64,000 bases of DNA from Lachnospiraceae bacterium MD308 (lineage in GTDB: Bacteria > Bacillota > Clostridia > Lachnospirales > Lachnospiraceae). The position numbers and the translations under genes are program-made. Shown here piece after piece: positions 1 to 64,000 of this stretch. Every line of letters begins with the position of its first letter. Positions within the stretch are counted from its first letter, which is position 1. The notes beneath the pieces are model-generated. The model made no database searches and was not told where the DNA came from. It saw only the letters and a list, made by a program, of their open reading frames with translations. The stretch covers positions 1,178,983 through 1,242,982 of the forward strand of contig KE159795.1 of assembly GCA_000403475.2 (NCBI GenBank). Direction: 5' to 3'.

Positions 1-773
1 CAGCCGTATCTCTCTACTAACTGCTCCATGGCTACCGCCAGGGCCGCCACATTTTCCACCTCGTTATCTTTTATCTTAACTTCCATGTTCTCATTGATGT
101 AAGCCACCATATCTGCCAGTTTCCCGCCCTCGGCCTTCACCGCCTTTATCTCTTCCGTCAGCTCCGTCATCGGAATCGGTGAGAGCTGGATATTGAACTT
201 CTCAAGGAGCTCGCCCTCGTTGCACATGGTCGTCCAGAAGTCAAAAGGCCTTGTGGAAATCTGAAGGATGCGGATATTCTTAAAGGTTTTAACAACGTTG
301 CACACCGCCAGAAAATCCCTTAACCCCCGCTCAAATACCGGGTCGTTCAGCCTGCAGTTTGTCATATAGGTAAATGGCACCTGGAACCTTCTAAGCACCT
401 TTCCTGTGGCGAACAGTCCGCACTGCGTATCTCTGAGCCTTGTTCCGTCTGCCTCCGGCCTCTCGTCAAGAGGACCCCACAAAAGCACCGGAACGCCAAG
501 CTCCTTCGCAAGCCTCGCGCAAAGGTACTCTGTACCGAAGTTGCAGTGGGGAAGGAACAAACCGTCGATTCCCTCTGCCTTGAACTTGGCCGCGATTTTC
601 TTCATGTCCTCGTCGTTGTACAGAAGGCCTTCCTCGTTGATGTCGTCGATATCTACAAAATCGATGCCAAGCTCCTTAAGCCTGTCTGCCGTCAGTCCTC
701 TGTACTTGATTGCGTCCGGCGCGCTGAAGATACTTCTTCTTGTCGGCGCATATCCCAGTTTGATAGTTGCCAT
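1..773 (-). CDS. L-fucose/L-arabinose isomerase-family protein, N-terminal part (cut by window edge)
   Basis: The first 257 codons of a minus-strand gene that runs off the left edge. It starts with ATG at 771-773, eight bases after a strong AGGAGG site. The protein opens with MATIKLGYAPTRR and has the alternating beta/alpha pattern of the N-terminal domain of the fucose/arabinose isomerase fold; members normally have about 480 residues, so roughly half is missing. Family members interconvert aldoses and ketoses or are uncharacterised relatives, so the substrate is not assigned. The LacI-type gene directly upstream on the same strand is the likely regulator. The family call is from recognition of the overall sequence; catalytic residues lie in the missing part. 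Confidence 0.75.
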   Translation of the reverse strand, partial: MATIKLGYAPTRRSIFSAPDAIKYRGLTADRLKELGIDFVDIDDINEEGLLYNDEDMKKIAAKFKAEGIDGLFLPHCNFGTEYLCARLAKELGVPVLLWGPLDERPEADGTRLRDTQCGLFATGKVLRRFQVPFTYMTNCRLNDPVFERGLRDFLAVCNVVKTFKNIRILQISTRPFDFWTTMCNEGELLEKFNIQLSPIPMTELTEEIKAVKAEGGKLADMVAYINENMEVKIKDNEVENVAALAVAMEQLVERYG

Positions 774-828
774 TCTTTCTTCCTCCTTTTTTGTCTCAGA
801 CAGCGCACCACTATGGTACGCTTATCTA

Positions 829-944
829 CGCCCCAAGGGCGTTCCCTGGCTCATGTCCCCGAGGGACCGCGGACGTTTGTCCGGCCAGGTATATCCAGCA
901 CGCCGCCTATGCCGGCTTTCATTTCCCAGCATCCGGCAGGCGGC
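829..944 (-). other. GC-rich run of hairpins in the leader of the isomerase-family gene
   Basis: The 184 bp between the LacI gene and the isomerase-family gene are much more GC-rich than neighbouring spacers and hold consecutive short inverted repeats: GCCGCCT/AGGCGGC with inner CCGG/CCGG (902-915 with 933-944), CGGAC/GTCCG (870-874 with 879-883), GTCCC/GGGAC (855-859 with 863-867) and CGCCC/GGGCG (829-833 with 837-841). No T-run follows any of them, so they do not look like terminators. They may be a structured 5' leader; no known riboswitch class was recognised. Confidence 0.4.
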
Positions 945-957
945 ATGCATAGACCTC

Positions 958-1965
958 TCATGCATCCAGATTCTTCACGCTGCCCCGCTCGACAAACTTT
1001 GTGCTGATCTGAATCTTCATCTTCTCGTGCCGCCCGGGATACTGAACATGGTCCAGAACCCTTCTCACCGCCACCTTGCCAAGTTCCTGCTTATATACAT
1101 GGATAGTGGTAAGCTCGGGCGTCGACACCGCGCCGAAGGGAATGTCGTCAAACCCTACGACAGAGACATCTTCCGGAATCCGGATTCCCTTTTCCTGCAA
1201 AGCCCGCATGGCTCCCAGCGCGATAATGTCATTGTCCGCGAAATATGCCGTCGGAAGTTTCGGATTCCCTTCCAGAAACTTTTTCATATCCTCATAGGCG
1301 GTATCAAGCTGCGTGCCTATGGTCACCTGGTACTCTTCCCGTACAGGAATCCCGTACTTTTCAAGCACCCGCCCGTACCCGTACTCTCTGTACTGAAACG
1401 CCTTTATCCTGTAGCTGCCCCGAAGGTAGCCTATCTCTTTGTGCCCCATCCCGATCAGATACTCCATGGCATGGCACACCGAATCTGTATTGTTGATCAA
1501 AACCCCGTCAAATCTCATGTCCTCAGACCATCCGTCAAGGAGCACCATATGCCCTTTGTAATCCCTGAACGGGATAAAGTCCTCGTCAAGCATCTCCGCC
1601 CCCAGAAGGATCATCAGGGAGCCTGTATCTTCCAAAACCTCCGAAAGCCTCTCTTCAAAGCTCTCGTCCTCGCAGTCCAGCCGGCTGAAGATCGTCTCGT
1701 ACCCCAGATCTTTCGCCTGCTTTTCCACGCCCTCGATCATCGCCGGGAAAAACTGGTTGTTGTCTATAATCTTTCCGTTCTTTCTGTAGGTGACGAACTT
1801 AATCTTCGTGATCACTTTCTCCGGGTGGTATCCAAGCTCCTCTGCCGCCCGGAAGATTTTTTCCGACGTTCCACTGTTGACGCCTTTTTTACGGTTCAAA
1901 GCGTTAGATACAGTTGCCGGAGAAAAACCTGTCGCCTGGCTAATCTTCTTAATACTGACTCTCAC
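958..1965 (-). CDS. LacI-family transcriptional regulator
   Basis: 335 residues, the usual length for the family. Residues 1-25 form the LacI helix-turn-helix (key run FSPATVSNALNRKKGV), followed by a periplasmic-binding-protein-like effector domain with the typical EDVSVVGFDDIPFG motif near residue 265. It probably represses the isomerase-family gene just downstream, and perhaps itself through palindromic sites at 2011-2022 and 2170-2205. It is a close paralogue of the LacI gene at 14240-15238: HTH, hinge and many effector-domain blocks are shared (for example NTDS, GHxEIGYxRG, ALKE/ALQE). The ligand is unknown, probably a sugar or derivative. Confidence 0.93.
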   Translation of the reverse strand: MRVSIKKISQATGFSPATVSNALNRKKGVNSGTSEKIFRAAEELGYHPEKVITKIKFVTYRKNGKIIDNNQFFPAMIEGVEKQAKDLGYETIFSRLDCEDESFEERLSEVLEDTGSLMILLGAEMLDEDFIPFRDYKGHMVLLDGWSEDMRFDGVLINNTDSVCHAMEYLIGMGHKEIGYLRGSYRIKAFQYREYGYGRVLEKYGIPVREEYQVTIGTQLDTAYEDMKKFLEGNPKLPTAYFADNDIIALGAMRALQEKGIRIPEDVSVVGFDDIPFGAVSTPELTTIHVYKQELGKVAVRRVLDHVQYPGRHEKMKIQISTKFVERGSVKNLDA

Positions 1966-2010
1966 TTTTTCACCGCCTTTTGTTTTTGTCTTTCCTTTAT
2001 GCCTTACATT

Positions 2011-2022
2011 ATAAACGTTTAT
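2011..2022. promoter_or_regulatory. LacI-type operator candidate
   Basis: A perfect 12-bp palindrome, ATAAACGTTTAT, with the central CG typical of LacI-family operators, 46 bp upstream of the LacI start codon. Autoregulation is an inference. Confidence 0.5.
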
Positions 2023-2169
2023 GTAAATATTTCAATAGTTTTTATTCAAATTATTTGTTTATATTTATATTTTGTTTATTTTTCCCAGTTTTTGAACCTG
2101 AAATTTGTATAGTATTTACAGTTCATTTATTTATAATTCATATTTTATTCATATTTAATCTTCATTTTG

Positions 2170-2205
2170 ATAAATGTTTATATGAATTTTCATATAAACA
2201 TTTAT
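2170..2205. promoter_or_regulatory. Long perfect palindrome, possible operator
   Basis: Two 17-bp arms (2170-2186 and 2189-2205) are exact reverse complements, separated by TT. Each arm contains TAAATGTTTA or its complement, similar to the 12-bp palindrome at 2011. The rest of 1966-2284 is AT-rich and holds no gene I can support. Confidence 0.5.
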
Positions 2206-2284
2206 ATAAACAGAAAATATAACACAAGGAATGGTGATAGCATGCAGAAACAAAGCTTATTACAATCAAATAAAAAATCATATT

Positions 2285-2323
2285 AAAACTGCCGCACCGG
2301 TCAGACAACCGGGCGGCAGTTTT
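2285..2323 (-). terminator. Rho-independent terminator of the Liv/kinase/dehydrogenase operon
   Basis: An 11-bp stem (AAAACTGCCGC, 2285-2295, with 2313-2323) and a nested CCGGT/ACCGG. On the minus strand it is followed by TTTTAATATGATTTTTT, so it ends transcripts coming from the operon starting near 12835. Confidence 0.75.
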
Positions 2324-2407
2324 AAGCCTGTAGACGCTATATAACAATTCTCAAAATGTCAAAAACAAAAATATTGTACGAACTTTCTTATCATGTCAAT
2401 TACATAT

Positions 2408-3529
2408 TTATGAAAATTTCTCCTTGTAATAGTGCCCCATTGCATCTGCTGCGACTATTGAATTATACACAAAATCCAAAGTGATTTTAAATGGCTCGGC
2501 ATAAATCAACTTATTATTTACAACAGTCTCTGCTATAACCATCACATTTTCATGTGTAGCCTCCACATCCAACTCTTCTAAGGTAGTAGGAAGCCCCACC
2601 TCATTGCAAAAATGCATAACTTTTTCTACTGTCTCTTTAGGAGTATTTTCCATAACCATCTGGCAAACAACACCAAAGGCCACCTTTTCTCCATGCAAAT
2701 ATTTATGTGTGGAAGGAATTTGTGTTAATCCGGCATGAATCCCATGGGCTGCTGCACAGCTAGTGTTCTCAAATCCAACTCCGCTTAACAATGTGTTTGC
2801 CTCTATCACATTTTCTACCGCCTCTGTACAGACACCTTGCTTGAGGGCATGAAGAGCGCTGATTCCTTGTTCCATCAAAATCTCAAATGATAATTCTGCA
2901 AGCGCAACCCCTGTATTCGTGCAGCGGTAGCCTTTTCCCACATAATTGGGACTAAAGGAAGCCTGATTTGCATGTCCCTCAAACGCAGTAGACAATGCAT
3001 CTCCCATTCCTGCAATAAACAAACGGATCGGCGCTTTTGCGACAATTCCGGTATCTACAAGTACAATCTCCGGATTTCTCTTATGCCGGATGTTATGTAT
3101 ATACTCACCCGTATCCGTATACATCACGGACATAGCACTGCACGGCGCATCACACGATGCCGATGTAGGCACAATGATCACCGGAACCCCTATCTTATCA
3201 GCGGCAGCTTTGGCTGTGTCAAGCGTCTTTCCACCGCCAACACCCACTAATACATCTGCCTCAAATTCTTGAAATTCCCTGATGATCCTGTCCACTTCAC
3301 TATAAGAACACTCACCTCCAAATTTCACCGCACGAAAATCCGACCCTGAAGTTTCATAAGATTTATCCAGCCTTGTTTTTAAGTCATCATACAAAAAACC
3401 ATCTATTGTATAAAAAGCTTTTTTACCAAACATAGCTGTGTAATTTTCCAGCAGATCAAATTCTCCGATTCCCTGAAAATATTTTGTCGGGCAAGCAAAT
3501 GCCCTTGTTCTCGTTTCTAACATTGCCAT
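2408..3529 (-). CDS. gldA: Glycerol dehydrogenase-type NAD-dependent oxidoreductase
   Basis: 373 residues, matching the GldA branch of the metal-dependent alcohol dehydrogenases. An NAD-binding GVGGGKTLDTAKA motif lies near residue 97, and metal ligands are visible as the Asp of GMGDALST and the His residues of AAHGIHAG and LHGEKVAFG. The enzyme would interconvert glycerol (or another vicinal diol) and dihydroxyacetone-type ketones with NAD. It is the last gene of a long operon, 14 bp after an iron-type alcohol dehydrogenase gene, so its real substrate may be an intermediate of that pathway rather than glycerol. Confidence 0.88.
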   Translation of the reverse strand: MAMLETRTRAFACPTKYFQGIGEFDLLENYTAMFGKKAFYTIDGFLYDDLKTRLDKSYETSGSDFRAVKFGGECSYSEVDRIIREFQEFEADVLVGVGGGKTLDTAKAAADKIGVPVIIVPTSASCDAPCSAMSVMYTDTGEYIHNIRHKRNPEIVLVDTGIVAKAPIRLFIAGMGDALSTAFEGHANQASFSPNYVGKGYRCTNTGVALAELSFEILMEQGISALHALKQGVCTEAVENVIEANTLLSGVGFENTSCAAAHGIHAGLTQIPSTHKYLHGEKVAFGVVCQMVMENTPKETVEKVMHFCNEVGLPTTLEELDVEATHENVMVIAETVVNNKLIYAEPFKITLDFVYNSIVAADAMGHYYKEKFS

Positions 3530-3543
3530 TTTACCTCCGATGT

Positions 3544-4749
3544 TTAAAAATATTGCATCTGACCCACAAACATTGATTCAAACAATAGTTTTGCCTCGTC
3601 CTCATGCATTTTTCTTGGGTTCTTTATCCGTTCATAATTCCCCAGAAGATTTGCGGCGAAACTACCGCTGTCAGACATGGTATAACCCAGTGTTTCCAGT
3701 GTCTCGGGAAATCCTGACTGAATATACAATTCCCGTATGTTTTCTATAACCCTCCGTCTGAGTTCCTTTGTTCCGTCTCTGCCAAAGCAGCGGCTTCCCA
3801 GTCGGTCAAGAAGCGCCCCGATATACACTTCATTAAATGCCATCGTAAAGGGAAGGGCCAGACCACAGCCCACCCCGTGAGGCTGCTGTTTTTCTGTTGT
3901 CAAAATATAAGAAATACTATGGGCGTACAATCCTCCTCCCATAACATACGACAACATTCCCATAACAGAAGCCATTGAAAGATAGTATCGCGCTTCTATG
4001 TCGCTCCCGTCCTTAACTGCTATTGGCAGAAACTGAAAGACCAGCGCGGCGCTCTCCACAGCCAGACACTCTGTATATGGTACAGGGCATGCCATATTCC
4101 CTTCCAAAGCATGTGTCATTGCATCAAAAGCAGTTGCCGCCGTTACATTTCCGGGCATGGCCGCCGCAAGAACCGGATCTATAATTGCAATTGTCGGAAG
4201 TAATTCCGAAGATGTATAAAACTTCTTTTTATCATTGACTGTCAGCACAGCATACGGACTGATCTCACTTCCCGTTCCAGAAGTGGTCGGAAGCAGTACC
4301 AGCGGAAACCGTTTTTGAGTAAAACGATCGTTTGCCGCTCTGTCCAGCAGTTTCCCGTCTCCCCCATGAGCCGCTATTTTAGCTATATCCATAACACTCC
4401 CGCCGCCAATACCGACAACTGCGCCGTACTCGCTGGTATCCATCAGAACCGCTATCTTTTCAACCGTATCCAAATGCGGCTCCGGCGGAATATCCGAAAT
4501 AACATCATAGGAAAGATTTTCCCGATCCAGTACCTGATACAGAATCTCTTTCATCTCACTCAAAAGCAAATGTTTCCCTGTGATAAGCAGAATTTTTTTA
4601 TCTGTAAGCTTTTTAAGTTCCTGCCCCAGACTGCACATAGAGCCATTGTAAAATACCGTTTTCCCGTCCCGGCTTGTCCCCGGCATCTGCCAAACCAAAG
4701 GTTTTTTTAATGCAACCGGTGAATTCGCGACCATTCCCATATAATTCAT
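3544..4749 (-). CDS. Iron-containing alcohol dehydrogenase
   Basis: 401 residues. The Rossmann-like half carries GIGGGSVMDIAK and TTSGTGSEISPYAV, and the metal-binding half shows FDAMTHALEG, YAHSISY and HGVGCGLALP, all hallmarks of the group III (Fe-ADH) family. It would reduce an aldehyde or ketone to an alcohol, or the reverse, with NAD(P). It sits 2 bp after livF and 14 bp before gldA, so transport and two dehydrogenases are co-expressed. The substrate cannot be read from sequence. Confidence 0.88.
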   Translation of the reverse strand: MNYMGMVANSPVALKKPLVWQMPGTSRDGKTVFYNGSMCSLGQELKKLTDKKILLITGKHLLLSEMKEILYQVLDRENLSYDVISDIPPEPHLDTVEKIAVLMDTSEYGAVVGIGGGSVMDIAKIAAHGGDGKLLDRAANDRFTQKRFPLVLLPTTSGTGSEISPYAVLTVNDKKKFYTSSELLPTIAIIDPVLAAAMPGNVTAATAFDAMTHALEGNMACPVPYTECLAVESAALVFQFLPIAVKDGSDIEARYYLSMASVMGMLSYVMGGGLYAHSISYILTTEKQQPHGVGCGLALPFTMAFNEVYIGALLDRLGSRCFGRDGTKELRRRVIENIRELYIQSGFPETLETLGYTMSDSGSFAANLLGNYERIKNPRKMHEDEAKLLFESMFVGQMQYF

Positions 4750-4751
4750 AT

Positions 4752-5471
4752 TTAATCCTCCACGCCTAAATATGCCTTTTGTACCATTTCATTGTTCAGA
4801 AGATTTTTGGAGTGATCACCCAAAATAATTTCCCCTGTTTCCAGAACATACCCCCTATTGGAGACCTCTAATGCCAAGTATACATTCTGCTCTACTAATA
4901 AAATAGGGGTTCCGTCTTCTCTGTTAATTTCTTTTACGACCTCAAAAATAGATTCAACAACCTGAGGTGCCAGTCCAAGAGACGGCTCGTCCAGAAGAAG
5001 AATTTTCGGGGCCTGCATCATAGCCCGTCCTACTGCCAGCATTTGCTGTTCACCACCGGAGAGACTTCCTCCTTTTTGTTTCCTTCGTTCGCCAAGCACC
5101 GGAAAAAGATCAAGCACCTTTTCTAGGTCTCTCTTCACTCCTGCTTTATCGGTACGGTTAAATGCTCCCATCTCCAGGTTCTCCATAACCGTCATGCGCG
5201 TATAGATTCCCCGTCCCTCCGGCACCATGGACATTCCCATTCTCGCCACCTTGTGTGCCTTTGTTCCCGTAATCTCTTCGTCAAATAACCGGATCGTTCC
5301 TTCAGACGGCGCAACAATCCCGGTAAGTGCTTTTAAAGTAGTAGATTTCCCAGCACCGTTATTTCCGATAATAGACACTATTTCTCCTTTCCCGACTTCG
5401 AAAGAAATATCACGGACCGCTTTGATCGCTCCATAAGATACACTTAAATGTTCTACCTTAAGCATCCGCAT
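4752..5471 (-). CDS. livF: LivF-type ABC transporter ATPase
   Basis: 239 residues with Walker A (GNNGAGKST), signature LSGGEQQ, Walker B ILLLDEPS and the compact form of LivF, one of two ATPases of hydrophobic amino acid-type (HAAT) importers. It overlaps livG by 14 bp, indicating translational coupling. HAAT systems also carry substrates other than amino acids, such as urea, amides and aromatic or short-chain acids; the operon context here suggests a sugar-like or polyol-like ligand. Confidence 0.92.
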   Translation of the reverse strand: MRMLKVEHLSVSYGAIKAVRDISFEVGKGEIVSIIGNNGAGKSTTLKALTGIVAPSEGTIRLFDEEITGTKAHKVARMGMSMVPEGRGIYTRMTVMENLEMGAFNRTDKAGVKRDLEKVLDLFPVLGERRKQKGGSLSGGEQQMLAVGRAMMQAPKILLLDEPSLGLAPQVVESIFEVVKEINREDGTPILLVEQNVYLALEVSNRGYVLETGEIILGDHSKNLLNNEMVQKAYLGVED

Positions 5472-6237
5472 TCCCTCCCTCTTTTTTCGTTCCCAAATAT
5501 GCCTCTATAACTACCGGGTTATTCCTGATTTCTTTCGGTATTCCTTCTGCAATCTTACTTCCATGATCCAGCACGACAATATAATCCGACACATTCATAA
5601 CAACTTTCATATTATGTTCAATGAAGATGACCGTCTTCTTAAGTTCTGCATTGATCCAACGGATTAATTCCAAAAGCTCTGCGGATTCATTAATGTTCAT
5701 ACCTGCTGCCGGTTCATCCAATAATAGAAGTTTCGGATCGCTTACTAATGCTCTGGCTATTTCCAGCCGTCTCTGCTGGCCATATGGCAAAGCTGCTCCG
5801 TATTCTGCATATTTCCCATCAAGGCCTACGATCTTAAGCGCCTCCATACTTTTCTCTGTAATTTCTGCCTCTATTTTTTGAGAACGGCCAGGAATAAAAG
5901 ATTCTATGTCCCTTGCTTTAATCCGACTGTGCATACCCGTCATCACATTTTCCAGTACTGTCATTCTCTTGAACAAACGGATATTCTGAAAAGTCCTCGC
6001 AACTCCCAGTGCATGGATCTCGTAAGGCTTCATCGTATCAATCTTGACTCCGTTGAAAGTAATGGTTCCCGATGTACGCATATATGCCCCTGTAATAAGG
6101 TTAAACAAAGTCGTCTTGCCGGCTCCGTTAGGGCCGATAATACTTAATATCTTTCCTTCCGGCACACTGACAGAAACATCGTTCGTTGCAACTACTCCGC
6201 CAAAAGATTTGGTGACGTGATTAATCTCCAACAGCAT
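5458..6237 (-). CDS. livG: LivG-type ABC transporter ATPase
   Basis: 259 residues. Walker A GPNGAGKTT near residue 35, the variant signature LPYGQQRRLEIARAL, Walker B LLLDEPAAGMN and the switch histidine in IEHNMKVVMN are present, as in LivG proteins. It pairs with LivF and energises the LivH/LivM channel at the inner face of the membrane. It is 3 bp from livM and overlaps livF. Confidence 0.92.
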   Translation of the reverse strand: MLLEINHVTKSFGGVVATNDVSVSVPEGKILSIIGPNGAGKTTLFNLITGAYMRTSGTITFNGVKIDTMKPYEIHALGVARTFQNIRLFKRMTVLENVMTGMHSRIKARDIESFIPGRSQKIEAEITEKSMEALKIVGLDGKYAEYGAALPYGQQRRLEIARALVSDPKLLLLDEPAAGMNINESAELLELIRWINAELKKTVIFIEHNMKVVMNVSDYIVVLDHGSKIAEGIPKEIRNNPVVIEAYLGTKKEGGNADA

Positions 6238-6240
6238 TTG

Positions 6241-7239
6241 CTACACCTCCTTCCCTTTCCTGGAATCAGGCTGGTTCTTTTTCAGCCGCCTCTCCAAATA
6301 TGAAACACGGATATTTAAGTGACCCAAGATTCCCATAGGCCTGATCTGCATCATAACGACAACGACCAATCCGTAGATGAGCATCCGATATTCCACAAAT
6401 GATCGTAAAAGCTCCGGAAGAATGGTTAAAATCACCGCACCCACTACCGGGCCGATTACGGTTCCGCCGCCTCCGATCAGAACCATCGTCAAGATTGTGA
6501 TCGAATCGTTATAAACAAATGTATCCGGACTGATGTAACAAATATAATGTGCATAGAAAGCACCTGCGATACCGGCTATCATTCCGCTGAGTGTAAAAGC
6601 GGTGACTTTATATTTGGAAACCTGAATTCCCATAAAAGCAGCCGCAGCTTCATCATCACGGATAGCCATAAGCGCACGTCCGAAAAATGTTCTCGGAATA
6701 TTATAAACCACTAGGAAAATTGATACTGTCGCCGCAAGAATAATGTAATAATACACATTCTTATTCGTGAAATCCAAGCCAAACAACTCGGGCCGTGCAA
6801 TTCCTGTAAGCCCCCTTGGTCCTCTCGTAAAATCGCCGCCATTTACCAGGATCAACCGAAAGATCTCCCCAAATCCCAATGTCGCGATCGCCAGATAATC
6901 TCCATTCGTCCGAAGAGCGGGAAGTCCGATCAGAAAACCGAAGAGGCCCGCACATATGGTCGCGATTGGAAGCGTAACCCAAAAGCTCCAGCCAAGATAG
7001 ATCGACAACAATGCGGATACATAAGCTCCCATTCCATAAAAGGCCGCATGACATAGAGAGAACAGATCCGTAATGCCCAGCGCGATCTCCAGACCCATAC
7101 TCAAAATAACATACAGAAGGACTAAGATCATAATGTGCGTAACCGAAGCGTCCTTCACAAACATCGGGAGAAAAAATGCAACCGCTAAAACAATTCCAAA
7201 CTGAGCCTTATGACTCTTTAAAATCTTTTTTATATCCAT
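6241..7239 (-). CDS. livM: LivM-type ABC permease
   Basis: 332 residues, about eight to ten hydrophobic segments. The conserved permease stretch around GLPALRTNGDYLAIATLGFGE is present and is typical of LivM proteins, and the C-terminus is a basic tail. It forms a membrane channel with LivH and lies 13 bp downstream of livH in the same operon. Confidence 0.92.
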   Translation of the reverse strand: MDIKKILKSHKAQFGIVLAVAFFLPMFVKDASVTHIMILVLLYVILSMGLEIALGITDLFSLCHAAFYGMGAYVSALLSIYLGWSFWVTLPIATICAGLFGFLIGLPALRTNGDYLAIATLGFGEIFRLILVNGGDFTRGPRGLTGIARPELFGLDFTNKNVYYYIILAATVSIFLVVYNIPRTFFGRALMAIRDDEAAAAFMGIQVSKYKVTAFTLSGMIAGIAGAFYAHYICYISPDTFVYNDSITILTMVLIGGGGTVIGPVVGAVILTILPELLRSFVEYRMLIYGLVVVVMMQIRPMGILGHLNIRVSYLERRLKKNQPDSRKGKEV

Positions 7240-7252
7240 TGACTTCTCCTCC

Positions 7253-8137
7253 TTATACCCGGTTGGAATGAGTATCTCCGGCGCCGAAAAATCCTGTTGG
7301 TTTTACAAGCAGTACAATGATCAGTACCGCAAAAGCAATTGCCGGTCCCATACTGGAAGAAATATATGTGGTTCCAAAGCTCTCAATCTGCCCTAAAATC
7401 ATGCTTCCAAGCATAGCGCCCGGAATACTTCCAATTCCTCCCAGAATTGCTGCGGTAAATGCTTTCATACCCGCCATGTATCCCATCGTCGAATAGACTG
7501 CATCATAGTAAATTCCTACCAGAAGTCCTGCTGCTCCCGCAAGTGCAGAACCGATAAAGAAAGTCACACTGATAATCTTATTCGTATTGATCCCCATCAG
7601 ATTGGTTACTTCTTGATTTTCCGAAGTCGCACGGATCGCTTTGCCGTATTTACTCTTACTGATAAACCAATTCAAAACGAGCATTAACACGATCGAACAG
7701 CCCAGGAGCACAAATTGTAGACTGTTTAAAACCAGATTCCCTACCGTAAAATATTTTGTTTCAAAAAATGCCGGCACGGAATAAGTCTCCGCTCCTACAA
7801 TAACACGCGCCAGATTCGACAGGACAATCGATGCGCCGAGCGCACTTGCCGTCACTACCACACGGGGGACATTCCGCAAACGTCTATATGCAAGAAATTC
7901 CACTGTCACCCCCAAAAGACCCGTGCATATCATTGTAAGAATCAACGCCGCCAAAAACGGAATGTTTCCCATTCGCGCAAATATAAGTCCAAAACAGGCA
8001 CCCCACATATAAACATCACCATGCGCAAAATTGATAAAACGAAGACTGCCGTAAACCATAGAATATCCCAATGCGATCAACGCATATACACAGCCCATCG
8101 TAAGCCCGTTAACAATAATCTGTAAAATCATAAGCAA
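7253..8137 (-). CDS. livH: LivH-type ABC permease
   Basis: 294 residues, strongly hydrophobic, starting MLMILQIIVNGLTMGCVYAL, the usual LivH opening, with the RFINFAHGD motif near residue 35. It is one of the two membrane subunits of the importer and lies 30 bp after the binding-protein gene. Confidence 0.92.
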   Translation of the reverse strand: MLMILQIIVNGLTMGCVYALIALGYSMVYGSLRFINFAHGDVYMWGACFGLIFARMGNIPFLAALILTMICTGLLGVTVEFLAYRRLRNVPRVVVTASALGASIVLSNLARVIVGAETYSVPAFFETKYFTVGNLVLNSLQFVLLGCSIVLMLVLNWFISKSKYGKAIRATSENQEVTNLMGINTNKIISVTFFIGSALAGAAGLLVGIYYDAVYSTMGYMAGMKAFTAAILGGIGSIPGAMLGSMILGQIESFGTTYISSSMGPAIAFAVLIIVLLVKPTGFFGAGDTHSNRV

Positions 8138-8167
8138 TTCCTCTGCCTTTCTTTTGCCGACTACAGG

Positions 8168-9334
8168 TTACTCTACTACCACAAACTTTCCGTCTTCCAC
8201 AACTAAACGCTTTAAGGAATCAAAGATCAGGTCATGTGTCTCATTAAAGCTAACGGTTCCATAGATAGCGTCAAAGGTTGTTGACTCAATGTATTCCGAC
8301 ATTTTATCTGGATCAGTTCCTACATTTTCAATCGCTTCAGCAACCATTTTAACTGTAGCATAGCCATGACCAGAGAATGTTCCCGCCACTTTATCGTCAC
8401 CAAACTTTTCTTTATAAGACGACTGGAATTTCTGAATCGTCTCAGAGGGATCGTCCGGCACCAAAACCCCTTGAACCTTGACTCCCTCAGCAGCCTCTCC
8501 AGCCGCCTCCAAAAAAGCCACCTCGAACATCGACGATGATGAATAGCAAGGGATATCCATACCTAGCGATTGTCTCTGTTTCACGATCAATGCCCCCTCT
8601 GTATAAGTACCGGCAAGGAAAATCGAATCCGCACCCGAATTCTTGACTTTCGTCAAAATATTGGTAAAGTCCTTCGTCTCTCCTAAAATATACGCTTCTG
8701 AACATACAATCTCTGCGCCCGACTCTTCTAAGATATCCGTGATGATCTCTTCCTGACCCATGCCGTAATCGGTACTTTCATACAAGATCGCAACTTTCTT
8801 ACGTCCGTCCTGCACCATCCAGTCAGCCGCATAGACTGCCTGCTGCATATCAGAAGGTTCTGTTCTAAATCCGTATTTCTGAGTCTGTTCTGAAATATCA
8901 GGGCTTGATCCTGTAACAATAGTCACCAGCTTTCCTTCATTAATAATAGGAAGCGCCGATAAGCCGCAGGAACTGTTATAATAACCGATAGAGGCTACGA
9001 TAGAATCGTCTGCAACAAACTTTGTTGCAATGGTTGCCGCCTCTTTCGGGTCAGACTTATCATCCTGAACAGAAAGCGCCAGTGTTTTGCCGTTGATTCC
9101 TCCCGCACCATTAATCTCATCAACCGCCATCTGCGCACCGTATGACAGCTGTTCTCCGAAACTTGCATTTACTCCTGTCATCGGACAGTCAAGTCCAATT
9201 ACATAATCTCCGTCTTTGGCTGCAGAATCTCCGTTACTTTCACCCGTCCCGCTTCTACTACAGCCCGCCAGCGATGCCATCAACACAGCCATTGCCATAA
9301 CAGATGCTATTTTTCTTTTTGATTCTTTTTTCAT
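8168..9334 (-). CDS. Substrate-binding lipoprotein of the Liv-type importer
   Basis: 388 residues from the ATG at 9332-9334, chosen because an AGGAGG site lies about 9 bases upstream and the protein then begins with a lipoprotein signal (basic MKKESKRK, hydrophobic core, LAGC lipobox with the modified Cys at 25). The mature part is a type I periplasmic-binding fold with the Leu/Ile/Val-binding features VIGLDCPMTG, FGEQLSYGAQMAVDEING and KLVTIVTGSSPD. It captures the ligand outside the cell for LivHMGF. A 124-bp gap separates it from the upstream TIM-barrel gene, larger than other gaps in the operon. The ligand is unknown. Confidence 0.9.
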   Translation of the reverse strand: MKKESKRKIASVMAMAVLMASLAGCSRSGTGESNGDSAAKDGDYVIGLDCPMTGVNASFGEQLSYGAQMAVDEINGAGGINGKTLALSVQDDKSDPKEAATIATKFVADDSIVASIGYYNSSCGLSALPIINEGKLVTIVTGSSPDISEQTQKYGFRTEPSDMQQAVYAADWMVQDGRKKVAILYESTDYGMGQEEIITDILEESGAEIVCSEAYILGETKDFTNILTKVKNSGADSIFLAGTYTEGALIVKQRQSLGMDIPCYSSSSMFEVAFLEAAGEAAEGVKVQGVLVPDDPSETIQKFQSSYKEKFGDDKVAGTFSGHGYATVKMVAEAIENVGTDPDKMSEYIESTTFDAIYGTVSFNETHDLIFDSLKRLVVEDGKFVVVE

Positions 9335-9458
9335 GGAAAATTTCCTCCTTTGAATATAATATTTTTTCCGGAAAGCTTCTCTCGGAAGACACATCCCGGT
9401 AATCTCATTATAGGTGTTCTGATTATAGAAAAAACATGAAATATATTTCCAGTCATTG

Positions 9459-10133
9459 CTACTTGCTCAGTTCTTCCAATATGTAATCTATTTTGTCCGA
9501 GATTGTCTCAAACGCACCAAAGCTATCGTCGAACAGCGCCGAGCCTATAGTAAATCCCCACGGTTTCAGTTTTTTCACAAATTCAAGTCTCTCTGTATTG
9601 CTTATACTTCCTGTAACGATCATCGGCTTGTCAACATTTTTTACAAACTCTCTGGCCATCTCTTCCGAATCGCCGTCCTTGTAGCGGTATATGGACAAAC
9701 AAATGCCATGAACGCCTTCATAGGACAAAATCCTCTTTGCATCGGCAATAATCTCTTCATGGGTTCCATACAGCATTCGCGGGATGCCCGCGCGCCGTCC
9801 GCAAGTCGGAAAATATTTAATTCCCGTACCTTTTAATTTTTCCGCAACGCTCTCATAGAAAGCCATACCAACCATATATTCGAATTTGCAGTCAATAGCA
9901 AACTGCGCTGCCTTAAGGCACTCTTCTTCACTTTCTACTAACGGTTCCATAAATGTAATCTTACCCGCCTGCTTCATTTTTTCTACCAATTCCTTTGCAG
10001 CCGGCAATTCAATGCCAATATCCTTAAATCCCCAGCAGTCCGCTTTCGTCATTTTATTGTTTTCAAAAATATCAATAGCACCTGGTACTGTTTTATCATT
10101 ATTTGTTAACATTGCAATCAATTTTACGCTCAT
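9459..10133 (-). CDS. Putative phosphate-binding TIM-barrel protein of unknown reaction
   Basis: 224 residues from the ATG at 10131-10133, which has better spacing from AGGAGA than the ATG six bases upstream. I do not recognise a named family. The length, the alternating beta-alpha pattern and the C-terminal pair MIVTGSIS and FTIGSALF resemble the standard phosphate-binding loops of TIM-barrel aldolases and epimerases. It sits between an FGGY kinase and the binding protein, so it may act on the phosphorylated product of that kinase, for example as an aldolase or epimerase. The reaction is inference only. Confidence 0.6.
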   Translation of the reverse strand: MSVKLIAMLTNNDKTVPGAIDIFENNKMTKADCWGFKDIGIELPAAKELVEKMKQAGKITFMEPLVESEEECLKAAQFAIDCKFEYMVGMAFYESVAEKLKGTGIKYFPTCGRRAGIPRMLYGTHEEIIADAKRILSYEGVHGICLSIYRYKDGDSEEMAREFVKNVDKPMIVTGSISNTERLEFVKKLKPWGFTIGSALFDDSFGAFETISDKIDYILEELSK

Positions 10134-10156
10134 AATCATTTTCTCCTTTGTTGGTT

Positions 10157-11665
10157 TTATAATTTTTTATAGATCGGTTCCGTCGCATCATGAAGCTGAC
10201 GATAAATTTCAAAACTTTTTCTGTATGTTTCCACCAGTTCTTCATCCGGTTCTATACGGTCTTTCAGGTGAAGCCCCTTCCCGACCGCTTCCTTATGTCC
10301 GGAAAAGATTCCCGCTCCTACTCCTGCCAGCAATGCCGAACCATAAGAAGAATCATCATTTGCAAACTTGAGAACAGGACGGTTCAGCACATTTGCCATA
10401 ATCGAACGCCAGAGAGGGCTTTTTCCTCCTCCGCCCACGATGCGGACTTCCTTGATATCTACCATATCTTCGATCAGAGAAAAATTATCTTTGATAGAGT
10501 ACGCAACACCTTCCAGCACAGCTCTGTTAAAATGTCCTCTTCCGTGATGTGCGGTTGCTCCAATAAAGCTTGCTCTAAGCTTCGTATCCCAATATGGAGA
10601 ACGCTCGCCCATCAGATACGGATGGAAGAACAGTCCTTCTGAGCCTGCTGCAACCTTCTCTGCTTCTGCATCCAGCAGCTGATAGGTATTACTGCCGCCT
10701 TGCTGCTCTTTTTGCCATTCTTCTTTGCAGAAAGTGTCTCTGTACCATCTGAGGCTTTCGGCTGCCGAAGAAGTCGCAAGACATGTATACCACAATCCTT
10801 CCACTACATGAGAATATGTCAATGCCTTTGGATTCGGATACGGATCTGGACGGAATAAATAAACGGTCCCCGATGTCGCCAGCTTTGTCACACAGCTATT
10901 TTCTTCAACAGCGCCCACGCAGTATGCTTCAAGCGCTGTATCCGTAGACCCGTTGACTACCGGAACTCCCTGCTTAATACCTGTAAGCTTTGAAGCCGCC
11001 TCTGTAATATGTCCTACCACATCGGTCGGCTTTACGATCGGGGGAAGTATGCCCACCGGAACTTTACTAATCGCGCAAAGTTCCTGGGACCAGCTCCAGT
11101 TTTTATTATCAAACATCAGGCTGCCCTGTGCTTCTATGTAGTCTGTCGTCCATGTTCCTGTAAGCTGATACCTTACATAATCTTTAACGAACATAGCTCT
11201 TTTTGTCCTTTTCAAGACATCCGGTTCATGATTGCGAATCCACATCAGCTGCAGCATCGTCCATGTCGGACTCGGCATCTGATAAGCAATCTCAAAGATT
11301 TCATCTTTGTGATGCTTCATCATGTATTCCGTTTCTTCAACACTGCGCGTGTCAGTCCACATAATTGTTTTCCGTAAGACACGGTCATCCTGATCCAAAA
11401 GAACAATATTATGTGCCGAAGCGTCCAGACTAAGCGCCGCCACCTGATCCGGCCTGACATTTCCTTGTTCCATTGCAATTTGGAAGCTTTTCATGAAAGC
11501 CGGAAACCAATCTGCCGGATCTTGTTCCGACCATCCTATATTCGGATGATATGTTTTGTACTCTGTATATCCATCTCCTACAAAATTACAATCTGTATCG
11601 ATAAGTGTTACTTTACATCCGCTCGTACCTATGTCGATACCAAGCAGTAATTCTTTTGCACCCAT
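10157..11665 (-). CDS. FGGY-family carbohydrate kinase
   Basis: 502 residues, typical of the xylulokinase/ribulokinase/glycerol kinase family. The N-terminal ATPase motif LGIDIGTSGCKVTLID, the ITWTDTR-like segment (TIMWTDTRSVEE) and the C-terminal VRIVGGGGKSPLWRSIMANVLNRPV signature are present. It would phosphorylate an imported polyol or ketose with ATP in the cytoplasm, trapping it for catabolism. The FGGY family has many isofunctional groups, so no sugar is named. Its place between an SDR and a TIM-barrel protein suggests oxidation, then phosphorylation, then cleavage or epimerisation. Confidence 0.92.
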   Translation of the reverse strand: MGAKELLLGIDIGTSGCKVTLIDTDCNFVGDGYTEYKTYHPNIGWSEQDPADWFPAFMKSFQIAMEQGNVRPDQVAALSLDASAHNIVLLDQDDRVLRKTIMWTDTRSVEETEYMMKHHKDEIFEIAYQMPSPTWTMLQLMWIRNHEPDVLKRTKRAMFVKDYVRYQLTGTWTTDYIEAQGSLMFDNKNWSWSQELCAISKVPVGILPPIVKPTDVVGHITEAASKLTGIKQGVPVVNGSTDTALEAYCVGAVEENSCVTKLATSGTVYLFRPDPYPNPKALTYSHVVEGLWYTCLATSSAAESLRWYRDTFCKEEWQKEQQGGSNTYQLLDAEAEKVAAGSEGLFFHPYLMGERSPYWDTKLRASFIGATAHHGRGHFNRAVLEGVAYSIKDNFSLIEDMVDIKEVRIVGGGGKSPLWRSIMANVLNRPVLKFANDDSSYGSALLAGVGAGIFSGHKEAVGKGLHLKDRIEPDEELVETYRKSFEIYRQLHDATEPIYKKL

Positions 11666-11692
11666 AAGAACCCTCTTTTCTTCATAAGTTAA

Positions 11693-12484
11693 TTAAAGCT
11701 GTACCTGTCCGCATGTAATGGAAATATTACTTCCCGTTGTTGCCATGCCAAGCTCTCCGCACAACACAACCGCCCAGTTTCCGATCTCCTCAATCTCAAG
11801 CAGCCGGTGTGTCGGCAGCATATCTGCAAAATACTTGTAGCCGCCTTCCGTATCTGTCCCCAGCTCCTCGGCCTTACGAGAAATAGAATCTACCATCATA
11901 GGTGTCATTACGTAACATGGACAAAGGGCGTTTACAAGAATGTTATCTTTTACCAGCTCATTTCCCCATATTCTTGTTAAATGTGAAACCGCCGCCTTAG
12001 AAGCCGAATATGCACTGTACGTTTCAGAAGCAAGAAATGCCTGAGAAGACGAAATATTGACAATTCGTCCCCAGCCTGCTTCTTTCATATACGGCACCGC
12101 ATGCTTTGTACAGATAACCGTACCGATAAGATTAATATCCATTACAGTCTCAAAACGTTCGATTTCCAGTTTCTCCACAAGATTTTTATAAATAATTCCT
12201 GCATTGTTACACAAAATATCCAGTTTCCCATACTGTTTTACAATTTCTGCAAAGACTCTTTTGACTTCTTCTTCTTTTGTAACATCCATTGTCATTTTGA
12301 CAATTCCGTCCATCATTTTTTTCTCTTGTTCGTCTTTAAAGCTAATATCCGTCGCCACAACGACCGCCCCAGCCTCATACAAAGCATTGGCAATCCCAAG
12401 CCCGTTTCCCTGCGCAGCGCCTGTAACTACTGCAATATGCCCGCTTAGATCAAATAAATTTTCAAACCGTTTTAGATTTTTCAC
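11693..12484 (-). CDS. Short-chain dehydrogenase/reductase
   Basis: 263 residues. Classical SDR features: cofactor motif VVTGAAQGNGLG near residue 20, NNAGI, catalytic Ser in NISSSQ, and the YSASK active-site pair. It probably oxidises a hydroxyl group or reduces a ketone of the imported compound with NAD(P). The NAD-type acidic residue (VVATDISF) after the second strand favours NAD. It is 27 bp upstream of the kinase gene and 3 bp after the tautomerase gene. Confidence 0.92.
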   Translation of the reverse strand: MKNLKRFENLFDLSGHIAVVTGAAQGNGLGIANALYEAGAVVVATDISFKDEQEKKMMDGIVKMTMDVTKEEEVKRVFAEIVKQYGKLDILCNNAGIIYKNLVEKLEIERFETVMDINLIGTVICTKHAVPYMKEAGWGRIVNISSSQAFLASETYSAYSASKAAVSHLTRIWGNELVKDNILVNALCPCYVMTPMMVDSISRKAEELGTDTEGGYKYFADMLPTHRLLEIEEIGNWAVVLCGELGMATTGSNISITCGQVQL

Positions 12485-12487
12485 TTG

Positions 12488-12835
12488 TTACCTCCCTAGA
12501 TTTTTCCCATTCCATCCCCAGTACGGAGTCATCGAATATTTGACATAAATGTTCTCCAATTCAATGTCTAATTCCTGGCTGACAATTTGGGTTAATTGTT
12601 TTGTAAGCTGATCGATATCTTTGCCTTCCGGTTCTCCATAAAGAGAAACTTCGAGAAAAACAACGTATTTTTGTTCTCCTTGGAACCACATATCACATGC
12701 AGATTGAAACATGCACATAAGCCATTTTTCTGATTTTCCCGGAATAATCTCAATTGCCTTTCCAAAATTCTTCTTTAATATTGTCTGTTTATCAGATGAT
12801 AAGATCTGATTTGTGGACAATTGAATACACGGCAT
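12488..12835 (-). CDS. Tautomerase/MIF-like small protein
   Basis: 115 residues when started at the ATG at 12833-12835, which follows AGGAGG by 6 bases. A longer frame exists, but only this start places Pro directly after Met (MPCIQLSTN), as needed for the Pro1 catalytic base of the tautomerase superfamily. The length and the repeated beta-alpha-beta pattern fit MIF/phenylpyruvate-tautomerase relatives. It would catalyse keto-enol tautomerisation or a related reaction. As first gene of the catabolic operon it may process an enol or unsaturated keto intermediate. The specific reaction is unknown. Confidence 0.72.
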   Translation of the reverse strand: MPCIQLSTNQILSSDKQTILKKNFGKAIEIIPGKSEKWLMCMFQSACDMWFQGEQKYVVFLEVSLYGEPEGKDIDQLTKQLTQIVSQELDIELENIYVKYSMTPYWGWNGKNLGR

Positions 12836-13024
12836 AAAATCACCTCCTAGTTTTTTATTATTAATTCCTGTGTCTATTAATAGTCGCTGCAGCTCACACA
12901 AGAAACTAATGAACGCCAAATTATTAAACAAGGCTGTCGCAATCTTTTTGTATTCTGTAAATTCAGGTTTTTATATTTTATTTTTTTATAATTTTACTAT
13001 GGATTTTTTGATAGATAAAGTTTA

Positions 13025-13045
13025 TAATATTGATTGATAATATTA
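13025..13045. promoter_or_regulatory. LysR-type operator candidate in the divergent spacer
   Basis: TAATATT-N7-AATATTA, a dyad in the 235-bp AT-rich spacer between the tautomerase operon and the LysR gene, 25 bp before the LysR start codon. It fits the T-N11-A pattern of LysR boxes. Control of both directions is inference. Confidence 0.5.
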
Positions 13046-13070
13046 ATAAATTTCATGGAGTAGAAATAAA

Positions 13071-13973
13071 ATGGATATACAGAAATTTGAAGCTCTATTA
13101 ACGGCGATCGATGCCGGAACTATAACAAAAGCCGCCTCATCTTTGGGATATACACAATCTGCGATTTCCCATGCGATTCATTCGCTGGAGAATGAATTCA
13201 ACGTACGTCTTCTATTGAGATGTCACGCAGGGGTTGAACTGACACCGACAGGTGAGATGCTGATCCCTTACATCAGAAATGTTGCTAATGCTTTCAGAGA
13301 ATTCGAAAATAAAGTGGCTGATATCAATAATATTAACTGCGGACAGGTTCGAATTGGGACATTTACCAGTGTTGCTGTAAACTGGCTCCCCAATATTCTA
13401 AATTCTTTCCAGCAGTATTATCCAAATATTAATTTTGAAATTAAACAGGGAAACTATGCAGAAATTGCCGAATGGATCTTGCAGGGTTCTATTGACTGCG
13501 GTTTTACGATCACACCTTCCTTGTGTGGATTGAAAAACATTATTCTGTTTGAAGACAGACTATTCTTAATATATCCGCCTGATCACCCCCTTGCTTCCAA
13601 GGAGACTATTTACCCCGAAGATTTGGCAGAATATCCATTTATTCTTGTGAATGAGGGGCGCGCGCCCATTATCCGAAATTTTTTTGAAGACCGCAATATA
13701 AAATTAAAAATACAATACCATGTTGTAGATGACTATGCGACGATTGCCATGGTAGAAAGTCATCTGGGAATCAGCGTATGTCCTGAATTATTTTTTTACA
13801 GACTGCCCTATAATGTATCACATCGCCCGATAGAGACTGATTTTCGCAGAAAGATCAGTATTTCTTACAAGAAAAATTTTATCCTTGCCCCGGCGGTAAA
13901 ACAGTTCATCTCTTATGTACAAAGCTGGGCTAGGAACAATCTCACCCCACTGGATGCTAACCCGTTGTTTTGA
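13071..13973 (+). CDS. LysR-family transcriptional regulator
   Basis: 300 residues. N-terminal winged helix (MDIQKFEALLTAIDAGTITKA, then SLGYTQSAISHAIHSLE) and a LysR effector-binding domain. It is divergent from the approximately 10 kb tautomerase-to-gldA operon, the standard arrangement for a LysR activator of an adjacent catabolic operon. The co-inducer is probably the substrate or an intermediate of that operon. An AAATAAAATG context gives only a weak ribosome binding site. Confidence 0.92.
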   Translation: MDIQKFEALLTAIDAGTITKAASSLGYTQSAISHAIHSLENEFNVRLLLRCHAGVELTPTGEMLIPYIRNVANAFREFENKVADINNINCGQVRIGTFTSVAVNWLPNILNSFQQYYPNINFEIKQGNYAEIAEWILQGSIDCGFTITPSLCGLKNIILFEDRLFLIYPPDHPLASKETIYPEDLAEYPFILVNEGRAPIIRNFFEDRNIKLKIQYHVVDDYATIAMVESHLGISVCPELFFYRLPYNVSHRPIETDFRRKISISYKKNFILAPAVKQFISYVQSWARNNLTPLDANPLF

Positions 13974-14224
13974 ATCCATCATATGGCACATCCAGAAAGG
14001 GTTTGACGGAAAGCGGCGAACTGCAAAGAGCATATCCATACTGCTCCTTTGTGATGCCCAACGCCCCGCCTGTTTCCATAGGAATGCGCTCCCTTGTCAT
14101 CCGGGCCGGCATACGACTCGACTTCAACGATCATGCCCGAAGCAATGCCCTCCAGCATCTCATGTCCCAGCAGCTCAGGAGCCACCGTATTCACATCCCT
14201 CATATAAAAATCCCGCATCATCAT
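13970..14224 (-). pseudogene. Decayed 3-methyladenine DNA glycosylase (AAG/Mpg family)
   Basis: The 5' part encodes a recognisable AAG N-terminus ([11 protein letters not shown], then [22 protein letters not shown]). Right after this, a different reading frame encodes what looks like the family's C-terminal portion ([21 protein letters not shown]). The roughly 90 residues normally between them, including the central YVYxxYG region, are absent and the reading frame is broken, so the gene has an internal deletion plus frameshift and also lacks the last C-terminal part. Intact members have about 200 residues. The remnant abuts the 3' end of the LysR gene. Confidence 0.65.
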
Positions 14225-14239
14225 ACTTGTTCCCCTCCT

Positions 14240-15238
14240 TCATATCCTCCTCACGCTCCCCCTCTCCACAAAGTCCGTACACACCTGTATCTTTGTCTTG
14301 ATCGCGCTCTGGTTCTCTATCGAGTAAAGTAGCTCCCTCACCGCCGTGGCCCCCATCTCATGCTTGTACACATTGATGGTGGTAAGCGGCGGATCTGACA
14401 CCGCGCCGTAGGAGATATTGTCAAACCCGATGATAGACACATCCCCCGGGATGTCGTAGCCGCACTCTTTAAGCGCCTGCATCGCCCCGATGGCTATCGT
14501 GTCATTGTCCACGAAAAACGCAGACGGCAAAGCCTCCGCTCCTTCCAGATACTTTTTCATGCCCTCATAGGCAGTCTCCACTCTTGTTCCCACCGTGGGG
14601 ATGAACTCCTGCCTTACAGGGAACCCATGGGCATCCATCACGCGCCGGTAGCCGATCTCCCTGTACTTAAACGCCTGTATGCGGAAATCTCCCCTGATAT
14701 ACCCGATCTCCCTGTGCCCCCTCTCCACAAGGTACTCCACCGCCTTTGCCGCGGAATCCGTGTTGCTGATAAGGACACTGTCGAAAAAATGCCTGTCGCT
14801 CCATCCGTCCAGCAGGATGATCTTATTCTTCGCATGAGTGTAAGGCTCAAAGTCCTCCTCCATCATCTCTGTGCCAAGGAGCACCACCGCGCTCTCCTCA
14901 TCCGACAGAATCTCCCGGATCTGCATATCGTACCCCGTGTCATTCACGTCCACATGGCAGAACAATGTCTCAAGCCCCAAAAGTTTTGCCTGCCGCTCCA
15001 CGCCCTCAATCACTGCCGGATGAAACGGGCTGTCGTCGATGATCAGCCCGTTCCTCCGAAAAATGACAAACCGTATTCTCCGAATCTTCTCCCCCGTGTG
15101 ATACCCCAGTTCCTCTGCCGTCTTTAAAATCTGTTCCGCCGTCTCCTTGTTGACTCCCCTCTTATGGTTCAGTGCATTTGACACTGTCGCCGGCGAAAAT
15201 CCTGTAATCTCGCTTATCTTGCGAATACTGATTTTCAT
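14240..15238 (-). CDS. LacI-family transcriptional regulator (paralogue of the one at 958)
   Basis: 332 residues, LacI helix-turn-helix at the N-terminus (FSPATVSNALNHKRGV) and a sugar-binding-protein-like effector domain (DVSIIGFDNISYG). Very similar along its length to the LacI protein at 958-1965. Its neighbours are a pseudogene downstream and the divergent Ter cluster upstream, so no obvious target operon lies beside it within the window; it may act elsewhere or be a leftover of a rearranged locus. Confidence 0.92.
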   Translation of the reverse strand: MKISIRKISEITGFSPATVSNALNHKRGVNKETAEQILKTAEELGYHTGEKIRRIRFVIFRRNGLIIDDSPFHPAVIEGVERQAKLLGLETLFCHVDVNDTGYDMQIREILSDEESAVVLLGTEMMEEDFEPYTHAKNKIILLDGWSDRHFFDSVLISNTDSAAKAVEYLVERGHREIGYIRGDFRIQAFKYREIGYRRVMDAHGFPVRQEFIPTVGTRVETAYEGMKKYLEGAEALPSAFFVDNDTIAIGAMQALKECGYDIPGDVSIIGFDNISYGAVSDPPLTTINVYKHEMGATAVRELLYSIENQSAIKTKIQVCTDFVERGSVRRI

Positions 15239-15371
15239 AACTCTGTTTCAACCTTTCTGATATTTAACTAATTCTATTATATCTGCCCTGCTGCCGAAAA
15301 ACAACTTTAAGATGCCATTTTCCCCATCCTGTTGTATAATAGGGATAACAACAGGAAAGGAACCGATACTT

Positions 15372-16061
15372 ATGATTAATATTCCGATGAAAGTAACGGA
15401 AAGCTACAACCGAAACAACATTTCATTACTGAATCATACGCGTCAGGGCACAACCACAAGTGCAGGAGGTAATCACGCTACTGCTTCCTGCCGCAAGCCT
15501 CCTGCCCTCCAAAACCTTATACAGAAAGGCCAGAAGGTAAACATCGGAGCCGCCGGGCAGCTTAAGGCGGTAAGAATCGCCATGGGCTGGAACACTACCG
15601 ACCCAAGGTGCGATATCGACCTGTCCGCCTTTCTCCTTAACGCCTCGGGGAAAGTTCCCGGCGACGACTGGTTCGTCTTCTACGGACAGACAAAAAGCCC
15701 GGACGGCAGCGTCTCCCTGAATACAAACGGCTCCGCCGAGGACCGGGAAATCGCAGACATCGACCTTGTGCGCTTAAACCCCGGCATTAAAAAAATCGTA
15801 TTCGTGCTCACCATCAACGAGGCATTTACATACCGCCTCAATTTCAGCATGGCCGAAGACGCCTACATCCGGCTGCTTGATTCGGACACCGGGCGGGAGA
15901 TTTACAGTTTCCTGCTGACAGACTACTATGCCAACGTGACGTCCATGATGCTGGGAGAGCTTTATCTGTATAACGATACCTGGAAATTCAATGCCATCGG
16001 AAACGGCGTCGCAAAAGACCTTGCAGGCCTGTGCCAGTTGTATGGCGTTCAGACAAATTAA
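15372..16061 (+). CDS. TerD-domain protein with N-terminal extension
   Basis: 229 residues from the ATG at 15372, preceded by AGGAAAGGA. Residues 1-50 are a polar extension not found in the short TerD proteins of this cluster; from about residue 55 (LIQKGQKVNI) the TerD domain follows, with the CDIDLSAFLL acidic metal-binding strand and the LGELYLYNDTWKFNAIGNG C-terminal block. TerD proteins bind Ca2+ and work in membrane-associated chemical stress responses. It is transcribed with the AIM24-like gene and away from the other ter genes. Confidence 0.85.
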   Translation: MINIPMKVTESYNRNNISLLNHTRQGTTTSAGGNHATASCRKPPALQNLIQKGQKVNIGAAGQLKAVRIAMGWNTTDPRCDIDLSAFLLNASGKVPGDDWFVFYGQTKSPDGSVSLNTNGSAEDREIADIDLVRLNPGIKKIVFVLTINEAFTYRLNFSMAEDAYIRLLDSDTGREIYSFLLTDYYANVTSMMLGELYLYNDTWKFNAIGNGVAKDLAGLCQLYGVQTN

Positions 16062-16077
16062 ATTGGAGGAAAAATAG

Positions 16078-16782
16078 ATGATTACATTTGAGACAATTAA
16101 CGAACTGACCCTGAAAGTCACCTGTACCGGAAATGATGTTATATTTACCAAGGCCGGGGCCTACATCGCCGGAGACTGCGCCGGAAACACGAATTACCGC
16201 TTTGAGAAAGTCCTCCTCGGCCCCCAGAACAATCTTGCCCAGGCGGTCATCGGCTCCCTGGCAAGGCGCGTGACGGGAGAGAACATTCCTCTCATGAAAG
16301 TTATGCTGGGCGGAGATTCCGAGACATACTACGCCTGCAACGCCCAGCACGTCCTTGTGTACCGGCTGGAGAGGGGCGAGACGATCTCCGTCGAGTCGGA
16401 AAATATCCTGGCATTCACCCAGGACTGCAAATACAGCGTCCGCTTTATCGGCTCCGGCGTCCTCTCACAAAAAGGAATCGCAACATCCACGCTGACCGGA
16501 GAAGGACAGAACGCGTATGTTGCGATACTCACCGACGGCAACCCCATCGCACTCAGCAATGTACATACTCACAACACCATCGCTGTTGACCCTGACGCCG
16601 TTATCTGCTGGATGGGGAACGGCTCCTGCGACCCCCACATCCGCACAGACGTGAACTGGAAGACCTTCATCGGCCAGGCCTCGGGCGAATCCTATTCCTT
16701 TGAGTGGCATGGAGGCATGGCGGTGACCGTCATCATACAGCCCTCCGAACGGCAGGGCGGAATCCAGCTAAAGGTCGATTAA
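16078..16782 (+). CDS. AIM24/TIGR00266-family protein
   Basis: 234 residues, predicted soluble and mostly beta. The repeated glycine-rich strands (FTKAGAYIAGDCAGN, VRFIGSGVLSQK) and length match the AIM24-like family, a double-stranded beta-helix group often linked to Ter genes; molecular function is not established. It lies 16 bp after the TerD-domain gene. Its 3' end overlaps the convergent HAD gene by 15 bp. Confidence 0.7.
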   Translation: MITFETINELTLKVTCTGNDVIFTKAGAYIAGDCAGNTNYRFEKVLLGPQNNLAQAVIGSLARRVTGENIPLMKVMLGGDSETYYACNAQHVLVYRLERGETISVESENILAFTQDCKYSVRFIGSGVLSQKGIATSTLTGEGQNAYVAILTDGNPIALSNVHTHNTIAVDPDAVICWMGNGSCDPHIRTDVNWKTFIGQASGESYSFEWHGGMAVTVIIQPSERQGGIQLKVD

Positions 16783-17526
16783 CTCCTTAATCCGGGAGAG
16801 CATTTCCTCCGAGAATATGCTCTCCCCTTTCATCTCCTCCAGAGCGCTGTCCGCGCCGTATCTTTTACAGAAACCAGCAGGAACGATCCCGACGTCTGCC
16901 CGCTCTGCCATGGACACGTCGAACTCGCTGTCTCCGGCGGCAATCACCTCATCCGCTCCGACGTATCGCCGGAATCTCTCCACCGCAGCTCCTTTGTTAA
17001 GCGTTCCCGGCACCACATAGACCTTTTCCCCGTTGTGAAACACATCGACCTTCCGGCTGTCAAGAGCCGTTCGCAGACTTGCCGCAACCCTTTGGGGCTC
17101 GCTGCACTTTGTAAAGAGAAACAGTTCTTCGATAAACCTTAACTCGAACTTCCGCAGCGGCTCACATTTTAAAAGCTCCGCTCCCCGCCTCAGCTCCCCG
17201 GCACAATCAGAAATCATCCGCCTCGATTCCTCGTGCCACGCATAATCCTTCTGCCCGTCTACCAGCAGGACTCCTCCATTGCAGACAAGGGCGTACTGAA
17301 ACGCCCCTGCCTTTAAATCAATCCTGTCATACTGCTCCTTCGTCCTGGTTGTGGTGGGAACCACCAGGCACCGGCTCTTTATCTGCCTTAGCAGCTCGTG
17401 GGTCTTCTCCGTCATAAAAGAAATCTCTCTCCCCTGATACCGCTCAACATTCATCTTCCGGTTTCCGATATCGTGCTTATAGGAATAGATCAGAGTATTG
17501 TCCAAATCTAAATTAACGACCCGCAT
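16768..17526 (-). CDS. HAD-superfamily phosphatase of the Ter cluster
   Basis: 252 residues. HAD motif I (LDLDNTLIYS, nucleophile Asp), a TTTTRT motif II region, a C2-type cap with QYALVCNGG, the Lys of LNKGAAV, and motif IV AAGDSEFDVSMAE. This is the sucrose-phosphatase-like/Cof type. The HAD phosphatase commonly found in Ter operons is thought to act in a predicted nucleoside-like metabolite pathway (Anantharaman, Iyer and Aravind's proposal); the substrate is unproven. It overlaps the end of the P-type ATPase gene by 14 bp, so the two are translationally coupled. Confidence 0.85.
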   Translation of the reverse strand: MRVVNLDLDNTLIYSYKHDIGNRKMNVERYQGREISFMTEKTHELLRQIKSRCLVVPTTTRTKEQYDRIDLKAGAFQYALVCNGGVLLVDGQKDYAWHEESRRMISDCAGELRRGAELLKCEPLRKFELRFIEELFLFTKCSEPQRVAASLRTALDSRKVDVFHNGEKVYVVPGTLNKGAAVERFRRYVGADEVIAAGDSEFDVSMAERADVGIVPAGFCKRYGADSALEEMKGESIFSEEMLSRIKELIDL

Positions 17527-20155
17527 TTGTCACAAACATCTTTCTCACCAGATCCACCGGTATGATGAGGAATCCCAGCGCCATAGACACAAGCAGCGCG
17601 CGCGTGCTGAGCATCGTCGTATTAAACACCTGCCCGCCGATCTGGATGATGACTGTCTGGAGAATGAAAATCGAACCCATTACCAGGATGAAGTTCTTAT
17701 TCTCCCCGATATGCTCAAACAGGTTGAACCTGTCGGAACGTGTATTGAAACTGTTAAAAATAACAGAGTAGATAAAGAAGGCAAACATAAATGTCTTCTC
17801 ATACAGCAGCGGGTCCGTACAGGATGCCGGCATCACATAGCTCGTTATGCCTCCGATGTCTTCAAGTATCAGAATCGAGCCAAGGGTAATGAACACGGAA
17901 CTTGTGCCGATTGCGGACTTGATATACCCTGTCAGGATATTGTCCGTCCTCTTCACCGGCTTGTCGTTCATATACCTGTCAAGAATCGGCTCGCCACCAA
18001 ACGCCATGGCAGCCAAAGTGTCCATGATCAGGTTGATCCACAAAATCTGCACGATGGAAAACGGCTCCGTCCATCCAAGTACCGGGGCGATAATATTCAT
18101 CAAAAGGGTGCTGATATTCACGGTAAGCTGGAAGATCAGGAACTTCCCTACCGACTTCGCCATCGTCCGGCTGTTGAGCACGCAGTCTTTGATGGATGTC
18201 AGGCTGTTATTGAGGATGACCACATCTCCTGCCTCCTGGGCAACCGCCGTTCCGTCTCCCATGGCAAACCCGATGTCCGCCTGCTTAAGCGCCGGAGCGT
18301 CGTTTACTCCGTCTCCCGTCATGCCGCACACATCGTCAAGCTGCTGCGCCATAGTGACCAGCCGCTTTTTGTCAAGCGGTTTCGCCCTGCTCACAACCCG
18401 CAGGTTCGGAAGTTTCTTCTTAAGCTCCTCGTCCGACATCTCCTCCAGCTCATCATGGGTCAGGACTACGTCCGTATTCTCATCTTTCAGGATGCCCGCC
18501 TCTCTGGCGATGGCTACCGCCGTCTCCTCCGCGTCTCCCGTCACCATGACTACCTGTATGCCCGCCCGGTTCAGCACTTCTACAGTCTCAACCGCGTCTT
18601 TCCTCACATTATCCCTCAGGCACAAAACAGCAAGAAGGACTTTTCTTCCTCCCTCGAATTTCGCGACAGACAGAAGTTTCATCGTCCTCTTCGCCTCCGC
18701 GATCATCTGCTCCGTCACTTTTTCTTTTTCGGCTGCCGTAAATTCCAGCACTGACCCGTCTTTCGCCTTATAGTGGGTGATGTCGTCTATGACGTTCTCC
18801 GTCGCGCCCTTCCAGTACACGGTTCCGTCATTCAGCTCTACCGTCGCGCATTTTTTCTCCGAATCAAACCCGCTGACCTCTTTGACTTTAGAACTGTCTA
18901 TAGTCTCTGCCGCGCCGTTTGCGATTGCGTATGTGAGCAGCGCCCTGTCCATATTGTTGCTGCCGATGGCTTTGCCCTCGGATATCTTCGCAAGGTTGTT
19001 AAGGGTGATGGCCTCAAGGAACTCCTTATCCAAAAGCTTATCCGCCACACTTCCGTCGCCTGTCACGAACTCTACCAGGGAGAGGTTCCCTTCCGTAATC
19101 GTTCCTGTCTTGTCGCTGAACAAAAGGTTCATGTACGCCGAATCCGAGAATGCCGCCTTGTGGCTTACAAGGATGTTCTTCTTATACATGGATTCCGTGT
19201 TCATGGACTGCACAAGGCTGTTCATCATCGGAAGTCCTTCCGGAACTGCCATGATGACGATGGATGCCATCAGCATCACTGCCTCAGCCGCCAAAAGCAC
19301 TACGAATACAGGCGTTACCGCCTCATCTGCCCTCATGATCGTGAGCACCACCTGGAGGATGCCCGCAATTGCCGCCGCAGAGACGCCCAGCTTTCCGATG
19401 CCCGCAGCCACCACTTCAAGTTTCAGGCTGGATGTGTCTTTCCTCTCGTCCTCCTCCGAATCATCGGTCAGTGCCTTGTTGATCTTTCCAAGTTCGGATG
19501 CGTCTCCAACCACGGTAACTACCATGTAGCCTTCCCCGCTTGTAACTACAGAGCCCATGAAAACCTTGCTTTCTGAGTTGTAATCTGTAGTCTCCGCATC
19601 TTCCATCGTCTCTGCCGCGGACTTTGACTCGTCTCTGGACTCGCCGTTTAACGCCGCCTGAGACACTTTCACATTCCCTTCAAATATAAGGCCGTCCGCC
19701 GGAACCTTGTCGCCGGACTGAATCAGGACGGTATCGCCCTTCACAATCTCGCTTGTGAGGATCTTCACCAGCTTTCCGCCTCTTATGACCTTGGCGTAAG
19801 TCTTATTGTACTCCTCCTGCAAAGCCTCGCTGCGGGATGTGTTCCTGTACTCGGACAGGGTGCTGAACCCTGTCGCCAGCCCGATAGCAAGGATGATGCT
19901 TATGATCTCCACCGCGTCATTTTCCCCCGCGATGGCAGGTATCATCATGCCAAGCAGCGCAAGCGCCACCTTAAGGGCAAGCGCTCCGCACAGCACTTTA
20001 ATCCAGATGTCGTCAAATGCCCCGACAAACATAGACCAGAGCGATTCCTGCTCCTTTTTGGCAAGCTCGTTCGTTCCGAATTTCTCCTTACTCTGTGTTA
20101 CCTGTTCCTCGGACAGTCCTTTTTTCAGGACGTCCTTTTTCAGCACTTCATTCAT
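17513..20155 (-). CDS. Ca2+-type cation-transporting P-type ATPase
   Basis: 880 residues. Phosphorylation motif SDKTGTITEGN near residue 350, TGES-like actuator loop (NGESRDES), VTGDAEETA and hinge GDGVNDAPAL, with the M4 motif VPEGLP. The layout (about ten membrane segments) is that of P2-type Ca2+ pumps. It would export a divalent cation, probably Ca2+ or Mn2+, from the cytoplasm. In this cluster it may supply the metal-homeostasis partner that TerC provides elsewhere; TerC is not present here. A hairpin lies in front of the gene (20200-20229). Confidence 0.92.
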   Translation of the reverse strand: MNEVLKKDVLKKGLSEEQVTQSKEKFGTNELAKKEQESLWSMFVGAFDDIWIKVLCGALALKVALALLGMMIPAIAGENDAVEIISIILAIGLATGFSTLSEYRNTSRSEALQEEYNKTYAKVIRGGKLVKILTSEIVKGDTVLIQSGDKVPADGLIFEGNVKVSQAALNGESRDESKSAAETMEDAETTDYNSESKVFMGSVVTSGEGYMVVTVVGDASELGKINKALTDDSEEDERKDTSSLKLEVVAAGIGKLGVSAAAIAGILQVVLTIMRADEAVTPVFVVLLAAEAVMLMASIVIMAVPEGLPMMNSLVQSMNTESMYKKNILVSHKAAFSDSAYMNLLFSDKTGTITEGNLSLVEFVTGDGSVADKLLDKEFLEAITLNNLAKISEGKAIGSNNMDRALLTYAIANGAAETIDSSKVKEVSGFDSEKKCATVELNDGTVYWKGATENVIDDITHYKAKDGSVLEFTAAEKEKVTEQMIAEAKRTMKLLSVAKFEGGRKVLLAVLCLRDNVRKDAVETVEVLNRAGIQVVMVTGDAEETAVAIAREAGILKDENTDVVLTHDELEEMSDEELKKKLPNLRVVSRAKPLDKKRLVTMAQQLDDVCGMTGDGVNDAPALKQADIGFAMGDGTAVAQEAGDVVILNNSLTSIKDCVLNSRTMAKSVGKFLIFQLTVNISTLLMNIIAPVLGWTEPFSIVQILWINLIMDTLAAMAFGGEPILDRYMNDKPVKRTDNILTGYIKSAIGTSSVFITLGSILILEDIGGITSYVMPASCTDPLLYEKTFMFAFFIYSVIFNSFNTRSDRFNLFEHIGENKNFILVMGSIFILQTVIIQIGGQVFNTTMLSTRALLVSMALGFLIIPVDLVRKMFVTNAGR

Positions 20156-20199
20156 ACATAATCTCCTAACTCTTTTGTCCTAGATGTATTATTTGCAGA

Positions 20200-20229
20200 A
20201 AAAGAGAAACTTATTGCAGTTTCTCTTTT
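20200..20229 (-). terminator. Attenuator-like hairpin between terD and the P-ATPase gene
   Basis: Perfect 12-bp arms (20200-20211 and 20218-20229, AAAAGAGAAACT type) with a 6-base loop. On the minus strand the stem is followed by TTC and a mixed T-rich stretch. It probably reduces read-through from the ter genes into the ATPase gene. Confidence 0.5.
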
Positions 20230-20247
20230 AAAACCGTTTCGTACATG

Positions 20248-20838
20248 TTATACATATCTCTTGCAGAGGTCCCCCAGAGACGGGTCAGTCGTTCCCTGGC
20301 CGATAGCGCCGAACTTCCACTCCCCATTGTGCCGGTAGATCTCCCCGAATATCATTGCCGTCATGCCGGAATAGTCCTCTGTGAGATTGTACCTGCACAT
20401 TTCTTTATTATTCCTGCCGTCCACCAGCCTTATGAAAGCATTCTGTATCATCCCGAAATGCTGCTTTCTCTGGACTGCGGAGTAGATATTTACCACAATG
20501 ACTATCTTGTCGTACTCCGGCGGCATCTTGGCAAGGTCAATGAGGATCTGCTCGTCGTCGCCTTCCCCCGCGCCCGTAAGGTTATCCCCCATATGCTGTA
20601 CGGTTCCCGACCTGTGGCTGAGGTTCCCGAAATACACAAGGTCGCCGTTGCCGCTCAATCTCCCGTTCCGAAGAAGGATGGCCGACGCGTCGCAGTCGAT
20701 ATCCGCCTGCTGCTTAAATCCGAAAAATCCTTTTTTCTGCATGGCCTCATCCCATCCAAGGCCTACAAGCACTGTTGACAGCCCCTTATTTTCTTTGGAC
20801 AGGCTGACTTTCTGCCCCTTTTGCAAACTAATTGACAT
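20248..20838 (-). CDS. terD: TerD-family stress protein
   Basis: 196 residues. Starts MSISLQKGQKVSLSKENKG, the standard TerD opening, followed by GLGWDE, an ADIDCDASAILL acidic strand and the [16 protein letters not shown] motif. The C-terminal block [20 protein letters not shown] is intact. TerD domains bind Ca2+ and are linked to resistance to tellurite, phage and other stress. First position before the ATPase gene in the minus-strand ter operon. Confidence 0.93.
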   Translation of the reverse strand: MSISLQKGQKVSLSKENKGLSTVLVGLGWDEAMQKKGFFGFKQQADIDCDASAILLRNGRLSGNGDLVYFGNLSHRSGTVQHMGDNLTGAGEGDDEQILIDLAKMPPEYDKIVIVVNIYSAVQRKQHFGMIQNAFIRLVDGRNNKEMCRYNLTEDYSGMTAMIFGEIYRHNGEWKFGAIGQGTTDPSLGDLCKRYV

Positions 20839-20868
20839 CTTAAATTCCTCCTGATCAATAGTGTCTGG

Positions 20869-21474
20869 TTACTTGCGCCCCGGCCTCCAATTAAGGCCCC
20901 AGTCAAAGGCTCTGTCCATCATGGCGTGGCCTCCGAAAAACCGGACGATCTTCTCTACGCTGAAAGTCTCGTCTCCCACATTCTCAAACAGCGCAAGGGC
21001 GCACATTGTGTCATTGGAATTGTAAGAATCCATCTTTACGATCAGATCCTCCGCCCCGGGATACTTTATGGTGACCGTGGCATCCGCCTGCTGCCAGTTG
21101 GCAACGCCCTCATAGATGAACGTATACACAAGCACCCTCTTGATATTGGAGATCTGGTTGCCGTTGATCCTTAAATTCTCCCCGGCTGCCGCAGCTCCCG
21201 TCCTGTCGTCTCCGTCCAGAGACATATAGGGCGGCTTTGTGAGGGAGCCAAAGGAATTGCCTAGAGCCTGCACCGCTCCTTTCTGCCCGTTTTTCAGCTC
21301 ATACAGACATCCCAGATCCAGGTCGATTCCCTGCTGCCCTCCAAAAAGGCTCTTTAAAAAGCCCTGGTTTTGGGGTACTGAGTTCCAGTTCAGGTTTACA
21401 TGGATCTCGCCCAGACCCGCGGACGATTTTTTCTCCAGACTTACCTTGCGGCCTTTTTGCAAACTAATTGCCAT
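20869..21474 (-). CDS. Divergent TerD/TerA-type stress protein
   Basis: 201 residues. Begins MAISLQKGRKVSLEKK like TerD but departs from the TerD core: GIDLDLGCLYELKNG and a long loop before the second half, as in TerA-like members. The acidic GEGDD motif is replaced by SLDGDDRTGA. Probably a partner with a different binding surface in the same Ca2+-dependent complex. Sits 13 bp after a terD gene. Confidence 0.82.
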   Translation of the reverse strand: MAISLQKGRKVSLEKKSSAGLGEIHVNLNWNSVPQNQGFLKSLFGGQQGIDLDLGCLYELKNGQKGAVQALGNSFGSLTKPPYMSLDGDDRTGAAAAGENLRINGNQISNIKRVLVYTFIYEGVANWQQADATVTIKYPGAEDLIVKMDSYNSNDTMCALALFENVGDETFSVEKIVRFFGGHAMMDRAFDWGLNWRPGRK

Positions 21475-21487
21475 AACGCACTCTCCT

Positions 21488-22069
21488 TTATTCTACGTCA
21501 ACGCCGTAATTGCCGCACAGAGCTGCCAGGCCTCCCTGGTATCCGCTGCCGATGGCGTTGAACTTCCATTCCCCGTTGTTCTTATAGAGCTCTCCGAACA
21601 CTACAGCCGTCTCGATGGAAAAGTCCTCTCCCAAATCGTACCTTAAAAGCTCCTCTCCCGTAAGCTCATTGTAAATCCGGATGAACGCATTGTTCACCTG
21701 GCCAAAGTTCTGCCTTCTTTGCTCCGGCTCGTAAATGGTGGCGGTAAACGCAATCTTCGTCACATTCTCCGGCACCTTTGACAGCTCGACCTTGATCTGC
21801 TCGTCGTCGCCTTCTCCTTCTCCCGTAAGGTTGTCGCCCATATGGTTTACGCTCCCCGACGGGTGGGAAAGATTTCCGTAGAACACAAAATCCTCCGACT
21901 TTGTCACTCTCCCGGAATCTCCCAGGAGAAATGCCGCCGCGTCAAGGTCAAAGTCTCCTCCTGTATCAAACTGGTTCACATCCCATCCAAGGCCCACTAC
22001 GACTTTTGAAAGCCCCGGGTTTCCTTTTGTCAGGCTCACTTTCTGGCCTTTTTTCAAACTTATTGGCAT
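21488..22069 (-). CDS. terD: TerD-family stress protein
   Basis: 193 residues with all TerD features: [45 protein letters not shown] and [25 protein letters not shown]. Closely related to the next gene (22085-22666), suggesting a local duplication; 15 bp separate them. Confidence 0.95.
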
Positions 22070-22084
22070 CGTGCATTCCCTCCT

Positions 22085-22666
22085 TTACGCAACTTCGATT
22101 CCATAGTGCCCGCACAGCGCCGCAAGCCCGCCCTGGAACCCGCTGCCGATGGCGTTGAATTTCCACTCTCCGTTGTGCCGGTAAAGCTCTCCTACGACTA
22201 CCGCCGTCTCGATGGAGAAGTCCTCCCCCAGGTCATATCGGATCAGCTCCGTATCTGTCGACATATCTACGATTCTGATAAAAGAATTGGACACCTGGCC
22301 AAAGTTCTGCCTTCTGACATCCGAATCATATATGGTGACGGTAAACGCAATCCTCTCAACATTTGACGGGATATCAGGCAGTTTCACTTCGATCTGCTCG
22401 TCGTCTCCCTCGCCCTCTCCTGTAAGGTTGTCGCCCATATGCTTTACCGCGCCGGACGCGTGCTCAAGATTCCCGTAAAAGATAAATTCTTTTTCCGTCG
22501 GACATTTCCCATTTGAACCAAGCATGAACGCCGCCGCGTCAAGGTCAAAATCCGCGCCTGAGTCAAACGCGTTCACGTCCCATCCAAGTCCGACCATGAT
22601 GTTTTTAAGACCTGGATTTTTCTTTGTCAGATCCACTTTCTGTCCTTTTGATAAGTTAATTGGCAT
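22085..22666 (-). CDS. terD: TerD-family stress protein
   Basis: 193 residues, same length and motif order as the previous terD ([41 protein letters not shown]). It is the first terD after telA in the operon and is preceded by a perfect hairpin at the telA stop codon. Confidence 0.95.
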
Positions 22667-22694
22667 AATGTATGTCCTCCTTTAGATTTGTGTC

Positions 22695-22725
22695 TAAGGA
22701 ACTGTTAAGAGTTAACAGTTCCTTA
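22695..22725. repeat. Perfect 14-bp inverted repeat at the telA stop codon
   Basis: Arms 22695-22708 and 22712-22725 (TAAGGAACTGTTAA and its complement) with a 3-base loop. The telA stop codon is the outer end of one arm. No T-run follows on the minus strand, so it is more likely an mRNA-stabilising or processing hairpin than a terminator. Confidence 0.6.
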
Positions 22726-23874
22726 CCTTTTGTTACCCTGTTTTACCCCGCCGTAAGATTTTAAAAACTCCTGCTTTATCGTCTCTAAGCGTGCAGCGTC
22801 GTCTGTGCGCTGCTTTCTTGCATTCTCCTGGATTGCCCTTGTCTCGTCAATCCCGTTGACAATCGTCCTCCATGTCGTCTCAAGCGTCTCAATCTTTATA
22901 GAACTGCCGGAGGCAAGCCTTGCCGTCATCTTCGACTGCTCCACCGTATTCCTTGCGTTCTTTATAAGCATCTCATTCGTCTTCTTGTCAAGCTCTGCCA
23001 TGGCCTCCGCCTGAATCTTCTGGCGTTTCAGCATCACCGCCTGGGCAAGGGCCTGCTTGAATACCGGCAGGGTGACGATGAACGCCGAATTAATCTTCCT
23101 TACCAGGTTCATATTGCTGAACTCCATCGTCTTGATCATCGGAATCGACTGCATGGCAACGTTTTCCGCCGTCCGCAAATCCTGGGTGCGCTGCTCGAGC
23201 ATCATCAGGGAATTGTTAAGGCTTGCAAGCTCAAGCTGTATCGCGTTGTCTCCGGTAGCCTCAAAATCAGACTGCCTCTGGGCAATGTACGCCTCCAGCT
23301 CTTTCCCCGCCTGCTCCCCTGCCAGGATATATTTTACCAGGTCATGGTAGTAATTCACATTCGCATCAAACATCTGGTCAAGCTTTCTGTTTGCCTGCTT
23401 GATCTCGCTCTCGTACTGCTTAAGCTGGACGTAGATCTTATCCACCTCTCCGCCCATCGTATGGTACTTTTCCAGAATCTTTTCCAGCTGCTTTTTCAGG
23501 TTCCCAAAGAGCTTTCCAAAGAGCCCCTTGTCTTCCTTCAGCTCGTCAATGTCAAATTTCGACATGATTTTCGACAGAGCCGTGAGCATCTCGCTGGACT
23601 CGTCAAGCTGGCTCATATTCATGCTGTTCAGCACGATATCGGACGCCTTTGAAATCTCCTCCGCCGCCTCGGACCCGAAAGATGCGATTGTCTCAAGGTT
23701 AAACACCTCAATGGTGCTTACGATGTCGTCAACCTCCTTTGAATTCACCAGCGCCTCATTCATCTGCGCCCTGTCGGCCGCAATGTCATATGGCTTTACA
23801 ACTTCAATCTCATTTTCCACTGTCGCCGCCGACGGCGCCGCTCCCACTGCTGTTTTGCTAAAATCAAGTCCCAT
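22723..23874 (-). CDS. telA: TelA-family toxic-anion resistance protein
   Basis: 383 residues, hydrophilic and largely helical with coiled-coil stretches (for example KQYESEIKQANRKLDQMFD and ELASLNNSLMMLEQRTQDL), as in the TelA/YceH family. The family is linked to tellurite and other toxic-anion or cell-envelope stress resistance, with unknown mechanism. Ends with a basic GGVKQGNKR tail. It lies 6 bp after the YceG gene, as in many Firmicutes. Confidence 0.92.
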   Translation of the reverse strand: MGLDFSKTAVGAAPSAATVENEIEVVKPYDIAADRAQMNEALVNSKEVDDIVSTIEVFNLETIASFGSEAAEEISKASDIVLNSMNMSQLDESSEMLTALSKIMSKFDIDELKEDKGLFGKLFGNLKKQLEKILEKYHTMGGEVDKIYVQLKQYESEIKQANRKLDQMFDANVNYYHDLVKYILAGEQAGKELEAYIAQRQSDFEATGDNAIQLELASLNNSLMMLEQRTQDLRTAENVAMQSIPMIKTMEFSNMNLVRKINSAFIVTLPVFKQALAQAVMLKRQKIQAEAMAELDKKTNEMLIKNARNTVEQSKMTARLASGSSIKIETLETTWRTIVNGIDETRAIQENARKQRTDDAARLETIKQEFLKSYGGVKQGNKR

Positions 23875-23880
23875 AAATCC

Positions 23881-26064
23881 TTATCCTCTCTTAAATATTT
23901 TATCACGCCACGACGTGCGGATTGCCGAAGGGATTCTGTCCCAGTCCGGAACTTCCAGATCGTACATATAATCCCCCGCCTGGTGCTCCTCCATCAGTTT
24001 CCTGTTAAAATGTTTCTCAATATTATATCCTGTCGGCACGAAGAAAAGGACATCAAATCCGACAAGGTTCAAAAAAGCTGCGTATATCGAATCTTCCAGC
24101 GTAGGCAATGTCTCAGACGCTGCGATATAGATAAGCTTTGGATTCTTCTTTGTAAAGTCAAACTGCTGAATCAGCCGCAGCGCCTCCTTCGGCAAATTCA
24201 GGACAACCGACACAATCGTATACTCCGTTCCGTTTTCAAAAGTTCCCCGGATCAGTTTCTGGGCGATTAAAAGCTCCAGTTTATCCAAGATATGCTCCTG
24301 CATCTCTTCCCTTAAGAAACCGTAGGGGTAGCTTGCGTGGCTCTTTATCCGGTTCCTCTTTAGTTTCCCGTTCTTAAAAAACTCTGTGGCGTACATCTTC
24401 ATGGGATTCGGCATCGCAGGAGAGATGAACGGAACCCTGCTGACTACCAGCGTCTCCGGCGTCATTAGCTGCTTAATGGAAATCCAGTACTCCTCTACCT
24501 TCCTGTCCTTCACCCCCGACAGCTTTGAAAAGATGACCGGCATGCTCACTGTGCCGTCCTGTGCGTCAAAGCCCAGACGGTACTTAAGCTCGCTCCCCCA
24601 CAAAATCTTGATCTCGCGGTCCATGGTCTTGAGGGTGACACTGTCCGCCTTCGTAAACTGGCGGTCGCGGAACAGAATCGAGTCATTGTATAAAAGCGAA
24701 TCCAGCTCCCGCTCCGCATGGTACGCCGCCGTACCAAGGCTCGCCCTCCCGCCCTCGTCGGGGAATCTGTCTAAAACCATGGACGTCTCGTGATTCACTT
24801 CATATAAAAGAGAATCCTCAAGGCAGCACCTTACGTTCAGGTTCGGGCAAAGTATGAGCACGTCCACCGGAATCCTTGCAAGGAACTTAAGGAACATGGC
24901 CTCGTTTCTATCCCGGCAGCCGCCCAGATAGATAAAGCAGCCAATCTCCGGCATCCTCCAGTTTTTAAAGAGCTGATCCTGATATCTCTTTATCCAGCAG
25001 AGCAGATATACCGCCTTGTTGAGCATCCGGTTCAGGTTCTCCCCCGCGTCTTTCCTCTCTCCCGTCAGGGTCTCTGCAAATGCCTTTACAAGAATCCCTC
25101 TTAGTTTCTGGTTTGCCGGGTACTGTATGTTCGCGGCAAGCTCTGATACCATCTGTTCAAAACTGCCGTAATTCCCTCTCCGAACCTTCATGACCTCATC
25201 CGGCGCCGGCTTTGGGATCATCCCGCTCACAACTGCCACATGCCGCTTTTCGCTTTGCAGCGACCTGTAAAACTGATACAGCTCATTCACATATACGAGC
25301 TTATCTTCCACGCCGTTAATCCTGCAGTAACAGTTGTAGAACAAATCCTCCCTGTCGCCTCTCGCTGCCGGGGCGGTAAGGAAATCTTCAAGCCCCTTCC
25401 CGGCAATCCACGCGTTTGTACAGCCTGTAATGCCGGGAGGCTCCCCGAACATCTTTTTCTTCTGCTCTTCTTTCTCCCTCTCCTCCAGCAATTCCTTTAA
25501 AGGAAATTCTCCCGGGAGAAGAACTACGTCGCACCCCGCGCCCCATAAAATGTCAATCAGCATCCGCTCATAACTGCCTATGCTGCCGTGGTACAGTATC
25601 TTCGGAACCTCTTCCTCCCCAAGACGGCCCACGACCCGCTCGAATTTATAGTACAGCCAGCACATGAACTTAATATATGCATTTTTCAGCATATTCTCCG
25701 TCTTGCCCGACTTTCTTAAGCTTTCCAGTGAATCGTAGATCGCGCACGCCACGCTCTCCCGCTGAGATGCCTTCATCCTGGGCAGCCATCTCTTCAGGCT
25801 GGAGGATATGAATCCCAGGCTCATCTGGAACTCCATCCCCATCATCTCTTCATAGTATGCCAGGTTTCCCTCTGTCGGATTCCCAATCTTCCCTTCAATA
25901 ACTACGCCGTATTTCCTGGCGGCATCAAAATATTTGCAAAGAAATCCGTCGATTTGATCCGAAGTATTGTCAAACACGTAAAAATAAGCTTTCTTATCCG
26001 GACGCTTGCTTAGTTCTATAAAAAAATTATCAGGGTTTTGAATTTTATTACATTCTCTGTCCAT
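23881..26064 (-). CDS. yceG: YceG-family protein (Ter biosynthetic module)
   Basis: 727 residues from the ATG at 26062-26064, chosen because GGGAGAA lies about 6 bases upstream; 16 further in-frame codons exist. The protein has no signal peptide. It resembles YceG of Bacillus-type ter operons, a large cytoplasmic protein with two similar halves, each containing an alpha/beta motif (MLIDILWGAGCDVVLL near residue 190; AFLNLVGFDVLFFVPTGYNIE near the C-terminus). The function is unproven; the family has been proposed to belong to a nucleoside-like metabolite pathway. It is followed immediately by telA, its usual partner. Confidence 0.82.
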   Translation of the reverse strand: MDRECNKIQNPDNFFIELSKRPDKKAYFYVFDNTSDQIDGFLCKYFDAARKYGVVIEGKIGNPTEGNLAYYEEMMGMEFQMSLGFISSSLKRWLPRMKASQRESVACAIYDSLESLRKSGKTENMLKNAYIKFMCWLYYKFERVVGRLGEEEVPKILYHGSIGSYERMLIDILWGAGCDVVLLPGEFPLKELLEEREKEEQKKKMFGEPPGITGCTNAWIAGKGLEDFLTAPAARGDREDLFYNCYCRINGVEDKLVYVNELYQFYRSLQSEKRHVAVVSGMIPKPAPDEVMKVRRGNYGSFEQMVSELAANIQYPANQKLRGILVKAFAETLTGERKDAGENLNRMLNKAVYLLCWIKRYQDQLFKNWRMPEIGCFIYLGGCRDRNEAMFLKFLARIPVDVLILCPNLNVRCCLEDSLLYEVNHETSMVLDRFPDEGGRASLGTAAYHAERELDSLLYNDSILFRDRQFTKADSVTLKTMDREIKILWGSELKYRLGFDAQDGTVSMPVIFSKLSGVKDRKVEEYWISIKQLMTPETLVVSRVPFISPAMPNPMKMYATEFFKNGKLKRNRIKSHASYPYGFLREEMQEHILDKLELLIAQKLIRGTFENGTEYTIVSVVLNLPKEALRLIQQFDFTKKNPKLIYIAASETLPTLEDSIYAAFLNLVGFDVLFFVPTGYNIEKHFNRKLMEEHQAGDYMYDLEVPDWDRIPSAIRTSWRDKIFKRG

Positions 26065-26235
26065 ATCATTTCTCCCGGCGCATAAGCAATCCACTGTCTT
26101 CGATTTTAGCATAAGCGTACTGTTTTTACAAGTTGTATTAACCCCACAGCCTGCACCGGCCTTACCTCCTGCATTATGTTCTCACGGAACAAAAAGTAAG
26201 TGTGCATCCTTAAGCCCTGAGCAGTAACTCCCTCC

Positions 26236-27678
26236 TCAGCTTGTAAATCCCCGGACAAACATATTTATCGTCTCATACCCCACTGCCAGATTTATATTCT
26301 GTCCGCCGTCAAATCCCGCCGTACTGATGCCGATAATCTCTCCCTGCATATTGAGCACCGCTCCCCCGGAACTGCCATGGGAGATCGGGGCTGTAAATTG
26401 AATCATATCCACAGTGTCAATCTCCCGGAATCCCGAGATGATCCCGTCGGAGACAGAATTAAAAAGCCCGAGAGGACTCCCGATCGCCACAACCTTCTGC
26501 CCCCTCACCAGCTTTTTTGCGCCTCTGTAGACAGGCAGCGGAGATAACACTTTGCCTATCCGGATGACAGACAGGTCAAATACCGAATTGTACTTAATGA
26601 TCTCATTTGTCCGGTAAACCGCGCTGTCGTCTTCTATCCGTACCGAAAAGCTGTAGCCGCCCCTTGTCACATGGTGGTTGGTGAGGATAAAGCCGTCTTT
26701 GCCGATCATAACGCCGGAGCCTGTGCCCATAGGCTTTCCCCTCTGGTCATGCACCTCTATCATAACGATGGAAGAGGCCAAAAGCGCCAGCTCTTCAAAG
26801 CTTTTCTCCCTGCCGTCTTCCACCCTTCTTTCCTGTCTCTGCCGCTCTGGCATCCTGACCTGCGGCCCTGTCTTCAAAGCCGGTTTTAATTCCGGTCTGT
26901 GCACCTGTTCTACTTGTATTCTTGAAACCGGCCGTTCCTCTGGACCCGATTCTGCCTCCGTGATTTTTTTACTTCCACAGGGCGTATACTCCGGGAAGGG
27001 CAGCTCGCAAAATCCCCCCAGCTTAAGCTCCATAGAAAGATTCTTAATCTCATCCGCCGTCCTGATGTCCTCCCGGCTCTGAAAGAGAAGTACATCGCAC
27101 CCGATCAGGGTGAGCATGTAATAGAACAGATACTCTTGCTCCTTTATTACATTATCTGCCAGAACCTTATAGCACTTCCTCTCATCCCAGCCTGACAGCG
27201 CGTCGCCCAGAACGCTGTCCGTCCAATATAAAAGCTTTACGGCAAGGTTCTTCTCCATGGATTCCGTAACATTTCTTTTTATCATCCTGTATTTATCCAG
27301 CGTTTCCCGGCAGGCAAAAGCCAACGCATTACCGAACGCCGGATTTCCCTTCAAATTTTTTACGTATATCTCTTTTCCGGATTTCAATGCAAGAAACTGC
27401 TCTTCGTAAAAGTTCATCTCTTCCCGGGACGGAAAAAACACAAGACGCTCCGGCCTTCGATAGAACAAACGCTTTCTTTCCATCTCAAGCCCCATCTTCC
27501 GGTCAATATCTACAATCACATCCGCCGGGGCTAAAGCCTGCCCCCAGCCAAGAGCTCTGACAAAATACACATCCCTGCGTCCCAGATTATAGCCGCCTTT
27601 TACACCCAAAAACGCCTCCGGCGAATGAATCCCCATCACATTGTGCCTGTAAGTGATCATTTTTTCCATTCTGTCCAC
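26236..27678 (-). CDS. YceG-like domain fused to a trypsin-like serine protease
   Basis: 480 residues. Residues 1-220 resemble the C-terminal part of the neighbouring YceG protein (a core ending in YYMLTLIGCDVLLFQSREDI corresponds to NLVGFDVLFFVPTGYNI). A charged, Pro/Arg-rich linker (about 235-290) follows, then an S1C/HtrA-type protease domain with a complete triad: His in ILTNHHV, Asp in FDLSVIRI, Ser in ISHGSSGGAVLN. There is no PDZ domain and no signal peptide or membrane segment, so it should be cytoplasmic, unlike most HtrA proteins. It is the first gene of the minus-strand ter operon. Confidence 0.8.
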   Translation of the reverse strand: MDRMEKMITYRHNVMGIHSPEAFLGVKGGYNLGRRDVYFVRALGWGQALAPADVIVDIDRKMGLEMERKRLFYRRPERLVFFPSREEMNFYEEQFLALKSGKEIYVKNLKGNPAFGNALAFACRETLDKYRMIKRNVTESMEKNLAVKLLYWTDSVLGDALSGWDERKCYKVLADNVIKEQEYLFYYMLTLIGCDVLLFQSREDIRTADEIKNLSMELKLGGFCELPFPEYTPCGSKKITEAESGPEERPVSRIQVEQVHRPELKPALKTGPQVRMPERQRQERRVEDGREKSFEELALLASSIVMIEVHDQRGKPMGTGSGVMIGKDGFILTNHHVTRGGYSFSVRIEDDSAVYRTNEIIKYNSVFDLSVIRIGKVLSPLPVYRGAKKLVRGQKVVAIGSPLGLFNSVSDGIISGFREIDTVDMIQFTAPISHGSSGGAVLNMQGEIIGISTAGFDGGQNINLAVGYETINMFVRGFTS

Positions 27679-27772
27679 CCGCTTACGTATTTTTCAACCT
27701 GTCTAAATATTAGCACAACGCAAAAAATATATCTACCAATTCTTGCCTTGATATGATATATTTAAAGGCAAT

Positions 27773-27800
27773 CCGTTACTGTTCACAGCTCCAGTAACGG
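27773..27800 (+). repeat. Inverted repeat in the leader of the CitE-like gene
   Basis: CCGTTACTG (27773-27781) and its complement (27792-27800) with a 10-base loop, flanked by direct GGCAATCC repeats. Lies between divergent ter promoters; an operator or a 5' mRNA stem are both possible. Confidence 0.45.
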
Positions 27801-27835
27801 CAATCCAACGTACTGCAAAGGAGATTCTGACTACT

Positions 27836-28801
27836 ATGAACAACAGCGCCATTTATTACAGCGTAGGGCCACTCCTGTACTGCCCCGCAGACAGGGTTTC
27901 CATCGCCTCCTCTATAAAATCACAGAAATTCGGGACAAACTATTCCCTGGCCCTCTGTCTTGAAGATACGATAAATGACAATTTTGTCGCCGAAGCCGAA
28001 GAGCAATTAATCGCATCGATCGGTGACATATACAATTCTCTTCAGAATTTAGAATTTTACCTTCCAAAGATATTCATCCGAGTGCGCAGGCCCGGGCAGA
28101 TCAAAGACCTTGCCCGCCGCTTAGGAAACAGCCATGAGATTATAACCGGATACATTCTCCCCAAGTTTTCCCTGGACTGCGCGGACGCCTATGTTGAGCA
28201 GACAGCAAACTTAAACAGCGGCCTTAAGCCCGTTAAATATGTGATGCCGATCTACGAGAGTTCTTCCATCGTAAACTTGCGCACCCGCTATGACACACTA
28301 TATACTCTAAAGGAAAAACTCGCTCCTATTGAGTCAAACGTACTGAATATACGCGTGGGCGGGAATGATTTGTGTCATCTGTTTGGTTTCCGGCGAGAAC
28401 CCACCGAGTCAATCCACCGGATTACACCGATTATAAATATTCTGTCAGACATTGTTACTGTGTATGGGACGGACTATGTAGTTTCCGGCCCTGTATGGGA
28501 ATACTATTCCGGTGCAGAGTGGGAAAAGGGTCTGAGAAAAGAAATCGAAGATGACAGGTTGTGCGGATTCATAGGAAAGACCATCATCCACCCGAATCAG
28601 ATAAAGCCTGTAAACGACGGCTACAAAGTAACCGAAAAGAATTATAAAGACGCCCTGCGTATCCTCCAATGGAACGTCAAAGAAGATTCTTACGTGTCCG
28701 GAAGTGCCGGCGGAGACCGGATGGACGAATATAAGACCCACATAAACTGGGCGCAAAAAACACGCTTTCTTGCAGAATGTTACGGCACCGTCCAATCATA
28801 A
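27836..28801 (+). CDS. HpcH/HpaI aldolase (CitE-like) of the Ter biosynthetic module
   Basis: 321 residues. A CitE-like TIM barrel: SLALCLEDTIND carries the acidic metal-binding segment, IRVRRPGQI the Arg, LPKFS the central strand, VGGNDLCHLFG and GKTIIHPNQIKPVND the C-terminal motif typical of HpcH/CitE enzymes. In Ter clusters such a protein is proposed to join a two- or three-carbon unit to a sugar-phosphate or nucleoside-like precursor. It is transcribed apart from the other genes, divergent from the protease fusion and convergent with StiP. Confidence 0.85.
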   Translation: MNNSAIYYSVGPLLYCPADRVSIASSIKSQKFGTNYSLALCLEDTINDNFVAEAEEQLIASIGDIYNSLQNLEFYLPKIFIRVRRPGQIKDLARRLGNSHEIITGYILPKFSLDCADAYVEQTANLNSGLKPVKYVMPIYESSSIVNLRTRYDTLYTLKEKLAPIESNVLNIRVGGNDLCHLFGFRREPTESIHRITPIINILSDIVTVYGTDYVVSGPVWEYYSGAEWEKGLRKEIEDDRLCGFIGKTIIHPNQIKPVNDGYKVTEKNYKDALRILQWNVKEDSYVSGSAGGDRMDEYKTHINWAQKTRFLAECYGTVQS

Positions 28802-28806
28802 AAACC

Positions 28807-28827
28807 GGCATGGACATCCCCCATGCC
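28807..28827. terminator. Hairpin between convergent genes
   Basis: GGCATGG/CCATGCC stem with a 7-base loop, preceded by AAAA and followed by AGCTTTT. It can end transcription from both sides. Confidence 0.55.
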
Positions 28828-28863
28828 AGCTTTTATGCTGCCCGTCTGTATTCCGAAAAAGAG

Positions 28864-29913
28864 CTATGCGTCCGCAAGTTTTTTTATTATACCGCAGCAT
28901 TTGTAATGACGCATCGGGTAATATTCTACAGGTACATTTTTCTCCTCGGCAAGTCTTACGAGATGCAAAAGCTCCCTTTTTCCTTTGTACCTTTCATCTA
29001 TAAGCACCTTCCACGGCACTCTCCTGAGCAGAACCCGGGTCGCCTCACCGATTCCCGGCTTGATAAAATTAATGTCTGTGATTCCGAACCTTTCCGCAAT
29101 CTCTTGAACCTCGTCGATTCCAGAGCCTTCCACCCGCACATCCCTCACCTGGGAGGTCAGAGTAAATTCCTTTTCAATCGCCTTTATAAATTCATAAGAA
29201 AGATCTGCTCCGCGCAGTTCCTCGTAAAATACAGCTCCATGAAAATCATCTTTTCCTATAATATCATCGCGGAGAAATGTTCTGCTGACAAGTCCGGAAA
29301 CGGTACAATTCAAGCAGGAGCTTGGAATCAGGATATCCTCATGGGTTCCGCAAAGCTCTGTCACCCCTGCCGGGTCTGCTAAAACAGCAATCTCCGGGGA
29401 CACCCCCTCATATGCAGCCACATCTTTTTTTAGCTCACTTAAAATGGCTCCTTTCCCAATCCATCCGTCTACGAACAAAAGCTTCTCCGGACTATGGTAT
29501 TTTAATAGATACTTCATCGCGTTGCCGTCAATCCCTCTTCCCCTGATAATAGAAATGGAATAGTGGCGGACATCTTCATGATATTTGAACTTTATATATC
29601 TCTTAAGCAGTATGCCGACAGGGATTCCCGCCCGGGCAAGAGACACAAGCACTACATCCCTTCCCCTTGCATTTATAATCTTATCCCCAAGCTTTCCCAC
29701 CGCCTGGGCGGTATCTCTCGCATATACGCGCAAAGCGTCCTCATAGGCCTCCATATATTCCCTCGTGGGTACATACTCTATGGGCAGCATCTCGCTGTAA
29801 TGCCTTCCGGACTGAATAAGCCGCTCCCTCTCCTTCGTAGGCTGCGGCTTTACAAGCCCTGTGATATCCTTCAAAAGAAGGGTCACATCCTCTTCCATAT
29901 ACGAACTTCTCAC
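28864..29913 (-). CDS. StiP-family phosphoribosyltransferase-like protein of the Ter module
   Basis: 349 residues. The N-terminal half has a phosphoribosyltransferase-like core: VVLVSLARAGIPVGILLKRYI and the loop LLFVDGWIGKGAILSEL, which takes the place of the PRPP-binding motif. This is the pattern of the StiP/PRTase family found in Ter clusters (sometimes annotated as a cysteine protease). It would act on a ribose-phosphate donor in the predicted nucleoside-like pathway. It starts directly at the end of the upstream PRTase/TRSP gene, so the two are coupled. Confidence 0.78.
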   Translation of the reverse strand: MRSSYMEEDVTLLLKDITGLVKPQPTKERERLIQSGRHYSEMLPIEYVPTREYMEAYEDALRVYARDTAQAVGKLGDKIINARGRDVVLVSLARAGIPVGILLKRYIKFKYHEDVRHYSISIIRGRGIDGNAMKYLLKYHSPEKLLFVDGWIGKGAILSELKKDVAAYEGVSPEIAVLADPAGVTELCGTHEDILIPSSCLNCTVSGLVSRTFLRDDIIGKDDFHGAVFYEELRGADLSYEFIKAIEKEFTLTSQVRDVRVEGSGIDEVQEIAERFGITDINFIKPGIGEATRVLLRRVPWKVLIDERYKGKRELLHLVRLAEEKNVPVEYYPMRHYKCCGIIKKLADA

Positions 29914-29914
29914 C

Positions 29915-31009
29915 TTAACACCACCTGATTAAGTTTATATTTTTATTTTTCCTGGCTATAGCACTTACCAGAGAGTTCTTTCCCTCTTCCCCATACAGGG
30001 CATCCGTGATAATAAATACTCTGTCATAGCTTTCAATATTATAGATATAAGTCGTCCTATTCTTATCATACAGGCTCTTAAGCTCATATCTGACCTTCAA
30101 TGGATAGGTATCATCCGAAAAAACCATGACAGGACTCCTGGTGGTAGAATGGCTCCATACGGTCAGCCCCTTCTCCTCCATACACCGAGCTGTAAAAAGC
30201 GCCGGGTACATACATTCCTCGGTTCCCACCACCAGGACTCTCTCGCCTGCCTCAAACTCAAATGCGTCTGTGATATCCCGCCACAAAGCCTCACATGCCC
30301 TTTTGTAATCCAATCCGTCCACAAGCCGTCTGGCATCCATCTTTCCGGCGATTTCCATTTCTCTAACAGAAAGACAGTCCGAACATCCGTATCTGATGTA
30401 AGCTCCGTCCGCCATCGGCCGCTCGGCAAGAGACGCATACTTCTCATGTCTCGTCTTAAGAAGATAGAGCGTTCCAATTCCTCTTTTCTCATAAACCTCA
30501 AGATGCTCTCTTTCCATGCCGTTTAAAAGAGACGCGACGGCAAACTTTAGCCCCTCTCCGTATAATTCTTCCAGCACATTGATAATGCCAAGAATCGTAT
30601 TGCCCGTCGTAACTTCGTCCTCGATAAATATTACACGGTCAATCTCTCCGATTACCCTGTCTATATCTTCCTTTACCAATTTCTGCTCCGTGGCGTGGCT
30701 ATGGCTTTCAGAAAAAAACAGATACGTCACCCCCGGAATATCTTCCCTTGTCGTCTGGATGTACTTCGCCCCCAGCCGTACCGCCACCTCTGCCCCTATG
30801 GCAGTCGCCGTCTCTGCGAACCCAACCATCAGCAGCTTCTCCTCACCGTATGCCGTCCGTATCATATCCGCCAGCGTGTCAAACAACTCAAACGCCTGCC
30901 CGGGACGAACCGGAATATGCTTTCCCTGCAGCGGATTTATCACAAGATAATTTCGCTTTTTATTATTTTCCCTCTTTCCGACGGCAACCAAATCTTTCTC
31001 CGAATACAT
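29915..31009 (-). CDS. Phosphoribosyltransferase with TRSP domain (Ter module)
   Basis: 364 residues. A PRTase fold with the PRPP motif VIFIEDEVTTGNTILGIINVL around residue 135, a MVGFAETATAIGAEVA N-terminal motif, and a C-terminal TRSP-type domain (HSTTRSPVMV). This matches the two-domain PRTase/TRSP proteins of Ter operons, predicted to build a nucleoside-like metabolite. Its stop codon is next to the StiP start. The rplL terminator (31049-31079) separates it from the ribosomal genes. Confidence 0.8.
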   Translation of the reverse strand: MYSEKDLVAVGKRENNKKRNYLVINPLQGKHIPVRPGQAFELFDTLADMIRTAYGEEKLLMVGFAETATAIGAEVAVRLGAKYIQTTREDIPGVTYLFFSESHSHATEQKLVKEDIDRVIGEIDRVIFIEDEVTTGNTILGIINVLEELYGEGLKFAVASLLNGMEREHLEVYEKRGIGTLYLLKTRHEKYASLAERPMADGAYIRYGCSDCLSVREMEIAGKMDARRLVDGLDYKRACEALWRDITDAFEFEAGERVLVVGTEECMYPALFTARCMEEKGLTVWSHSTTRSPVMVFSDDTYPLKVRYELKSLYDKNRTTYIYNIESYDRVFIITDALYGEEGKNSLVSAIARKNKNINLIRWC

Positions 31010-31048
31010 ATCTGCATGTCTCCTTCAAACGTTTATTTTCCAACTTAC

Positions 31049-31079
31049 AAAAAGAGCCGCCCCGATATGAAGCAGCTCT
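31049..31079 (-). terminator. Terminator after rplL
   Basis: Stem GAGCTGC/GCGGCTC with a U-run (TCTTTTTG) on the minus strand, 18 bp after the rplL stop codon. Confidence 0.75.
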
Positions 31080-31096
31080 CTATATACGGTATGAAA

Positions 31097-31471
31097 TTAT
31101 TTAAGGTTAACCTCTGCACCTTCAGCCTCAAGTTTAGCTTTGATTTCCTCAGCCTCTTCCTTGGAAACGCCCTCTTTTACTACCTTCGGAGCTTCGTCAA
31201 CTACTGCCTTAGCCTCTTTCAGTCCAAGACCTGTAATCTCACGAACAACCTTGATAACCTTAACTTTAGAAGCACCTGCAGATACAAGCTCTACATTGAA
31301 CTCTGTCTGCTCTTCCTCTGCTGCTGCCTCTCCGCCTGCTGCTGCAACTACTACGCCTGCTGCTGCAGATACACCAAATTCTTCTTCACATGCTTTTACT
31401 AATTCATTCAACTCTAATACTGATAACTCTTTGATAGCATCAATAAATTCAGCCGTTGTTAATTTTGCCAT
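31097..31471 (-). CDS. rplL: 50S ribosomal protein L7/L12
   Basis: 124 residues. N-terminal dimerisation part ([26 protein letters not shown]), Ala/Glu-rich hinge, and C-terminal domain with [18 protein letters not shown]. It forms the stalk of the large subunit that recruits translation factors. Downstream of rplJ by 59 bp, the usual gene order. Confidence 0.98.
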
Positions 31472-31530
31472 TTTATTATCCTCCTATAAAATATAATTCA
31501 TTCCAATTCATCTGCACACTGTTAAGTGTC

Positions 31531-32085
31531 TTACTCCGCTGCCGGAGCTTCTGCCGCTTCAGCCGGAGCCTCTGCTGCGCCTGCTGTTTCGCAAGTTGCT
31601 GCGCCGCCCTGCTCTGCAATCTGATTGAGAACACGGGCAAGATTGGTAATCGGTGACTGTAAGCTTCCAAGCAATTTGGAGAGAAGTTCTTCTCTTGACG
31701 GAATACTTGCCAAAGCCTGCATTCCTTTTGCATCGTAAGCCTCGCCCTCTACGACACCAGCTTTAATCTCAAGAGCCTTTGCTTCCTTTGCAAACTTAGC
31801 AAGAATTCTTGCCGGAGCTGTCGCGTCGTCCTTAGAAATCGCCAGTGCGCTCGGTCCTTCCAAGTGCTCATCTAAAGCTGCGAACTCTGTTCCTTCAAAA
31901 GCTCTCTTCATCATAGTGTTCTTACAAACCTTGTATGTGATGCCGGCTTCCCTTAACTGCTTACGAAGCGCTGTATCCTGCGCAACAGTGAGTCCGCGGT
32001 AGTCAACAAGCACAACGCTCGCTGCGTCCTTCACATCATCTGCAATGGCCTGTACGATAGGCTGTTTTAATTCAACTTTTGCCAC
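31531..32085 (-). CDS. rplJ: 50S ribosomal protein L10
   Basis: 184 residues, opening VAKVELKQPIVQAI from a GTG start at 32083-32085, 10 bases after AGGAGG. VLVDYRGLTVAQDTALRKQLREA is the conserved L10 core. It has an extended Ala/Glu-rich tail. L10 anchors L7/L12 dimers to the ribosome and regulates its own operon through the leader upstream. Confidence 0.97.
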   Translation of the reverse strand: MAKVELKQPIVQAIADDVKDAASVVLVDYRGLTVAQDTALRKQLREAGITYKVCKNTMMKRAFEGTEFAALDEHLEGPSALAISKDDATAPARILAKFAKEAKALEIKAGVVEGEAYDAKGMQALASIPSREELLSKLLGSLQSPITNLARVLNQIAEQGGAATCETAGAAEAPAEAAEAPAAE

Positions 32086-32091
32086 GAATGG

Positions 32092-32240
32092 TGCACCTCC
32101 TTATATTATTTTCGGTATGCTGCCAAAAACCTCTGCGCCAAAAAGACGCAGAGGTATAAATCCATATCTGAATTTAACTCTTCCTCGGTAGGCGTTTTAA
32201 CCCTTACGCTTTGCAGCACCTACTGTCTTCGGCAGTTACC
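32092..32240 (-). ncRNA. L10 autoregulatory leader
   Basis: The transcribed region between the rplJ promoter and start codon has the L10-leader design: an upstream paired region (ACTGCCGAAGACAGT) and a kinked stem with GGTGCTGCAAAGCGTAAGGG, followed by a strong CCTCTGCG/CGCAGAGG hairpin ending in TTTTTGG. L10 (with L7/L12) is known to bind such leaders and repress expression. Confidence 0.82.
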
Positions 32241-32245
32241 AGATA

Positions 32246-32274
32246 AAAATATCACATAAACAGTAATATGTCAA
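32246..32274 (-). promoter_or_regulatory. rplJL promoter
   Basis: TTGACA (32269-32274), 17-bp spacer, TATTTT (32246-32251) on the minus strand; a near-consensus sigma-A promoter immediately before the L10 leader. The IS66 element starts 30 bp upstream. Confidence 0.8.
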
Positions 32275-32303
32275 TCATTTTTTACAATTAATTTTCTTCT
32301 ATT

Positions 32304-34116
32304 GTAACAGTTCAGCCTATTAATTATTTCTACAGGTTTAGCACCGGCTAAAATATAGCCGGTGTGCCCATAAATATCTTCTTTATATTTTCGATCAAAT
32401 CCATTTCCCTTTTTTTCAAGGTCTCTATTATGCTCATAATAGAGCAGTACATCTCGTGACCACTTTCTTTTCGAAATCCACCTGCCATTTTTTGCCTGTT
32501 TTTTGCTTTTCGCAGGTCTCTTTCCGAAATATTGTCATCAAAAGGAACGGAAAAATCATGCAGAAATAAAAGATGATTATGACTGTACTTTTCCAGTCTG
32601 TTTAACAGTGCCTGTTCTTCCTGCTTTGCGTACCTGTGTGTAGTTTTTTTGTTCTCTTCCCTCCCTTTTTGCAGCAGTGAAAAATATTTTTTCTCATATT
32701 CCGTTATCGTTTCATCTGGCAATGCAGCGACACCCTGTTCCATAAATCCTTTTCGCAGCTTGTTCATTTCGCACAATAACGCTATCATTTCCTTTGACCA
32801 TGCATTTCCGCTTTCTTCTGTATTTTTTCTCAGGTAACGAATAATGTGTACATTGCATTCTGCATGTTCCGTTCCGAAATGATACAATGCTGTTTCATGA
32901 TCATGCAGGAGTGTGCCGCTATACTGGCACAAAAAGTCTAATTTCTCCAACGCATCTATGGATTTACTTTTCATGGCCTGATATACCACGGTGTTTTTTC
33001 TGCTAAAATTACGTATATAATTCTGCTTCCCATTGACAGTTATTGTTGTGGCATCGGTTGCCACAATACTCTGATTCAACAGTTCGTTTTTCAAATTTGA
33101 GATGCTCTTTTCCGAAGATTGCGCAAAATTCCTGCAGAAGCTGTAGACACTTCCTTCTGATAATTCCAGCTCTCCATTACTTGCAGCATTCAAAAAGAAG
33201 GCAATCCGGTCGTTGGACATGACTCCTTCACTGTAAAGGGACACTGCCAATGCTTTTACATTGGCACCATAAATAACATCACTGCGATATTCCGGAGGAA
33301 TATGGATTTTTCCTCTTTCATCTGCGTAGATACGGATTTCTGTGATAACGGCTTCTGTTTTTAAATCAACAACATACTTTGTAACATACTTTCTGCCGGA
33401 GGCATTGCCAACTGTCTGAATCTCATGCCGGCATTTTCCAGATGCAATCTTTTCTTCTATTTTGGCTTTAGTAAGCGTAGTTCCGGCATGCCCCTTTTGC
33501 CCTCCTGGTTTACGCTCTGTTTTCTTTCTCCCATTGTAGGTATTGGCAGGTTTTACGCCCTTCTGGTCCGTTGATGGTGGGCGCGAAGTATTCGAACTGT
33601 CGTTATTGATAATGCTTTTTAGACGTGCATTGTCTTCTGTTAGTAACTGGTTTTTTTCACGTAGGATTTTATTTTCTTTTTTCAGATCAGCTATTTCCAC
33701 TTTTAATTCTTTTACTTCCTGCTTGTGTTCTTTTTCAACAGAATCCAGACGTCCCATGATTTCCATAAGCTGTTGATACATTCCGTTATTATAATCACTG
33801 TTTCTTCCCATAGGACATCTCCTTCCACACATTTCTGATAAACATAGTTTATCAGAAATAGAAAGAAAAGAAAAATTCTTCCCAAAATCAATTCGTCAAA
33901 ATGACGGTGTAAAAAATTTCTGTAATAATGCATAAAAGTGGATAACTTTTTTTATGTGTCTCAAAAAAGTATGTTTAAAGGGTATTAGACGTAAAATTAT
34001 CCACAAAAATTTGGAAATCCTAGCAATTGAAAAAATCTCCTTCTTTTTTTGTGGATAACCATTGATGAAAACTTTTTAAAATTCTCCTTTTTGACGTTGG
34101 TAGGCTGAACTGTTAC
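32304..34116 (-). mobile_element. Intact IS66-family insertion sequence (ISBst12-like, single ORF)
   Basis: 1,813 bp. It is bounded by perfect 16-bp terminal inverted repeats, GTAACAGTTCAGCCTA (32304-32319) and its complement (34101-34116), and the flanks carry an 8-bp direct repeat, CTTCTATT (32296-32303 and 34117-34124), as expected for IS66-type target duplication. It carries only the transposase gene, as described for the ISBst12 subgroup, without the accessory tnpA/tnpB genes of classical IS66. The noncoding stretch 33812-34100 inside it is AT-rich and shows no further gene. Confidence 0.93.
32348..33811 (-). CDS. tnpC: IS66-family transposase
   Basis: 487 residues from the ATG at 33809-33811 (MGRNSDYNNGMYQQ). 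A coiled-coil N-terminus is followed by SNTSRPPSTDQKG, RKKTERKPGGQKGH, the catalytic core (VATDATTITVNGK; LLHDHETALYHFGTEHAECNVHIIRYL) and the C-terminal FDDNISERDLRKAKNRQKMAGGFR, the IS66 ExxR-type signature. Catalytic acidic residues appear intact. The stop codon overlaps a hairpin (CACCGGCTA/TAGCCGGTG, 32342-32364). Confidence 0.96.
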   Translation of the reverse strand: MGRNSDYNNGMYQQLMEIMGRLDSVEKEHKQEVKELKVEIADLKKENKILREKNQLLTEDNARLKSIINNDSSNTSRPPSTDQKGVKPANTYNGRKKTERKPGGQKGHAGTTLTKAKIEEKIASGKCRHEIQTVGNASGRKYVTKYVVDLKTEAVITEIRIYADERGKIHIPPEYRSDVIYGANVKALAVSLYSEGVMSNDRIAFFLNAASNGELELSEGSVYSFCRNFAQSSEKSISNLKNELLNQSIVATDATTITVNGKQNYIRNFSRKNTVVYQAMKSKSIDALEKLDFLCQYSGTLLHDHETALYHFGTEHAECNVHIIRYLRKNTEESGNAWSKEMIALLCEMNKLRKGFMEQGVAALPDETITEYEKKYFSLLQKGREENKKTTHRYAKQEEQALLNRLEKYSHNHLLFLHDFSVPFDDNISERDLRKAKNRQKMAGGFRKESGHEMYCSIMSIIETLKKREMDLIENIKKIFMGTPAIF

Positions 34117-34128
34117 CTTCTATTTTGC

Positions 34129-35346
34129 CTATTTCTGCTTGTAACCGTCGAGGAATCTTCCTATACGCTTTACAGCATCCCGGAGCACTTCTGCCTCCGG
34201 CAGCATTACGATTCGGAAGTGATCCGGCTCGTCCCAGTCAAAGCCGCTTCCGGGAACTACCAGAATATTCTCAGCATGAAGCAAATCATGTGCAAACTTT
34301 TTATCATTTGTAATGTTAAACTTTTTCACATCCAACTTCGGGAAGACATAGAATGCACTGTTATTTTCCACAAAGGAGATTCCGTCTATCTTCCTTAACT
34401 CCGATACGGCAGCCTGCCTCTGTTCGTAGATTCTTCCTCCCGGCCGAATCATAGACGCCGGTGTTTCCATATCTTCAAGAGCTGCCGGAATTACAAGCTG
34501 CGCAAGTGCATTCGCACAAAGTCTCATGGAAGTCAACTGGATAATCCCCTGTTTATAGTCCTCCGTCAAATGCTTCGGGCCGCTAATCACCATCCATCCG
34601 CAGCGATAACCACAGAGGCAGTGAGACTTTGACAGGCCGTTCAAGGTAATGACCGGAATATCATCTGCCAGAGACGCCAAAGACACATGCTTTAATCCAT
34701 CCATTACCAGGCGGTCATAAATTTCATCTACAAACAATAAGAGCTTCTCTTCTCTCGCCACTTTGACAAGTTCCTTGAGCACGTCTTCCGAATATAGCAT
34801 TCCGGTAGGGTTATTCGGATTGATAATTACCATAGCCTTTGTCTTTGGTGTGATTTTAGAACGTATATCTTTGATATCCGGATTCCAGTCTGCTTTTTCA
34901 TCACATTTATAAAATACCGGCTTCCCACCTGCCAAATAGACGGAATTTCCCCACAAAGAATAGCTTGGTGACGGAACAAGAACCTCATCCCCATCGTTAA
35001 GAAGCGGGAACAATGCAAATGAGACCACTTCGCTCACACCATTTCCGATAAAAACATCGTCCGGAGTGATTCCTTTAATCCCTTTGCTCTTCTCGTACTC
35101 ACAAATCGCTGTCCTGGCCGCCGGCATACCTTTAAAATCGCAATATCCCACACCTTTATCAATATGGTTTGCCAAAGCGTCTTCGATGCTTTTCGGAAGT
35201 CCGAATCCAAATGCTGCCGGGTTGCCCGTATTAAGCTTCAATACATTAGCCCCCTGCTCCTGCAGCTTTAACGCTTCCATAAAAAGCGGCCCCCTGATAT
35301 CTGAATGCACATTTTCCATTCTTTTTGCTCTTAATATCTCTCCCAT
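34129..35346 (-). CDS. alaA: Alanine aminotransferase (AlaA-type)
   Basis: 405 residues, the same length as the E. coli enzyme and with its motifs: LKLNTGNPAAFGF, GNGVSE, PSPSYSLW, IINPNNPTGMLYS, the PLP lysine in LNGLSKSHCLCGYRCGW and the SMRLCANALAQ block. A PLP-dependent aminotransferase making alanine from pyruvate and glutamate. It lies just 5 bp from the IS66 target duplication, so its native terminator may have been displaced. The LysR gene at 35476 is divergent and may control it. Confidence 0.9.
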   Translation of the reverse strand: MGEILRAKRMENVHSDIRGPLFMEALKLQEQGANVLKLNTGNPAAFGFGLPKSIEDALANHIDKGVGYCDFKGMPAARTAICEYEKSKGIKGITPDDVFIGNGVSEVVSFALFPLLNDGDEVLVPSPSYSLWGNSVYLAGGKPVFYKCDEKADWNPDIKDIRSKITPKTKAMVIINPNNPTGMLYSEDVLKELVKVAREEKLLLFVDEIYDRLVMDGLKHVSLASLADDIPVITLNGLSKSHCLCGYRCGWMVISGPKHLTEDYKQGIIQLTSMRLCANALAQLVIPAALEDMETPASMIRPGGRIYEQRQAAVSELRKIDGISFVENNSAFYVFPKLDVKKFNITNDKKFAHDLLHAENILVVPGSGFDWDEPDHFRIVMLPEAEVLRDAVKRIGRFLDGYKQK

Positions 35347-35475
35347 ATCTCTTTCCCACCTTTCAGCAAGTTTTTGTTTTCTTTTCTTTGCTTATATCAT
35401 ACTACCATGTTATAATATACTCAAATACCTATAATCATATAATAGTTATATTATTTTATCTATAAGGAGTTTTGT

Positions 35476-36411
35476 ATGTTCACAGGAAAAAAATACATAT
35501 ATGAAGTTTATAAAGAAAAAAGCTTTTCAAAGGCTGCGCAAAACCTCTACATCAGCCAGCCCTCCTTAAGTGCACGTATTAAAAAAATAGAAGATCAGAT
35601 CGGAGTGCCTTTATTCGACAGAAGCACCAGCCCTTTGAAACTTACCGAAATCGGTGAAGTCTACATAGAAGCCGCCAAAGAAATTTTTCAGATTGAACAA
35701 CGGGTAGAAAATCACATCAACAAACTGACCACATTGAAAACAGGTCATTTATCTGTAGGTGCCAGCAATCTGTTCGCCGCCTATGTCATGCCTCAGCTTA
35801 TCACTCAATTTCAGCAGCGCTTTCCGGATATCCGCATCCGAATTACCGAGGGGAACACCACCCAGTTAGAGTCGATGCTCAGTAATAACTACCTGGATTT
35901 TGTCGTAGATAATTACCGCTATGATAACATCATGTACAACAAGGAACTATACTGTACAGAAAATATTCTTCTGGCAGTCCCCAAGCATTTTCCCATTCAC
36001 GAACAACTTAAGGATTACCGGCTTTCCTACACTGACATCAAAAATAAAAGCTATCTCAGCGAAGCCTCCCTGGCCGTACCTTTGGAAAAGTTCTCCAAGC
36101 TTCCTTTTATCATGCTTGCTCCCGGAAATGATACCCGCCTGCGAGGAGATAAGTTATGCCGCGAAGCCGGATTCCACCCGAATATTATCCTGGAATTCAA
36201 TCAGCAGTCTACCGCTTACATGGCTGCCTCCACCCAGCTTGGAGCTACATTTATCAGCGATATTCTTGTAAGCCAGCTTCCTTCCTTCGAGAATCTCGCC
36301 TACTATAAGCTTGCCGGCGAATCAGCAAAACGTGAAGTATACTTTTATTACAAAAATCATAAATATAAGACAAGGGTCATGGAAGAATTCCTTTCTATGA
36401 TGCATAAATAA
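35476..36411 (+). CDS. LysR-family transcriptional regulator
   Basis: 311 residues with a strong AAGGAG site 8 bases before ATG. HTH (FSKAAQNLYISQPSLSARIKKIEDQIG) and a CysB-like effector domain. Divergent from alaA over a 129-bp AT-rich spacer, so alaA or alanine/aminotransferase metabolism is a probable target. Followed by a bidirectional terminator shared with rplA. Confidence 0.92.
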   Translation: MFTGKKYIYEVYKEKSFSKAAQNLYISQPSLSARIKKIEDQIGVPLFDRSTSPLKLTEIGEVYIEAAKEIFQIEQRVENHINKLTTLKTGHLSVGASNLFAAYVMPQLITQFQQRFPDIRIRITEGNTTQLESMLSNNYLDFVVDNYRYDNIMYNKELYCTENILLAVPKHFPIHEQLKDYRLSYTDIKNKSYLSEASLAVPLEKFSKLPFIMLAPGNDTRLRGDKLCREAGFHPNIILEFNQQSTAYMAASTQLGATFISDILVSQLPSFENLAYYKLAGESAKREVYFYYKNHKYKTRVMEEFLSMMHK

Positions 36412-36420
36412 TCCTTTAAA

Positions 36421-36452
36421 AAAGACACCGGCATAAACTGTCCGGTGTCTTT
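36421..36452. terminator. Bidirectional terminator between the LysR gene and rplA
   Basis: AAAGACACCGG/CCGGTGTCTTT, an 11-bp perfect stem with a 10-base loop; the A- and T-rich ends can serve in both directions. Confidence 0.85.
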
Positions 36453-36474
36453 ATATATCATTCTTTACGTTCGG

Positions 36475-37167
36475 TTATACAAGCCTCATCGGGTTAATCT
36501 TCACACCCGGTCCCATTGTAGAAGAAAGCGTCACGCTCTTTAAGAACTGACCCTTTACTGCTGCCGGTCTTGCTTTGATAACCGCCTCAATCAACGTCTG
36601 GAAGTTGTCCGTAATCTGTTCTTCGGTAAAGGAAGCTTTACCTAACGGCACATGGATAATGTTCGTCTTATCAAGTCTGTATTCAATCTTACCAGCCTTG
36701 ATATCCTGGATTGCCTTTGTGACATCCATCGTTACTGTACCAGCCTTCGGGTTCGGCATAAGTCCCTTTGGTCCAAGTACACGACCAAGACGTCCTACAA
36801 CACCCATCATATCTGGTGTAGCAACTACTACGTCAAATTCAAACCAGTTCTCTTTCTGAATCTTCGGAATCAGCTCATCTCCTCCAACATAATCAGCGCC
36901 TGCTGCTTTTGCTTCCTCAGCCTTCGCATCTTTTGCAAACACAAGAATACGAATCTTTTTACCGGTTCCATGCGGCAAAACTACAGCGCCACGAATCTGC
37001 TGGTCAGCATGACGTCCGTCACATCCGGTTCTGATATGAGCTTCAATCGTCTCATCGAATTTGGCAATTGCGGTCTTTTTAACTAATGAAACTGCCTCTG
37101 CTACATCATAGAGTGTTCCTCTTTCGATAGCTTTCGCAGCTTCTGCATATTTCTTTCCTCTTTTCAT
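36475..37167 (-). CDS. rplA: 50S ribosomal protein L1
   Basis: 230 residues, full length. Begins [21 protein letters not shown] and contains [23 protein letters not shown], the conserved L1 motif that contacts 23S rRNA. L1 also binds its own mRNA as a translational repressor; hairpins of the expected type precede rplA and rplK here (37183-37209 and 37818-37848). Confidence 0.98.
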
Positions 37168-37182
37168 CTAAATAACCTCCTT

Positions 37183-37209
37183 GTGGTAATGTCGGGATAA
37201 CCCTCCCAC
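37183..37209 (-). promoter_or_regulatory. L1-binding-site-like hairpin before rplA
   Basis: On the minus strand GTGG-GA-GGG-ttat-CCC-gacatta-CCAC, next to the AGGAGG of rplA: an outer 4-bp stem, an asymmetric internal loop and an inner 3-bp stem. The layout matches known L1 mRNA targets and occurs again before rplK. Confidence 0.5.
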
Positions 37210-37237
37210 TTTTTGTTTTTACAGTTTTGACAGAGAA

Positions 37238-37376
37238 GTTCTTCTCGCTTTGCTCGAAGAACGGCTAAAACTCTATGCTCGATAACACCTCGCTAAGAGT
37301 TGCTCTTCGGTTGTTCTTCTCGCTTTGCTCGAAGAACGGCTAAAACTCTATGCTCGATAACACCTCGCTAAGAGTT
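37238..37376. repeat. Tandem 64-bp palindromic repeats between rplK and rplA
   Basis: Two identical 64-bp units (37238-37301 and 37313-37376) separated by 11 bp. Each unit has two hairpins: GTTCTTC/GAAGAAC and AACTCT/AGAGTT. The second unit reaches the rplK stop codon. They look like interspersed palindromic elements duplicated in place, inside the operon. Confidence 0.9.
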
Positions 37377-37802
37377 TTATGCCTCTACAGTTACGCCCAT
37401 GGAGCGGCATGTTCCTTCGATCATACTCATGGCTGCCTCAATGCTTGCTGCGTTGAGGTCTGGCATCTTGAGCTCTGCGATTTCCTGAATCTGAGCTTTT
37501 GTGATCGTTGCAACCTTTTTCTTATTCGGTGTGCCTGAACCTGATTTGATCTTGCAGGCTTTCTTAATAAGAACCGGTGCCGGCGGTGTCTTTGTGATGA
37601 AGCTGAAGCTTCTGTCACTGTAAACTGTAATAACTACAGGGATGATAAGATCACCCTGATCTGCGGTTCTAGCATTAAACTGCTTTGTAAATTCAACAAT
37701 ATTCACACCATGCTGGCCAAGTGCAGGACCAACCGGTGGTGCCGGAGTTGCTTTTCCGGCAGGAATCTGTAATTTAATATAACCTTGTACTTTTTTTGCC
37801 AT
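37377..37802 (-). CDS. rplK: 50S ribosomal protein L11
   Basis: 141 residues. Starts [32 protein letters not shown], with the proline-rich linker and the GTPase-centre-binding C-terminal domain. Binds 23S rRNA at the factor-binding centre. The gene ends in one of the palindromic repeats. Confidence 0.98.
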
Positions 37803-37817
37803 TTCAATTACCTCCTT

Positions 37818-37848
37818 GTGGTGATGGCGGAATTAATATTCCTCCCAC
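37818..37848 (-). promoter_or_regulatory. L1-binding-site-like hairpin before rplK
   Basis: GTGG-GA-GGAAT-atta-ATTCC-gccatca-CCAC, directly before the rplK ribosome binding site, with the same architecture as the element before rplA. L1 repression of the rplK-rplA mRNA through such a leader is known in bacteria. Confidence 0.6.
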
Positions 37849-37863
37849 TGATTTTGTTTTTAC

Positions 37864-38379
37864 TTACATCTTTTTAACTTCTGCGAAACTGATTTCAACC
37901 GGCGTTTCGCGGCCAAATAGCTCAACATTGATTGTCAGACTCTGTTTCTGCAGATTCATTGCCTGGACAACTCCAACCGTATCTGCCCATGCTCCGGCGA
38001 TTACCCGAACAGTATCTCCCTCTTCAAAGTCAACGACAATATTCTCCTGACGGATTCCCAGCGGTGCCATCTCCGCATCTGTAAGCGGCACCGGCTTAGA
38101 GCCCGGCCCCACAAAACCTGTGACGCCCCTGGTATTTCTGACAACATACCATGTATCATCATTCATAATCATATGAATCAACACGTACCCCGGGAACATC
38201 TTCTTCTGTGATGCTTTCTGGACTCCGTTCTTAAGCTCCACTACTTCCTGCATAGGAACGCGGACTTCCAAAATCTGCTCTTCCAGATGTCTGTTCTCGA
38301 TTGTCTTATCAATGTTTGCCTTTACCTTGTTCTCATACCCTGAATAAGTATGAACTACGTACCATTTTGCCTCTGACAT
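37864..38379 (-). CDS. nusG: Transcription termination/antitermination protein NusG
   Basis: 171 residues. NGN domain (KWYVVHTYSGYENKVKANI, then MFPGYVLIHMI) and C-terminal KOW motif (FEEGDTVRVIAGAWADTVGVV). Couples transcription and translation and modulates pausing. Normal position between secE and rplK. Confidence 0.98.
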   Translation of the reverse strand: MSEAKWYVVHTYSGYENKVKANIDKTIENRHLEEQILEVRVPMQEVVELKNGVQKASQKKMFPGYVLIHMIMNDDTWYVVRNTRGVTGFVGPGSKPVPLTDAEMAPLGIRQENIVVDFEEGDTVRVIAGAWADTVGVVQAMNLQKQSLTINVELFGRETPVEISFAEVKKM

Positions 38380-38408
38380 ATAATCACCTTTCTTGCATGC
38401 AGTTCTAA

Positions 38409-38618
38409 TCAGCCCAGATTGACAAGAATATCAACACCATGCTGAATCATGAAGTCAATCAATGCAATGATAACTCCAAGCACTACTGACACAGAAACAA
38501 CCGCCACTGTCTGTTTTGCAAGTTCTACCTTGCCTGGCCAAACGATTTTCTTAAACTCTTTGTTAAGACCTTTGAACCAGCTTTTTTTCTGAGTCGTCTT
38601 TCCGCTCACGTCATTCAC
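38409..38618 (-). CDS. secE: Preprotein translocase subunit SecE
   Basis: 69 residues with a single C-terminal membrane segment (VVSVSVVLGVIIALIDF) and the conserved FKKIVWPGKVELAKQT amphipathic stretch. Essential SecYEG component. Between rpmG and nusG, the normal arrangement. Confidence 0.97.
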   Translation of the reverse strand: MNDVSGKTTQKKSWFKGLNKEFKKIVWPGKVELAKQTVAVVSVSVVLGVIIALIDFMIQHGVDILVNLG

Positions 38619-38631
38619 CCCTTTGCAACGG

Positions 38632-38781
38632 TTACTTCGTTTCTTTGTGCAATGTGTGTGACCTGCAGAACTTACAATACTTTTTCGTCTCCATGCGCGC
38701 CGGATGAGCTTTCTTATCCTTTGTCATGTTGTAGTTCCGCTGCTTGCATTCTGTACACTCCAATGTGATTCTTGTACGCAC
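38632..38781 (-). CDS. rpmG: 50S ribosomal protein L33
   Basis: 49 residues from a GTG start at 38779-38781, preceded by GAGGTGG. Reads [18 protein letters not shown], then [15 protein letters not shown], so it is the zinc-binding (two CxxC) form of L33. First gene of the secE-nusG-rplKA transcript. Confidence 0.95.
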
Positions 38782-38823
38782 AACTTCCACCTCGCTTTAT
38801 ACTTCTTTGTTAATGTGTTTCAC

Positions 38824-38842
38824 GGTAGCTTGCGAGGCTACC
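38824..38842 (-). other. Small hairpin in the rpmG leader
   Basis: GGTAGC/GCTACC stem with a 7-base loop, upstream of rpmG. A possible sigma-A promoter (TTGCTT-17-TACACT, about 38888-38917) lies further upstream. Otherwise 38782-39012 shows no gene. Confidence 0.4.
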
Positions 38843-39012
38843 CATATTTAGGCATAAAAAAAAGACCTACTTCCATTCGCTATGATAGTGTATCATATCA
38901 TGTAGATAAAAGCAAGCCTTTTTTCTAATTCCGGCAGCGCTGTCCAAAAGAAACTGTCCAAAAGAACAAATTTGTCTAATCCGGCAGCATAAATATAAAA
39001 CATGTAAAAATA

Positions 39013-39056
39013 CCCCCCCCCTCCGTATTGCATCTCTTTTTCCCATCGCTTATAAT
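39013..39056 (+). promoter_or_regulatory. Promoter with adjoining C9 tract (secreted protein 1)
   Basis: A run of nine C (39013-39021) ends 6 bp before TTGCAT (39028-39033); a 17-bp spacer leads to TATAAT (39051-39056). A near-consensus sigma-A promoter. The C-tract length may vary by slippage. Confidence 0.75.
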
Positions 39057-39102
39057 TTATATCGCAATGTTCATCTATACACTGAAAGGAGAAGTTTTAA
39101 TT

Positions 39103-39663
39103 ATGAAAAAGATGAAAAAAAGATTTCTGGCCATCAGCATTTGCTTTGCGGTGCTCTTTGGCTCTCTCACACCTGTGCAGGTAGCAGACGCGGCTCCAAA
39201 AAACGTTAAAACCACCGTCCGCTATAAGGGGAAGAACGTAACATTTGAGACGTTTCGCAGCATAGGATATGATTTTGACAAATATAAACCCAAAATCAAA
39301 ATGAATGCAAAGACATATGCCTCGGTAAAAAAAGCGTGGGGCAAGGCTAACAAAGTCGAAAAAAACGATTATGGAACCTGTTATACCTGGAAAAGCGGAA
39401 AGACACGCATTGCTTTTTATACATATGAAAACGGAAAACGCAAAGGAGATCTCTTCGTAGATATCCAAAACAAGAAAGCTTCCGTATATGGCATTAAAGT
39501 TGGTATGTCAAAAAAGCAAGCTTTGCAGAAATTAAAAAAACAGTTCGGTAAAAAGTATGTCATTTCCGAAAAGAATCAGATTCTTATTCAGACGCCAATG
39601 GGGCCAATTGAAATTAATTTGAAATCCGGAAAAGTGAAATCCATCCATATCTCTCATTCTTAA
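39103..39663 (+). CDS. Small secreted Lys-rich protein of unknown function, copy 1
   Basis: 186 residues from the ATG at 39103, which follows AAAGGAG. A signal peptide (MKKMKKRFLAISICFAVLFG... DAA) is followed by a basic mature domain with YKGKNVTF, KAWGKANK and a C-terminal GIKVGMSKKQALQKLKKQFGKK block. No known family was recognised; the repeated KxGMSKxxALxxLKK pattern recalls small beta-rich secreted repeats. Its paralogue follows 241 bp downstream, with the same promoter, signal peptide and terminator. Confidence 0.8.
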   Translation: MKKMKKRFLAISICFAVLFGSLTPVQVADAAPKNVKTTVRYKGKNVTFETFRSIGYDFDKYKPKIKMNAKTYASVKKAWGKANKVEKNDYGTCYTWKSGKTRIAFYTYENGKRKGDLFVDIQNKKASVYGIKVGMSKKQALQKLKKQFGKKYVISEKNQILIQTPMGPIEINLKSGKVKSIHISHS

Positions 39664-39719
39664 GATGACACCGGATTTTTCAACAGCTATTTTTCCGGAT
39701 TATATTTATATAAAAAACC

Positions 39720-39755
39720 GCCGCTTCACGACCAGGATACTGCCTGTGAAGCGGC
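39720..39755 (+). terminator. Terminator after secreted protein 1
   Basis: GCCGCTTCAC/GTGAAGCGGC stem followed by ATTTTTTATA. Confidence 0.85.
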
Positions 39756-39812
39756 ATTTTTTATATCAGATATGTTCCCGCAAAACTGCAAAAACGATGA
39801 AACACAGAAATA

Positions 39813-39858
39813 CCCCCCCCCCCCGTGTATTGCATTTCTTTTTTTAATCTCTTATAAT
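39813..39858 (+). promoter_or_regulatory. Promoter with adjoining C12 tract (secreted protein 2)
   Basis: Twelve C (39813-39824), then TTGCAT (39830-39835), 17-bp spacer and TATAAT (39853-39858): the same arrangement as copy 1 but with a longer tract. Confidence 0.75.
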
Positions 39859-39904
39859 ATATATCGCAATATTCATCTATACACTGAAAGGAGAAGTTTT
39901 AATT

Positions 39905-40462
39905 ATGAAAAAGATGAAAAAAAGATTTCTGGCCATCAGCATTTGCTTTGCGGTGCTCTTTGGTTCTCTCACACCTGTGCAGGTAGCAGACGCGGCTCCA
40001 AAAACCGCCAGCATAACCGTCCGTTATAAAGGAAAGAATGTCACATTTATGACATATCGCAACCTGAACAAATCCTACTCTAAAATAAAAATTACACCGA
40101 TTTCTAAAAAATATGCAACCATTAAAAAGAAGTGGGGCAAAGCAAAAAAAATGACCACACCTCTTAACTTTCCAAATGCTTGGAATACCGGAAAATCATA
40201 CATTGGTTTCACTACATACAAAAACGGAAAATTATCGGCTATCGGTATAGATATTTGGGATAAGAATGCCTCCGTATGCGGCGTAAAGGTCGGTATGTCA
40301 AAAAAACAGGCTTTACAGAAATTGAGAAAACAGTTCGGCAAAAAGCTTGTAACTACCGAAAAGAATCTGATTGCAGTTAATGTACCCCCGGCCGAGCCGT
40401 TTTATGTGAGCATAAAGTCTGGAAAAGTAGAATCCCTCTACTATATGTGCACAGGCCTTTGA
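39905..40462 (+). CDS. Small secreted Lys-rich protein of unknown function, copy 2
   Basis: 185 residues. The signal peptide is identical in protein sequence to that of copy 1 and nearly identical in DNA, while the mature part has diverged (LNKSYSKIKITPISKKYATIKKKWGKAKK), keeping the GVKVGMSKKQALQKLRKQFGKK block. This suggests duplication with later change of the exposed part. Secreted; function unknown. Confidence 0.8.
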   Translation: MKKMKKRFLAISICFAVLFGSLTPVQVADAAPKTASITVRYKGKNVTFMTYRNLNKSYSKIKITPISKKYATIKKKWGKAKKMTTPLNFPNAWNTGKSYIGFTTYKNGKLSAIGIDIWDKNASVCGVKVGMSKKQALQKLRKQFGKKLVTTEKNLIAVNVPPAEPFYVSIKSGKVESLYYMCTGL

Positions 40463-40513
40463 TAAAGCAGGTTTTCCCAACAGAAAAATTATATTAACAT
40501 TTACGCAAAAACC

Positions 40514-40549
40514 GCAGCTTCACAGTCACACAACCGCCTGTGAAGCTGC
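40514..40549. terminator. Bidirectional terminator between secreted protein 2 and the C39 peptidase gene
   Basis: A 12-bp stem (GCAGCTTCACAG, 40514-40525, with 40538-40549). The minus strand shows GGTTTTTGCG after the stem. Related in sequence to the terminator at 39720. Confidence 0.75.
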
Positions 40550-40585
40550 ATGTTTATATCAGCCATACCCTTCCTTTCTGAGGCT

Positions 40586-41428
40586 TTACTTCCTGAACAC
40601 CCACAACTGCTTGATCTGGCTGGATATCGATTCGAACTCCCACAGCTTTTCGGAATTAACTTTGCTGTTGGGGTCATTTACCTTTATCTTTCCATCTTCA
40701 TAATCTACAAATACAATAAAATGACCCTCTGTTGTGAAGTCTCCCGGCCCCATAACTGCCACAACCGGATTCCCCACTTTCAGATTCTCGGCAATCCGCG
40801 TCTTATTCAGCGGAATCTCCGTCACGTCAAACCCAAGCTGCTCTCCCCCTTCTGAGAAGAGTGCCCACGCCGTACCGCTTCCCTCAGCGGCATAGCCATT
40901 TTCAGTAGAGAAATCCGCCATCCATTTCGGGTCCTTTGATGTATCGCCGCTGAGATGAATTGTTACCATAGAAAGACACGTCGGGCCGCACCCTGTAAGC
41001 CCCATCACATTCCCGGAATACTGGTGATATCCCCACCGCTGATCCCACTGCATGAGAAGCGGCATAGAATCACTGTTCTTGTATTCGCCCAAATCTATCT
41101 TCGGCTCCTCGTCCTTCTTAATCGGATATTCCCACACAAACTCTTTCGCCTCAGGATTCCTGTCATAAAGCTCCAAAAGCTCCGCAGGATAAGCATCCAT
41201 GGTAAGCCCCTTCTTCTCCACAAACTCTTCAAATGTTTCCGGCGATGATTTTTTTGGTGCAATAACCTCTTTTCCCTTAAGACCTTTCGTGACCCAAAAG
41301 CCCCCTACAAGGAGAATCAGAAGGACAAGCTCTATCCCCAGAATCTTCATGCGGCGGTTCCGTCTCTTTCTGCGTCTGATAGACGCCCTGCTCCTTTTGT
41401 ATCTGTTACTCATTTCTCCGTATCCCAT
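40586..41428 (-). CDS. Membrane-anchored C39-like cysteine peptidase
   Basis: 280 residues. Start at 41428, as GGGGAG lies 7 bases upstream. Arg/Lys-rich cytoplasmic N-terminus (about 28 residues), one membrane segment (residues 30-46), then an extracellular peptidase-like domain: QWDQRWG (127-133), the catalytic Cys147 in GCGPTCLSM, His236 in GHFIVFVD and Asp252. This is the papain-like C39_2 family; targets are unknown but probably extracellular peptides or cell-wall-linked proteins. Confidence 0.83.
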   Translation of the reverse strand: MGYGEMSNRYKRSRASIRRRKRRNRRMKILGIELVLLILLVGGFWVTKGLKGKEVIAPKKSSPETFEEFVEKKGLTMDAYPAELLELYDRNPEAKEFVWEYPIKKDEEPKIDLGEYKNSDSMPLLMQWDQRWGYHQYSGNVMGLTGCGPTCLSMVTIHLSGDTSKDPKWMADFSTENGYAAEGSGTAWALFSEGGEQLGFDVTEIPLNKTRIAENLKVGNPVVAVMGPGDFTTEGHFIVFVDYEDGKIKVNDPNSKVNSEKLWEFESISSQIKQLWVFRK

Positions 41429-41580
41429 CTGCGTACTCCCCTTTCTTTCTTACGCAAATTTATCCAGAACTAAAAAGAAGTTCTTTTCTTCTACAAAGAG
41501 TATAGCAGAAAAAGGACTTCTTTTCTTTTATAATTTTTTGAAAAATGTGACTTTTTTTCTTTAGAAATATAAAGTTTTTC

Positions 41581-42354
41581 TTAATTCCCACATTCGATAC
41601 TGATTTCATTAAAAAGCTTTAACACATCTTCTACACACATATTCTCCTTCTCTTTCCCATTTTTATCCAAAATCGCCTCTCCCTGATGCATCATAAGCAA
41701 TCGGTTTCCGTACTCAATTGCATATCTCAGATTATGTGTGACCATAATCGCTGTAAGCTCTTTTTCCTTTACGATTTTATCTGTAAGCTCCATGATCATC
41801 TCTGCAGTTTTGGGGTCTAAAGCCGCAGTATGCTCATCCAGTATAAGAAATTCTATCGGTGTCATGGTAGACATCAATAGGGCCATCGCCTGTCTCTGTC
41901 CGCCGGAAAGCGCGCCTACCTTTGTATCCATTCTCTCTTCCAGACCGAGATTCAATTGTCTCAGCAATTCTTTATAATAACTGATCCGCTGCCTGTTCGT
42001 CCCTCTTCCAAGTCCAAAAAATCTCCCTTTATTATCAGCAAGAGACATATTCTCAAGAATCGTCATAGACGGACATGTGCCCATAGACGGATTCTGATAC
42101 ACCCGGCCGATTTTTGTATTGCGTTTGTATTCCTTGTCTTTTGTAATATCCTTTCCCCCCATTAATATCTGCCCCGACTCCGCCGGGATACTTCCGCAGA
42201 TAATGTTCAGCATGGAAGTCTTGCCGGAACCATTACTTCCCACAACGGAGATAAAATCGCCTTTTTCAACCTTCAAGTTGAAATGGTCAAACAAACACAT
42301 CTCATTAACTGTTCCGGGATTGTAATATTTTTGAATATCTTTAAGCTCAAGCAT
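41581..42354 (-). CDS. trpZ: ABC importer ATPase, TrpXYZ-type
   Basis: 257 residues. Walker A GSNGSGKTS, signature LSGGQRQAM, Walker B FLILDEHTAALDPKT; the DEHTAALDP form is characteristic of this transporter group. It overlaps the permease gene by 8 bp and energises uptake. The T-box with UGG specifier upstream supports tryptophan or a precursor as substrate. Confidence 0.82.
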   Translation of the reverse strand: MLELKDIQKYYNPGTVNEMCLFDHFNLKVEKGDFISVVGSNGSGKTSMLNIICGSIPAESGQILMGGKDITKDKEYKRNTKIGRVYQNPSMGTCPSMTILENMSLADNKGRFFGLGRGTNRQRISYYKELLRQLNLGLEERMDTKVGALSGGQRQAMALLMSTMTPIEFLILDEHTAALDPKTAEMIMELTDKIVKEKELTAIMVTHNLRYAIEYGNRLLMMHQGEAILDKNGKEKENMCVEDVLKLFNEISIECGN

Positions 42355-43228
42355 TCTTATTCACCTTCGCCTTTCTGTCCATACTGATAATAAGGATGAC
42401 CAAAAACAACACTGCTGTAATCAACTTCATCGCCTGCGGTTCGAAGTTTTTAATGGCTACTGCCACACACGCCTTATAGATAACCGAGCCAATAAGCACC
42501 GCCGTTGTTGCCTTAAAAGCCGTCAATTTTTTAAACAGGCTCGTTCCGATAATAACACTGGCAAGGCCGATGACAATCGCGCCGGTTCCCATGGATATCT
42601 CAAATACCCTTTCCTCCTGCGCAAATACACAGCCTGCTAAAGACACCAGACCATTTGCAAGAGCCAGTCCCAAAATCTTCACATTCCCCTGATCTCTTGC
42701 AAGAGCCGTCACTACTACCTCATTGTCCCCAACTGCCCGCAGCAGATATCCGGACTTTGTCTTCAAATACAGATCCAGCAAAAACTTGCACAATACGGCA
42801 ACCACTGCGATGATCACCACTGTCGTATAAGGTGCGATTCCCGAAGGAATCACACCGTTTATTAATTCGTTTTTAAAGATCGTCTCCTGAGAAAAAAGCG
42901 GAACATTCGCCGTACCCGCAATATATAAATTAATCGTCCACAGCGCCGTCATCATAATAATACCGGAAAGCAAATCTCTTACCTTGCACTTTACATGGAT
43001 AAGCCCTGTGCAGACTCCTGCCGCCATCCCTGCCAGAAATGCAAGCGGCAAAGTCAGGTACGGATTCATCCCACGTGTTATAAATGCCGCCGTAATCGCC
43101 GCCCCCAAAGGAAAGCTTCCGTCTACCGTCAGATCAGGAAAATCCAAAATCTTATAGGTAATATATACACCCAATGCAAGGATTCCATATATGAGCCCCT
43201 GTTCTGCTACTGATACAAAAAAATCCAT
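42347..43228 (-). CDS. trpY: ABC importer permease, TrpXYZ-type
   Basis: 293 residues, about eight membrane segments, starting MDFFVSVAEQGLIYGILALGVYITYK with the DFPDLTVDGSFPLGAA block of this permease family. It forms the channel with the ATPase. Between the substrate-binding protein gene (18 bp upstream) and the ATPase. Confidence 0.85.
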   Translation of the reverse strand: MDFFVSVAEQGLIYGILALGVYITYKILDFPDLTVDGSFPLGAAITAAFITRGMNPYLTLPLAFLAGMAAGVCTGLIHVKCKVRDLLSGIIMMTALWTINLYIAGTANVPLFSQETIFKNELINGVIPSGIAPYTTVVIIAVVAVLCKFLLDLYLKTKSGYLLRAVGDNEVVVTALARDQGNVKILGLALANGLVSLAGCVFAQEERVFEISMGTGAIVIGLASVIIGTSLFKKLTAFKATTAVLIGSVIYKACVAVAIKNFEPQAMKLITAVLFLVILIISMDRKAKVNKNA

Positions 43229-43246
43229 AAATCTGCCTCCTGCCTG

Positions 43247-44257
43247 CTACTTCGCGATCTCATCAAAGCTTTCCACCGCGCTGTCTAAAAGCTCCTGCGG
43301 CACCGTCACGCCAAGCTCTGCCGCCACCTTATTATTTACATAAAACCCTGGTTCCGTAATCAGCTCAAAATTCATCTCAGATGCTTTTTTCTCTCCCTTT
43401 AACACCTGCGCCGCCATCTTCCCTGTCTGCTTGCCAAGCGCAATATAGTCAATCCCCTCTGCCGCAAGACATCCAATCTTCACCTGCTCAATCTCACTTC
43501 CAAATACCGGAATCTTTTTCTCATTCGCTTTTTCAAGTATTGTAGGAAGAGAGGCAACGACGGTATTGTCGGTAAGGTTCGTGATGCAATCGACTTTACT
43601 CAGAAGGTCATCCGCCGCCAGCGCCACATCTGCTGTAACGGTGATACCCTTTTCCACCAACTCAAATCCATACTTTTCTACCAGCGAATCATACTCCTTA
43701 ATTGTAGATACAGAATTTGCTTCACTTGTTGTATACATTATGCCAAGTTTTTTTGCATCTGGCAGGAGCGCACGCATCATCTTAAGCTGCGCTTCTACCG
43801 GAAGCTTATCAGATGTGCCCGTAACTTCTCCTACCGGCGCTCCGTCTTCTTTCGCAAGCTCTGCACTGACCGGATCTGTCACCGCTGTATAGACAACAGG
43901 AATCCCTGCATCCATCGCTGCATTATATGCACTCTGCGCTGTCGGTGTGGCAATTGCACAGATCATATCCACCTTATCTGATACAAAGCTTCCGGATATC
44001 TGACCTGCCGTCCCCATATCTGCCGCTGCATTCTTTAAATCTACCGTAAGATTCTCACCCTCTTTGATTCCTGCCTCTGCAAGTCCTGCAAGAAAACCCT
44101 CCCGGCAGTTGTCAAGAGAACCATGCTCTGCAAACTGAGTGATGCCAATCTTATAGCTTTCTTTATCACCGGATTCTGAGGCGCCGCCTGCGCATCCTGT
44201 CATCATTGCTGCTGCCATTGCTGCTGTTAATAGTCCTGCTAATAATTTGTTTTTCAT
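43247..44257 (-). CDS. trpX: ABC importer substrate-binding lipoprotein, TrpXYZ-type
   Basis: 336 residues. Lipoprotein signal with MTGC lipobox (Cys22). The mature domain (YKIGITQFAEHGSLDNCREGFLAGL, then GIMYTTSEANSV) matches the ABC_sub_bind/TrpX family that binds aromatic substrates. Expression is probably T-box-controlled by uncharged tRNA-Trp. Confidence 0.86.
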   Translation of the reverse strand: MKNKLLAGLLTAAMAAAMMTGCAGGASESGDKESYKIGITQFAEHGSLDNCREGFLAGLAEAGIKEGENLTVDLKNAAADMGTAGQISGSFVSDKVDMICAIATPTAQSAYNAAMDAGIPVVYTAVTDPVSAELAKEDGAPVGEVTGTSDKLPVEAQLKMMRALLPDAKKLGIMYTTSEANSVSTIKEYDSLVEKYGFELVEKGITVTADVALAADDLLSKVDCITNLTDNTVVASLPTILEKANEKKIPVFGSEIEQVKIGCLAAEGIDYIALGKQTGKMAAQVLKGEKKASEMNFELITEPGFYVNNKVAAELGVTVPQELLDSAVESFDEIAK

Positions 44258-44358
44258 CGTTTCATTCTCCTTTTCTTTTTTCTTGATTTGGTTGTTAGGA
44301 GAGAATATTTAATAAAGCGGTACACCCCTGCTTGTGGGTATCTTCTCACTACTGGTTT

Positions 44359-44470
44359 GCGGGCACTTCGTGACCTTGGGTCACTCAGTCGCGGGTGCCC
44401 CGCGACTATTCCCGAGTTGATTTTCCTGCTTGTGCAAGCACAGCAGGAAAATCAACTCGGGAATGCCCGC
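44359..44470. repeat. Nested palindromic element between the T-box and trpX
   Basis: Outer GCGGGCA (44359-44365) pairs with TGCCCGC (44464-44470). Inside are GTGACC/GGTCAC and a second hairpin with 23-bp perfect arms (ATTCCCGAGTTGATTTTCC... and complement) around 44408-44464. Looks like an inserted REP/MITE-like unit. Confidence 0.75.
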
Positions 44471-44486
44471 AATCTCTACCACGCGC

Positions 44487-44760
44487 AAAAACCGCCTCAA
44501 ACCTTACGGTTTGAGACGGTAATATATACTCATATTATCGCGGTACCACTCAAATTGACAAAATGTCCACTCTCTCATGTACTAACATACACTCCTGATT
44601 GATAACGGGTTCGGTTCCCGACAAGCCATATTCTCTATATAGATTTCCGGCTGCCCTCGAAAGTCCATTCGCCTGTTCGCTCCATACGGCAATTCCACCA
44701 TCTGCCGCTCTCTGTGATCTTGCACAACAGATTACTACTCTTTCTCAACGGTTTCTAATA
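44487..44760 (-). promoter_or_regulatory. tRNA-Trp T-box leader
   Basis: Reads as a T-box on the minus strand: AG-bulge/distal region (GAGAGCGGCAGATGGTGGAA), specifier region GAATGGACTTTCGAGG with probable codon UGG at 44665-44667, the antiterminator T-box bases TGGTACCGCG at 44539-44548, and a terminator hairpin CCGTCTCAAACC/GGTTTGAGGCGG plus TTTTT at 44487-44519. Low charged tRNA-Trp should favour read-through into trpX. Confidence 0.88.
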
Positions 44761-44772
44761 TTTATGATATTC

Positions 44773-44801
44773 ACTTTAATTCATTGGCGTGCATTTGTCA
44801 A
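44773..44801 (-). promoter_or_regulatory. Promoter of the T-box/trpXYZ transcript
   Basis: TTGACA (44796-44801), 17-bp spacer, TAAAGT (44773-44778) on the minus strand. Confidence 0.75.
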
Positions 44802-44822
44802 GAACTTTTTTATTCCAGTTTG

Positions 44823-45764
44823 TCAGCGGATGTGTTCCGCACCTTCAAAATTGCTCTCTGCCACAATGTAATGCGGCCTGTGTTTTGTCTCTGTATAAAT
44901 TTTGGCAATGTACTGTCCCATAATTCCCAAACAAAACAAATGAATCCCTCCGATAAACAATATTACACAGATGAGGGATGCCCATCCTGCGACAGGATCT
45001 CCGAAAGCAATCCTCCTGATAACAATAAACAGCAGCATGAAAAATGATATTCCAGTCATGCCGATTCCAAACCATGATGCTATACTCAGCGGAATATGGG
45101 AAAAATTAATAATTCCGTCCAAGGCATATTGGACAAGCTTCCAAAAATTCCATTTCGACTGGCCGGCGGCGCGTTCAGTATTTTTGTATGGTATCCAACA
45201 GGTACGGAATCCTACCCATCCGAAAATTCCCTTTGTAAAGCGATTATATTCTCCAAGAGAAATAACAGCGTCCGTCATCTCACGCCGCATTAGCCGGAAA
45301 TCACGTGCTCCCTCTACAATATCCACATTAGATATTTTATTTATCAGTTTATAAAACTTGTGTGCAAACCAACTTCTGATCGGCGGTTCTCCTTCTCTGT
45401 CGGCCCGCCTTGTGGCAACACTGTCATAATCGCCTTCCTGCAGAATGCGCAGCATCTCCGGAAGAAGGGACGGCGGATCCTGCAAATCAACATCCATAAT
45501 AGCCGTATAGTCTCCGTGTGCGTTGCGCAGTCCGGCATACATGGCGGCCTCTTTTCCGAAATTTCTGGAAAATGACAGATAGCAGACATGGCTGTCCGTT
45601 TCTCCCAGTTCTTTTAAAATTTTAAGTGTATCATCCGAAGAACCGTCGTCTACAAACAGCAGTTCATATGGACAATTCATTTTTTCTAAAACAGCGACCG
45701 TCTCTCTATAAAATACCGGAAGTACGTCCTGCTCGTTAAAACATGGTACAATTAATGTTATCAT
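44823..45764 (-). CDS. Family 2 glycosyltransferase with C-terminal membrane segments (GtrB/DPM1-like)
   Basis: 313 residues from the ATG at 45762-45764, preceded by AGGACGG. GT-A fold with LIVPCFNEQDVLP, FVDDGSSDDT, the IMDVDLQDPP metal-binding motif and the ARDFRLMRR region, then two membrane segments near the C-terminus. It resembles GtrB/DPM1 enzymes that make undecaprenyl-phosphate-sugar at the cytoplasmic face. It lies 58 bp after the GtrII-type gene, so it probably supplies the lipid-linked sugar for it and shares its invertible promoter. Confidence 0.88.
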   Translation of the reverse strand: MITLIVPCFNEQDVLPVFYRETVAVLEKMNCPYELLFVDDGSSDDTLKILKELGETDSHVCYLSFSRNFGKEAAMYAGLRNAHGDYTAIMDVDLQDPPSLLPEMLRILQEGDYDSVATRRADREGEPPIRSWFAHKFYKLINKISNVDIVEGARDFRLMRREMTDAVISLGEYNRFTKGIFGWVGFRTCWIPYKNTERAAGQSKWNFWKLVQYALDGIINFSHIPLSIASWFGIGMTGISFFMLLFIVIRRIAFGDPVAGWASLICVILFIGGIHLFCLGIMGQYIAKIYTETKHRPHYIVAESNFEGAEHIR

Positions 45765-45822
45765 ATGCATCCGTCCTGTCTGTTCTCCGCAGGCGGCAAA
45801 GCACACCTGCGCGTATAATTGA

Positions 45823-47313
45823 CTATTTTAATTCCACCAGGTAGTTGTCCCCGGAGCCTTTTAAAGTGAAAAACATCGTATCCTTTATAACTGGCAGATT
45901 ACACGTCTTAAGATCCACGGATGAATCATGTCGGATATTTTTCAGACCATAATAATTATAGAATTTGTAACCTCCCCAATGCCACTCTTCTTTGAATGTA
46001 ACCGGAATGAGCCGACTCAATATACCATACCTTGACATTACGCCTGTCAAGGAAGGCGCGTAACCAATTGAACCGGCTATCTGCACATTTTTCACATTCC
46101 CCTGGGTGAGCTGATTCATTTCATTCAGCTCCTCAATCACAAGCATTGTCCTGTACTCTGTGTACTCCTTTTGAACCGAAAGGGCGTTTCCGTATGTGAA
46201 AGAGAATACGAAGAATGTCCAGCTTAACACTGCCATTACCAGCTTAACCGGCGCAAATCCCATATCCACCGCATAGACACTGATGACCGCAAGGAATACG
46301 CCAACTCCAAACATAGCCCTTGGCGCAAATAATGGTTTCGCAAGCATGGAATAGACACCAAAACTAATCAGGCTCATTGCTGCAAGCGAGCAACATGTAA
46401 CAAGAAGCGCCAATACCTTCTGCTGCTTGGAATGGTACACCATAGCAGCAACAAAAAAAATGCCGATCAAGAAAATCAGGATTTTCCAAAACATTGTAAA
46501 ATCCGAACGGACATAAGATAAGTATTGTTGCAAATTCCGCATAACAGACGGCAGAAACTGCTCTGAGGAAGGTACGGAGCTTGAAACATAGCCATCCACC
46601 GGCTTCATTATACGAATACGGAAGACAATCATTCCGTACACATATGCCAAAACGGCAGCCAGAAGAAATTTTCCAATTTCCTGCAGCTTTTGCGCCGCAT
46701 TCCATTTCTGAAGGCATAGAAAAATTGTCAGCACCGGAAAAATACCAGACGCGGCCTGGTAAGTCATGCAGACAGTCAAAATGCTGAATACAGAAACAAC
46801 AAAAAAGACAGGATACCGATATCTGCCTCTGAAAGCAAGAAATGGGACAACAGAAGCAAGAATCGACAGAGCCATATAGGGAGCATCATATTTATATGAC
46901 AGACATTCTAAGAAATACGGGGAAATTCCCAGAGGAATTACCGCTGCCAACGTCCAAAAAGAAACATTCGTGCGCCCTGTAATAATATAGATCATAATCA
47001 CCCCTGTTAAAGAAAGCAGCAGTATGGCAATAATTTGAGGCAACGGTGAAATTTCAGATAAAAAGCTGTCAGTGTGTATAAAAAAAGACAAAAAATCAGA
47101 CAAATGTCTGCTGAAATTAGACCATCCGGTGTATCCTGCGTTGGCTCTGCCCATATCGTCTATGTAGTTAACATTTGCACGTAAAAGAGCAAATATGGCG
47201 ACAAGATGAATTGCAAAAAGACATATAAACGGTTTTTTTATAGAGCGCAGCCAATCAAAAATCCCACAGCATAACGTAGAGACTGCTCTCTTTAGATGCA
47301 TTAATCTATTCAA
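45823..47313 (-). CDS. GtrII-type membrane glucosyltransferase
   Basis: 496 residues, 9-11 membrane segments. N-terminal exposed motif NYIDDMGRANAGYTGWSNFSRHLSD is typical of the GtrII family (phage-type O-antigen glucosylation and related surface modification). It starts with TTG at 47313, spaced about 11 bases from AAGGAG; an ATG four codons in is possible. It would transfer sugar from a lipid carrier onto an extracellular polymer. The invertible promoter segment lies 65 bp upstream. Confidence 0.82.
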   Translation of the reverse strand: MNRLMHLKRAVSTLCCGIFDWLRSIKKPFICLFAIHLVAIFALLRANVNYIDDMGRANAGYTGWSNFSRHLSDFLSFFIHTDSFLSEISPLPQIIAILLLSLTGVIMIYIITGRTNVSFWTLAAVIPLGISPYFLECLSYKYDAPYMALSILASVVPFLAFRGRYRYPVFFVVSVFSILTVCMTYQAASGIFPVLTIFLCLQKWNAAQKLQEIGKFLLAAVLAYVYGMIVFRIRIMKPVDGYVSSSVPSSEQFLPSVMRNLQQYLSYVRSDFTMFWKILIFLIGIFFVAAMVYHSKQQKVLALLVTCCSLAAMSLISFGVYSMLAKPLFAPRAMFGVGVFLAVISVYAVDMGFAPVKLVMAVLSWTFFVFSFTYGNALSVQKEYTEYRTMLVIEELNEMNQLTQGNVKNVQIAGSIGYAPSLTGVMSRYGILSRLIPVTFKEEWHWGGYKFYNYYGLKNIRHDSSVDLKTCNLPVIKDTMFFTLKGSGDNYLVELK

Positions 47314-47347
47314 AGAATTTCACACTCCTTCATTTTTGCTGCTTCAC

Positions 47348-47377
47348 AGATAACATTTTATTATGAATTGTTATCTA
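47348..47377. repeat. Left inverted repeat of the invertible promoter
   Basis: 30 bp, exact reverse complement of 47569-47598. Within it, 8-bp arms AGATAACA and TGTTATCT flank a 13-base centre, the shape of a tyrosine-recombinase core site. Confidence 0.95.
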
Positions 47378-47568
47378 AAAAAATTCTGGCAGCACATAAT
47401 ATTAAAAATAACGTCTGCTACCATTCTATTCACTTTTTTATAAATTTGCAACCTTTATCGAAACTTTGTGCATATTGCACAAAAAAATCAAGTGTCAATC
47501 TATTTTGAGAAAACTAATAGTTATTTTTTTCTATTCGTTGATTTCACCGATGTCAACTAGAAAGAACA
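47378..47568 (-). promoter_or_regulatory. Invertible promoter segment (ON orientation in this sequence)
   Basis: 191 bp, AT-rich, between perfect 30-bp inverted repeats. On the minus strand, toward the GtrII-type gene, it carries two sigma-A-like promoters: TTGCAA-17-TAGAAT (-35 at 47446-47451, -10 at 47423-47428) and TTGACA-17-TAGAAA (-35 at 47551-47556, -10 at 47528-47533). A further TTGACA is at 47493-47498. No comparable promoter is seen on the plus strand. A dyad (47465-47483) lies between the two promoters. In the inverted state they would point at the 3' end of the recombinase gene. Confidence 0.88.
47465..47483. promoter_or_regulatory. Operator-like dyad inside the switch
   Basis: TTTGTGCA-TAT-TGCACAAA: perfect 8-bp arms, 13 bp upstream of the proximal -35. 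Possible binding site for an activator or repressor. Confidence 0.55.
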
Positions 47569-47598
47569 TAGATAACAATTCATAATAAAATGTTATCT
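47569..47598. repeat. Right inverted repeat of the invertible promoter
   Basis: Exact reverse complement of 47348-47377, 20 bp beyond the 3' end of the recombinase gene. The repeated AGATAACA/TGTTATCT arms are the probable recombinase binding sites. Confidence 0.95.
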
Positions 47599-47618
47599 AC
47601 AATCCACTGTAATATATT

Positions 47619-48197
47619 TTATAGGTTTAAAGATTTAAATAAATCATCCCGGTCATCCTGGCAGATTGAAAGATATCGTTTTGTAATTTCAATACTGGAA
47701 TGGTTATAAATATTCATAATAAGTGCGGAAGGAGTTCCCATTTTCCAGGCATGGTATCCGAATGTTTTCCGGAGAGAGTGGCAGCTAATATTCCCCTCAA
47801 CATGAACGGCATCGGCAGCATTCTTTATAATATGATAAGCACGATTACGTGAAAGCGGAGCATGCCGGTTTTTATTACTGCTGAAAATATATTCGTCTTC
47901 TGTCTGAAGCGGCCGGTTCTTTTTCAGCAGCTTTAAAGCAGAAATACAATTCGTATTTAAAGCTATAATGACCTGTTTATTGGTCTTGCGCTCGATAATC
48001 CGGACATGGCTTTTATAAGCATGTGTCTGAGTATTGTATACATCTTCCCATTTTAAATGCAGCAAATCGCTGATGCGAAGAGCCGTATTGATGCCGGTTA
48101 CAAACAAGGCGTAATCCCGGTAATTTTTATCTTCCAGAAAATAAGATTTCATTTTTTCAATTTCTTTTCTGCTTCTAATCGGTGTTGTCTGCATCAT
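47619..48197 (-). CDS. Small tyrosine recombinase (DNA invertase of the promoter switch)
   Basis: 192 residues, catalytic-domain-only size like FimB/FimE. Active-site residues are visible: Arg in TALRISDLLHLKW, Lys in the beta-hairpin (ERKTNKQV), HSLRKTFGYHAW, and NHSSIEITKRYLS with the nucleophilic Tyr. No arm-binding N-terminal domain or other phage genes. The gene ends 21 bp from the right inverted repeat and is transcribed toward the switch. It is the probable recombinase that flips 47378-47568; a Fim/RecV-type phase-variation role is inferred from this layout. Confidence 0.9.
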   Translation of the reverse strand: MMQTTPIRSRKEIEKMKSYFLEDKNYRDYALFVTGINTALRISDLLHLKWEDVYNTQTHAYKSHVRIIERKTNKQVIIALNTNCISALKLLKKNRPLQTEDEYIFSSNKNRHAPLSRNRAYHIIKNAADAVHVEGNISCHSLRKTFGYHAWKMGTPSALIMNIYNHSSIEITKRYLSICQDDRDDLFKSLNL

Positions 48198-48221
48198 TTA
48201 CCTCCGTTTTCCATATTAAAA

Positions 48222-48286
48222 TAGCACCTATTCTTTGGCACAATAAGATTACCACATCAAATAAACCAAATACAGAAGAGGTGCTA
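48222..48286 (-). other. Hairpin leader upstream of the recombinase gene
   Basis: On the minus strand, TAGCACCTCTTCT pairs with AGAATAGGTGCTA with one mismatch (outer arms 48222-48229 and 48279-48286), followed by TTTTAATATGG, shortly before the recombinase start. It resembles an attenuator-like leader. Confidence 0.45.
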
Positions 48287-48406
48287 CTCATATGATAAAC
48301 TAAATGAATACAAATGAACATACCCTAATTCAAAAATATTTTATAATTGATTTTACAGATATAAAAAAGCTATAATATACATAACAAAGGTAAGGGGGGA
48401 CCAATC

Positions 48407-48502
48407 TTGGACAAATCACGGGGGACTATTGAAATTCATCTGGAAGAATTGCTTAAGGAAGCAGGACTAAGCAAAAATAAGTTCTGCCAGAGAGCGGGCT
48501 AA
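48407..48502 (+). pseudogene. Truncated XRE-type helix-turn-helix gene
   Basis: A TTG-started frame of 31 codons after a good GGGGGG site and a TTGATT-18-TATAAT promoter. It encodes the first part of a Cro/C1-type HTH (IEIHLEELLKEAGLSKNKFC) and stops early, at QRAG, where family members continue for about 35 more residues. Most likely a nonsense or deletion remnant. Confidence 0.55.
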
Positions 48503-48542
48503 AAAGAACAACGCCCCATAATAATCAAAAAATGTACTAATA

Positions 48543-48989
48543 TTACTTCACTAATTGTAAATACAGTTCTTCTTCAATACAACAATATTCTTCATGAGTG
48601 ATCGTATAGCACACCACCTCCCCGTCTTTTATAAATGCCGGGTCTTCGAGTGTTATCCCCAGATTCTCGTCCGTTTGTTCAAAATCAAATATATTTTCTT
48701 TCTTCCAAAAAAAGTCATATAAAAAATAATCTTTTTTCAAAACAATTAAATGATTTACCTCATCAAATCCGCCTGTAATCGGTCTGTCAATCGCAGTGTA
48801 AATAACATTTTCACTTAAAAAGGACCAAATACTATTATTAAACTCTTCAATATTATCCAAAAAAGGGCTTACAGTAAAACATACTTTGTCCGTATGTTTC
48901 ATTACCAACTTGATAAATTCCTGGTATTCTTTGCGGTTTTTCATTTCTAAATACAAATATTTAGTATTTTTTATATTTACATTTTTCAT
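48543..48989 (-). CDS. Hypothetical protein
   Basis: 148 residues, acidic, soluble, aromatic-rich (for example KKDYFLYDFFWKKENIFDFE), no signal or membrane segment. Not recognised. It lies 6 bp after the cupin regulator gene and is probably co-transcribed with it. Codon use and AT content match the lower-GC neighbours. Confidence 0.6.
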   Translation of the reverse strand: MKNVNIKNTKYLYLEMKNRKEYQEFIKLVMKHTDKVCFTVSPFLDNIEEFNNSIWSFLSENVIYTAIDRPITGGFDEVNHLIVLKKDYFLYDFFWKKENIFDFEQTDENLGITLEDPAFIKDGEVVCYTITHEEYCCIEEELYLQLVK

Positions 48990-48995
48990 AACGAT

Positions 48996-49541
48996 TTAAT
49001 CCATATTGGTCTTAACGCAATATAACACCGCGTCTCCGTTCGACACTTTTCGGTATTTGTGAGGCATATTGGCACGGATGTAAACAGTATCCCCGGGACT
49101 TAGAACATATTCTTTATTCTCTAACGTGACCACGAAATTTCCTTTTTCGATGATCAGAAGCTCATCGCAGGTATGCCCATAAGAAACTTCTTCTCCGTAA
49201 TAATCTTTGTCTACCGTCAATACAGAGCCTTTGAGCTGCTGCCTGGAATCTGTGATCATCCTGTATTGTACCCTGTGAGAATCCCTGAATATGAGCTTCC
49301 GTTCATCTTTACGTACAATCGGGTTAAACGACATCGTGTCATTCAGCAGTTGTATAAAATCAATTTCCAATGCCGTACACACTGTCTCAAGGCTTTTTAC
49401 AGTCGGGCTTGTGACCCCATGTTCCATATTGCTTAAGCAGCTTACCGAAATGCCTGTCCTGACAGAAAGTTCATGCAGCGTAACGCCGGCGTTCTTGCGC
49501 GCCAGATTTAGTTTATTCCCAATCGCACTGTAATTTCCCAC
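48996..49541 (-). CDS. XRE/cupin transcriptional regulator
   Basis: 181 residues. N-terminal XRE helix-turn-helix (LNLARKNAGVTLHELSVRTGISVSCLSNMEHG) and C-terminal single cupin domain (LIIEKGNFVVTLENKEYVLSPGDTVYIRANMPHKY). Such regulators bind a small molecule through the cupin. It is at the end of the glycyl-radical gene set and probably regulates it. Confidence 0.93.
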   Translation of the reverse strand: MGNYSAIGNKLNLARKNAGVTLHELSVRTGISVSCLSNMEHGVTSPTVKSLETVCTALEIDFIQLLNDTMSFNPIVRKDERKLIFRDSHRVQYRMITDSRQQLKGSVLTVDKDYYGEEVSYGHTCDELLIIEKGNFVVTLENKEYVLSPGDTVYIRANMPHKYRKVSNGDAVLYCVKTNMD

Positions 49542-49559
49542 GTATTTCCTCCTGACTTA

Positions 49560-50360
49560 TCACTTATCTTCACTATATGTAAAACACCTGGTAATGGACC
49601 ATCCTCCGTCTACAAGGAAAGTCTGGCCTGTAGTAAATTTCCCTGCTTCGCTCATAAGATAGATTGCAAGCCCAAGATAATCTTCCGCCTCGGACATTCT
49701 TCCCATTGGCACCTGGCCGATTGCGGCATCAAGGTAAGATTGCGGACGCTGCGCCATCATCGGGGTATTGATCCATATAGGAGCCACGCCATTCACAGTG
49801 ACGCCTGATGGTGCGAGACGAACAGCAAAAAATTTCGTGGCCTGTGCAACACCGCTTTTTCCGACACCGTATCCCATTGCGTCAATGGCATTGACGGACA
49901 GGCAGTCAATACTGTTGTAATTCAAAATGCTGCCTGAACCTTGCTTTTCCATTACTTTTCCCACTTCCTGATTCAAAAATATCGTTCCAAGCAAATCGTC
50001 ATTAAGGATTTTGCGTAGTTCCTCCTCCGCAAAAGTCATGGTATCCTCTACGTGACATCCGGCTGCGGTGTGGATGCACCCGTCGATACGGCCGTATTCC
50101 TCGGCAATCCATGCAACTTTCTCAATGATATCCTTATGGTCGGCAATATCCATCTGGATTCCTTCTATGGTAAGCCCTTCTTCCTTCAGCGTCTTCTTAA
50201 GCCTGTCTACCTTGTCCATATTGCGGGATGCAACAATCACCTTGCTTCCGTTTCCTGCAAAGCAGCGCGCGTTTACCGAACCGGTTCCCCCTGCTCCCGT
50301 AATCAGAATTACCTTATCCTTTACGCTGAACATATTTTCGATTCTTAAGCTGTCATTCAT
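49560..50360 (-). CDS. Short-chain dehydrogenase/reductase of the glycyl-radical operon
   Basis: 266 residues. ILITGAGGTGSVNA cofactor loop, NADP- or NAD-binding ASRNMDK, active-site Ser in NYNSIDCLS and YGVGKSGVA. It probably oxidises or reduces the substrate or product of the glycyl-radical enzyme, for example a keto or hydroxy acid or sulfonate. The reaction is not determinable. Confidence 0.9.
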   Translation of the reverse strand: MNDSLRIENMFSVKDKVILITGAGGTGSVNARCFAGNGSKVIVASRNMDKVDRLKKTLKEEGLTIEGIQMDIADHKDIIEKVAWIAEEYGRIDGCIHTAAGCHVEDTMTFAEEELRKILNDDLLGTIFLNQEVGKVMEKQGSGSILNYNSIDCLSVNAIDAMGYGVGKSGVAQATKFFAVRLAPSGVTVNGVAPIWINTPMMAQRPQSYLDAAIGQVPMGRMSEAEDYLGLAIYLMSEAGKFTTGQTFLVDGGWSITRCFTYSEDK

Positions 50361-50394
50361 ATTATACCTCCTTATATTCTGAAATGGTATCCTT

Positions 50395-51324
50395 TTATAT
50401 ATTTTCTCCTGTTACATATGCTTTCATACCGTGTTGTTCGAATATGGTTTTTATCCATTCAATCCGTTCATGGTCAGGCGGAACAAACCGGTACTCTCTC
50501 TCCCCCAGCCCTCTTCTCTTGGCATTGCCGAGATCATGATATGGTATCAGAGTTACTTCCGATAATCCGTATTGTTTGTAGAACACCGCCGTCTTCATGA
50601 TTATCTCATCCGTATCATTTACTCCTGAAACCAGCGGCATCCTCATCTGTATCTTGCTGCGTATATCCGGAATAGCCGCCAGCCTTATCAGGTTATCCAA
50701 TATAAGTGCATTGCTCTTTCCGGTATACTCCATGTGAATATCGTTATCGATGGATTTCATATCATATAAAATCATCTGCGCGTCATCCGCCAGCGTAAAA
50801 AGTGTCTCGTAATCGCCGTATCCGCTTGTGTCAATCACATAAGGGATTTCATGTCTTTTACATTCCATGGAGATGCGGACTGCGAATTCCGGGCAAGACA
50901 GTATCTCGCCGCCGCTTAAGGTCACTCCGCCTCCTGATTTATCGTAAAATTCTTTATCCTGCAAAATCACCCGCATCACTTCTTCTATGGTCATAGGTTC
51001 AGCGGACATCCTAAGTGCTTTTGAATAACAATAATCCACGCAGAGCTTACATAAGTTACATCGCTCCCTGTCAATGACTATCTTCCCACCATCCCTGACG
51101 ATGACATGCCGCGGACATTTTTCTGCACATGCCCCGCACCCGATGCATCTATTGGCGCTGTAGATAATCTGATTCCGGCTGTCTGTCAGTTCCGGATTAT
51201 GGCACCACCTGCACCTGAGCGGGCATCCCTTTACAAATATACTTGTGCGGATGCCCGGCCCGTCAGATGTTGAAAATTTCTGGATGCCCCCGATCTCATA
51301 AATCCTGTCCATCATTTCCCCCAT
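50395..51324 (-). CDS. Glycyl-radical-enzyme activating protein (radical SAM)
   Basis: 309 residues. Radical SAM cysteines C34, C38 and C41 (GCPLRCRWC), followed by two ferredoxin-like clusters ([23 protein letters not shown]), typical for activases of dehydratase/lyase-type glycyl-radical enzymes. It would abstract H from Gly762 of the neighbouring enzyme, using SAM. It starts 3 bp after the enzyme gene; an ATG four codons in (51312) has better SD spacing. Confidence 0.92.
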
Positions 51325-51327
51325 GTC

Positions 51328-53688
51328 TTACGCCGTGTGCGCGGTTCTTGCAATGATATTGTCCTGCACTGTTCGATCAAGGTCTGTAAAATATGCAAGA
51401 TAACCTGCCACCCGCACAACCAGTCCGCGATATTTCTCTGGTTCCTTCTGCGCTGCCCGAAGCGTCGCATCATCTACCACATTAATCTGGATGTGTTCCC
51501 CGTATTGGTCAAAATAAGTCTTAATGACATCCTCAATCACTTTCGTTCCGCGCTCCCCCTCCAGTCCGTTAGAGTCAAACCGAAGATTAAACAGCGTACC
51601 GTCATACGTCTTAACCTGTTCACAGGCTCCCACCGATTTTACTGTTGCCGTCGGCCCTGAGATATCTCTTCCGCAGGCGGGGCAGGAATTGTCACTCAAT
51701 GGCTCCCCGGCGTGCCTTCCGTCCGGAGTCGCATTGCAAAATTCTCCGAATAGCAGATTGATGGTCTGGGATAAGTTGCAGACACAATACTGCCCTCCGC
51801 GGGAATCTTTAAACTGCTGTACATAATCGCTGCTGCCGACAATAATATCATGGCAGACTTTATCAACAGATTCGATATCATTTCCGAATTTCGGAGGAAT
51901 ATTGATCAAGTACTGCCGCAGTCTTTCATCTTCCTTAAAGTCCTTATCGCAGGCGTCGATAAGCTCCTGCATCGTAAGATGCCTGTCCTTGAATACCGCG
52001 TAGTCAATCGCCTCCACTGCATCTGCAAGGCTGGCAGGGCAGCTTAAAAATGCTCCGGTATATAAATGTTCTGCCCCTCCCTCCTGTACAGAAAGGCCCT
52101 TCTCGATACTCCCATTGAGAATCAAAGATGAAAAGATGACCGGCATCTGTACCGCATGAACCGGCACTACCACATTATATCCGCGAATCAGAAGATCCCA
52201 TTGATGGCGCAGTTGTATCATAACAGCCCCAAAAAGCTCCTCTTTATTTTTAAAATCATTTGGCTCGCCCGTCTCAACCCCTGCTTTTTCGCCGGACACA
52301 GGGTCAATTCCGTTATGGAGGGCTAATTCCAAGGCTTTCATACAGTTGATATATCCCGCAATCGGGCTTGCGTCAGAGCCGCCCCCGCCGGGATGCGGCT
52401 CCACGCATCCAACTACCGTCCAGTCTCGCGCCTCTTCTAAAGTTCCGCCTTTATCCAGACAGATTGGGATACAGGCTTTATCGTTAAAAAACGCCGGATT
52501 TCCTATGCCTCTTTGAATCATTTTAACCGCCTTGTCAAACAGCGGACGCGGAGTATCGTCATGTATCCTAAGCCCGATTGCAGGCTGCGCCAACTTCACC
52601 TCGTTTTGAGCCTCCAGGCAAAGATAGGTCAAATCGTTTGTCGCGTCATTGCCTTGCCGGTCGATTCCACCTACGATCATAATCTGCCACAGCGGATAGC
52701 CCGCGAACTTTTTCGCATCCGCATCTGTCCGGACAATTTTCAATTCACTGGTCTTAATATACAGACACTCTATAAGCTCTAATGCCTCCTCCGGAGTAAT
52801 ATTGCCGGATTCCAAATCTGCTTTATAATACGGATACATATATTGATCAAACCGCCCGAATCCGCATCCCGCCGCATTTGCCTCTACATGGACAAGCTGC
52901 TGTAAAAACCAGACAAACTGAATCGCCTGATAAAAGTTTTGGGGAGCGTGTTCCGGGATGACTTTCATATTTTCCACGATTGTTAAAAGCTCTTTCCTTC
53001 TTCTTTCGTCCGCTTCATTTTCGGCCATCTCTTCAGCTAATTTTCCAAAACGGTTGGCATAGCGTATGATTGCTTCGAGGACAATTATACAGGCGTGCCA
53101 ATAATTTACCTTTTCGCGCTCCTCTTTATTATCCGGCACTGTCTTTCGAATCTGTTCCCGGCAGCGGTCAATATACCCTGAAAACCCTTCCCTCATAAGG
53201 CGCGCATGATCCGGCACAACACCGCTGGACGGCTGCGTCCGATTCCCAAGAACTATCATCCCCAGACGCCTTGCCTGCTGCACATCCGGAAATATCACTT
53301 GTTCAAGATTGACCTCTGTACTTCTGCCAAACCACCAGGGAAGCTCTCTTTTAAATATCTCCTTATCTTCCGGCTCCACGACCAGCGGATCATGGCTTCT
53401 CGTCTCAATGGTATCAAGCGCGCCATGCAGCCATTCTGCCGACATGTACTCCGGATAGAAAGACACCCCGTGGCGTTTGTCCGCCTGGCTCCCGATAATC
53501 AGTTCTTCTGGAAATATCCGAAGCGTCATATTCTCCAACACATACGCGAACACATGCGCCCGAAAAACACATGGAACCTCTCCGGAATACTTCTCGTAAG
53601 CCTCTCTTGCAAGAACCATCCGCTCCGCACAGACCCTTGGCTTTGTTTCAAACATGGCTTTTCGTAAAATATCAATTCTCTCTCTCAT
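51328..53688 (-). CDS. Glycyl-radical enzyme of the dehydratase/lyase group, substrate unknown
   Basis: 786 residues, full length for the PFL-like superfamily. The thiyl-radical site is Cys428 in VVGCVEPHPGGGG with the general-base Glu430, and the radical site is Gly762 in RVAGYLAYF. GCVEP occurs in choline, glycerol, hydroxyproline and isethionate-type enzymes, not in pyruvate formate-lyase. The segment after it (HPGGGGSDASPIAGYINCMKAL) does not let me name a subgroup. Anaerobic, oxygen-sensitive. It is encoded with its activase, an SDR and an NhaC-family transporter. Confidence 0.92.
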   Translation of the reverse strand: MRERIDILRKAMFETKPRVCAERMVLAREAYEKYSGEVPCVFRAHVFAYVLENMTLRIFPEELIIGSQADKRHGVSFYPEYMSAEWLHGALDTIETRSHDPLVVEPEDKEIFKRELPWWFGRSTEVNLEQVIFPDVQQARRLGMIVLGNRTQPSSGVVPDHARLMREGFSGYIDRCREQIRKTVPDNKEEREKVNYWHACIIVLEAIIRYANRFGKLAEEMAENEADERRRKELLTIVENMKVIPEHAPQNFYQAIQFVWFLQQLVHVEANAAGCGFGRFDQYMYPYYKADLESGNITPEEALELIECLYIKTSELKIVRTDADAKKFAGYPLWQIMIVGGIDRQGNDATNDLTYLCLEAQNEVKLAQPAIGLRIHDDTPRPLFDKAVKMIQRGIGNPAFFNDKACIPICLDKGGTLEEARDWTVVGCVEPHPGGGGSDASPIAGYINCMKALELALHNGIDPVSGEKAGVETGEPNDFKNKEELFGAVMIQLRHQWDLLIRGYNVVVPVHAVQMPVIFSSLILNGSIEKGLSVQEGGAEHLYTGAFLSCPASLADAVEAIDYAVFKDRHLTMQELIDACDKDFKEDERLRQYLINIPPKFGNDIESVDKVCHDIIVGSSDYVQQFKDSRGGQYCVCNLSQTINLLFGEFCNATPDGRHAGEPLSDNSCPACGRDISGPTATVKSVGACEQVKTYDGTLFNLRFDSNGLEGERGTKVIEDVIKTYFDQYGEHIQINVVDDATLRAAQKEPEKYRGLVVRVAGYLAYFTDLDRTVQDNIIARTAHTA

Positions 53689-53715
53689 AAAGATTCTCCT
53701 TACTTTACCTGTAAA

Positions 53716-55173
53716 TTATATATTTCCCTCAGCCTCTTCTCTCAATATCTCTTCTTTCTGCGTAGATTTTGGACATCCTAATCCTGTTATTGCGCAGATA
53801 ACAGAGAAAATCGGTGTCAGCCAGCCAATAAAATAATAGAATGCAAACTGACTCACCGGAACCCCTAAACACTGGACTACATATACACCGGAAACTCCCC
53901 ACGGAACAATCGGCTGCTGAACCGCCGCCGCATCGGAGATAGTTCTTGACAGCACAGCCCTGTCAATATCAAACTCTTCATACTTACTTCCAAGCGCGCT
54001 GCATGGAATCACTCCGCCGATAAACGGATCTCCGGTGAAAAAGCTCATCACCGTACTGGAAAGAAACGTAGAAAAAACCAAACTGAACCTCGACTTAATT
54101 AAAAACGCCAGCTTATCAACGATTTCCGACAGCACTTTCGTTCTCCCAAACGCACCCGCAAGACTCAGAGAGCTCAACAACATCGTAATATTGTACACCA
54201 TGCTCGCCATACCGCCCCGGTTGCAGATTGTGTCGACAACCTCATTTCCACTGTCCATGCTAACTCCGTTGTAAAGGAAACCAATCACTTCGGACGCTGA
54301 GTACCCCTGTGCAAATATAGCTACAAAAATTGCCGTCACAGCACTTGCCAGCAGTGAATATGTTGCCGGCAGCTTCAGGAAGATTGCAGCCGCAAGAGCG
54401 GCCAACGGAATCCACATTGCAGCAGAAAAATGAAACGTCGCCTCCAGCCCTGAAATAATATCCTCGATTTCCGACAGTTCAGCCGTCGTACTGTGGAATC
54501 CAAACCCGATAAACAGAAAAAGCAAAAATGCACCTACAATCGATGGCCCGGATGTATAAAGCATATATTTTGCGTGACGGTAAATATTGCATTTGGCAAC
54601 ACCTGCCGCAAAGACCGCATAGTCCGATACCGGCGACTGTTTATCGCCAAAAAAGGCCCCGCAGCAAATTGCCCCCACTGTCATCCCAAGCGGAATACCA
54701 AGCCCGAGAGAAATCCCCATAAAAGCAACCCCAAGCGTGCCAATGGTCGTCCAGGACGACCCTGTCACCGTAGAAAGAATCGTACATGCCAGGCAGACAA
54801 ATGCTAAAAACCACGCCGGATTAATCAGTTTCAGTCCCAGATATACAATGTACGGAACGGTCCCGCAGATGACCCAGGACGCAATTAAGATTCCAATTGA
54901 GATAAGAATCATAAACGGAGCCTCTTTTGCAGATTTTACAACCGCATTTTCCATATCATCCAAAGAAATGTTCAGCACGAAATACCCATATGCCGTGACA
55001 ACCAGCATACTTGTGAGCAGCGGAATATGTGCACTCTGCCCCAGGCCCAGGATGCCGAACATTAATATGCAGATAACAACCACAAATATTGCAAGAGACC
55101 ATCCAAAGGTCGCCTTTTTTTCAATCTTGCCATTTCTCTCATTCTTTACAGTTTCAGTATTCCTTTTATCCAT
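53716..55173 (-). CDS. NhaC-family Na+/H+ antiporter or acid exchanger
   Basis: 485 residues, about eleven membrane segments; STVTGSSWTTIGTLGVAFMGI, GAFFGDKQSPVSDYAVFAAG and the PFIGGVIPCSALG motif match the NhaC/ArcD-like group, which includes substrate/Na+ and malate-lactate exchangers. As first gene of the glycyl-radical operon it is the probable importer of that substrate. An AT-rich 334-bp stretch upstream (55174-55507) contains the promoter region (possible -10 TATACT at 55262-55267, minus strand) and no gene. Confidence 0.85.
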   Translation of the reverse strand: MDKRNTETVKNERNGKIEKKATFGWSLAIFVVVICILMFGILGLGQSAHIPLLTSMLVVTAYGYFVLNISLDDMENAVVKSAKEAPFMILISIGILIASWVICGTVPYIVYLGLKLINPAWFLAFVCLACTILSTVTGSSWTTIGTLGVAFMGISLGLGIPLGMTVGAICCGAFFGDKQSPVSDYAVFAAGVAKCNIYRHAKYMLYTSGPSIVGAFLLFLFIGFGFHSTTAELSEIEDIISGLEATFHFSAAMWIPLAALAAAIFLKLPATYSLLASAVTAIFVAIFAQGYSASEVIGFLYNGVSMDSGNEVVDTICNRGGMASMVYNITMLLSSLSLAGAFGRTKVLSEIVDKLAFLIKSRFSLVFSTFLSSTVMSFFTGDPFIGGVIPCSALGSKYEEFDIDRAVLSRTISDAAAVQQPIVPWGVSGVYVVQCLGVPVSQFAFYYFIGWLTPIFSVICAITGLGCPKSTQKEEILREEAEGNI

Positions 55174-55507
55174 CTCAATCCTCCTGTTTCTTCTTACCTA
55201 CTGTCCTTAACCGTGGTAACAAATATTTTTGCTGCAACCTTACCGCACCTCCTTTTTCCACAGTATAGTACACGTATAAAAAGCTGAAAAGTCCAAAAAA
55301 CGCCGCCAATTCAACTTTGTGAAACATTATTTTCGATTAAAAAAATTATTTTTATTAAATCATTTTATTTTACATATATGAAAATAAATCCACCGAATTT
55401 TTTTAGATTAAATCTGTAAAATCTTTACTTCCCTCCAAATAAAAAGCACCTACCATTTCTGATAGATACTTTACTTTTTTATTCTTTTTACGCAGTTTAC
55501 TCAAGCA

Positions 55508-55882
55508 CTATCCAATAACCAGTCTTCTTTGCACAACGGCAGGAAGTTCATCATATTGCACCTCTTTCCATTCAAGAACACCTCGGATTGGCATTACCGT
55601 TAAACGAATAAAAGCTCCCTCTTTCAATTCCTTTGATGTTCCGAATGTAACGTCTTTTCCTTTTCCATTCTCATCGTAAGAAAATAAAGTGTATGAGTAA
55701 TCCATACTTCCACTAAAGTTAATTACACCGCCTTTTGATTTGGTCTGTTCTATTTTACTATTATCAATCTGTGAATAGTAGTATGTGCTGCCAGTTCCCG
55801 AAAGAAACCACATACAAAAACAAATAAAACCTACAATAATTATTACAACTACCGCAATCCCGATAGATAATTTTTTCTTCAT
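55508..55882 (-). CDS. yxeA: YxeA-family protein
   Basis: 124 residues. One N-terminal membrane segment (SIGIAVVVIIIVGFICFCMWF) and a small extracytoplasmic domain with YYYSQIDNSK and YSYTLFSYDENGKGKDVTF, as in the YxeA (DUF1093) family often found in bacitracin/lantibiotic stress operons. Function unknown. Last gene of the ABC operon, 15 bp after a permease. Confidence 0.75.
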   Translation of the reverse strand: MKKKLSIGIAVVVIIIVGFICFCMWFLSGTGSTYYYSQIDNSKIEQTKSKGGVINFSGSMDYSYTLFSYDENGKGKDVTFGTSKELKEGAFIRLTVMPIRGVLEWKEVQYDELPAVVQRRLVIG

Positions 55883-55897
55883 TCCTATATCCTCCGC

Positions 55898-56677
55898 TTA
55901 CCAACCTTTTTTTGTTATTGTTTTTTGGTGTTTTTTTGCTGCCTTGACTGGCACGTTTCCTTTTGCCGTGAATACGAAAACAGCAGTAATCATCAATACG
56001 ACAATCATACTAATCAGACAGATAAACACATTCCAATGTACAGCCGGATCGTAGCTTCTGTAACTGATTAAGCCTAAACTTGCAGTAACAGGATAAACAT
56101 TTGCTAACGTAACATTTCCAGAGGCAAACATACCGCCATAGCCATAAACAAAAGCAATAATTGTTCCAAGCATATGTCCGTTTGGTATACGGGCAGCGAA
56201 TGCAATTACAGGCATAACTGCAATATACAAAAACAGACAGTTGAGAATAATCTGAATAAATGTCTGTAATACTGATGTTGCAGACATTCCCGAAAATCCC
56301 ATCACAAAAACGGCAATTACCGTGAATGTCGCACTTACCAGCCCAAAAAACAAAGAAAGCAGCGCACATACAAGCAATTTCCCACACAAAAGGCGGCTAT
56401 AAGGAACAGGAATAGTCATAATACTTTTCAGCGTATCGTCTTTTCCTTCCCTTACTATGATATATCCGGCAATGAGGGCAATGCACATGGGGAAAATCGT
56501 TGTGGCATTATTTTTGATTACCTGTTCTGTAAAAAAGGCAAATGTCCAAACCGTTCCGTCCAATGCGGTTGTGGAAAAAAGCGTTAATACGACGGAGAGC
56601 AGCATTAGGAAAACACCTGCCCATATCATATGATACCGTTTTAATTTCCATATTTCGGTCTTAACCATGCGAAACAT
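55898..56677 (-). CDS. ABC-2 permease, lantibiotic/bacitracin immunity type
   Basis: 259 residues from the ATG at 56675-56677; earlier ATG codons exist but sit too close to the GAGGGG site. Six membrane segments in the ABC-2 layout (WKLKRYHMIWAGVFL, then FFGLVSATFTVIAVFVMG). Partner of the other permease, with which it forms the membrane part of a peptide-antibiotic immunity transporter. Confidence 0.82.
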   Translation of the reverse strand: MFRMVKTEIWKLKRYHMIWAGVFLMLLSVVLTLFSTTALDGTVWTFAFFTEQVIKNNATTIFPMCIALIAGYIIVREGKDDTLKSIMTIPVPYSRLLCGKLLVCALLSLFFGLVSATFTVIAVFVMGFSGMSATSVLQTFIQIILNCLFLYIAVMPVIAFAARIPNGHMLGTIIAFVYGYGGMFASGNVTLANVYPVTASLGLISYRSYDPAVHWNVFICLISMIVVLMITAVFVFTAKGNVPVKAAKKHQKTITKKGW

Positions 56678-56678
56678 A

Positions 56679-57476
56679 TCATTCATCCCCTCTCTTTTTA
56701 TACATATAATCAATCACTATAACGGAAAGCAAAGCGATAACGGCTAAAATAGTGATTGTCTGAAATGTAGTCGGAATTAAATTTTCCAACATCCCCACAC
56801 CGTCCATAGTGCCATGCGCGGTTAAATTTCCTGCGCTCCATAGGGTTGTAAGCGGAATTGGCATTAGCCAGCACATCACTTTAGGTAGTGCGCCAAAAGA
56901 TGATTCGGCTGTCATACTTAAAACACTGTAAAAAACACACAATAAAACAGAAAATATATAGTTCTTGCTAAAGAAAACAACAAGGACGATTAACGGCAGC
57001 GTCCCGGCTGTAATAAAAATCCCCATTTCCAGAGCAAAAAATAATCTGTAAGCAATATTGTTTACTTCTGCAATCAGCCCGCCACAAAGGATTGTTATAA
57101 GAGCCGATGTCAGACTGAAAATAATTCCAAAAGAGAACAGGACAATAATCTTTGCCAAAATCATCTGTGTGCTTGTTATGGGAATTGTTCGCAGATTTTT
57201 GAAAGTATCATTATCCCGTTCCATAAAAAAGAGCATGGCTGCAATCACCCCGATCATGCACGGTAAAAGCAATTCTACTCCATAGCCCATAACCGACTGA
57301 AAGTAATCATTGAAAATTGCTATCTTACTGTCATATCGTTCTGCTGTCTGCGGCATTGTCATCAATACTGTCAGCGGCACGGGAAATAAAAACGCAGAAA
57401 GAACAACCAGCCATATAAATTTTTTGCGCTTTAATTTTGCAAATTCACATATAACCAGTTTAAGCAATCCCCTCAC
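56679..57476 (-). CDS. ABC-2 permease, lantibiotic/bacitracin immunity type
   Basis: 265 residues, six membrane segments, starting MRGLLKLVICEFAKLKRKKFIW. A LanE/LanG- or BcrB-like permease. Its start overlaps the ATPase gene by 17 bp and its end meets the second permease. The paired permeases suggest a heterodimer. Confidence 0.85.
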   Translation of the reverse strand: MRGLLKLVICEFAKLKRKKFIWLVVLSAFLFPVPLTVLMTMPQTAERYDSKIAIFNDYFQSVMGYGVELLLPCMIGVIAAMLFFMERDNDTFKNLRTIPITSTQMILAKIIVLFSFGIIFSLTSALITILCGGLIAEVNNIAYRLFFALEMGIFITAGTLPLIVLVVFFSKNYIFSVLLCVFYSVLSMTAESSFGALPKVMCWLMPIPLTTLWSAGNLTAHGTMDGVGMLENLIPTTFQTITILAVIALLSVIVIDYMYKKRGDE

Positions 57477-58383
57477 CCCCTGTTACACGTTTGAAATAAT
57501 CTTCAAGGCTTTCTTCTGAAGTTGCGGCTTCCGATACTTCTAAACCATTTTCCACAAAAGCAGTAACAATTCTTCCTATTGGTAAATTAAGATTATGCAC
57601 CTGTATATTGCGGTCGTCCTGTATGGTAAACCGGCTCTCATGGAAGATACGTTCTAAAATTCTTGCCGCCTGTGCCGTATCCGAAACAGTAAAGCGGATA
57701 TGCTTGCTGCTCTTTGCTTCCAGTTCTGCAAGACTTTCTTCTTCCAGCAATGTACCGTGGTCGATAATGCCTATATCGTCTGCCAAAAGTGCAATTTCGG
57801 AAAGGATATGGCTGGAAATCAATATTGTTTTTCCACGCTCATTGCAGAGATCACGGATAAAGGAACGGACTTCTGCAATTCCAATCGGGTCAAGACCGTT
57901 GATCGGTTCATCCAAAATCAAAAGCTCCGGGTCGTGCATAATGGCAAGTGCAATCGCCAGTCGCTGCTTCATGCCAAGTGAATATTGGGAAAACAGCTTT
58001 TTATCTTTGTAAGGCAGACCAACTAAATCAAGTGCATTTTTAATTGCGCCTCGGTTCGGCACTCCCCGCAGGGTAGCAAAAATGCGCAGATTTTCGGTAG
58101 CTGTAAGATTAGGATAGAAGCCGGGGGATTCAATCAGACTGCCAATACGGGGCAACAGCTTTTTTTCATTTGCCTGTAAGGGCTTCCCCCAAATCGTCAC
58201 TTCCCCAGAAGTCGGCTGTGTAAGTCCAAGCAGCATCTTCATAGTCGTTGTCTTTCCGGCTCCATTTCTGCCAAGCAGACCATAGATACGTCCTTTTTGA
58301 ACATGAATGTTCAGATTGGCAACACTTTTTTGTGTTCCGTATTGCTTTGTAAGATTTTTCGTTTCAATTACATATTTGCTCAT
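57460..58383 (-). CDS. BcrA/LanF-type ABC ATPase
   Basis: 307 residues. Walker A GRNGAGKTT, signature YSLGMKQRLAIA, Walker B LLILDEPINGLDP, plus a C-terminal domain. LanF/BcrA ATPases drive export or release of lantibiotics or bacitracin from the membrane. First gene of the operon, after phased direct repeats that probably bind the adjacent response regulator. Confidence 0.9.
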   Translation of the reverse strand: MSKYVIETKNLTKQYGTQKSVANLNIHVQKGRIYGLLGRNGAGKTTTMKMLLGLTQPTSGEVTIWGKPLQANEKKLLPRIGSLIESPGFYPNLTATENLRIFATLRGVPNRGAIKNALDLVGLPYKDKKLFSQYSLGMKQRLAIALAIMHDPELLILDEPINGLDPIGIAEVRSFIRDLCNERGKTILISSHILSEIALLADDIGIIDHGTLLEEESLAELEAKSSKHIRFTVSDTAQAARILERIFHESRFTIQDDRNIQVHNLNLPIGRIVTAFVENGLEVSEAATSEESLEDYFKRVTGGEGIA

Positions 58384-58443
58384 TGCGAAACCTCCCTTTT
58401 ATGAAATAAAAGTTTTTCATGTCTGCCATTCTACCACGCCAAC

Positions 58444-58482
58444 CTTGCATTAACCTTGCACCAATCTTGCATTAACCTTGCA
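58444..58482 (-). promoter_or_regulatory. Four 11-bp-phased direct repeats before the ABC operon
   Basis: CTTGCA at 58444, 58455, 58466 and 58477, spaced exactly 11 bp (minus strand: TGCAAG). A TAGAAT -10 sequence follows (about 58427-58432) and the repeats occupy the -35 region, a typical arrangement for a winged-helix response regulator that activates its target. Confidence 0.8.
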
Positions 58483-58513
58483 ATTTGGAAAAGGCGATTT
58501 TTACAAATAATTA

Positions 58514-58536
58514 CTCCCGCCATAGGGTGGCGGGAG
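58514..58536 (-). terminator. Terminator of the two-component operon
   Basis: CTCCCGCCA/TGGCGGGAG, 9-bp GC-rich stem with a 5-base loop, followed by an AT-rich tail on the minus strand. Confidence 0.75.
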
Positions 58537-58540
58537 CTGA

Positions 58541-59464
58541 TTAGTTTATCAAAGGGAAAAACAGGGTGAAAATTGTTCCTTTTCCCGGTGTGCTGTCTGC
58601 CGTTATTGTTCCGTTTAATTTATCAACAAGCTCATGTACGATAGACAGACCAAGACCGCTGCCTTTTTCAGACCGCCCTTTATCGCATTTATACAGCCGA
58701 TCAAAAATATGCTTTAAGTCCTCCTTGCCAATCCCTATTCCATTATCAGACAGGAGAATTTTTATATTCCTGTTCTGTTCCGATAAAGCGACTTCAATTT
58801 TATCTGCATGGCTATGGGAGATTACATTTTGTATAAGGTTGTTTAATATCCGCATATATCCGTCCGGGTCAATCTGCACCCGGAAAGGCTGTTCTGGAAT
58901 GTCAATCGTGAAATCTACCTGTGTATCTTCAAATATCGGTATCCAGTCGATTAGTATATTCCGTGTCAGCTCTGTTAAATCAATCTCCGCTATGTTCATG
59001 GAAAATTCATTAGAACCTAACCTAAACCAATCAAAAAGCACATCTATATATTCTTTCAAGTCATGCGCTTTCCGGCGGGCAGTTTCGATATAGTCATCAC
59101 GTTCTTTTCCGTCAACAATCCCTTTGTGTGCAGCGTCTAAATACCCAATCAAAGTGGTAAGCGGTGTCCTTACATCATGGGAAAGGCTCGTCATAAGCTG
59201 CCTGTTTGTTTCGTCCGTCTGGTGATAGGCAGAAAGCCTTTTTTCATAAGACATGATAATATCGTTGATTGCATAAGCAAGAGGGGCAACAAGCTCATGT
59301 GTTTCTGCTAAAATACGCCTGTTTCCATTCCCATTTTTTATATCTTCCAAAGCGTCAGATATTTCCGAAATCTGCTTTTTTACACGCCGGACGGTCAGCG
59401 CAGAACTGCAAACAGATAAAAGGACAATCACTATTTCAATCACAATGATAGCTTCTGTATACAA
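58541..59464 (-). CDS. Sensor histidine kinase
   Basis: 307 residues. One N-terminal membrane segment, a HAMP-like helix, H-box SLSHDVRTPLTTLIGYLDA (phospho-His), N-box LIQNVISHSHADK and G-box DNGIGIGKEDL. An intramembrane-sensing-type kinase as used in peptide-antibiotic detection; there is almost no extracellular sensor loop. It lies 3 bp after the response-regulator gene. Confidence 0.93.
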   Translation of the reverse strand: MYTEAIIVIEIVIVLLSVCSSALTVRRVKKQISEISDALEDIKNGNGNRRILAETHELVAPLAYAINDIIMSYEKRLSAYHQTDETNRQLMTSLSHDVRTPLTTLIGYLDAAHKGIVDGKERDDYIETARRKAHDLKEYIDVLFDWFRLGSNEFSMNIAEIDLTELTRNILIDWIPIFEDTQVDFTIDIPEQPFRVQIDPDGYMRILNNLIQNVISHSHADKIEVALSEQNRNIKILLSDNGIGIGKEDLKHIFDRLYKCDKGRSEKGSGLGLSIVHELVDKLNGTITADSTPGKGTIFTLFFPLIN

Positions 59465-59467
59465 TGG

Positions 59468-60160
59468 TCATACCTCCTTACTGAAACGGTAGCCAATTCC
59501 TTTTACTGTCTGGATATATTTAGGGCTTCCGGGATTTTCTTCTATTTTTTTCCGTAAACGGCTAATGATTGCCATAATATTACTATCATCATACACATAT
59601 TCCTCGCCCCATACCTTTTCATATATTTGCTGTTTTGTTAGTATTTTTCCTTGATTTTTAGCAAGGAACAGAAGAAGATCAAATTCTTTCGGGGGAATTT
59701 CATATTCTCCATTTATTGTGACAATGGAACGGCTATTAAAATCAATCGTCAACCCGTCAAACTCAAATTTCTGTGTCTGTCCGTCTTTTGGGTTGAAGCG
59801 GGTATAGCGTCTAATCAATGAAACAATACGGGCAACCAGCTCGTCCATATCAAAAGGTTTTGTTAAATAATCATCGGCTCCCGCCCGCAAGCCACGCACT
59901 TTTGAAGCACTGTCATTTTTTGATGTAAACATTAAAATAGGCAGACTGCTTTCCTGTCTAATCTGTTCTAATGTTTCAAAACCATCGAAACCGGGCATCA
60001 TTACGTCCAGTATAACAAGCTGATATTCCTTTTCTTTTAGTTGTAGCAAGCCGGATTTCCCGGAATAGCAGCAGTCAGCTTCTATACTCTCTTGTAAAAT
60101 ACTTTGTTTAATCAATGCACAAAGCTCTTTATCATCATCAATAATTAAAACTTTATTCAT
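59468..60160 (-). CDS. OmpR-family response regulator
   Basis: 230 residues. Receiver domain with phospho-acceptor Asp in LVILDVMMPGFDGF and Lys in LTKPFDM, and a winged-helix DNA-binding domain (EIPPKEFDLLLFLAKNQGKILT). The CTTGCA repeats before the ABC operon are the probable target. Confidence 0.95.
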   Translation of the reverse strand: MNKVLIIDDDKELCALIKQSILQESIEADCCYSGKSGLLQLKEKEYQLVILDVMMPGFDGFETLEQIRQESSLPILMFTSKNDSASKVRGLRAGADDYLTKPFDMDELVARIVSLIRRYTRFNPKDGQTQKFEFDGLTIDFNSRSIVTINGEYEIPPKEFDLLLFLAKNQGKILTKQQIYEKVWGEEYVYDDSNIMAIISRLRKKIEENPGSPKYIQTVKGIGYRFSKEV

Positions 60161-60344
60161 GTTTTTTCTTCCTTTCTGCTTTCAAGCGGGCATCTGTTGG
60201 TTTTTCAGCGTTCTTTGGTATCAACCACAAGCGGCTGAATTTTGCCACACCCGGTATACGGTTTTCCTCACATAACTTTTGCACCCGTCTTTCTGAAATT
60301 TCCCATTTCTTCGCCGCTTCCGGGGCAGAAATAAACTCTAACAT
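60153..60344 (-). CDS. Small helix-turn-helix protein
   Basis: 63 residues with a MerR/excisionase-type HTH (ISAPEAAKKWEISERRVQKLCEENRIPGV) and a basic tail. Overlaps the response-regulator start by 8 bp, so it is translationally coupled. Probably an auxiliary regulator of the two-component operon; it may also be a remnant from a mobile element. Confidence 0.75.
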   Translation of the reverse strand: MLEFISAPEAAKKWEISERRVQKLCEENRIPGVAKFSRLWLIPKNAEKPTDARLKAERKKKHE

Positions 60345-60625
60345 TTTCGGTCTCCCTCACTTTCCTAAGTTCTATCACTATTATTATATGCGGCTAGCCG
60401 AATAAATTCAAGAAATCAAATAATGCTTGGCATTTTAATTGTCTTGTACAGTGTTGTAGGTAGTGAGAGAACTGTCAAGAGGGTTTGGAATATTTCCCAA
60501 AATTCTCCGCCATAAAAGATAATTTACTTTTACTTCCACCCGTGTTACACTGATTTTAAGTCAGAAATCCATGTGGTTATGGCTGACTTGTCATTTCACA
60601 ATTTTTTTTACAGGGGGACTGCAAT

Positions 60626-61297
60626 ATGCTGCGAGAAATTGACCTTTCTGAGATTTCCGACGGAAAATTATATACCGGCAACGACATGGTAAAGGCGGAC
60701 TGCCGCGGCTGTGCCGGCTGTTCTTCCTGCTGTCAGGGTATGGGAAGCTCGATTATCCTAGACCCTCTTGATATCTTCCGCCTGACCGGACATCTGTCCA
60801 AAAGCTTTGAACAATTACTGGAGGAAGCACTTGAACTTAATGTAGTGGACGGTATTATACTGCCGAACTTAAAGATGACCGGCAAGGATGAACGCTGCGT
60901 CTTTTTAAGTCCTGACGGGCGCTGCACGATTCACAAAGCCCGTCCCGGCTTTTGCCGCTTGTTCCCGCTGGGCCGCTATTACGAGAATCACTCCTTCCGG
61001 TATTTCCTTCAAATTCACGAGTGCCCCAAACCGGACAAATCAAAGATTAAGATTAAAAAATGGCTCGATATAGAAAACTTCCGGCAATACGAAAAGTTCA
61101 CGGCAGACTGGCATTATTACTTAAAAGAGCGTCAGGAGATTGCCATGCATTCCGAAGGGCGCGAGGGTGCCAATCTGGTTAAAAAACTCAGCATGGATAT
61201 CCTGCGGCAGTTTTTCGTCCGTCCCTACGACCGTGAGACGGACTTTTATACTCAGGTCTATGCGCGCATGGAAAAGGCAGGAGAAGGGACTTTGTAA
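60626..61297 (+). CDS. YkgJ-family cysteine-cluster protein
   Basis: 223 residues. Cys-rich motifs RGCAGCSSCCQGMG, RCTIHKARPGFCRLFPLG and HECPKP match the CxxCxxCC-type YkgJ/Fe-S or Zn-binding family (PF03692). Function unknown. A long terminator-like hairpin overlaps its stop codon (61274-61328). Confidence 0.82.
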   Translation: MLREIDLSEISDGKLYTGNDMVKADCRGCAGCSSCCQGMGSSIILDPLDIFRLTGHLSKSFEQLLEEALELNVVDGIILPNLKMTGKDERCVFLSPDGRCTIHKARPGFCRLFPLGRYYENHSFRYFLQIHECPKPDKSKIKIKKWLDIENFRQYEKFTADWHYYLKERQEIAMHSEGREGANLVKKLSMDILRQFFVRPYDRETDFYTQVYARMEKAGEGTL

Positions 61298-61328
61298 CCC
61301 GAAGGTTACGGCCCTTTTCTCCTGCCTT
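61274..61328. terminator. Strong hairpin terminator after the YkgJ-family gene
   Basis: AAGGCAGGAGAAGGG pairs with the CCTTTTCTCCTGCCTT side, followed by CTTTTTTCTT; an inner GTAACC/GGTTAC adds to the stem. The TAA stop codon at 61295-61297 is inside the hairpin. Confidence 0.8.
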
Positions 61329-61338
61329 CTTTTTTCTT

Positions 61339-61665
61339 CTATCCAGTCAAGTCGAAACTCTCTGCAATCATCCGCTTGATCTCTTTTTCCGGAACTGTCC
61401 CGTCAAGAATCACCGAATTCCAATGTGTCTTATTCATGTGATAAGCCGGGATCACCGACGCGAACGCATTGCGCCAGAAGTCCCTCCACTCAGGCTCGCA
61501 TTTGACATTGACCCACACATGTCCCTCTCTGGTATAGATATAGGCGAATGTCTTTTTCGTATTCTTATGCCGCATCACGCACCAATTATCATCATGAAAA
61601 GGGTAGTCTTCATATACTTTACCAAGACTCATGCAGTATGAGACCACTTCTTTTTTCTCTCTCAT
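61339..61665 (-). CDS. MmcQ/YjbR-family protein
   Basis: 108 residues. Matches the YjbR fold with DYPFHDDNWCVMRHKNTKKTFAYI and VNVKCEPEWRDFWRN, then an NKTHWNSVILDG segment. DNA-binding-like fold; function not known. Lies 26 bp after the ABC exporter genes and may share their transcript. Confidence 0.8.
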   Translation of the reverse strand: MREKKEVVSYCMSLGKVYEDYPFHDDNWCVMRHKNTKKTFAYIYTREGHVWVNVKCEPEWRDFWRNAFASVIPAYHMNKTHWNSVILDGTVPEKEIKRMIAESFDLTG

Positions 61666-61691
61666 CGTACCTTCCCCGCAAAAATATAAGC

Positions 61692-63449
61692 CTACGCCCC
61701 GGCGAACTGACTTTGGTACAAGTTCTGATAGAATCCTCCCTGCCGAATCAGCTCCTCATGGCTTCCCTGCTCAATAATCTTCCCATCCTTCATCACAAGG
61801 ATTACATCCGCCTCCCGAATCGTTGACAGCCGGTGCGCCACGATAAAGCTGGTCCGCCCCTCCATCAGCCGGGCAAATGCCTTCTGAATCCGAATCTCTG
61901 TGCGCGTATCAATAGATGAAGTCGCCTCATCCAGAATAAGCATAGGCGGCTTCACAAGCATCAGCCTTGTGATACACAAAAGCTGCTTCTGCCCCTGAGA
62001 CAGATTGCCGCCGTCCTCGGTAATCCATGTATCGTATCCTTTGGGCAGACGCTTGATAAAGCTGTGGGCATGGGAGGCCTTCGCCGCCGCTGTAATCTGC
62101 TCCTGTGTAGCATCCGGCTTTCCCATGATGATATTGTCCCGGATTGTCCCGGTCTTAAGCCATGTCTCCTGGAGCACCATACCGTATCCCGCCCGAAGAC
62201 TTTTTCTTGTCAGCTCCCGGATGTCTATATCTTCCACACGTATACTTCCGTCCGTCACATCATAAAACCGCATCAAAAGGTTGATCAGAGTCGTCTTCCC
62301 GCACCCGGTCGGCCCCACGATTGCCACTCTCTGTCCCGGCTTCACTTCCAGATTAAAATGCTCAATAAGCTTTCTCTCCGGCACATAGGAAAAGGACACA
62401 TCTGACAGACTTATATTGCCCTTCACATCTGTAAGCTTCACTGCCGTCTCCGGCTCCGGCACCTGCGGCTCCTCTTCGATCAGGTCAAAAATCCGCTTCG
62501 CACAAGCGATTGCATTCTGAAGCTCCGTAACTACACCGGATATCTCATTAAACGGCTTCGTATACTGGTTTGCATAACTCAAAAAGCTGGTAAGCTGGCC
62601 TACACTGAGCGACCCGTTGATTACCCCGATTGCTCCTGTCACACCGACTCCCGTGTACACCAGGCTATTGACAAAACGGGTAGCAGGATTGGTAATTGAT
62701 GAGAAGAACACCGCTTTCAAAGAGCATGACTGCAGCCTCGCATTTACCTCGTCAAACTTCTCCATAACATTCTCCGTCTGCCCGAATGCCTGCACAATCT
62801 TCTGGTTCCCAATCATCTCTTCAATCAGCCCTGTCTGCTCCCCTCTCGTCTCCGACTGCAGTTTGAACATCGCATATGTGCGCTTTGCGATAAAACCTGC
62901 CACCAGGAAGGATACCGGCGTAATCAGCACAACTACCAGCGTAATCTTCACATTCACCGAGAGCATGAAACAAAATGTTCCCGCAATCGTCGCAATTCCG
63001 GCAAACAACTGGGTAAATCCCATCAAAAGTCCGTCAGCGAACTGATCCACATCCGCAATTACCCGGCTGACCACCTCTCCGTAAGGATGTCCGTCGATAT
63101 ATTTGAGCGGCAGAATCTCTATCTTCTTAAATGCATCATTGCGAATGTCGCGCACGATCTGGTATGTCATCTTATTATTGCAGATGTTCATCAACCATTG
63201 GGCAAATGCAGTAACCAGAATACAGATGCCTATCTGAACAAGGATTTCCATCACTCCCCCAAAGTCTACCTGCCCCTCTGTCACAATACAGTCCACTGCT
63301 TTTCCTGTAAGCTTCGGAATATAGAGCGTGAGGGCAACGGTAACTATTGACAGCAATACAGTAAACAAAAGAAAAATCCGGTAGCGCCCAAGCCGGCGAA
63401 ATACTTTCTTTAGCGTCTCCGTCTGCCTGTCTTTGCCATGTTTTCCCAT
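61692..63449 (-). CDS. ABC exporter half-transporter, subunit 2
   Basis: 585 residues from the ATG at 63447-63449 (MGKHGKDRQTE), which follows GGGGGCGCAG at the right spacing and overlaps the stop of the upstream gene. Six membrane segments, then an ABC domain: GPTGCGKTT, LSQGQKQLL, MLILDEATSSIDT. Type IV exporter of the YfiC/LmrD group, which works as a heterodimer with the upstream subunit. Confidence 0.93.
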   Translation of the reverse strand: MGKHGKDRQTETLKKVFRRLGRYRIFLLFTVLLSIVTVALTLYIPKLTGKAVDCIVTEGQVDFGGVMEILVQIGICILVTAFAQWLMNICNNKMTYQIVRDIRNDAFKKIEILPLKYIDGHPYGEVVSRVIADVDQFADGLLMGFTQLFAGIATIAGTFCFMLSVNVKITLVVVLITPVSFLVAGFIAKRTYAMFKLQSETRGEQTGLIEEMIGNQKIVQAFGQTENVMEKFDEVNARLQSCSLKAVFFSSITNPATRFVNSLVYTGVGVTGAIGVINGSLSVGQLTSFLSYANQYTKPFNEISGVVTELQNAIACAKRIFDLIEEEPQVPEPETAVKLTDVKGNISLSDVSFSYVPERKLIEHFNLEVKPGQRVAIVGPTGCGKTTLINLLMRFYDVTDGSIRVEDIDIRELTRKSLRAGYGMVLQETWLKTGTIRDNIIMGKPDATQEQITAAAKASHAHSFIKRLPKGYDTWITEDGGNLSQGQKQLLCITRLMLVKPPMLILDEATSSIDTRTEIRIQKAFARLMEGRTSFIVAHRLSTIREADVILVMKDGKIIEQGSHEELIRQGGFYQNLYQSQFAGA

Positions 63450-63450
63450 C

Positions 63451-64000
63451 TTACTGCGCCCCCTTTTCTCTTTCCTGCGCTTCCTTCGGAAACTGTGAGT
63501 AATATATCTCCTGATAGATTCCGCAATCTCTAAGCAGCTCCTCATGTGTCCCAAGACCTGCCAGTTCTCCGTCTTCCAGCACTAAGATCATATCAGCGTA
63601 CATGATAGAAGACGCCCTCTGGGATACGATAAACACCGTCGGGCTGCCCTTCATCTGCCGGATTGCCGCGCGAAGCTTCGCATCTGTAGCAAAATCGAGC
63701 GCCGAGGCGCTGTCATCTAAGATTAATATCTCCGGCCTGCGCACCAACGCTCTGGCAATCGTAAGTCTCTGCCGCTGGCCCCCCGACAGGTTCTTCCCAT
63801 CCTGAGAAACCTTAAACGAAAGCCCCTCTTCCCGGCCCTCTACAAACTCCTTTGCCTGCGCGGTCTCCACCGCCTCCCAAAGCTCTGCATCAGAAGCCGT
63901 CTCGTTCCCCCAGCGTAAGTTTTCGGCAATCGTCCCCTTGAATAATACTGCCTTTTGCGCAACGACGCCAATCCTCCCGCGAAGGCTTTTAATCTTATAA
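63451..64000 (-). CDS. ABC exporter half-transporter, subunit 1, C-terminal part (cut by window edge)
   Basis: The 183 C-terminal codons seen; the frame continues to the right edge (IGVVAQKAVLFKGTIAENLRWG). It has the signature LSGGQRQRLTIARALVRR and Walker B ILILDDSASALDF; the Asp-Asp-Ser in place of Asp-Glu-Ala matches the degenerate nucleotide site of heterodimeric exporters. Overlapping by 2 bp or less with subunit 2. Confidence 0.9.
   Translation of the reverse strand, partial: YKIKSLRGRIGVVAQKAVLFKGTIAENLRWGNETASDAELWEAVETAQAKEFVEGREEGLSFKVSQDGKNLSGGQRQRLTIARALVRRPEILILDDSASALDFATDAKLRAAIRQMKGSPTVFIVSQRASSIMYADMILVLEDGELAGLGTHEELLRDCGIYQEIYYSQFPKEAQEREKGAQ

Follow-up and report, generated by a model that had tools for sequence, protein, structure and literature searches.

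A predicted invertible promoter at a gtrII locus of Lachnospiraceae bacterium MD308 and its relatives in the Eubacterium plexicaudatum group

Does the assembled genome of Lachnospiraceae bacterium MD308 show a surface sugar modification that is simply expressed, or one of two states of a switch? The question is raised by a pair of inverted repeats in the 64,000-nucleotide stretch of DNA analyzed here (the window), which lie between a small tyrosine recombinase gene and two glycosyltransferase genes (Table 1). Our main reading, to which we give a probability of roughly 0.87, is that this locus is an invertible promoter, or inverton, flipped by the adjoining 192-aa tyrosine recombinase and controlling gtrII and a GT2 gene. 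If this is how the locus works, the recombinase would act on two inverted AGATAACA-N13-TGTTATCT sites and flip the 191 bp between them. In the assembled orientation, the promoter TTGCAA-N17-TAGAAT would transcribe gtrII and the GT2 gene (ON), and in the inverted orientation it would be directed into the recombinase gene at its 3' end, leaving gtrII and the GT2 gene deprived of this promoter (OFF). On this model the GT2 protein would charge a lipid carrier with a sugar that GtrII would then pass to a surface glycan or glycoprotein, so ON/OFF switching of the two would leave the population mixed for one surface sugar.

Table 1. Features of the predicted switch and its surroundings, in window coordinates.
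Feature	Coordinates	Strand	Description
GT2 glycosyltransferase, target gene 2	44823-45806	-	327 aa as called; PF00535; PgfS-/bactoprenol-transferase-like
GtrII-type membrane glycosyltransferase, target gene 1	45823-47313	-	496 aa, TTG start; PF14264 Glucos_trans_II
Left inverted repeat	47348-47377	+	Recombination site (predicted); 29-bp core AGATAACA-N13-TGTTATCT at 47348-47376
Segment between repeats	47378-47568	none	191 bp; predicted invertible; 27.7% G+C
Promoter TTGCAA-N17-TAGAAT	47423-47451	-	Exact match; aimed at gtrII; conserved in relatives
Weaker promoter-like site TTGACA-N17-TAGAAA	47528-47556	-	Same direction as TTGCAA-N17-TAGAAT; without conservation support
Right inverted repeat	47569-47598	-	Recombination site (predicted); core at 47570-47598
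Tyrosine recombinase	47619-48197	-	192 aa; presumed invertase of the 191-bp segment; Phage_integrase family, 89.5 bits

The initial annotation had described a perfect 30-bp inverted repeat pair around 191 bp, with arms on either side of a 13-bp centre, beside a FimB-size tyrosine recombinase and a GtrII-type transferase and GT2 pair as targets, and each of these structural elements was borne out. The left and right repeats are complementary at 30/30 positions, and inspection of the sequence found the arms and centre as described; each repeat is palindromic in itself, with an asymmetric centre. This pair is the only perfect inverted repeat of at least 16 bp with a spacer of 30 to 1,500 bp in the window, and a search for the repeat allowing up to 3 mismatches returned 2 matches, compared with 0 in 100 shuffles. 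Throughout the 4.46-Mb genome, both the pattern AGATAACA-N11..15-TGTTATCT and the shorter site form ATAACA-N12..13-TGTTAT are restricted to these two repeats.

The recombinase belongs to the Phage_integrase family, and R41, K74, H140, R143, H166, and Y175, whose catalytic roles we assume from the tyrosine-recombinase family, are invariant in all 53 recombinases that could be aligned (of 56 proteins, 3 were left out of the alignment and tree as broken or cut). The locus has the parts expected of an inverton: a promoter in front of a target gene and between inverted repeats, and a neighboring site-specific recombinase whose active-site residues are intact. When genome contigs were scanned with the window recombinase, 15 related loci were found, and its named relatives are mostly Lachnospiraceae and Eubacterium-type Clostridia. 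Matches at E <= 1e-25 occur in 36 of 397 same-family genomes, with the window genome among the 36; across the order (392 genomes), a match at E <= 1e-70 is found in the window's own genome alone. Phylogenetically, the window recombinase joins six recombinases of the E. plexicaudatum group with support of 100/96; one recombinase 72-75% identical to it is found in the fetched locus of each of these six genomes, and the next relative stands at 58%. Beside the recombinase gene lies a 148-aa protein (48543-48989, minus strand) with no Pfam, NCBIfam, or PHROG match, and upstream of the recombinase gene (48407-48502, plus strand) a stop-interrupted 31-codon frame resembles the start of an Xre-type regulator, the kind of protein encoded by the first gene behind the switches of relatives.

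Both targets match glycosyltransferase families. GtrII scores 162.9 bits against Pfam Glucos_trans_II (cut-off 30) and 233.4 bits against the PHROG GtrC-like O-antigen conversion family, and the GT2 protein scores 109.2 bits against PF00535, with scores below cut-off for the PgfS protein-glycosylation NCBIfam model (326.5 bits, cut-off 500) and PRK10714 (167.7 bits, cut-off 529). A GtrII/GtrC-type membrane transferase with an adjoining GtrB-like GT2 gene is what a gtr glucosylation operon would contain, and no candidate ORF for a GtrA-like third gene was seen between the two targets and the flanking ABC transporter genes. Six further genomes among the 397 contain GtrII homologs, and none of these has an inverted repeat comparable to the window's within 1.5 kb (one locus is shorter than this); a single short hairpin was found near the homolog in one (L101). 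A GT2 homolog adjoins GtrII in another (L097), and in part in a third (L102).

Two promoters aimed at gtrII and the GT2 gene had been proposed, and both sites are present on the minus strand, with TTGCAA-N17-TAGAAT the strongest promoter-like site in the spacer. Consensus scans alone are at chance level: the interval 47200-48600 contains 7 promoter-like sites where 6.7 are expected, and the best spacer score is reached in 8.2% of shuffles of this AT-rich stretch. TTGCAA-N17-TAGAAT is nevertheless credible because it is conserved in homologous spacers of relatives, and since it aims at gtrII and the GT2 gene, the assembly shows the ON state; TTGACA-N17-TAGAAA lies outside the homologous stretch, and this half of the proposal is left unsupported. 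The homology is to spacers of the E. plexicaudatum group, at the promoter end and with the same promoter direction. The window spacer matches 14 of 66 relative spacers at E <= 1e-3, every time on the plus strand, and the best match (L150) extends over 102 bp at 73.5% identity (E 3.7e-13). In a promoter-anchored alignment with the spacer of an ON locus (L145), 42 of 68 bases outside the hexamers are identical, a number reached in 0 of 2,000 shuffles. The window promoter is therefore a homolog of promoters that, as set out below, are found in both orientations between sites of the same type in the genomes that encode the closest recombinases. A near-palindrome, TTTGTGCA-TAT-TGCACAAA (47465-47483), immediately precedes the -35 box and may be an operator.

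These closest relatives are six genomes (G400-G405, named loci L008-L013), in which the pattern ATAACA-N12/13-TGTTAT occurs 8, 17, 24, 20, 14, and 22 times, compared with 1, 3, 6, 0, 4, and 1 times for a control pattern. We fetched 78 regions (L143-L220) that cover 101 of the 105 sites, the other 4 (3 in G401 and 1 in G405) being left out with seemingly non-canonical centres. A search for inverted repeats in related genomes, as the initial annotation had suggested, yields an inverted partner site in 68 of the 78 regions. Spacers are 240-299 bp in 66 of the 68 pairs and 642 and 913 bp in the other two. The remaining 10 regions have no partner under the rule used; in 7 of them the site lies within 30 bp of a contig end, and L152 has two sites that pair only with a one-base length difference. 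The first 55 regions contain 52 pairs, and in 45 of these the partners have identical central 9 bp, with agreement at 8 of 9 positions in the other 7, whereas comparisons between pairs gave full agreement in 26 of 1,326. Centers that are alike within a pair and differ between pairs are the pattern that site-specific inversion predicts.

A small Xre-type regulator lies on one side of the pair in 65 of the 68 paired regions, and we used this marker gene to define the target side, which leaves 3 paired regions without an assignment. Within the fetched stretch on the target side, searches with queries from these loci found a glycosyltransferase homolog in 51 of 65 regions (16/16 in G403, 13/14 in G402, 11/11 in G401, 5/6 in G400, 3/7 in G404, and 3/11 in G405), an ABC-2 type export permease homolog in 15, a homolog of a 477-aa protein in 11, and none of these in 2. 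Pfam searches with eight proteins from these regions returned HTH_3, Glycos_transf_1, Glycos_transf_2, and ABC2_membrane, and no Pfam match for the 477-aa protein. From their gene content, the target loci look like capsule- or exopolysaccharide-type operons, and these six genomes present many site pairs at such operons, as expected of multi-locus capsule inversion, where the window genome has one pair only. Because the site is shared, a single recombinase may act in trans on every site of a genome, and contributions from other recombinases there are possible.

If these segments invert, both orientations should be represented among homologous spacers, and they are. Once all regions are drawn with the target on the right, 48 spacers make up a single homologous family whose 436 signed comparisons contain 0 contradictions. 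Of these spacers, 44 lie one way, with TTGCAA-N17-TAGAAT (0-2 mismatches) directed away from the target, and 4 lie the other way, with the promoter directed at it. Over all 68 pairs of the six genomes, the promoter points away (OFF) in 58 and toward the target (ON) in 6, with 1 unclear and the 3 pairs lacking the marker gene. The ON loci number 0, 2, 1, 1, 1, and 1 in G400 to G405; the weakest of the six assignments are L169, which is near a contig end and has the marker gene on either flank, and L147, with the 913-bp spacer. We considered and dropped the idea that each genome holds exactly one ON locus, given that random spreading places an ON locus in at least 5 genomes in 23% of trials. The expectation that the opposite orientation would be seen elsewhere was thus realized in homologous spacers of relatives and not at the window locus itself, for which the collections searched contain no second record, so that one orientation is known; viral contigs scanned with the 25-bp site likewise gave no match.

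Assembly breaks point in the same direction. Of 104 sites counted (one G405 site with a seemingly non-canonical centre was left out), 7 are no more than 30 bp from a contig end, where 0.21 are expected and 0 of 300,000 simulations reach 7; mixed orientations in the sequenced DNA would produce such breaks. In G405, one contig starts and another ends exactly at sites of identical centre, so the assembly broke at both sites of what is seemingly one locus. On contig 47 of G402, the same spacer occurs twice (L168/L169), at the contig end and with near-identical flanks of 320-340 bp on both sides, which looks like an assembly of both orientations. By our reading of the sequence, the Xre regulator of the ON locus L145 (3388-3530) loses its frame in a run of A, through either an assembly error or a second, slippage-type switch.

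Judged from these relatives, inversion at the window locus is very likely, and the interpretation offered in the initial annotation is supported: all structural parts are present, and relatives carry the same site type and the promoter in both orientations at polysaccharide-type operons. We infer that inversion takes place in this species through the window recombinase, with ON/OFF expression of gtrII and the GT2 gene and a consequent change in surface sugar chemistry. The foremost alternative is that the segment is locked in this species, a remnant switch with its promoter fixed toward gtrII. This would account for the single known orientation and for one site pair where relatives have many, but unused sites would drift, whereas these repeats are still identical at 30/30 positions, and the recombinase reading frame is open with its active-site residues conserved; we regard a locked remnant as improbable.

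The repeats could instead serve as the attachment sites at which a mobile element, or the stretch that carries them, integrates, and the recombinase would then be an integrase and not an inverter of promoters. Among PHROG families, its best match is indeed a phage integrase family (184.8 bits), and the locus lies on DNA not found in five congeners. All five retain DNA homologous to 41.75-44.81 kb, with homology ending at 44,811-44,814 and resuming at 60.5-62.0 kb in four, the fifth fetched stretch ending before that point; the switch, both targets, and the recombinase thus lie on about 16 kb (44,815 to about 60,500) seemingly absent from the congeners, none of which has the recombinase (E <= 1e-30) or gtrII (E <= 1e-3). 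Repeats kept in a relative that lacks the recombinase, which had been named as evidence that would count against a switch, are therefore not what these congeners present, since homology stops before the locus and recombinase and gtrII are missing together. The stretch is not bounded by the repeats, however, with congener homology ending near 44,814 and resuming at about 60.5 kb; relatives place the same sites around promoters; and sites that are inverted and 191 bp apart would give inversion and not excision, all of which makes the attachment-site explanation very improbable. From their translations, other genes on this stretch encode a glycyl-radical-type enzyme (51328-53688) with an activase-like gene (50395-51324), a transporter, and a two-component system. 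That the repeats are regulator operators or RNA hairpins in an incidentally inverted arrangement is the least credible reading, since their palindromic form, common in operators, is joined to an asymmetric centre whose sequence matches only between partners. Such a match is required of a crossover region but not of an operator, and the spacers of relatives occur in both orientations.

An invertible promoter flipped by the adjoining recombinase might have one further property, which is an addition to this reading rather than an alternative and which we consider doubtful. In the OFF orientation, antisense RNA over the recombinase gene could slow the return to ON and make the switch self-limiting. 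Between the end of the right site and the stop codon of the recombinase lie 20 bp, and with all genes running the same way, inversion would turn the promoter toward the recombinase gene. The argument is one of position, and the layout is not general, as the recombinase gene in the six closest relatives adjoins no such pair except for a partial 15-bp one in L012.

The wider family departs from the window layout in other ways, and these differences count against the main reading. Among 55 related loci, oriented by recombinase direction, an inverted palindromic site pair encloses the recombinase gene itself in 26 (20 found by a strict scan and six, L015, L016, L056, L058, L066, and L076, by an imperfect repeat search), and GtrII, the target in the window, is never the target in the 78 E. 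plexicaudatum-group regions and has no homolog there or beside the 55 recombinases. The usual site in these more distant loci is ATGYAACA-N12/13-TGTTRCAT, and the GAM79 site and the window site have a central TTTTATTATG in common. A motif search found a csrA-like or flagellin gene near the recombinase in 26 of the 55 loci (L015-L019, L021, L057-L085), and the one such locus run on Pfam (L019) returned CsrA and Flagellin_N/C. In loci of this type the recombinase often lies within its own inverted site pair, and sister recombinases between inverted sites beside csrA-flagellin operons suggest that flagellin, too, would be switched by this invertase family. Of 41 recombinase genes, 9 are no more than 500 bp from a contig end, compared with 1.87 expected (simulated p 2e-5), which fits mixed orientation breaking the assemblies.

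Several further observations concern these loci. In many csrA/flagellin loci, a sigma-D-like motif of the form TAAA-N15-GCCGATAT (10/12 positions or more, counted without a shuffle control) was found near the recombinase. We dropped the idea that recombinases pointing toward and away from csrA represent two inversion states: one set has the motif on one side of the recombinase and the other set has it on the other, so direction relative to csrA is no evidence of inversion. Judging by translations only, family recombinases in L056, L058, and L063 lie beside cytidylyltransferase-, sugar-transferase-, and glycosyltransferase-like genes. In L022 (5788-5813 / 5949-5974) and L051/L084, an inverted site pair precedes the recombinase gene, whose own promoter it may switch.

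The best-documented invertible promoters of surface polysaccharide loci are those of Bacteroidales. In Bacteroides fragilis, the serine recombinase Mpi is one invertase that acts on many capsular polysaccharide promoters with a shared site, and the E. plexicaudatum group seems to have a comparable arrangement of one invertase and many invertible promoters before surface polysaccharide operons. Unlike Mpi, the window recombinase is of the small tyrosine type with unrelated sites, and its genome has one site pair. FimB/FimE and fimS of Escherichia coli, in which a tyrosine recombinase of about 200 aa lies beside a small invertible promoter, resemble the window locus in recombinase size and in this arrangement, but the target and sites differ, and the window recombinase is far below the NCBIfam FimB/FimE cut-offs (PRK09870, 36.8 versus 221 bits; PRK09871, 44.4 versus 222 bits). 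A further parallel is offered by the gtr operons of Salmonella, whose phase variation proceeds through OxyR/Dam control and DNA methylation. They share with the window locus an ON/OFF control of a lipid-linked sugar transferase and a Gtr-type membrane glucosyltransferase, and differ in that DNA methylation there corresponds to predicted DNA inversion here; in the window, a third, GtrA-like gene was not seen between the targets and the ABC transporter genes.

Within Clostridia, the RecV-type inversions of Clostridioides difficile are likewise described as recombinase-driven and switch surface or signaling genes, with other targets. The consulted portion of one review mentions gtr phase variation (PMC11868660), and the window recombinase and site family find no mention in that portion or in the consulted portion of a Bacteroidales inversion study (PMC10939037). 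In the hCom2 gut community (PMC11892184), inverton group 139 comprises 33 invertons, 32 of them from Clostridia, linked to a nearby tyrosine-recombinase invertase of group 35; the example from Clostridium sp. D5, for which orientation shifts were measured, has 26-bp repeats with 205 bp between them by coordinates. This group may belong to the same family as the window locus. A literature search, with thin coverage of subscription journals, found nothing on E. plexicaudatum inversions or flagellin inversion in Lachnospiraceae.

The window locus is thus a well-formed invertible promoter of a known kind, short of direct proof, and the family of site, promoter, and recombinase is the more interesting result. 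Kinship of site, spacer, and recombinase makes the window locus a probable one-pair member of a clostridial invertase system working like Bacteroides capsule switching. With moderate confidence, we favor a broader model of a clostridial system of surface variation, of which the window switch would be a branch with one locus. Genomes of the E. plexicaudatum group would each rely on one small tyrosine invertase that works in trans on 6-16 or more pairs and chooses the transcribed polysaccharide-type operon, with nearly all OFF at a time; this would be an independent counterpart of Mpi-controlled capsule switching, and flagellin would also be switched by the family.

A clostridial family of recombinase, site, and promoter appears to serve in gut Clostridia the same role as the Bacteroidales systems, at scales that differ between one sugar-modification operon in the window genome and many polysaccharide-type operons per genome in its relatives. 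The analysis supplies exact sites that can be tested, including those at L143-L154 of the gut commensal Eubacterium plexicaudatum ASF492, and with them a route to asking how a Gram-positive gut commensal holds nearly all of its surface polysaccharide operons OFF.
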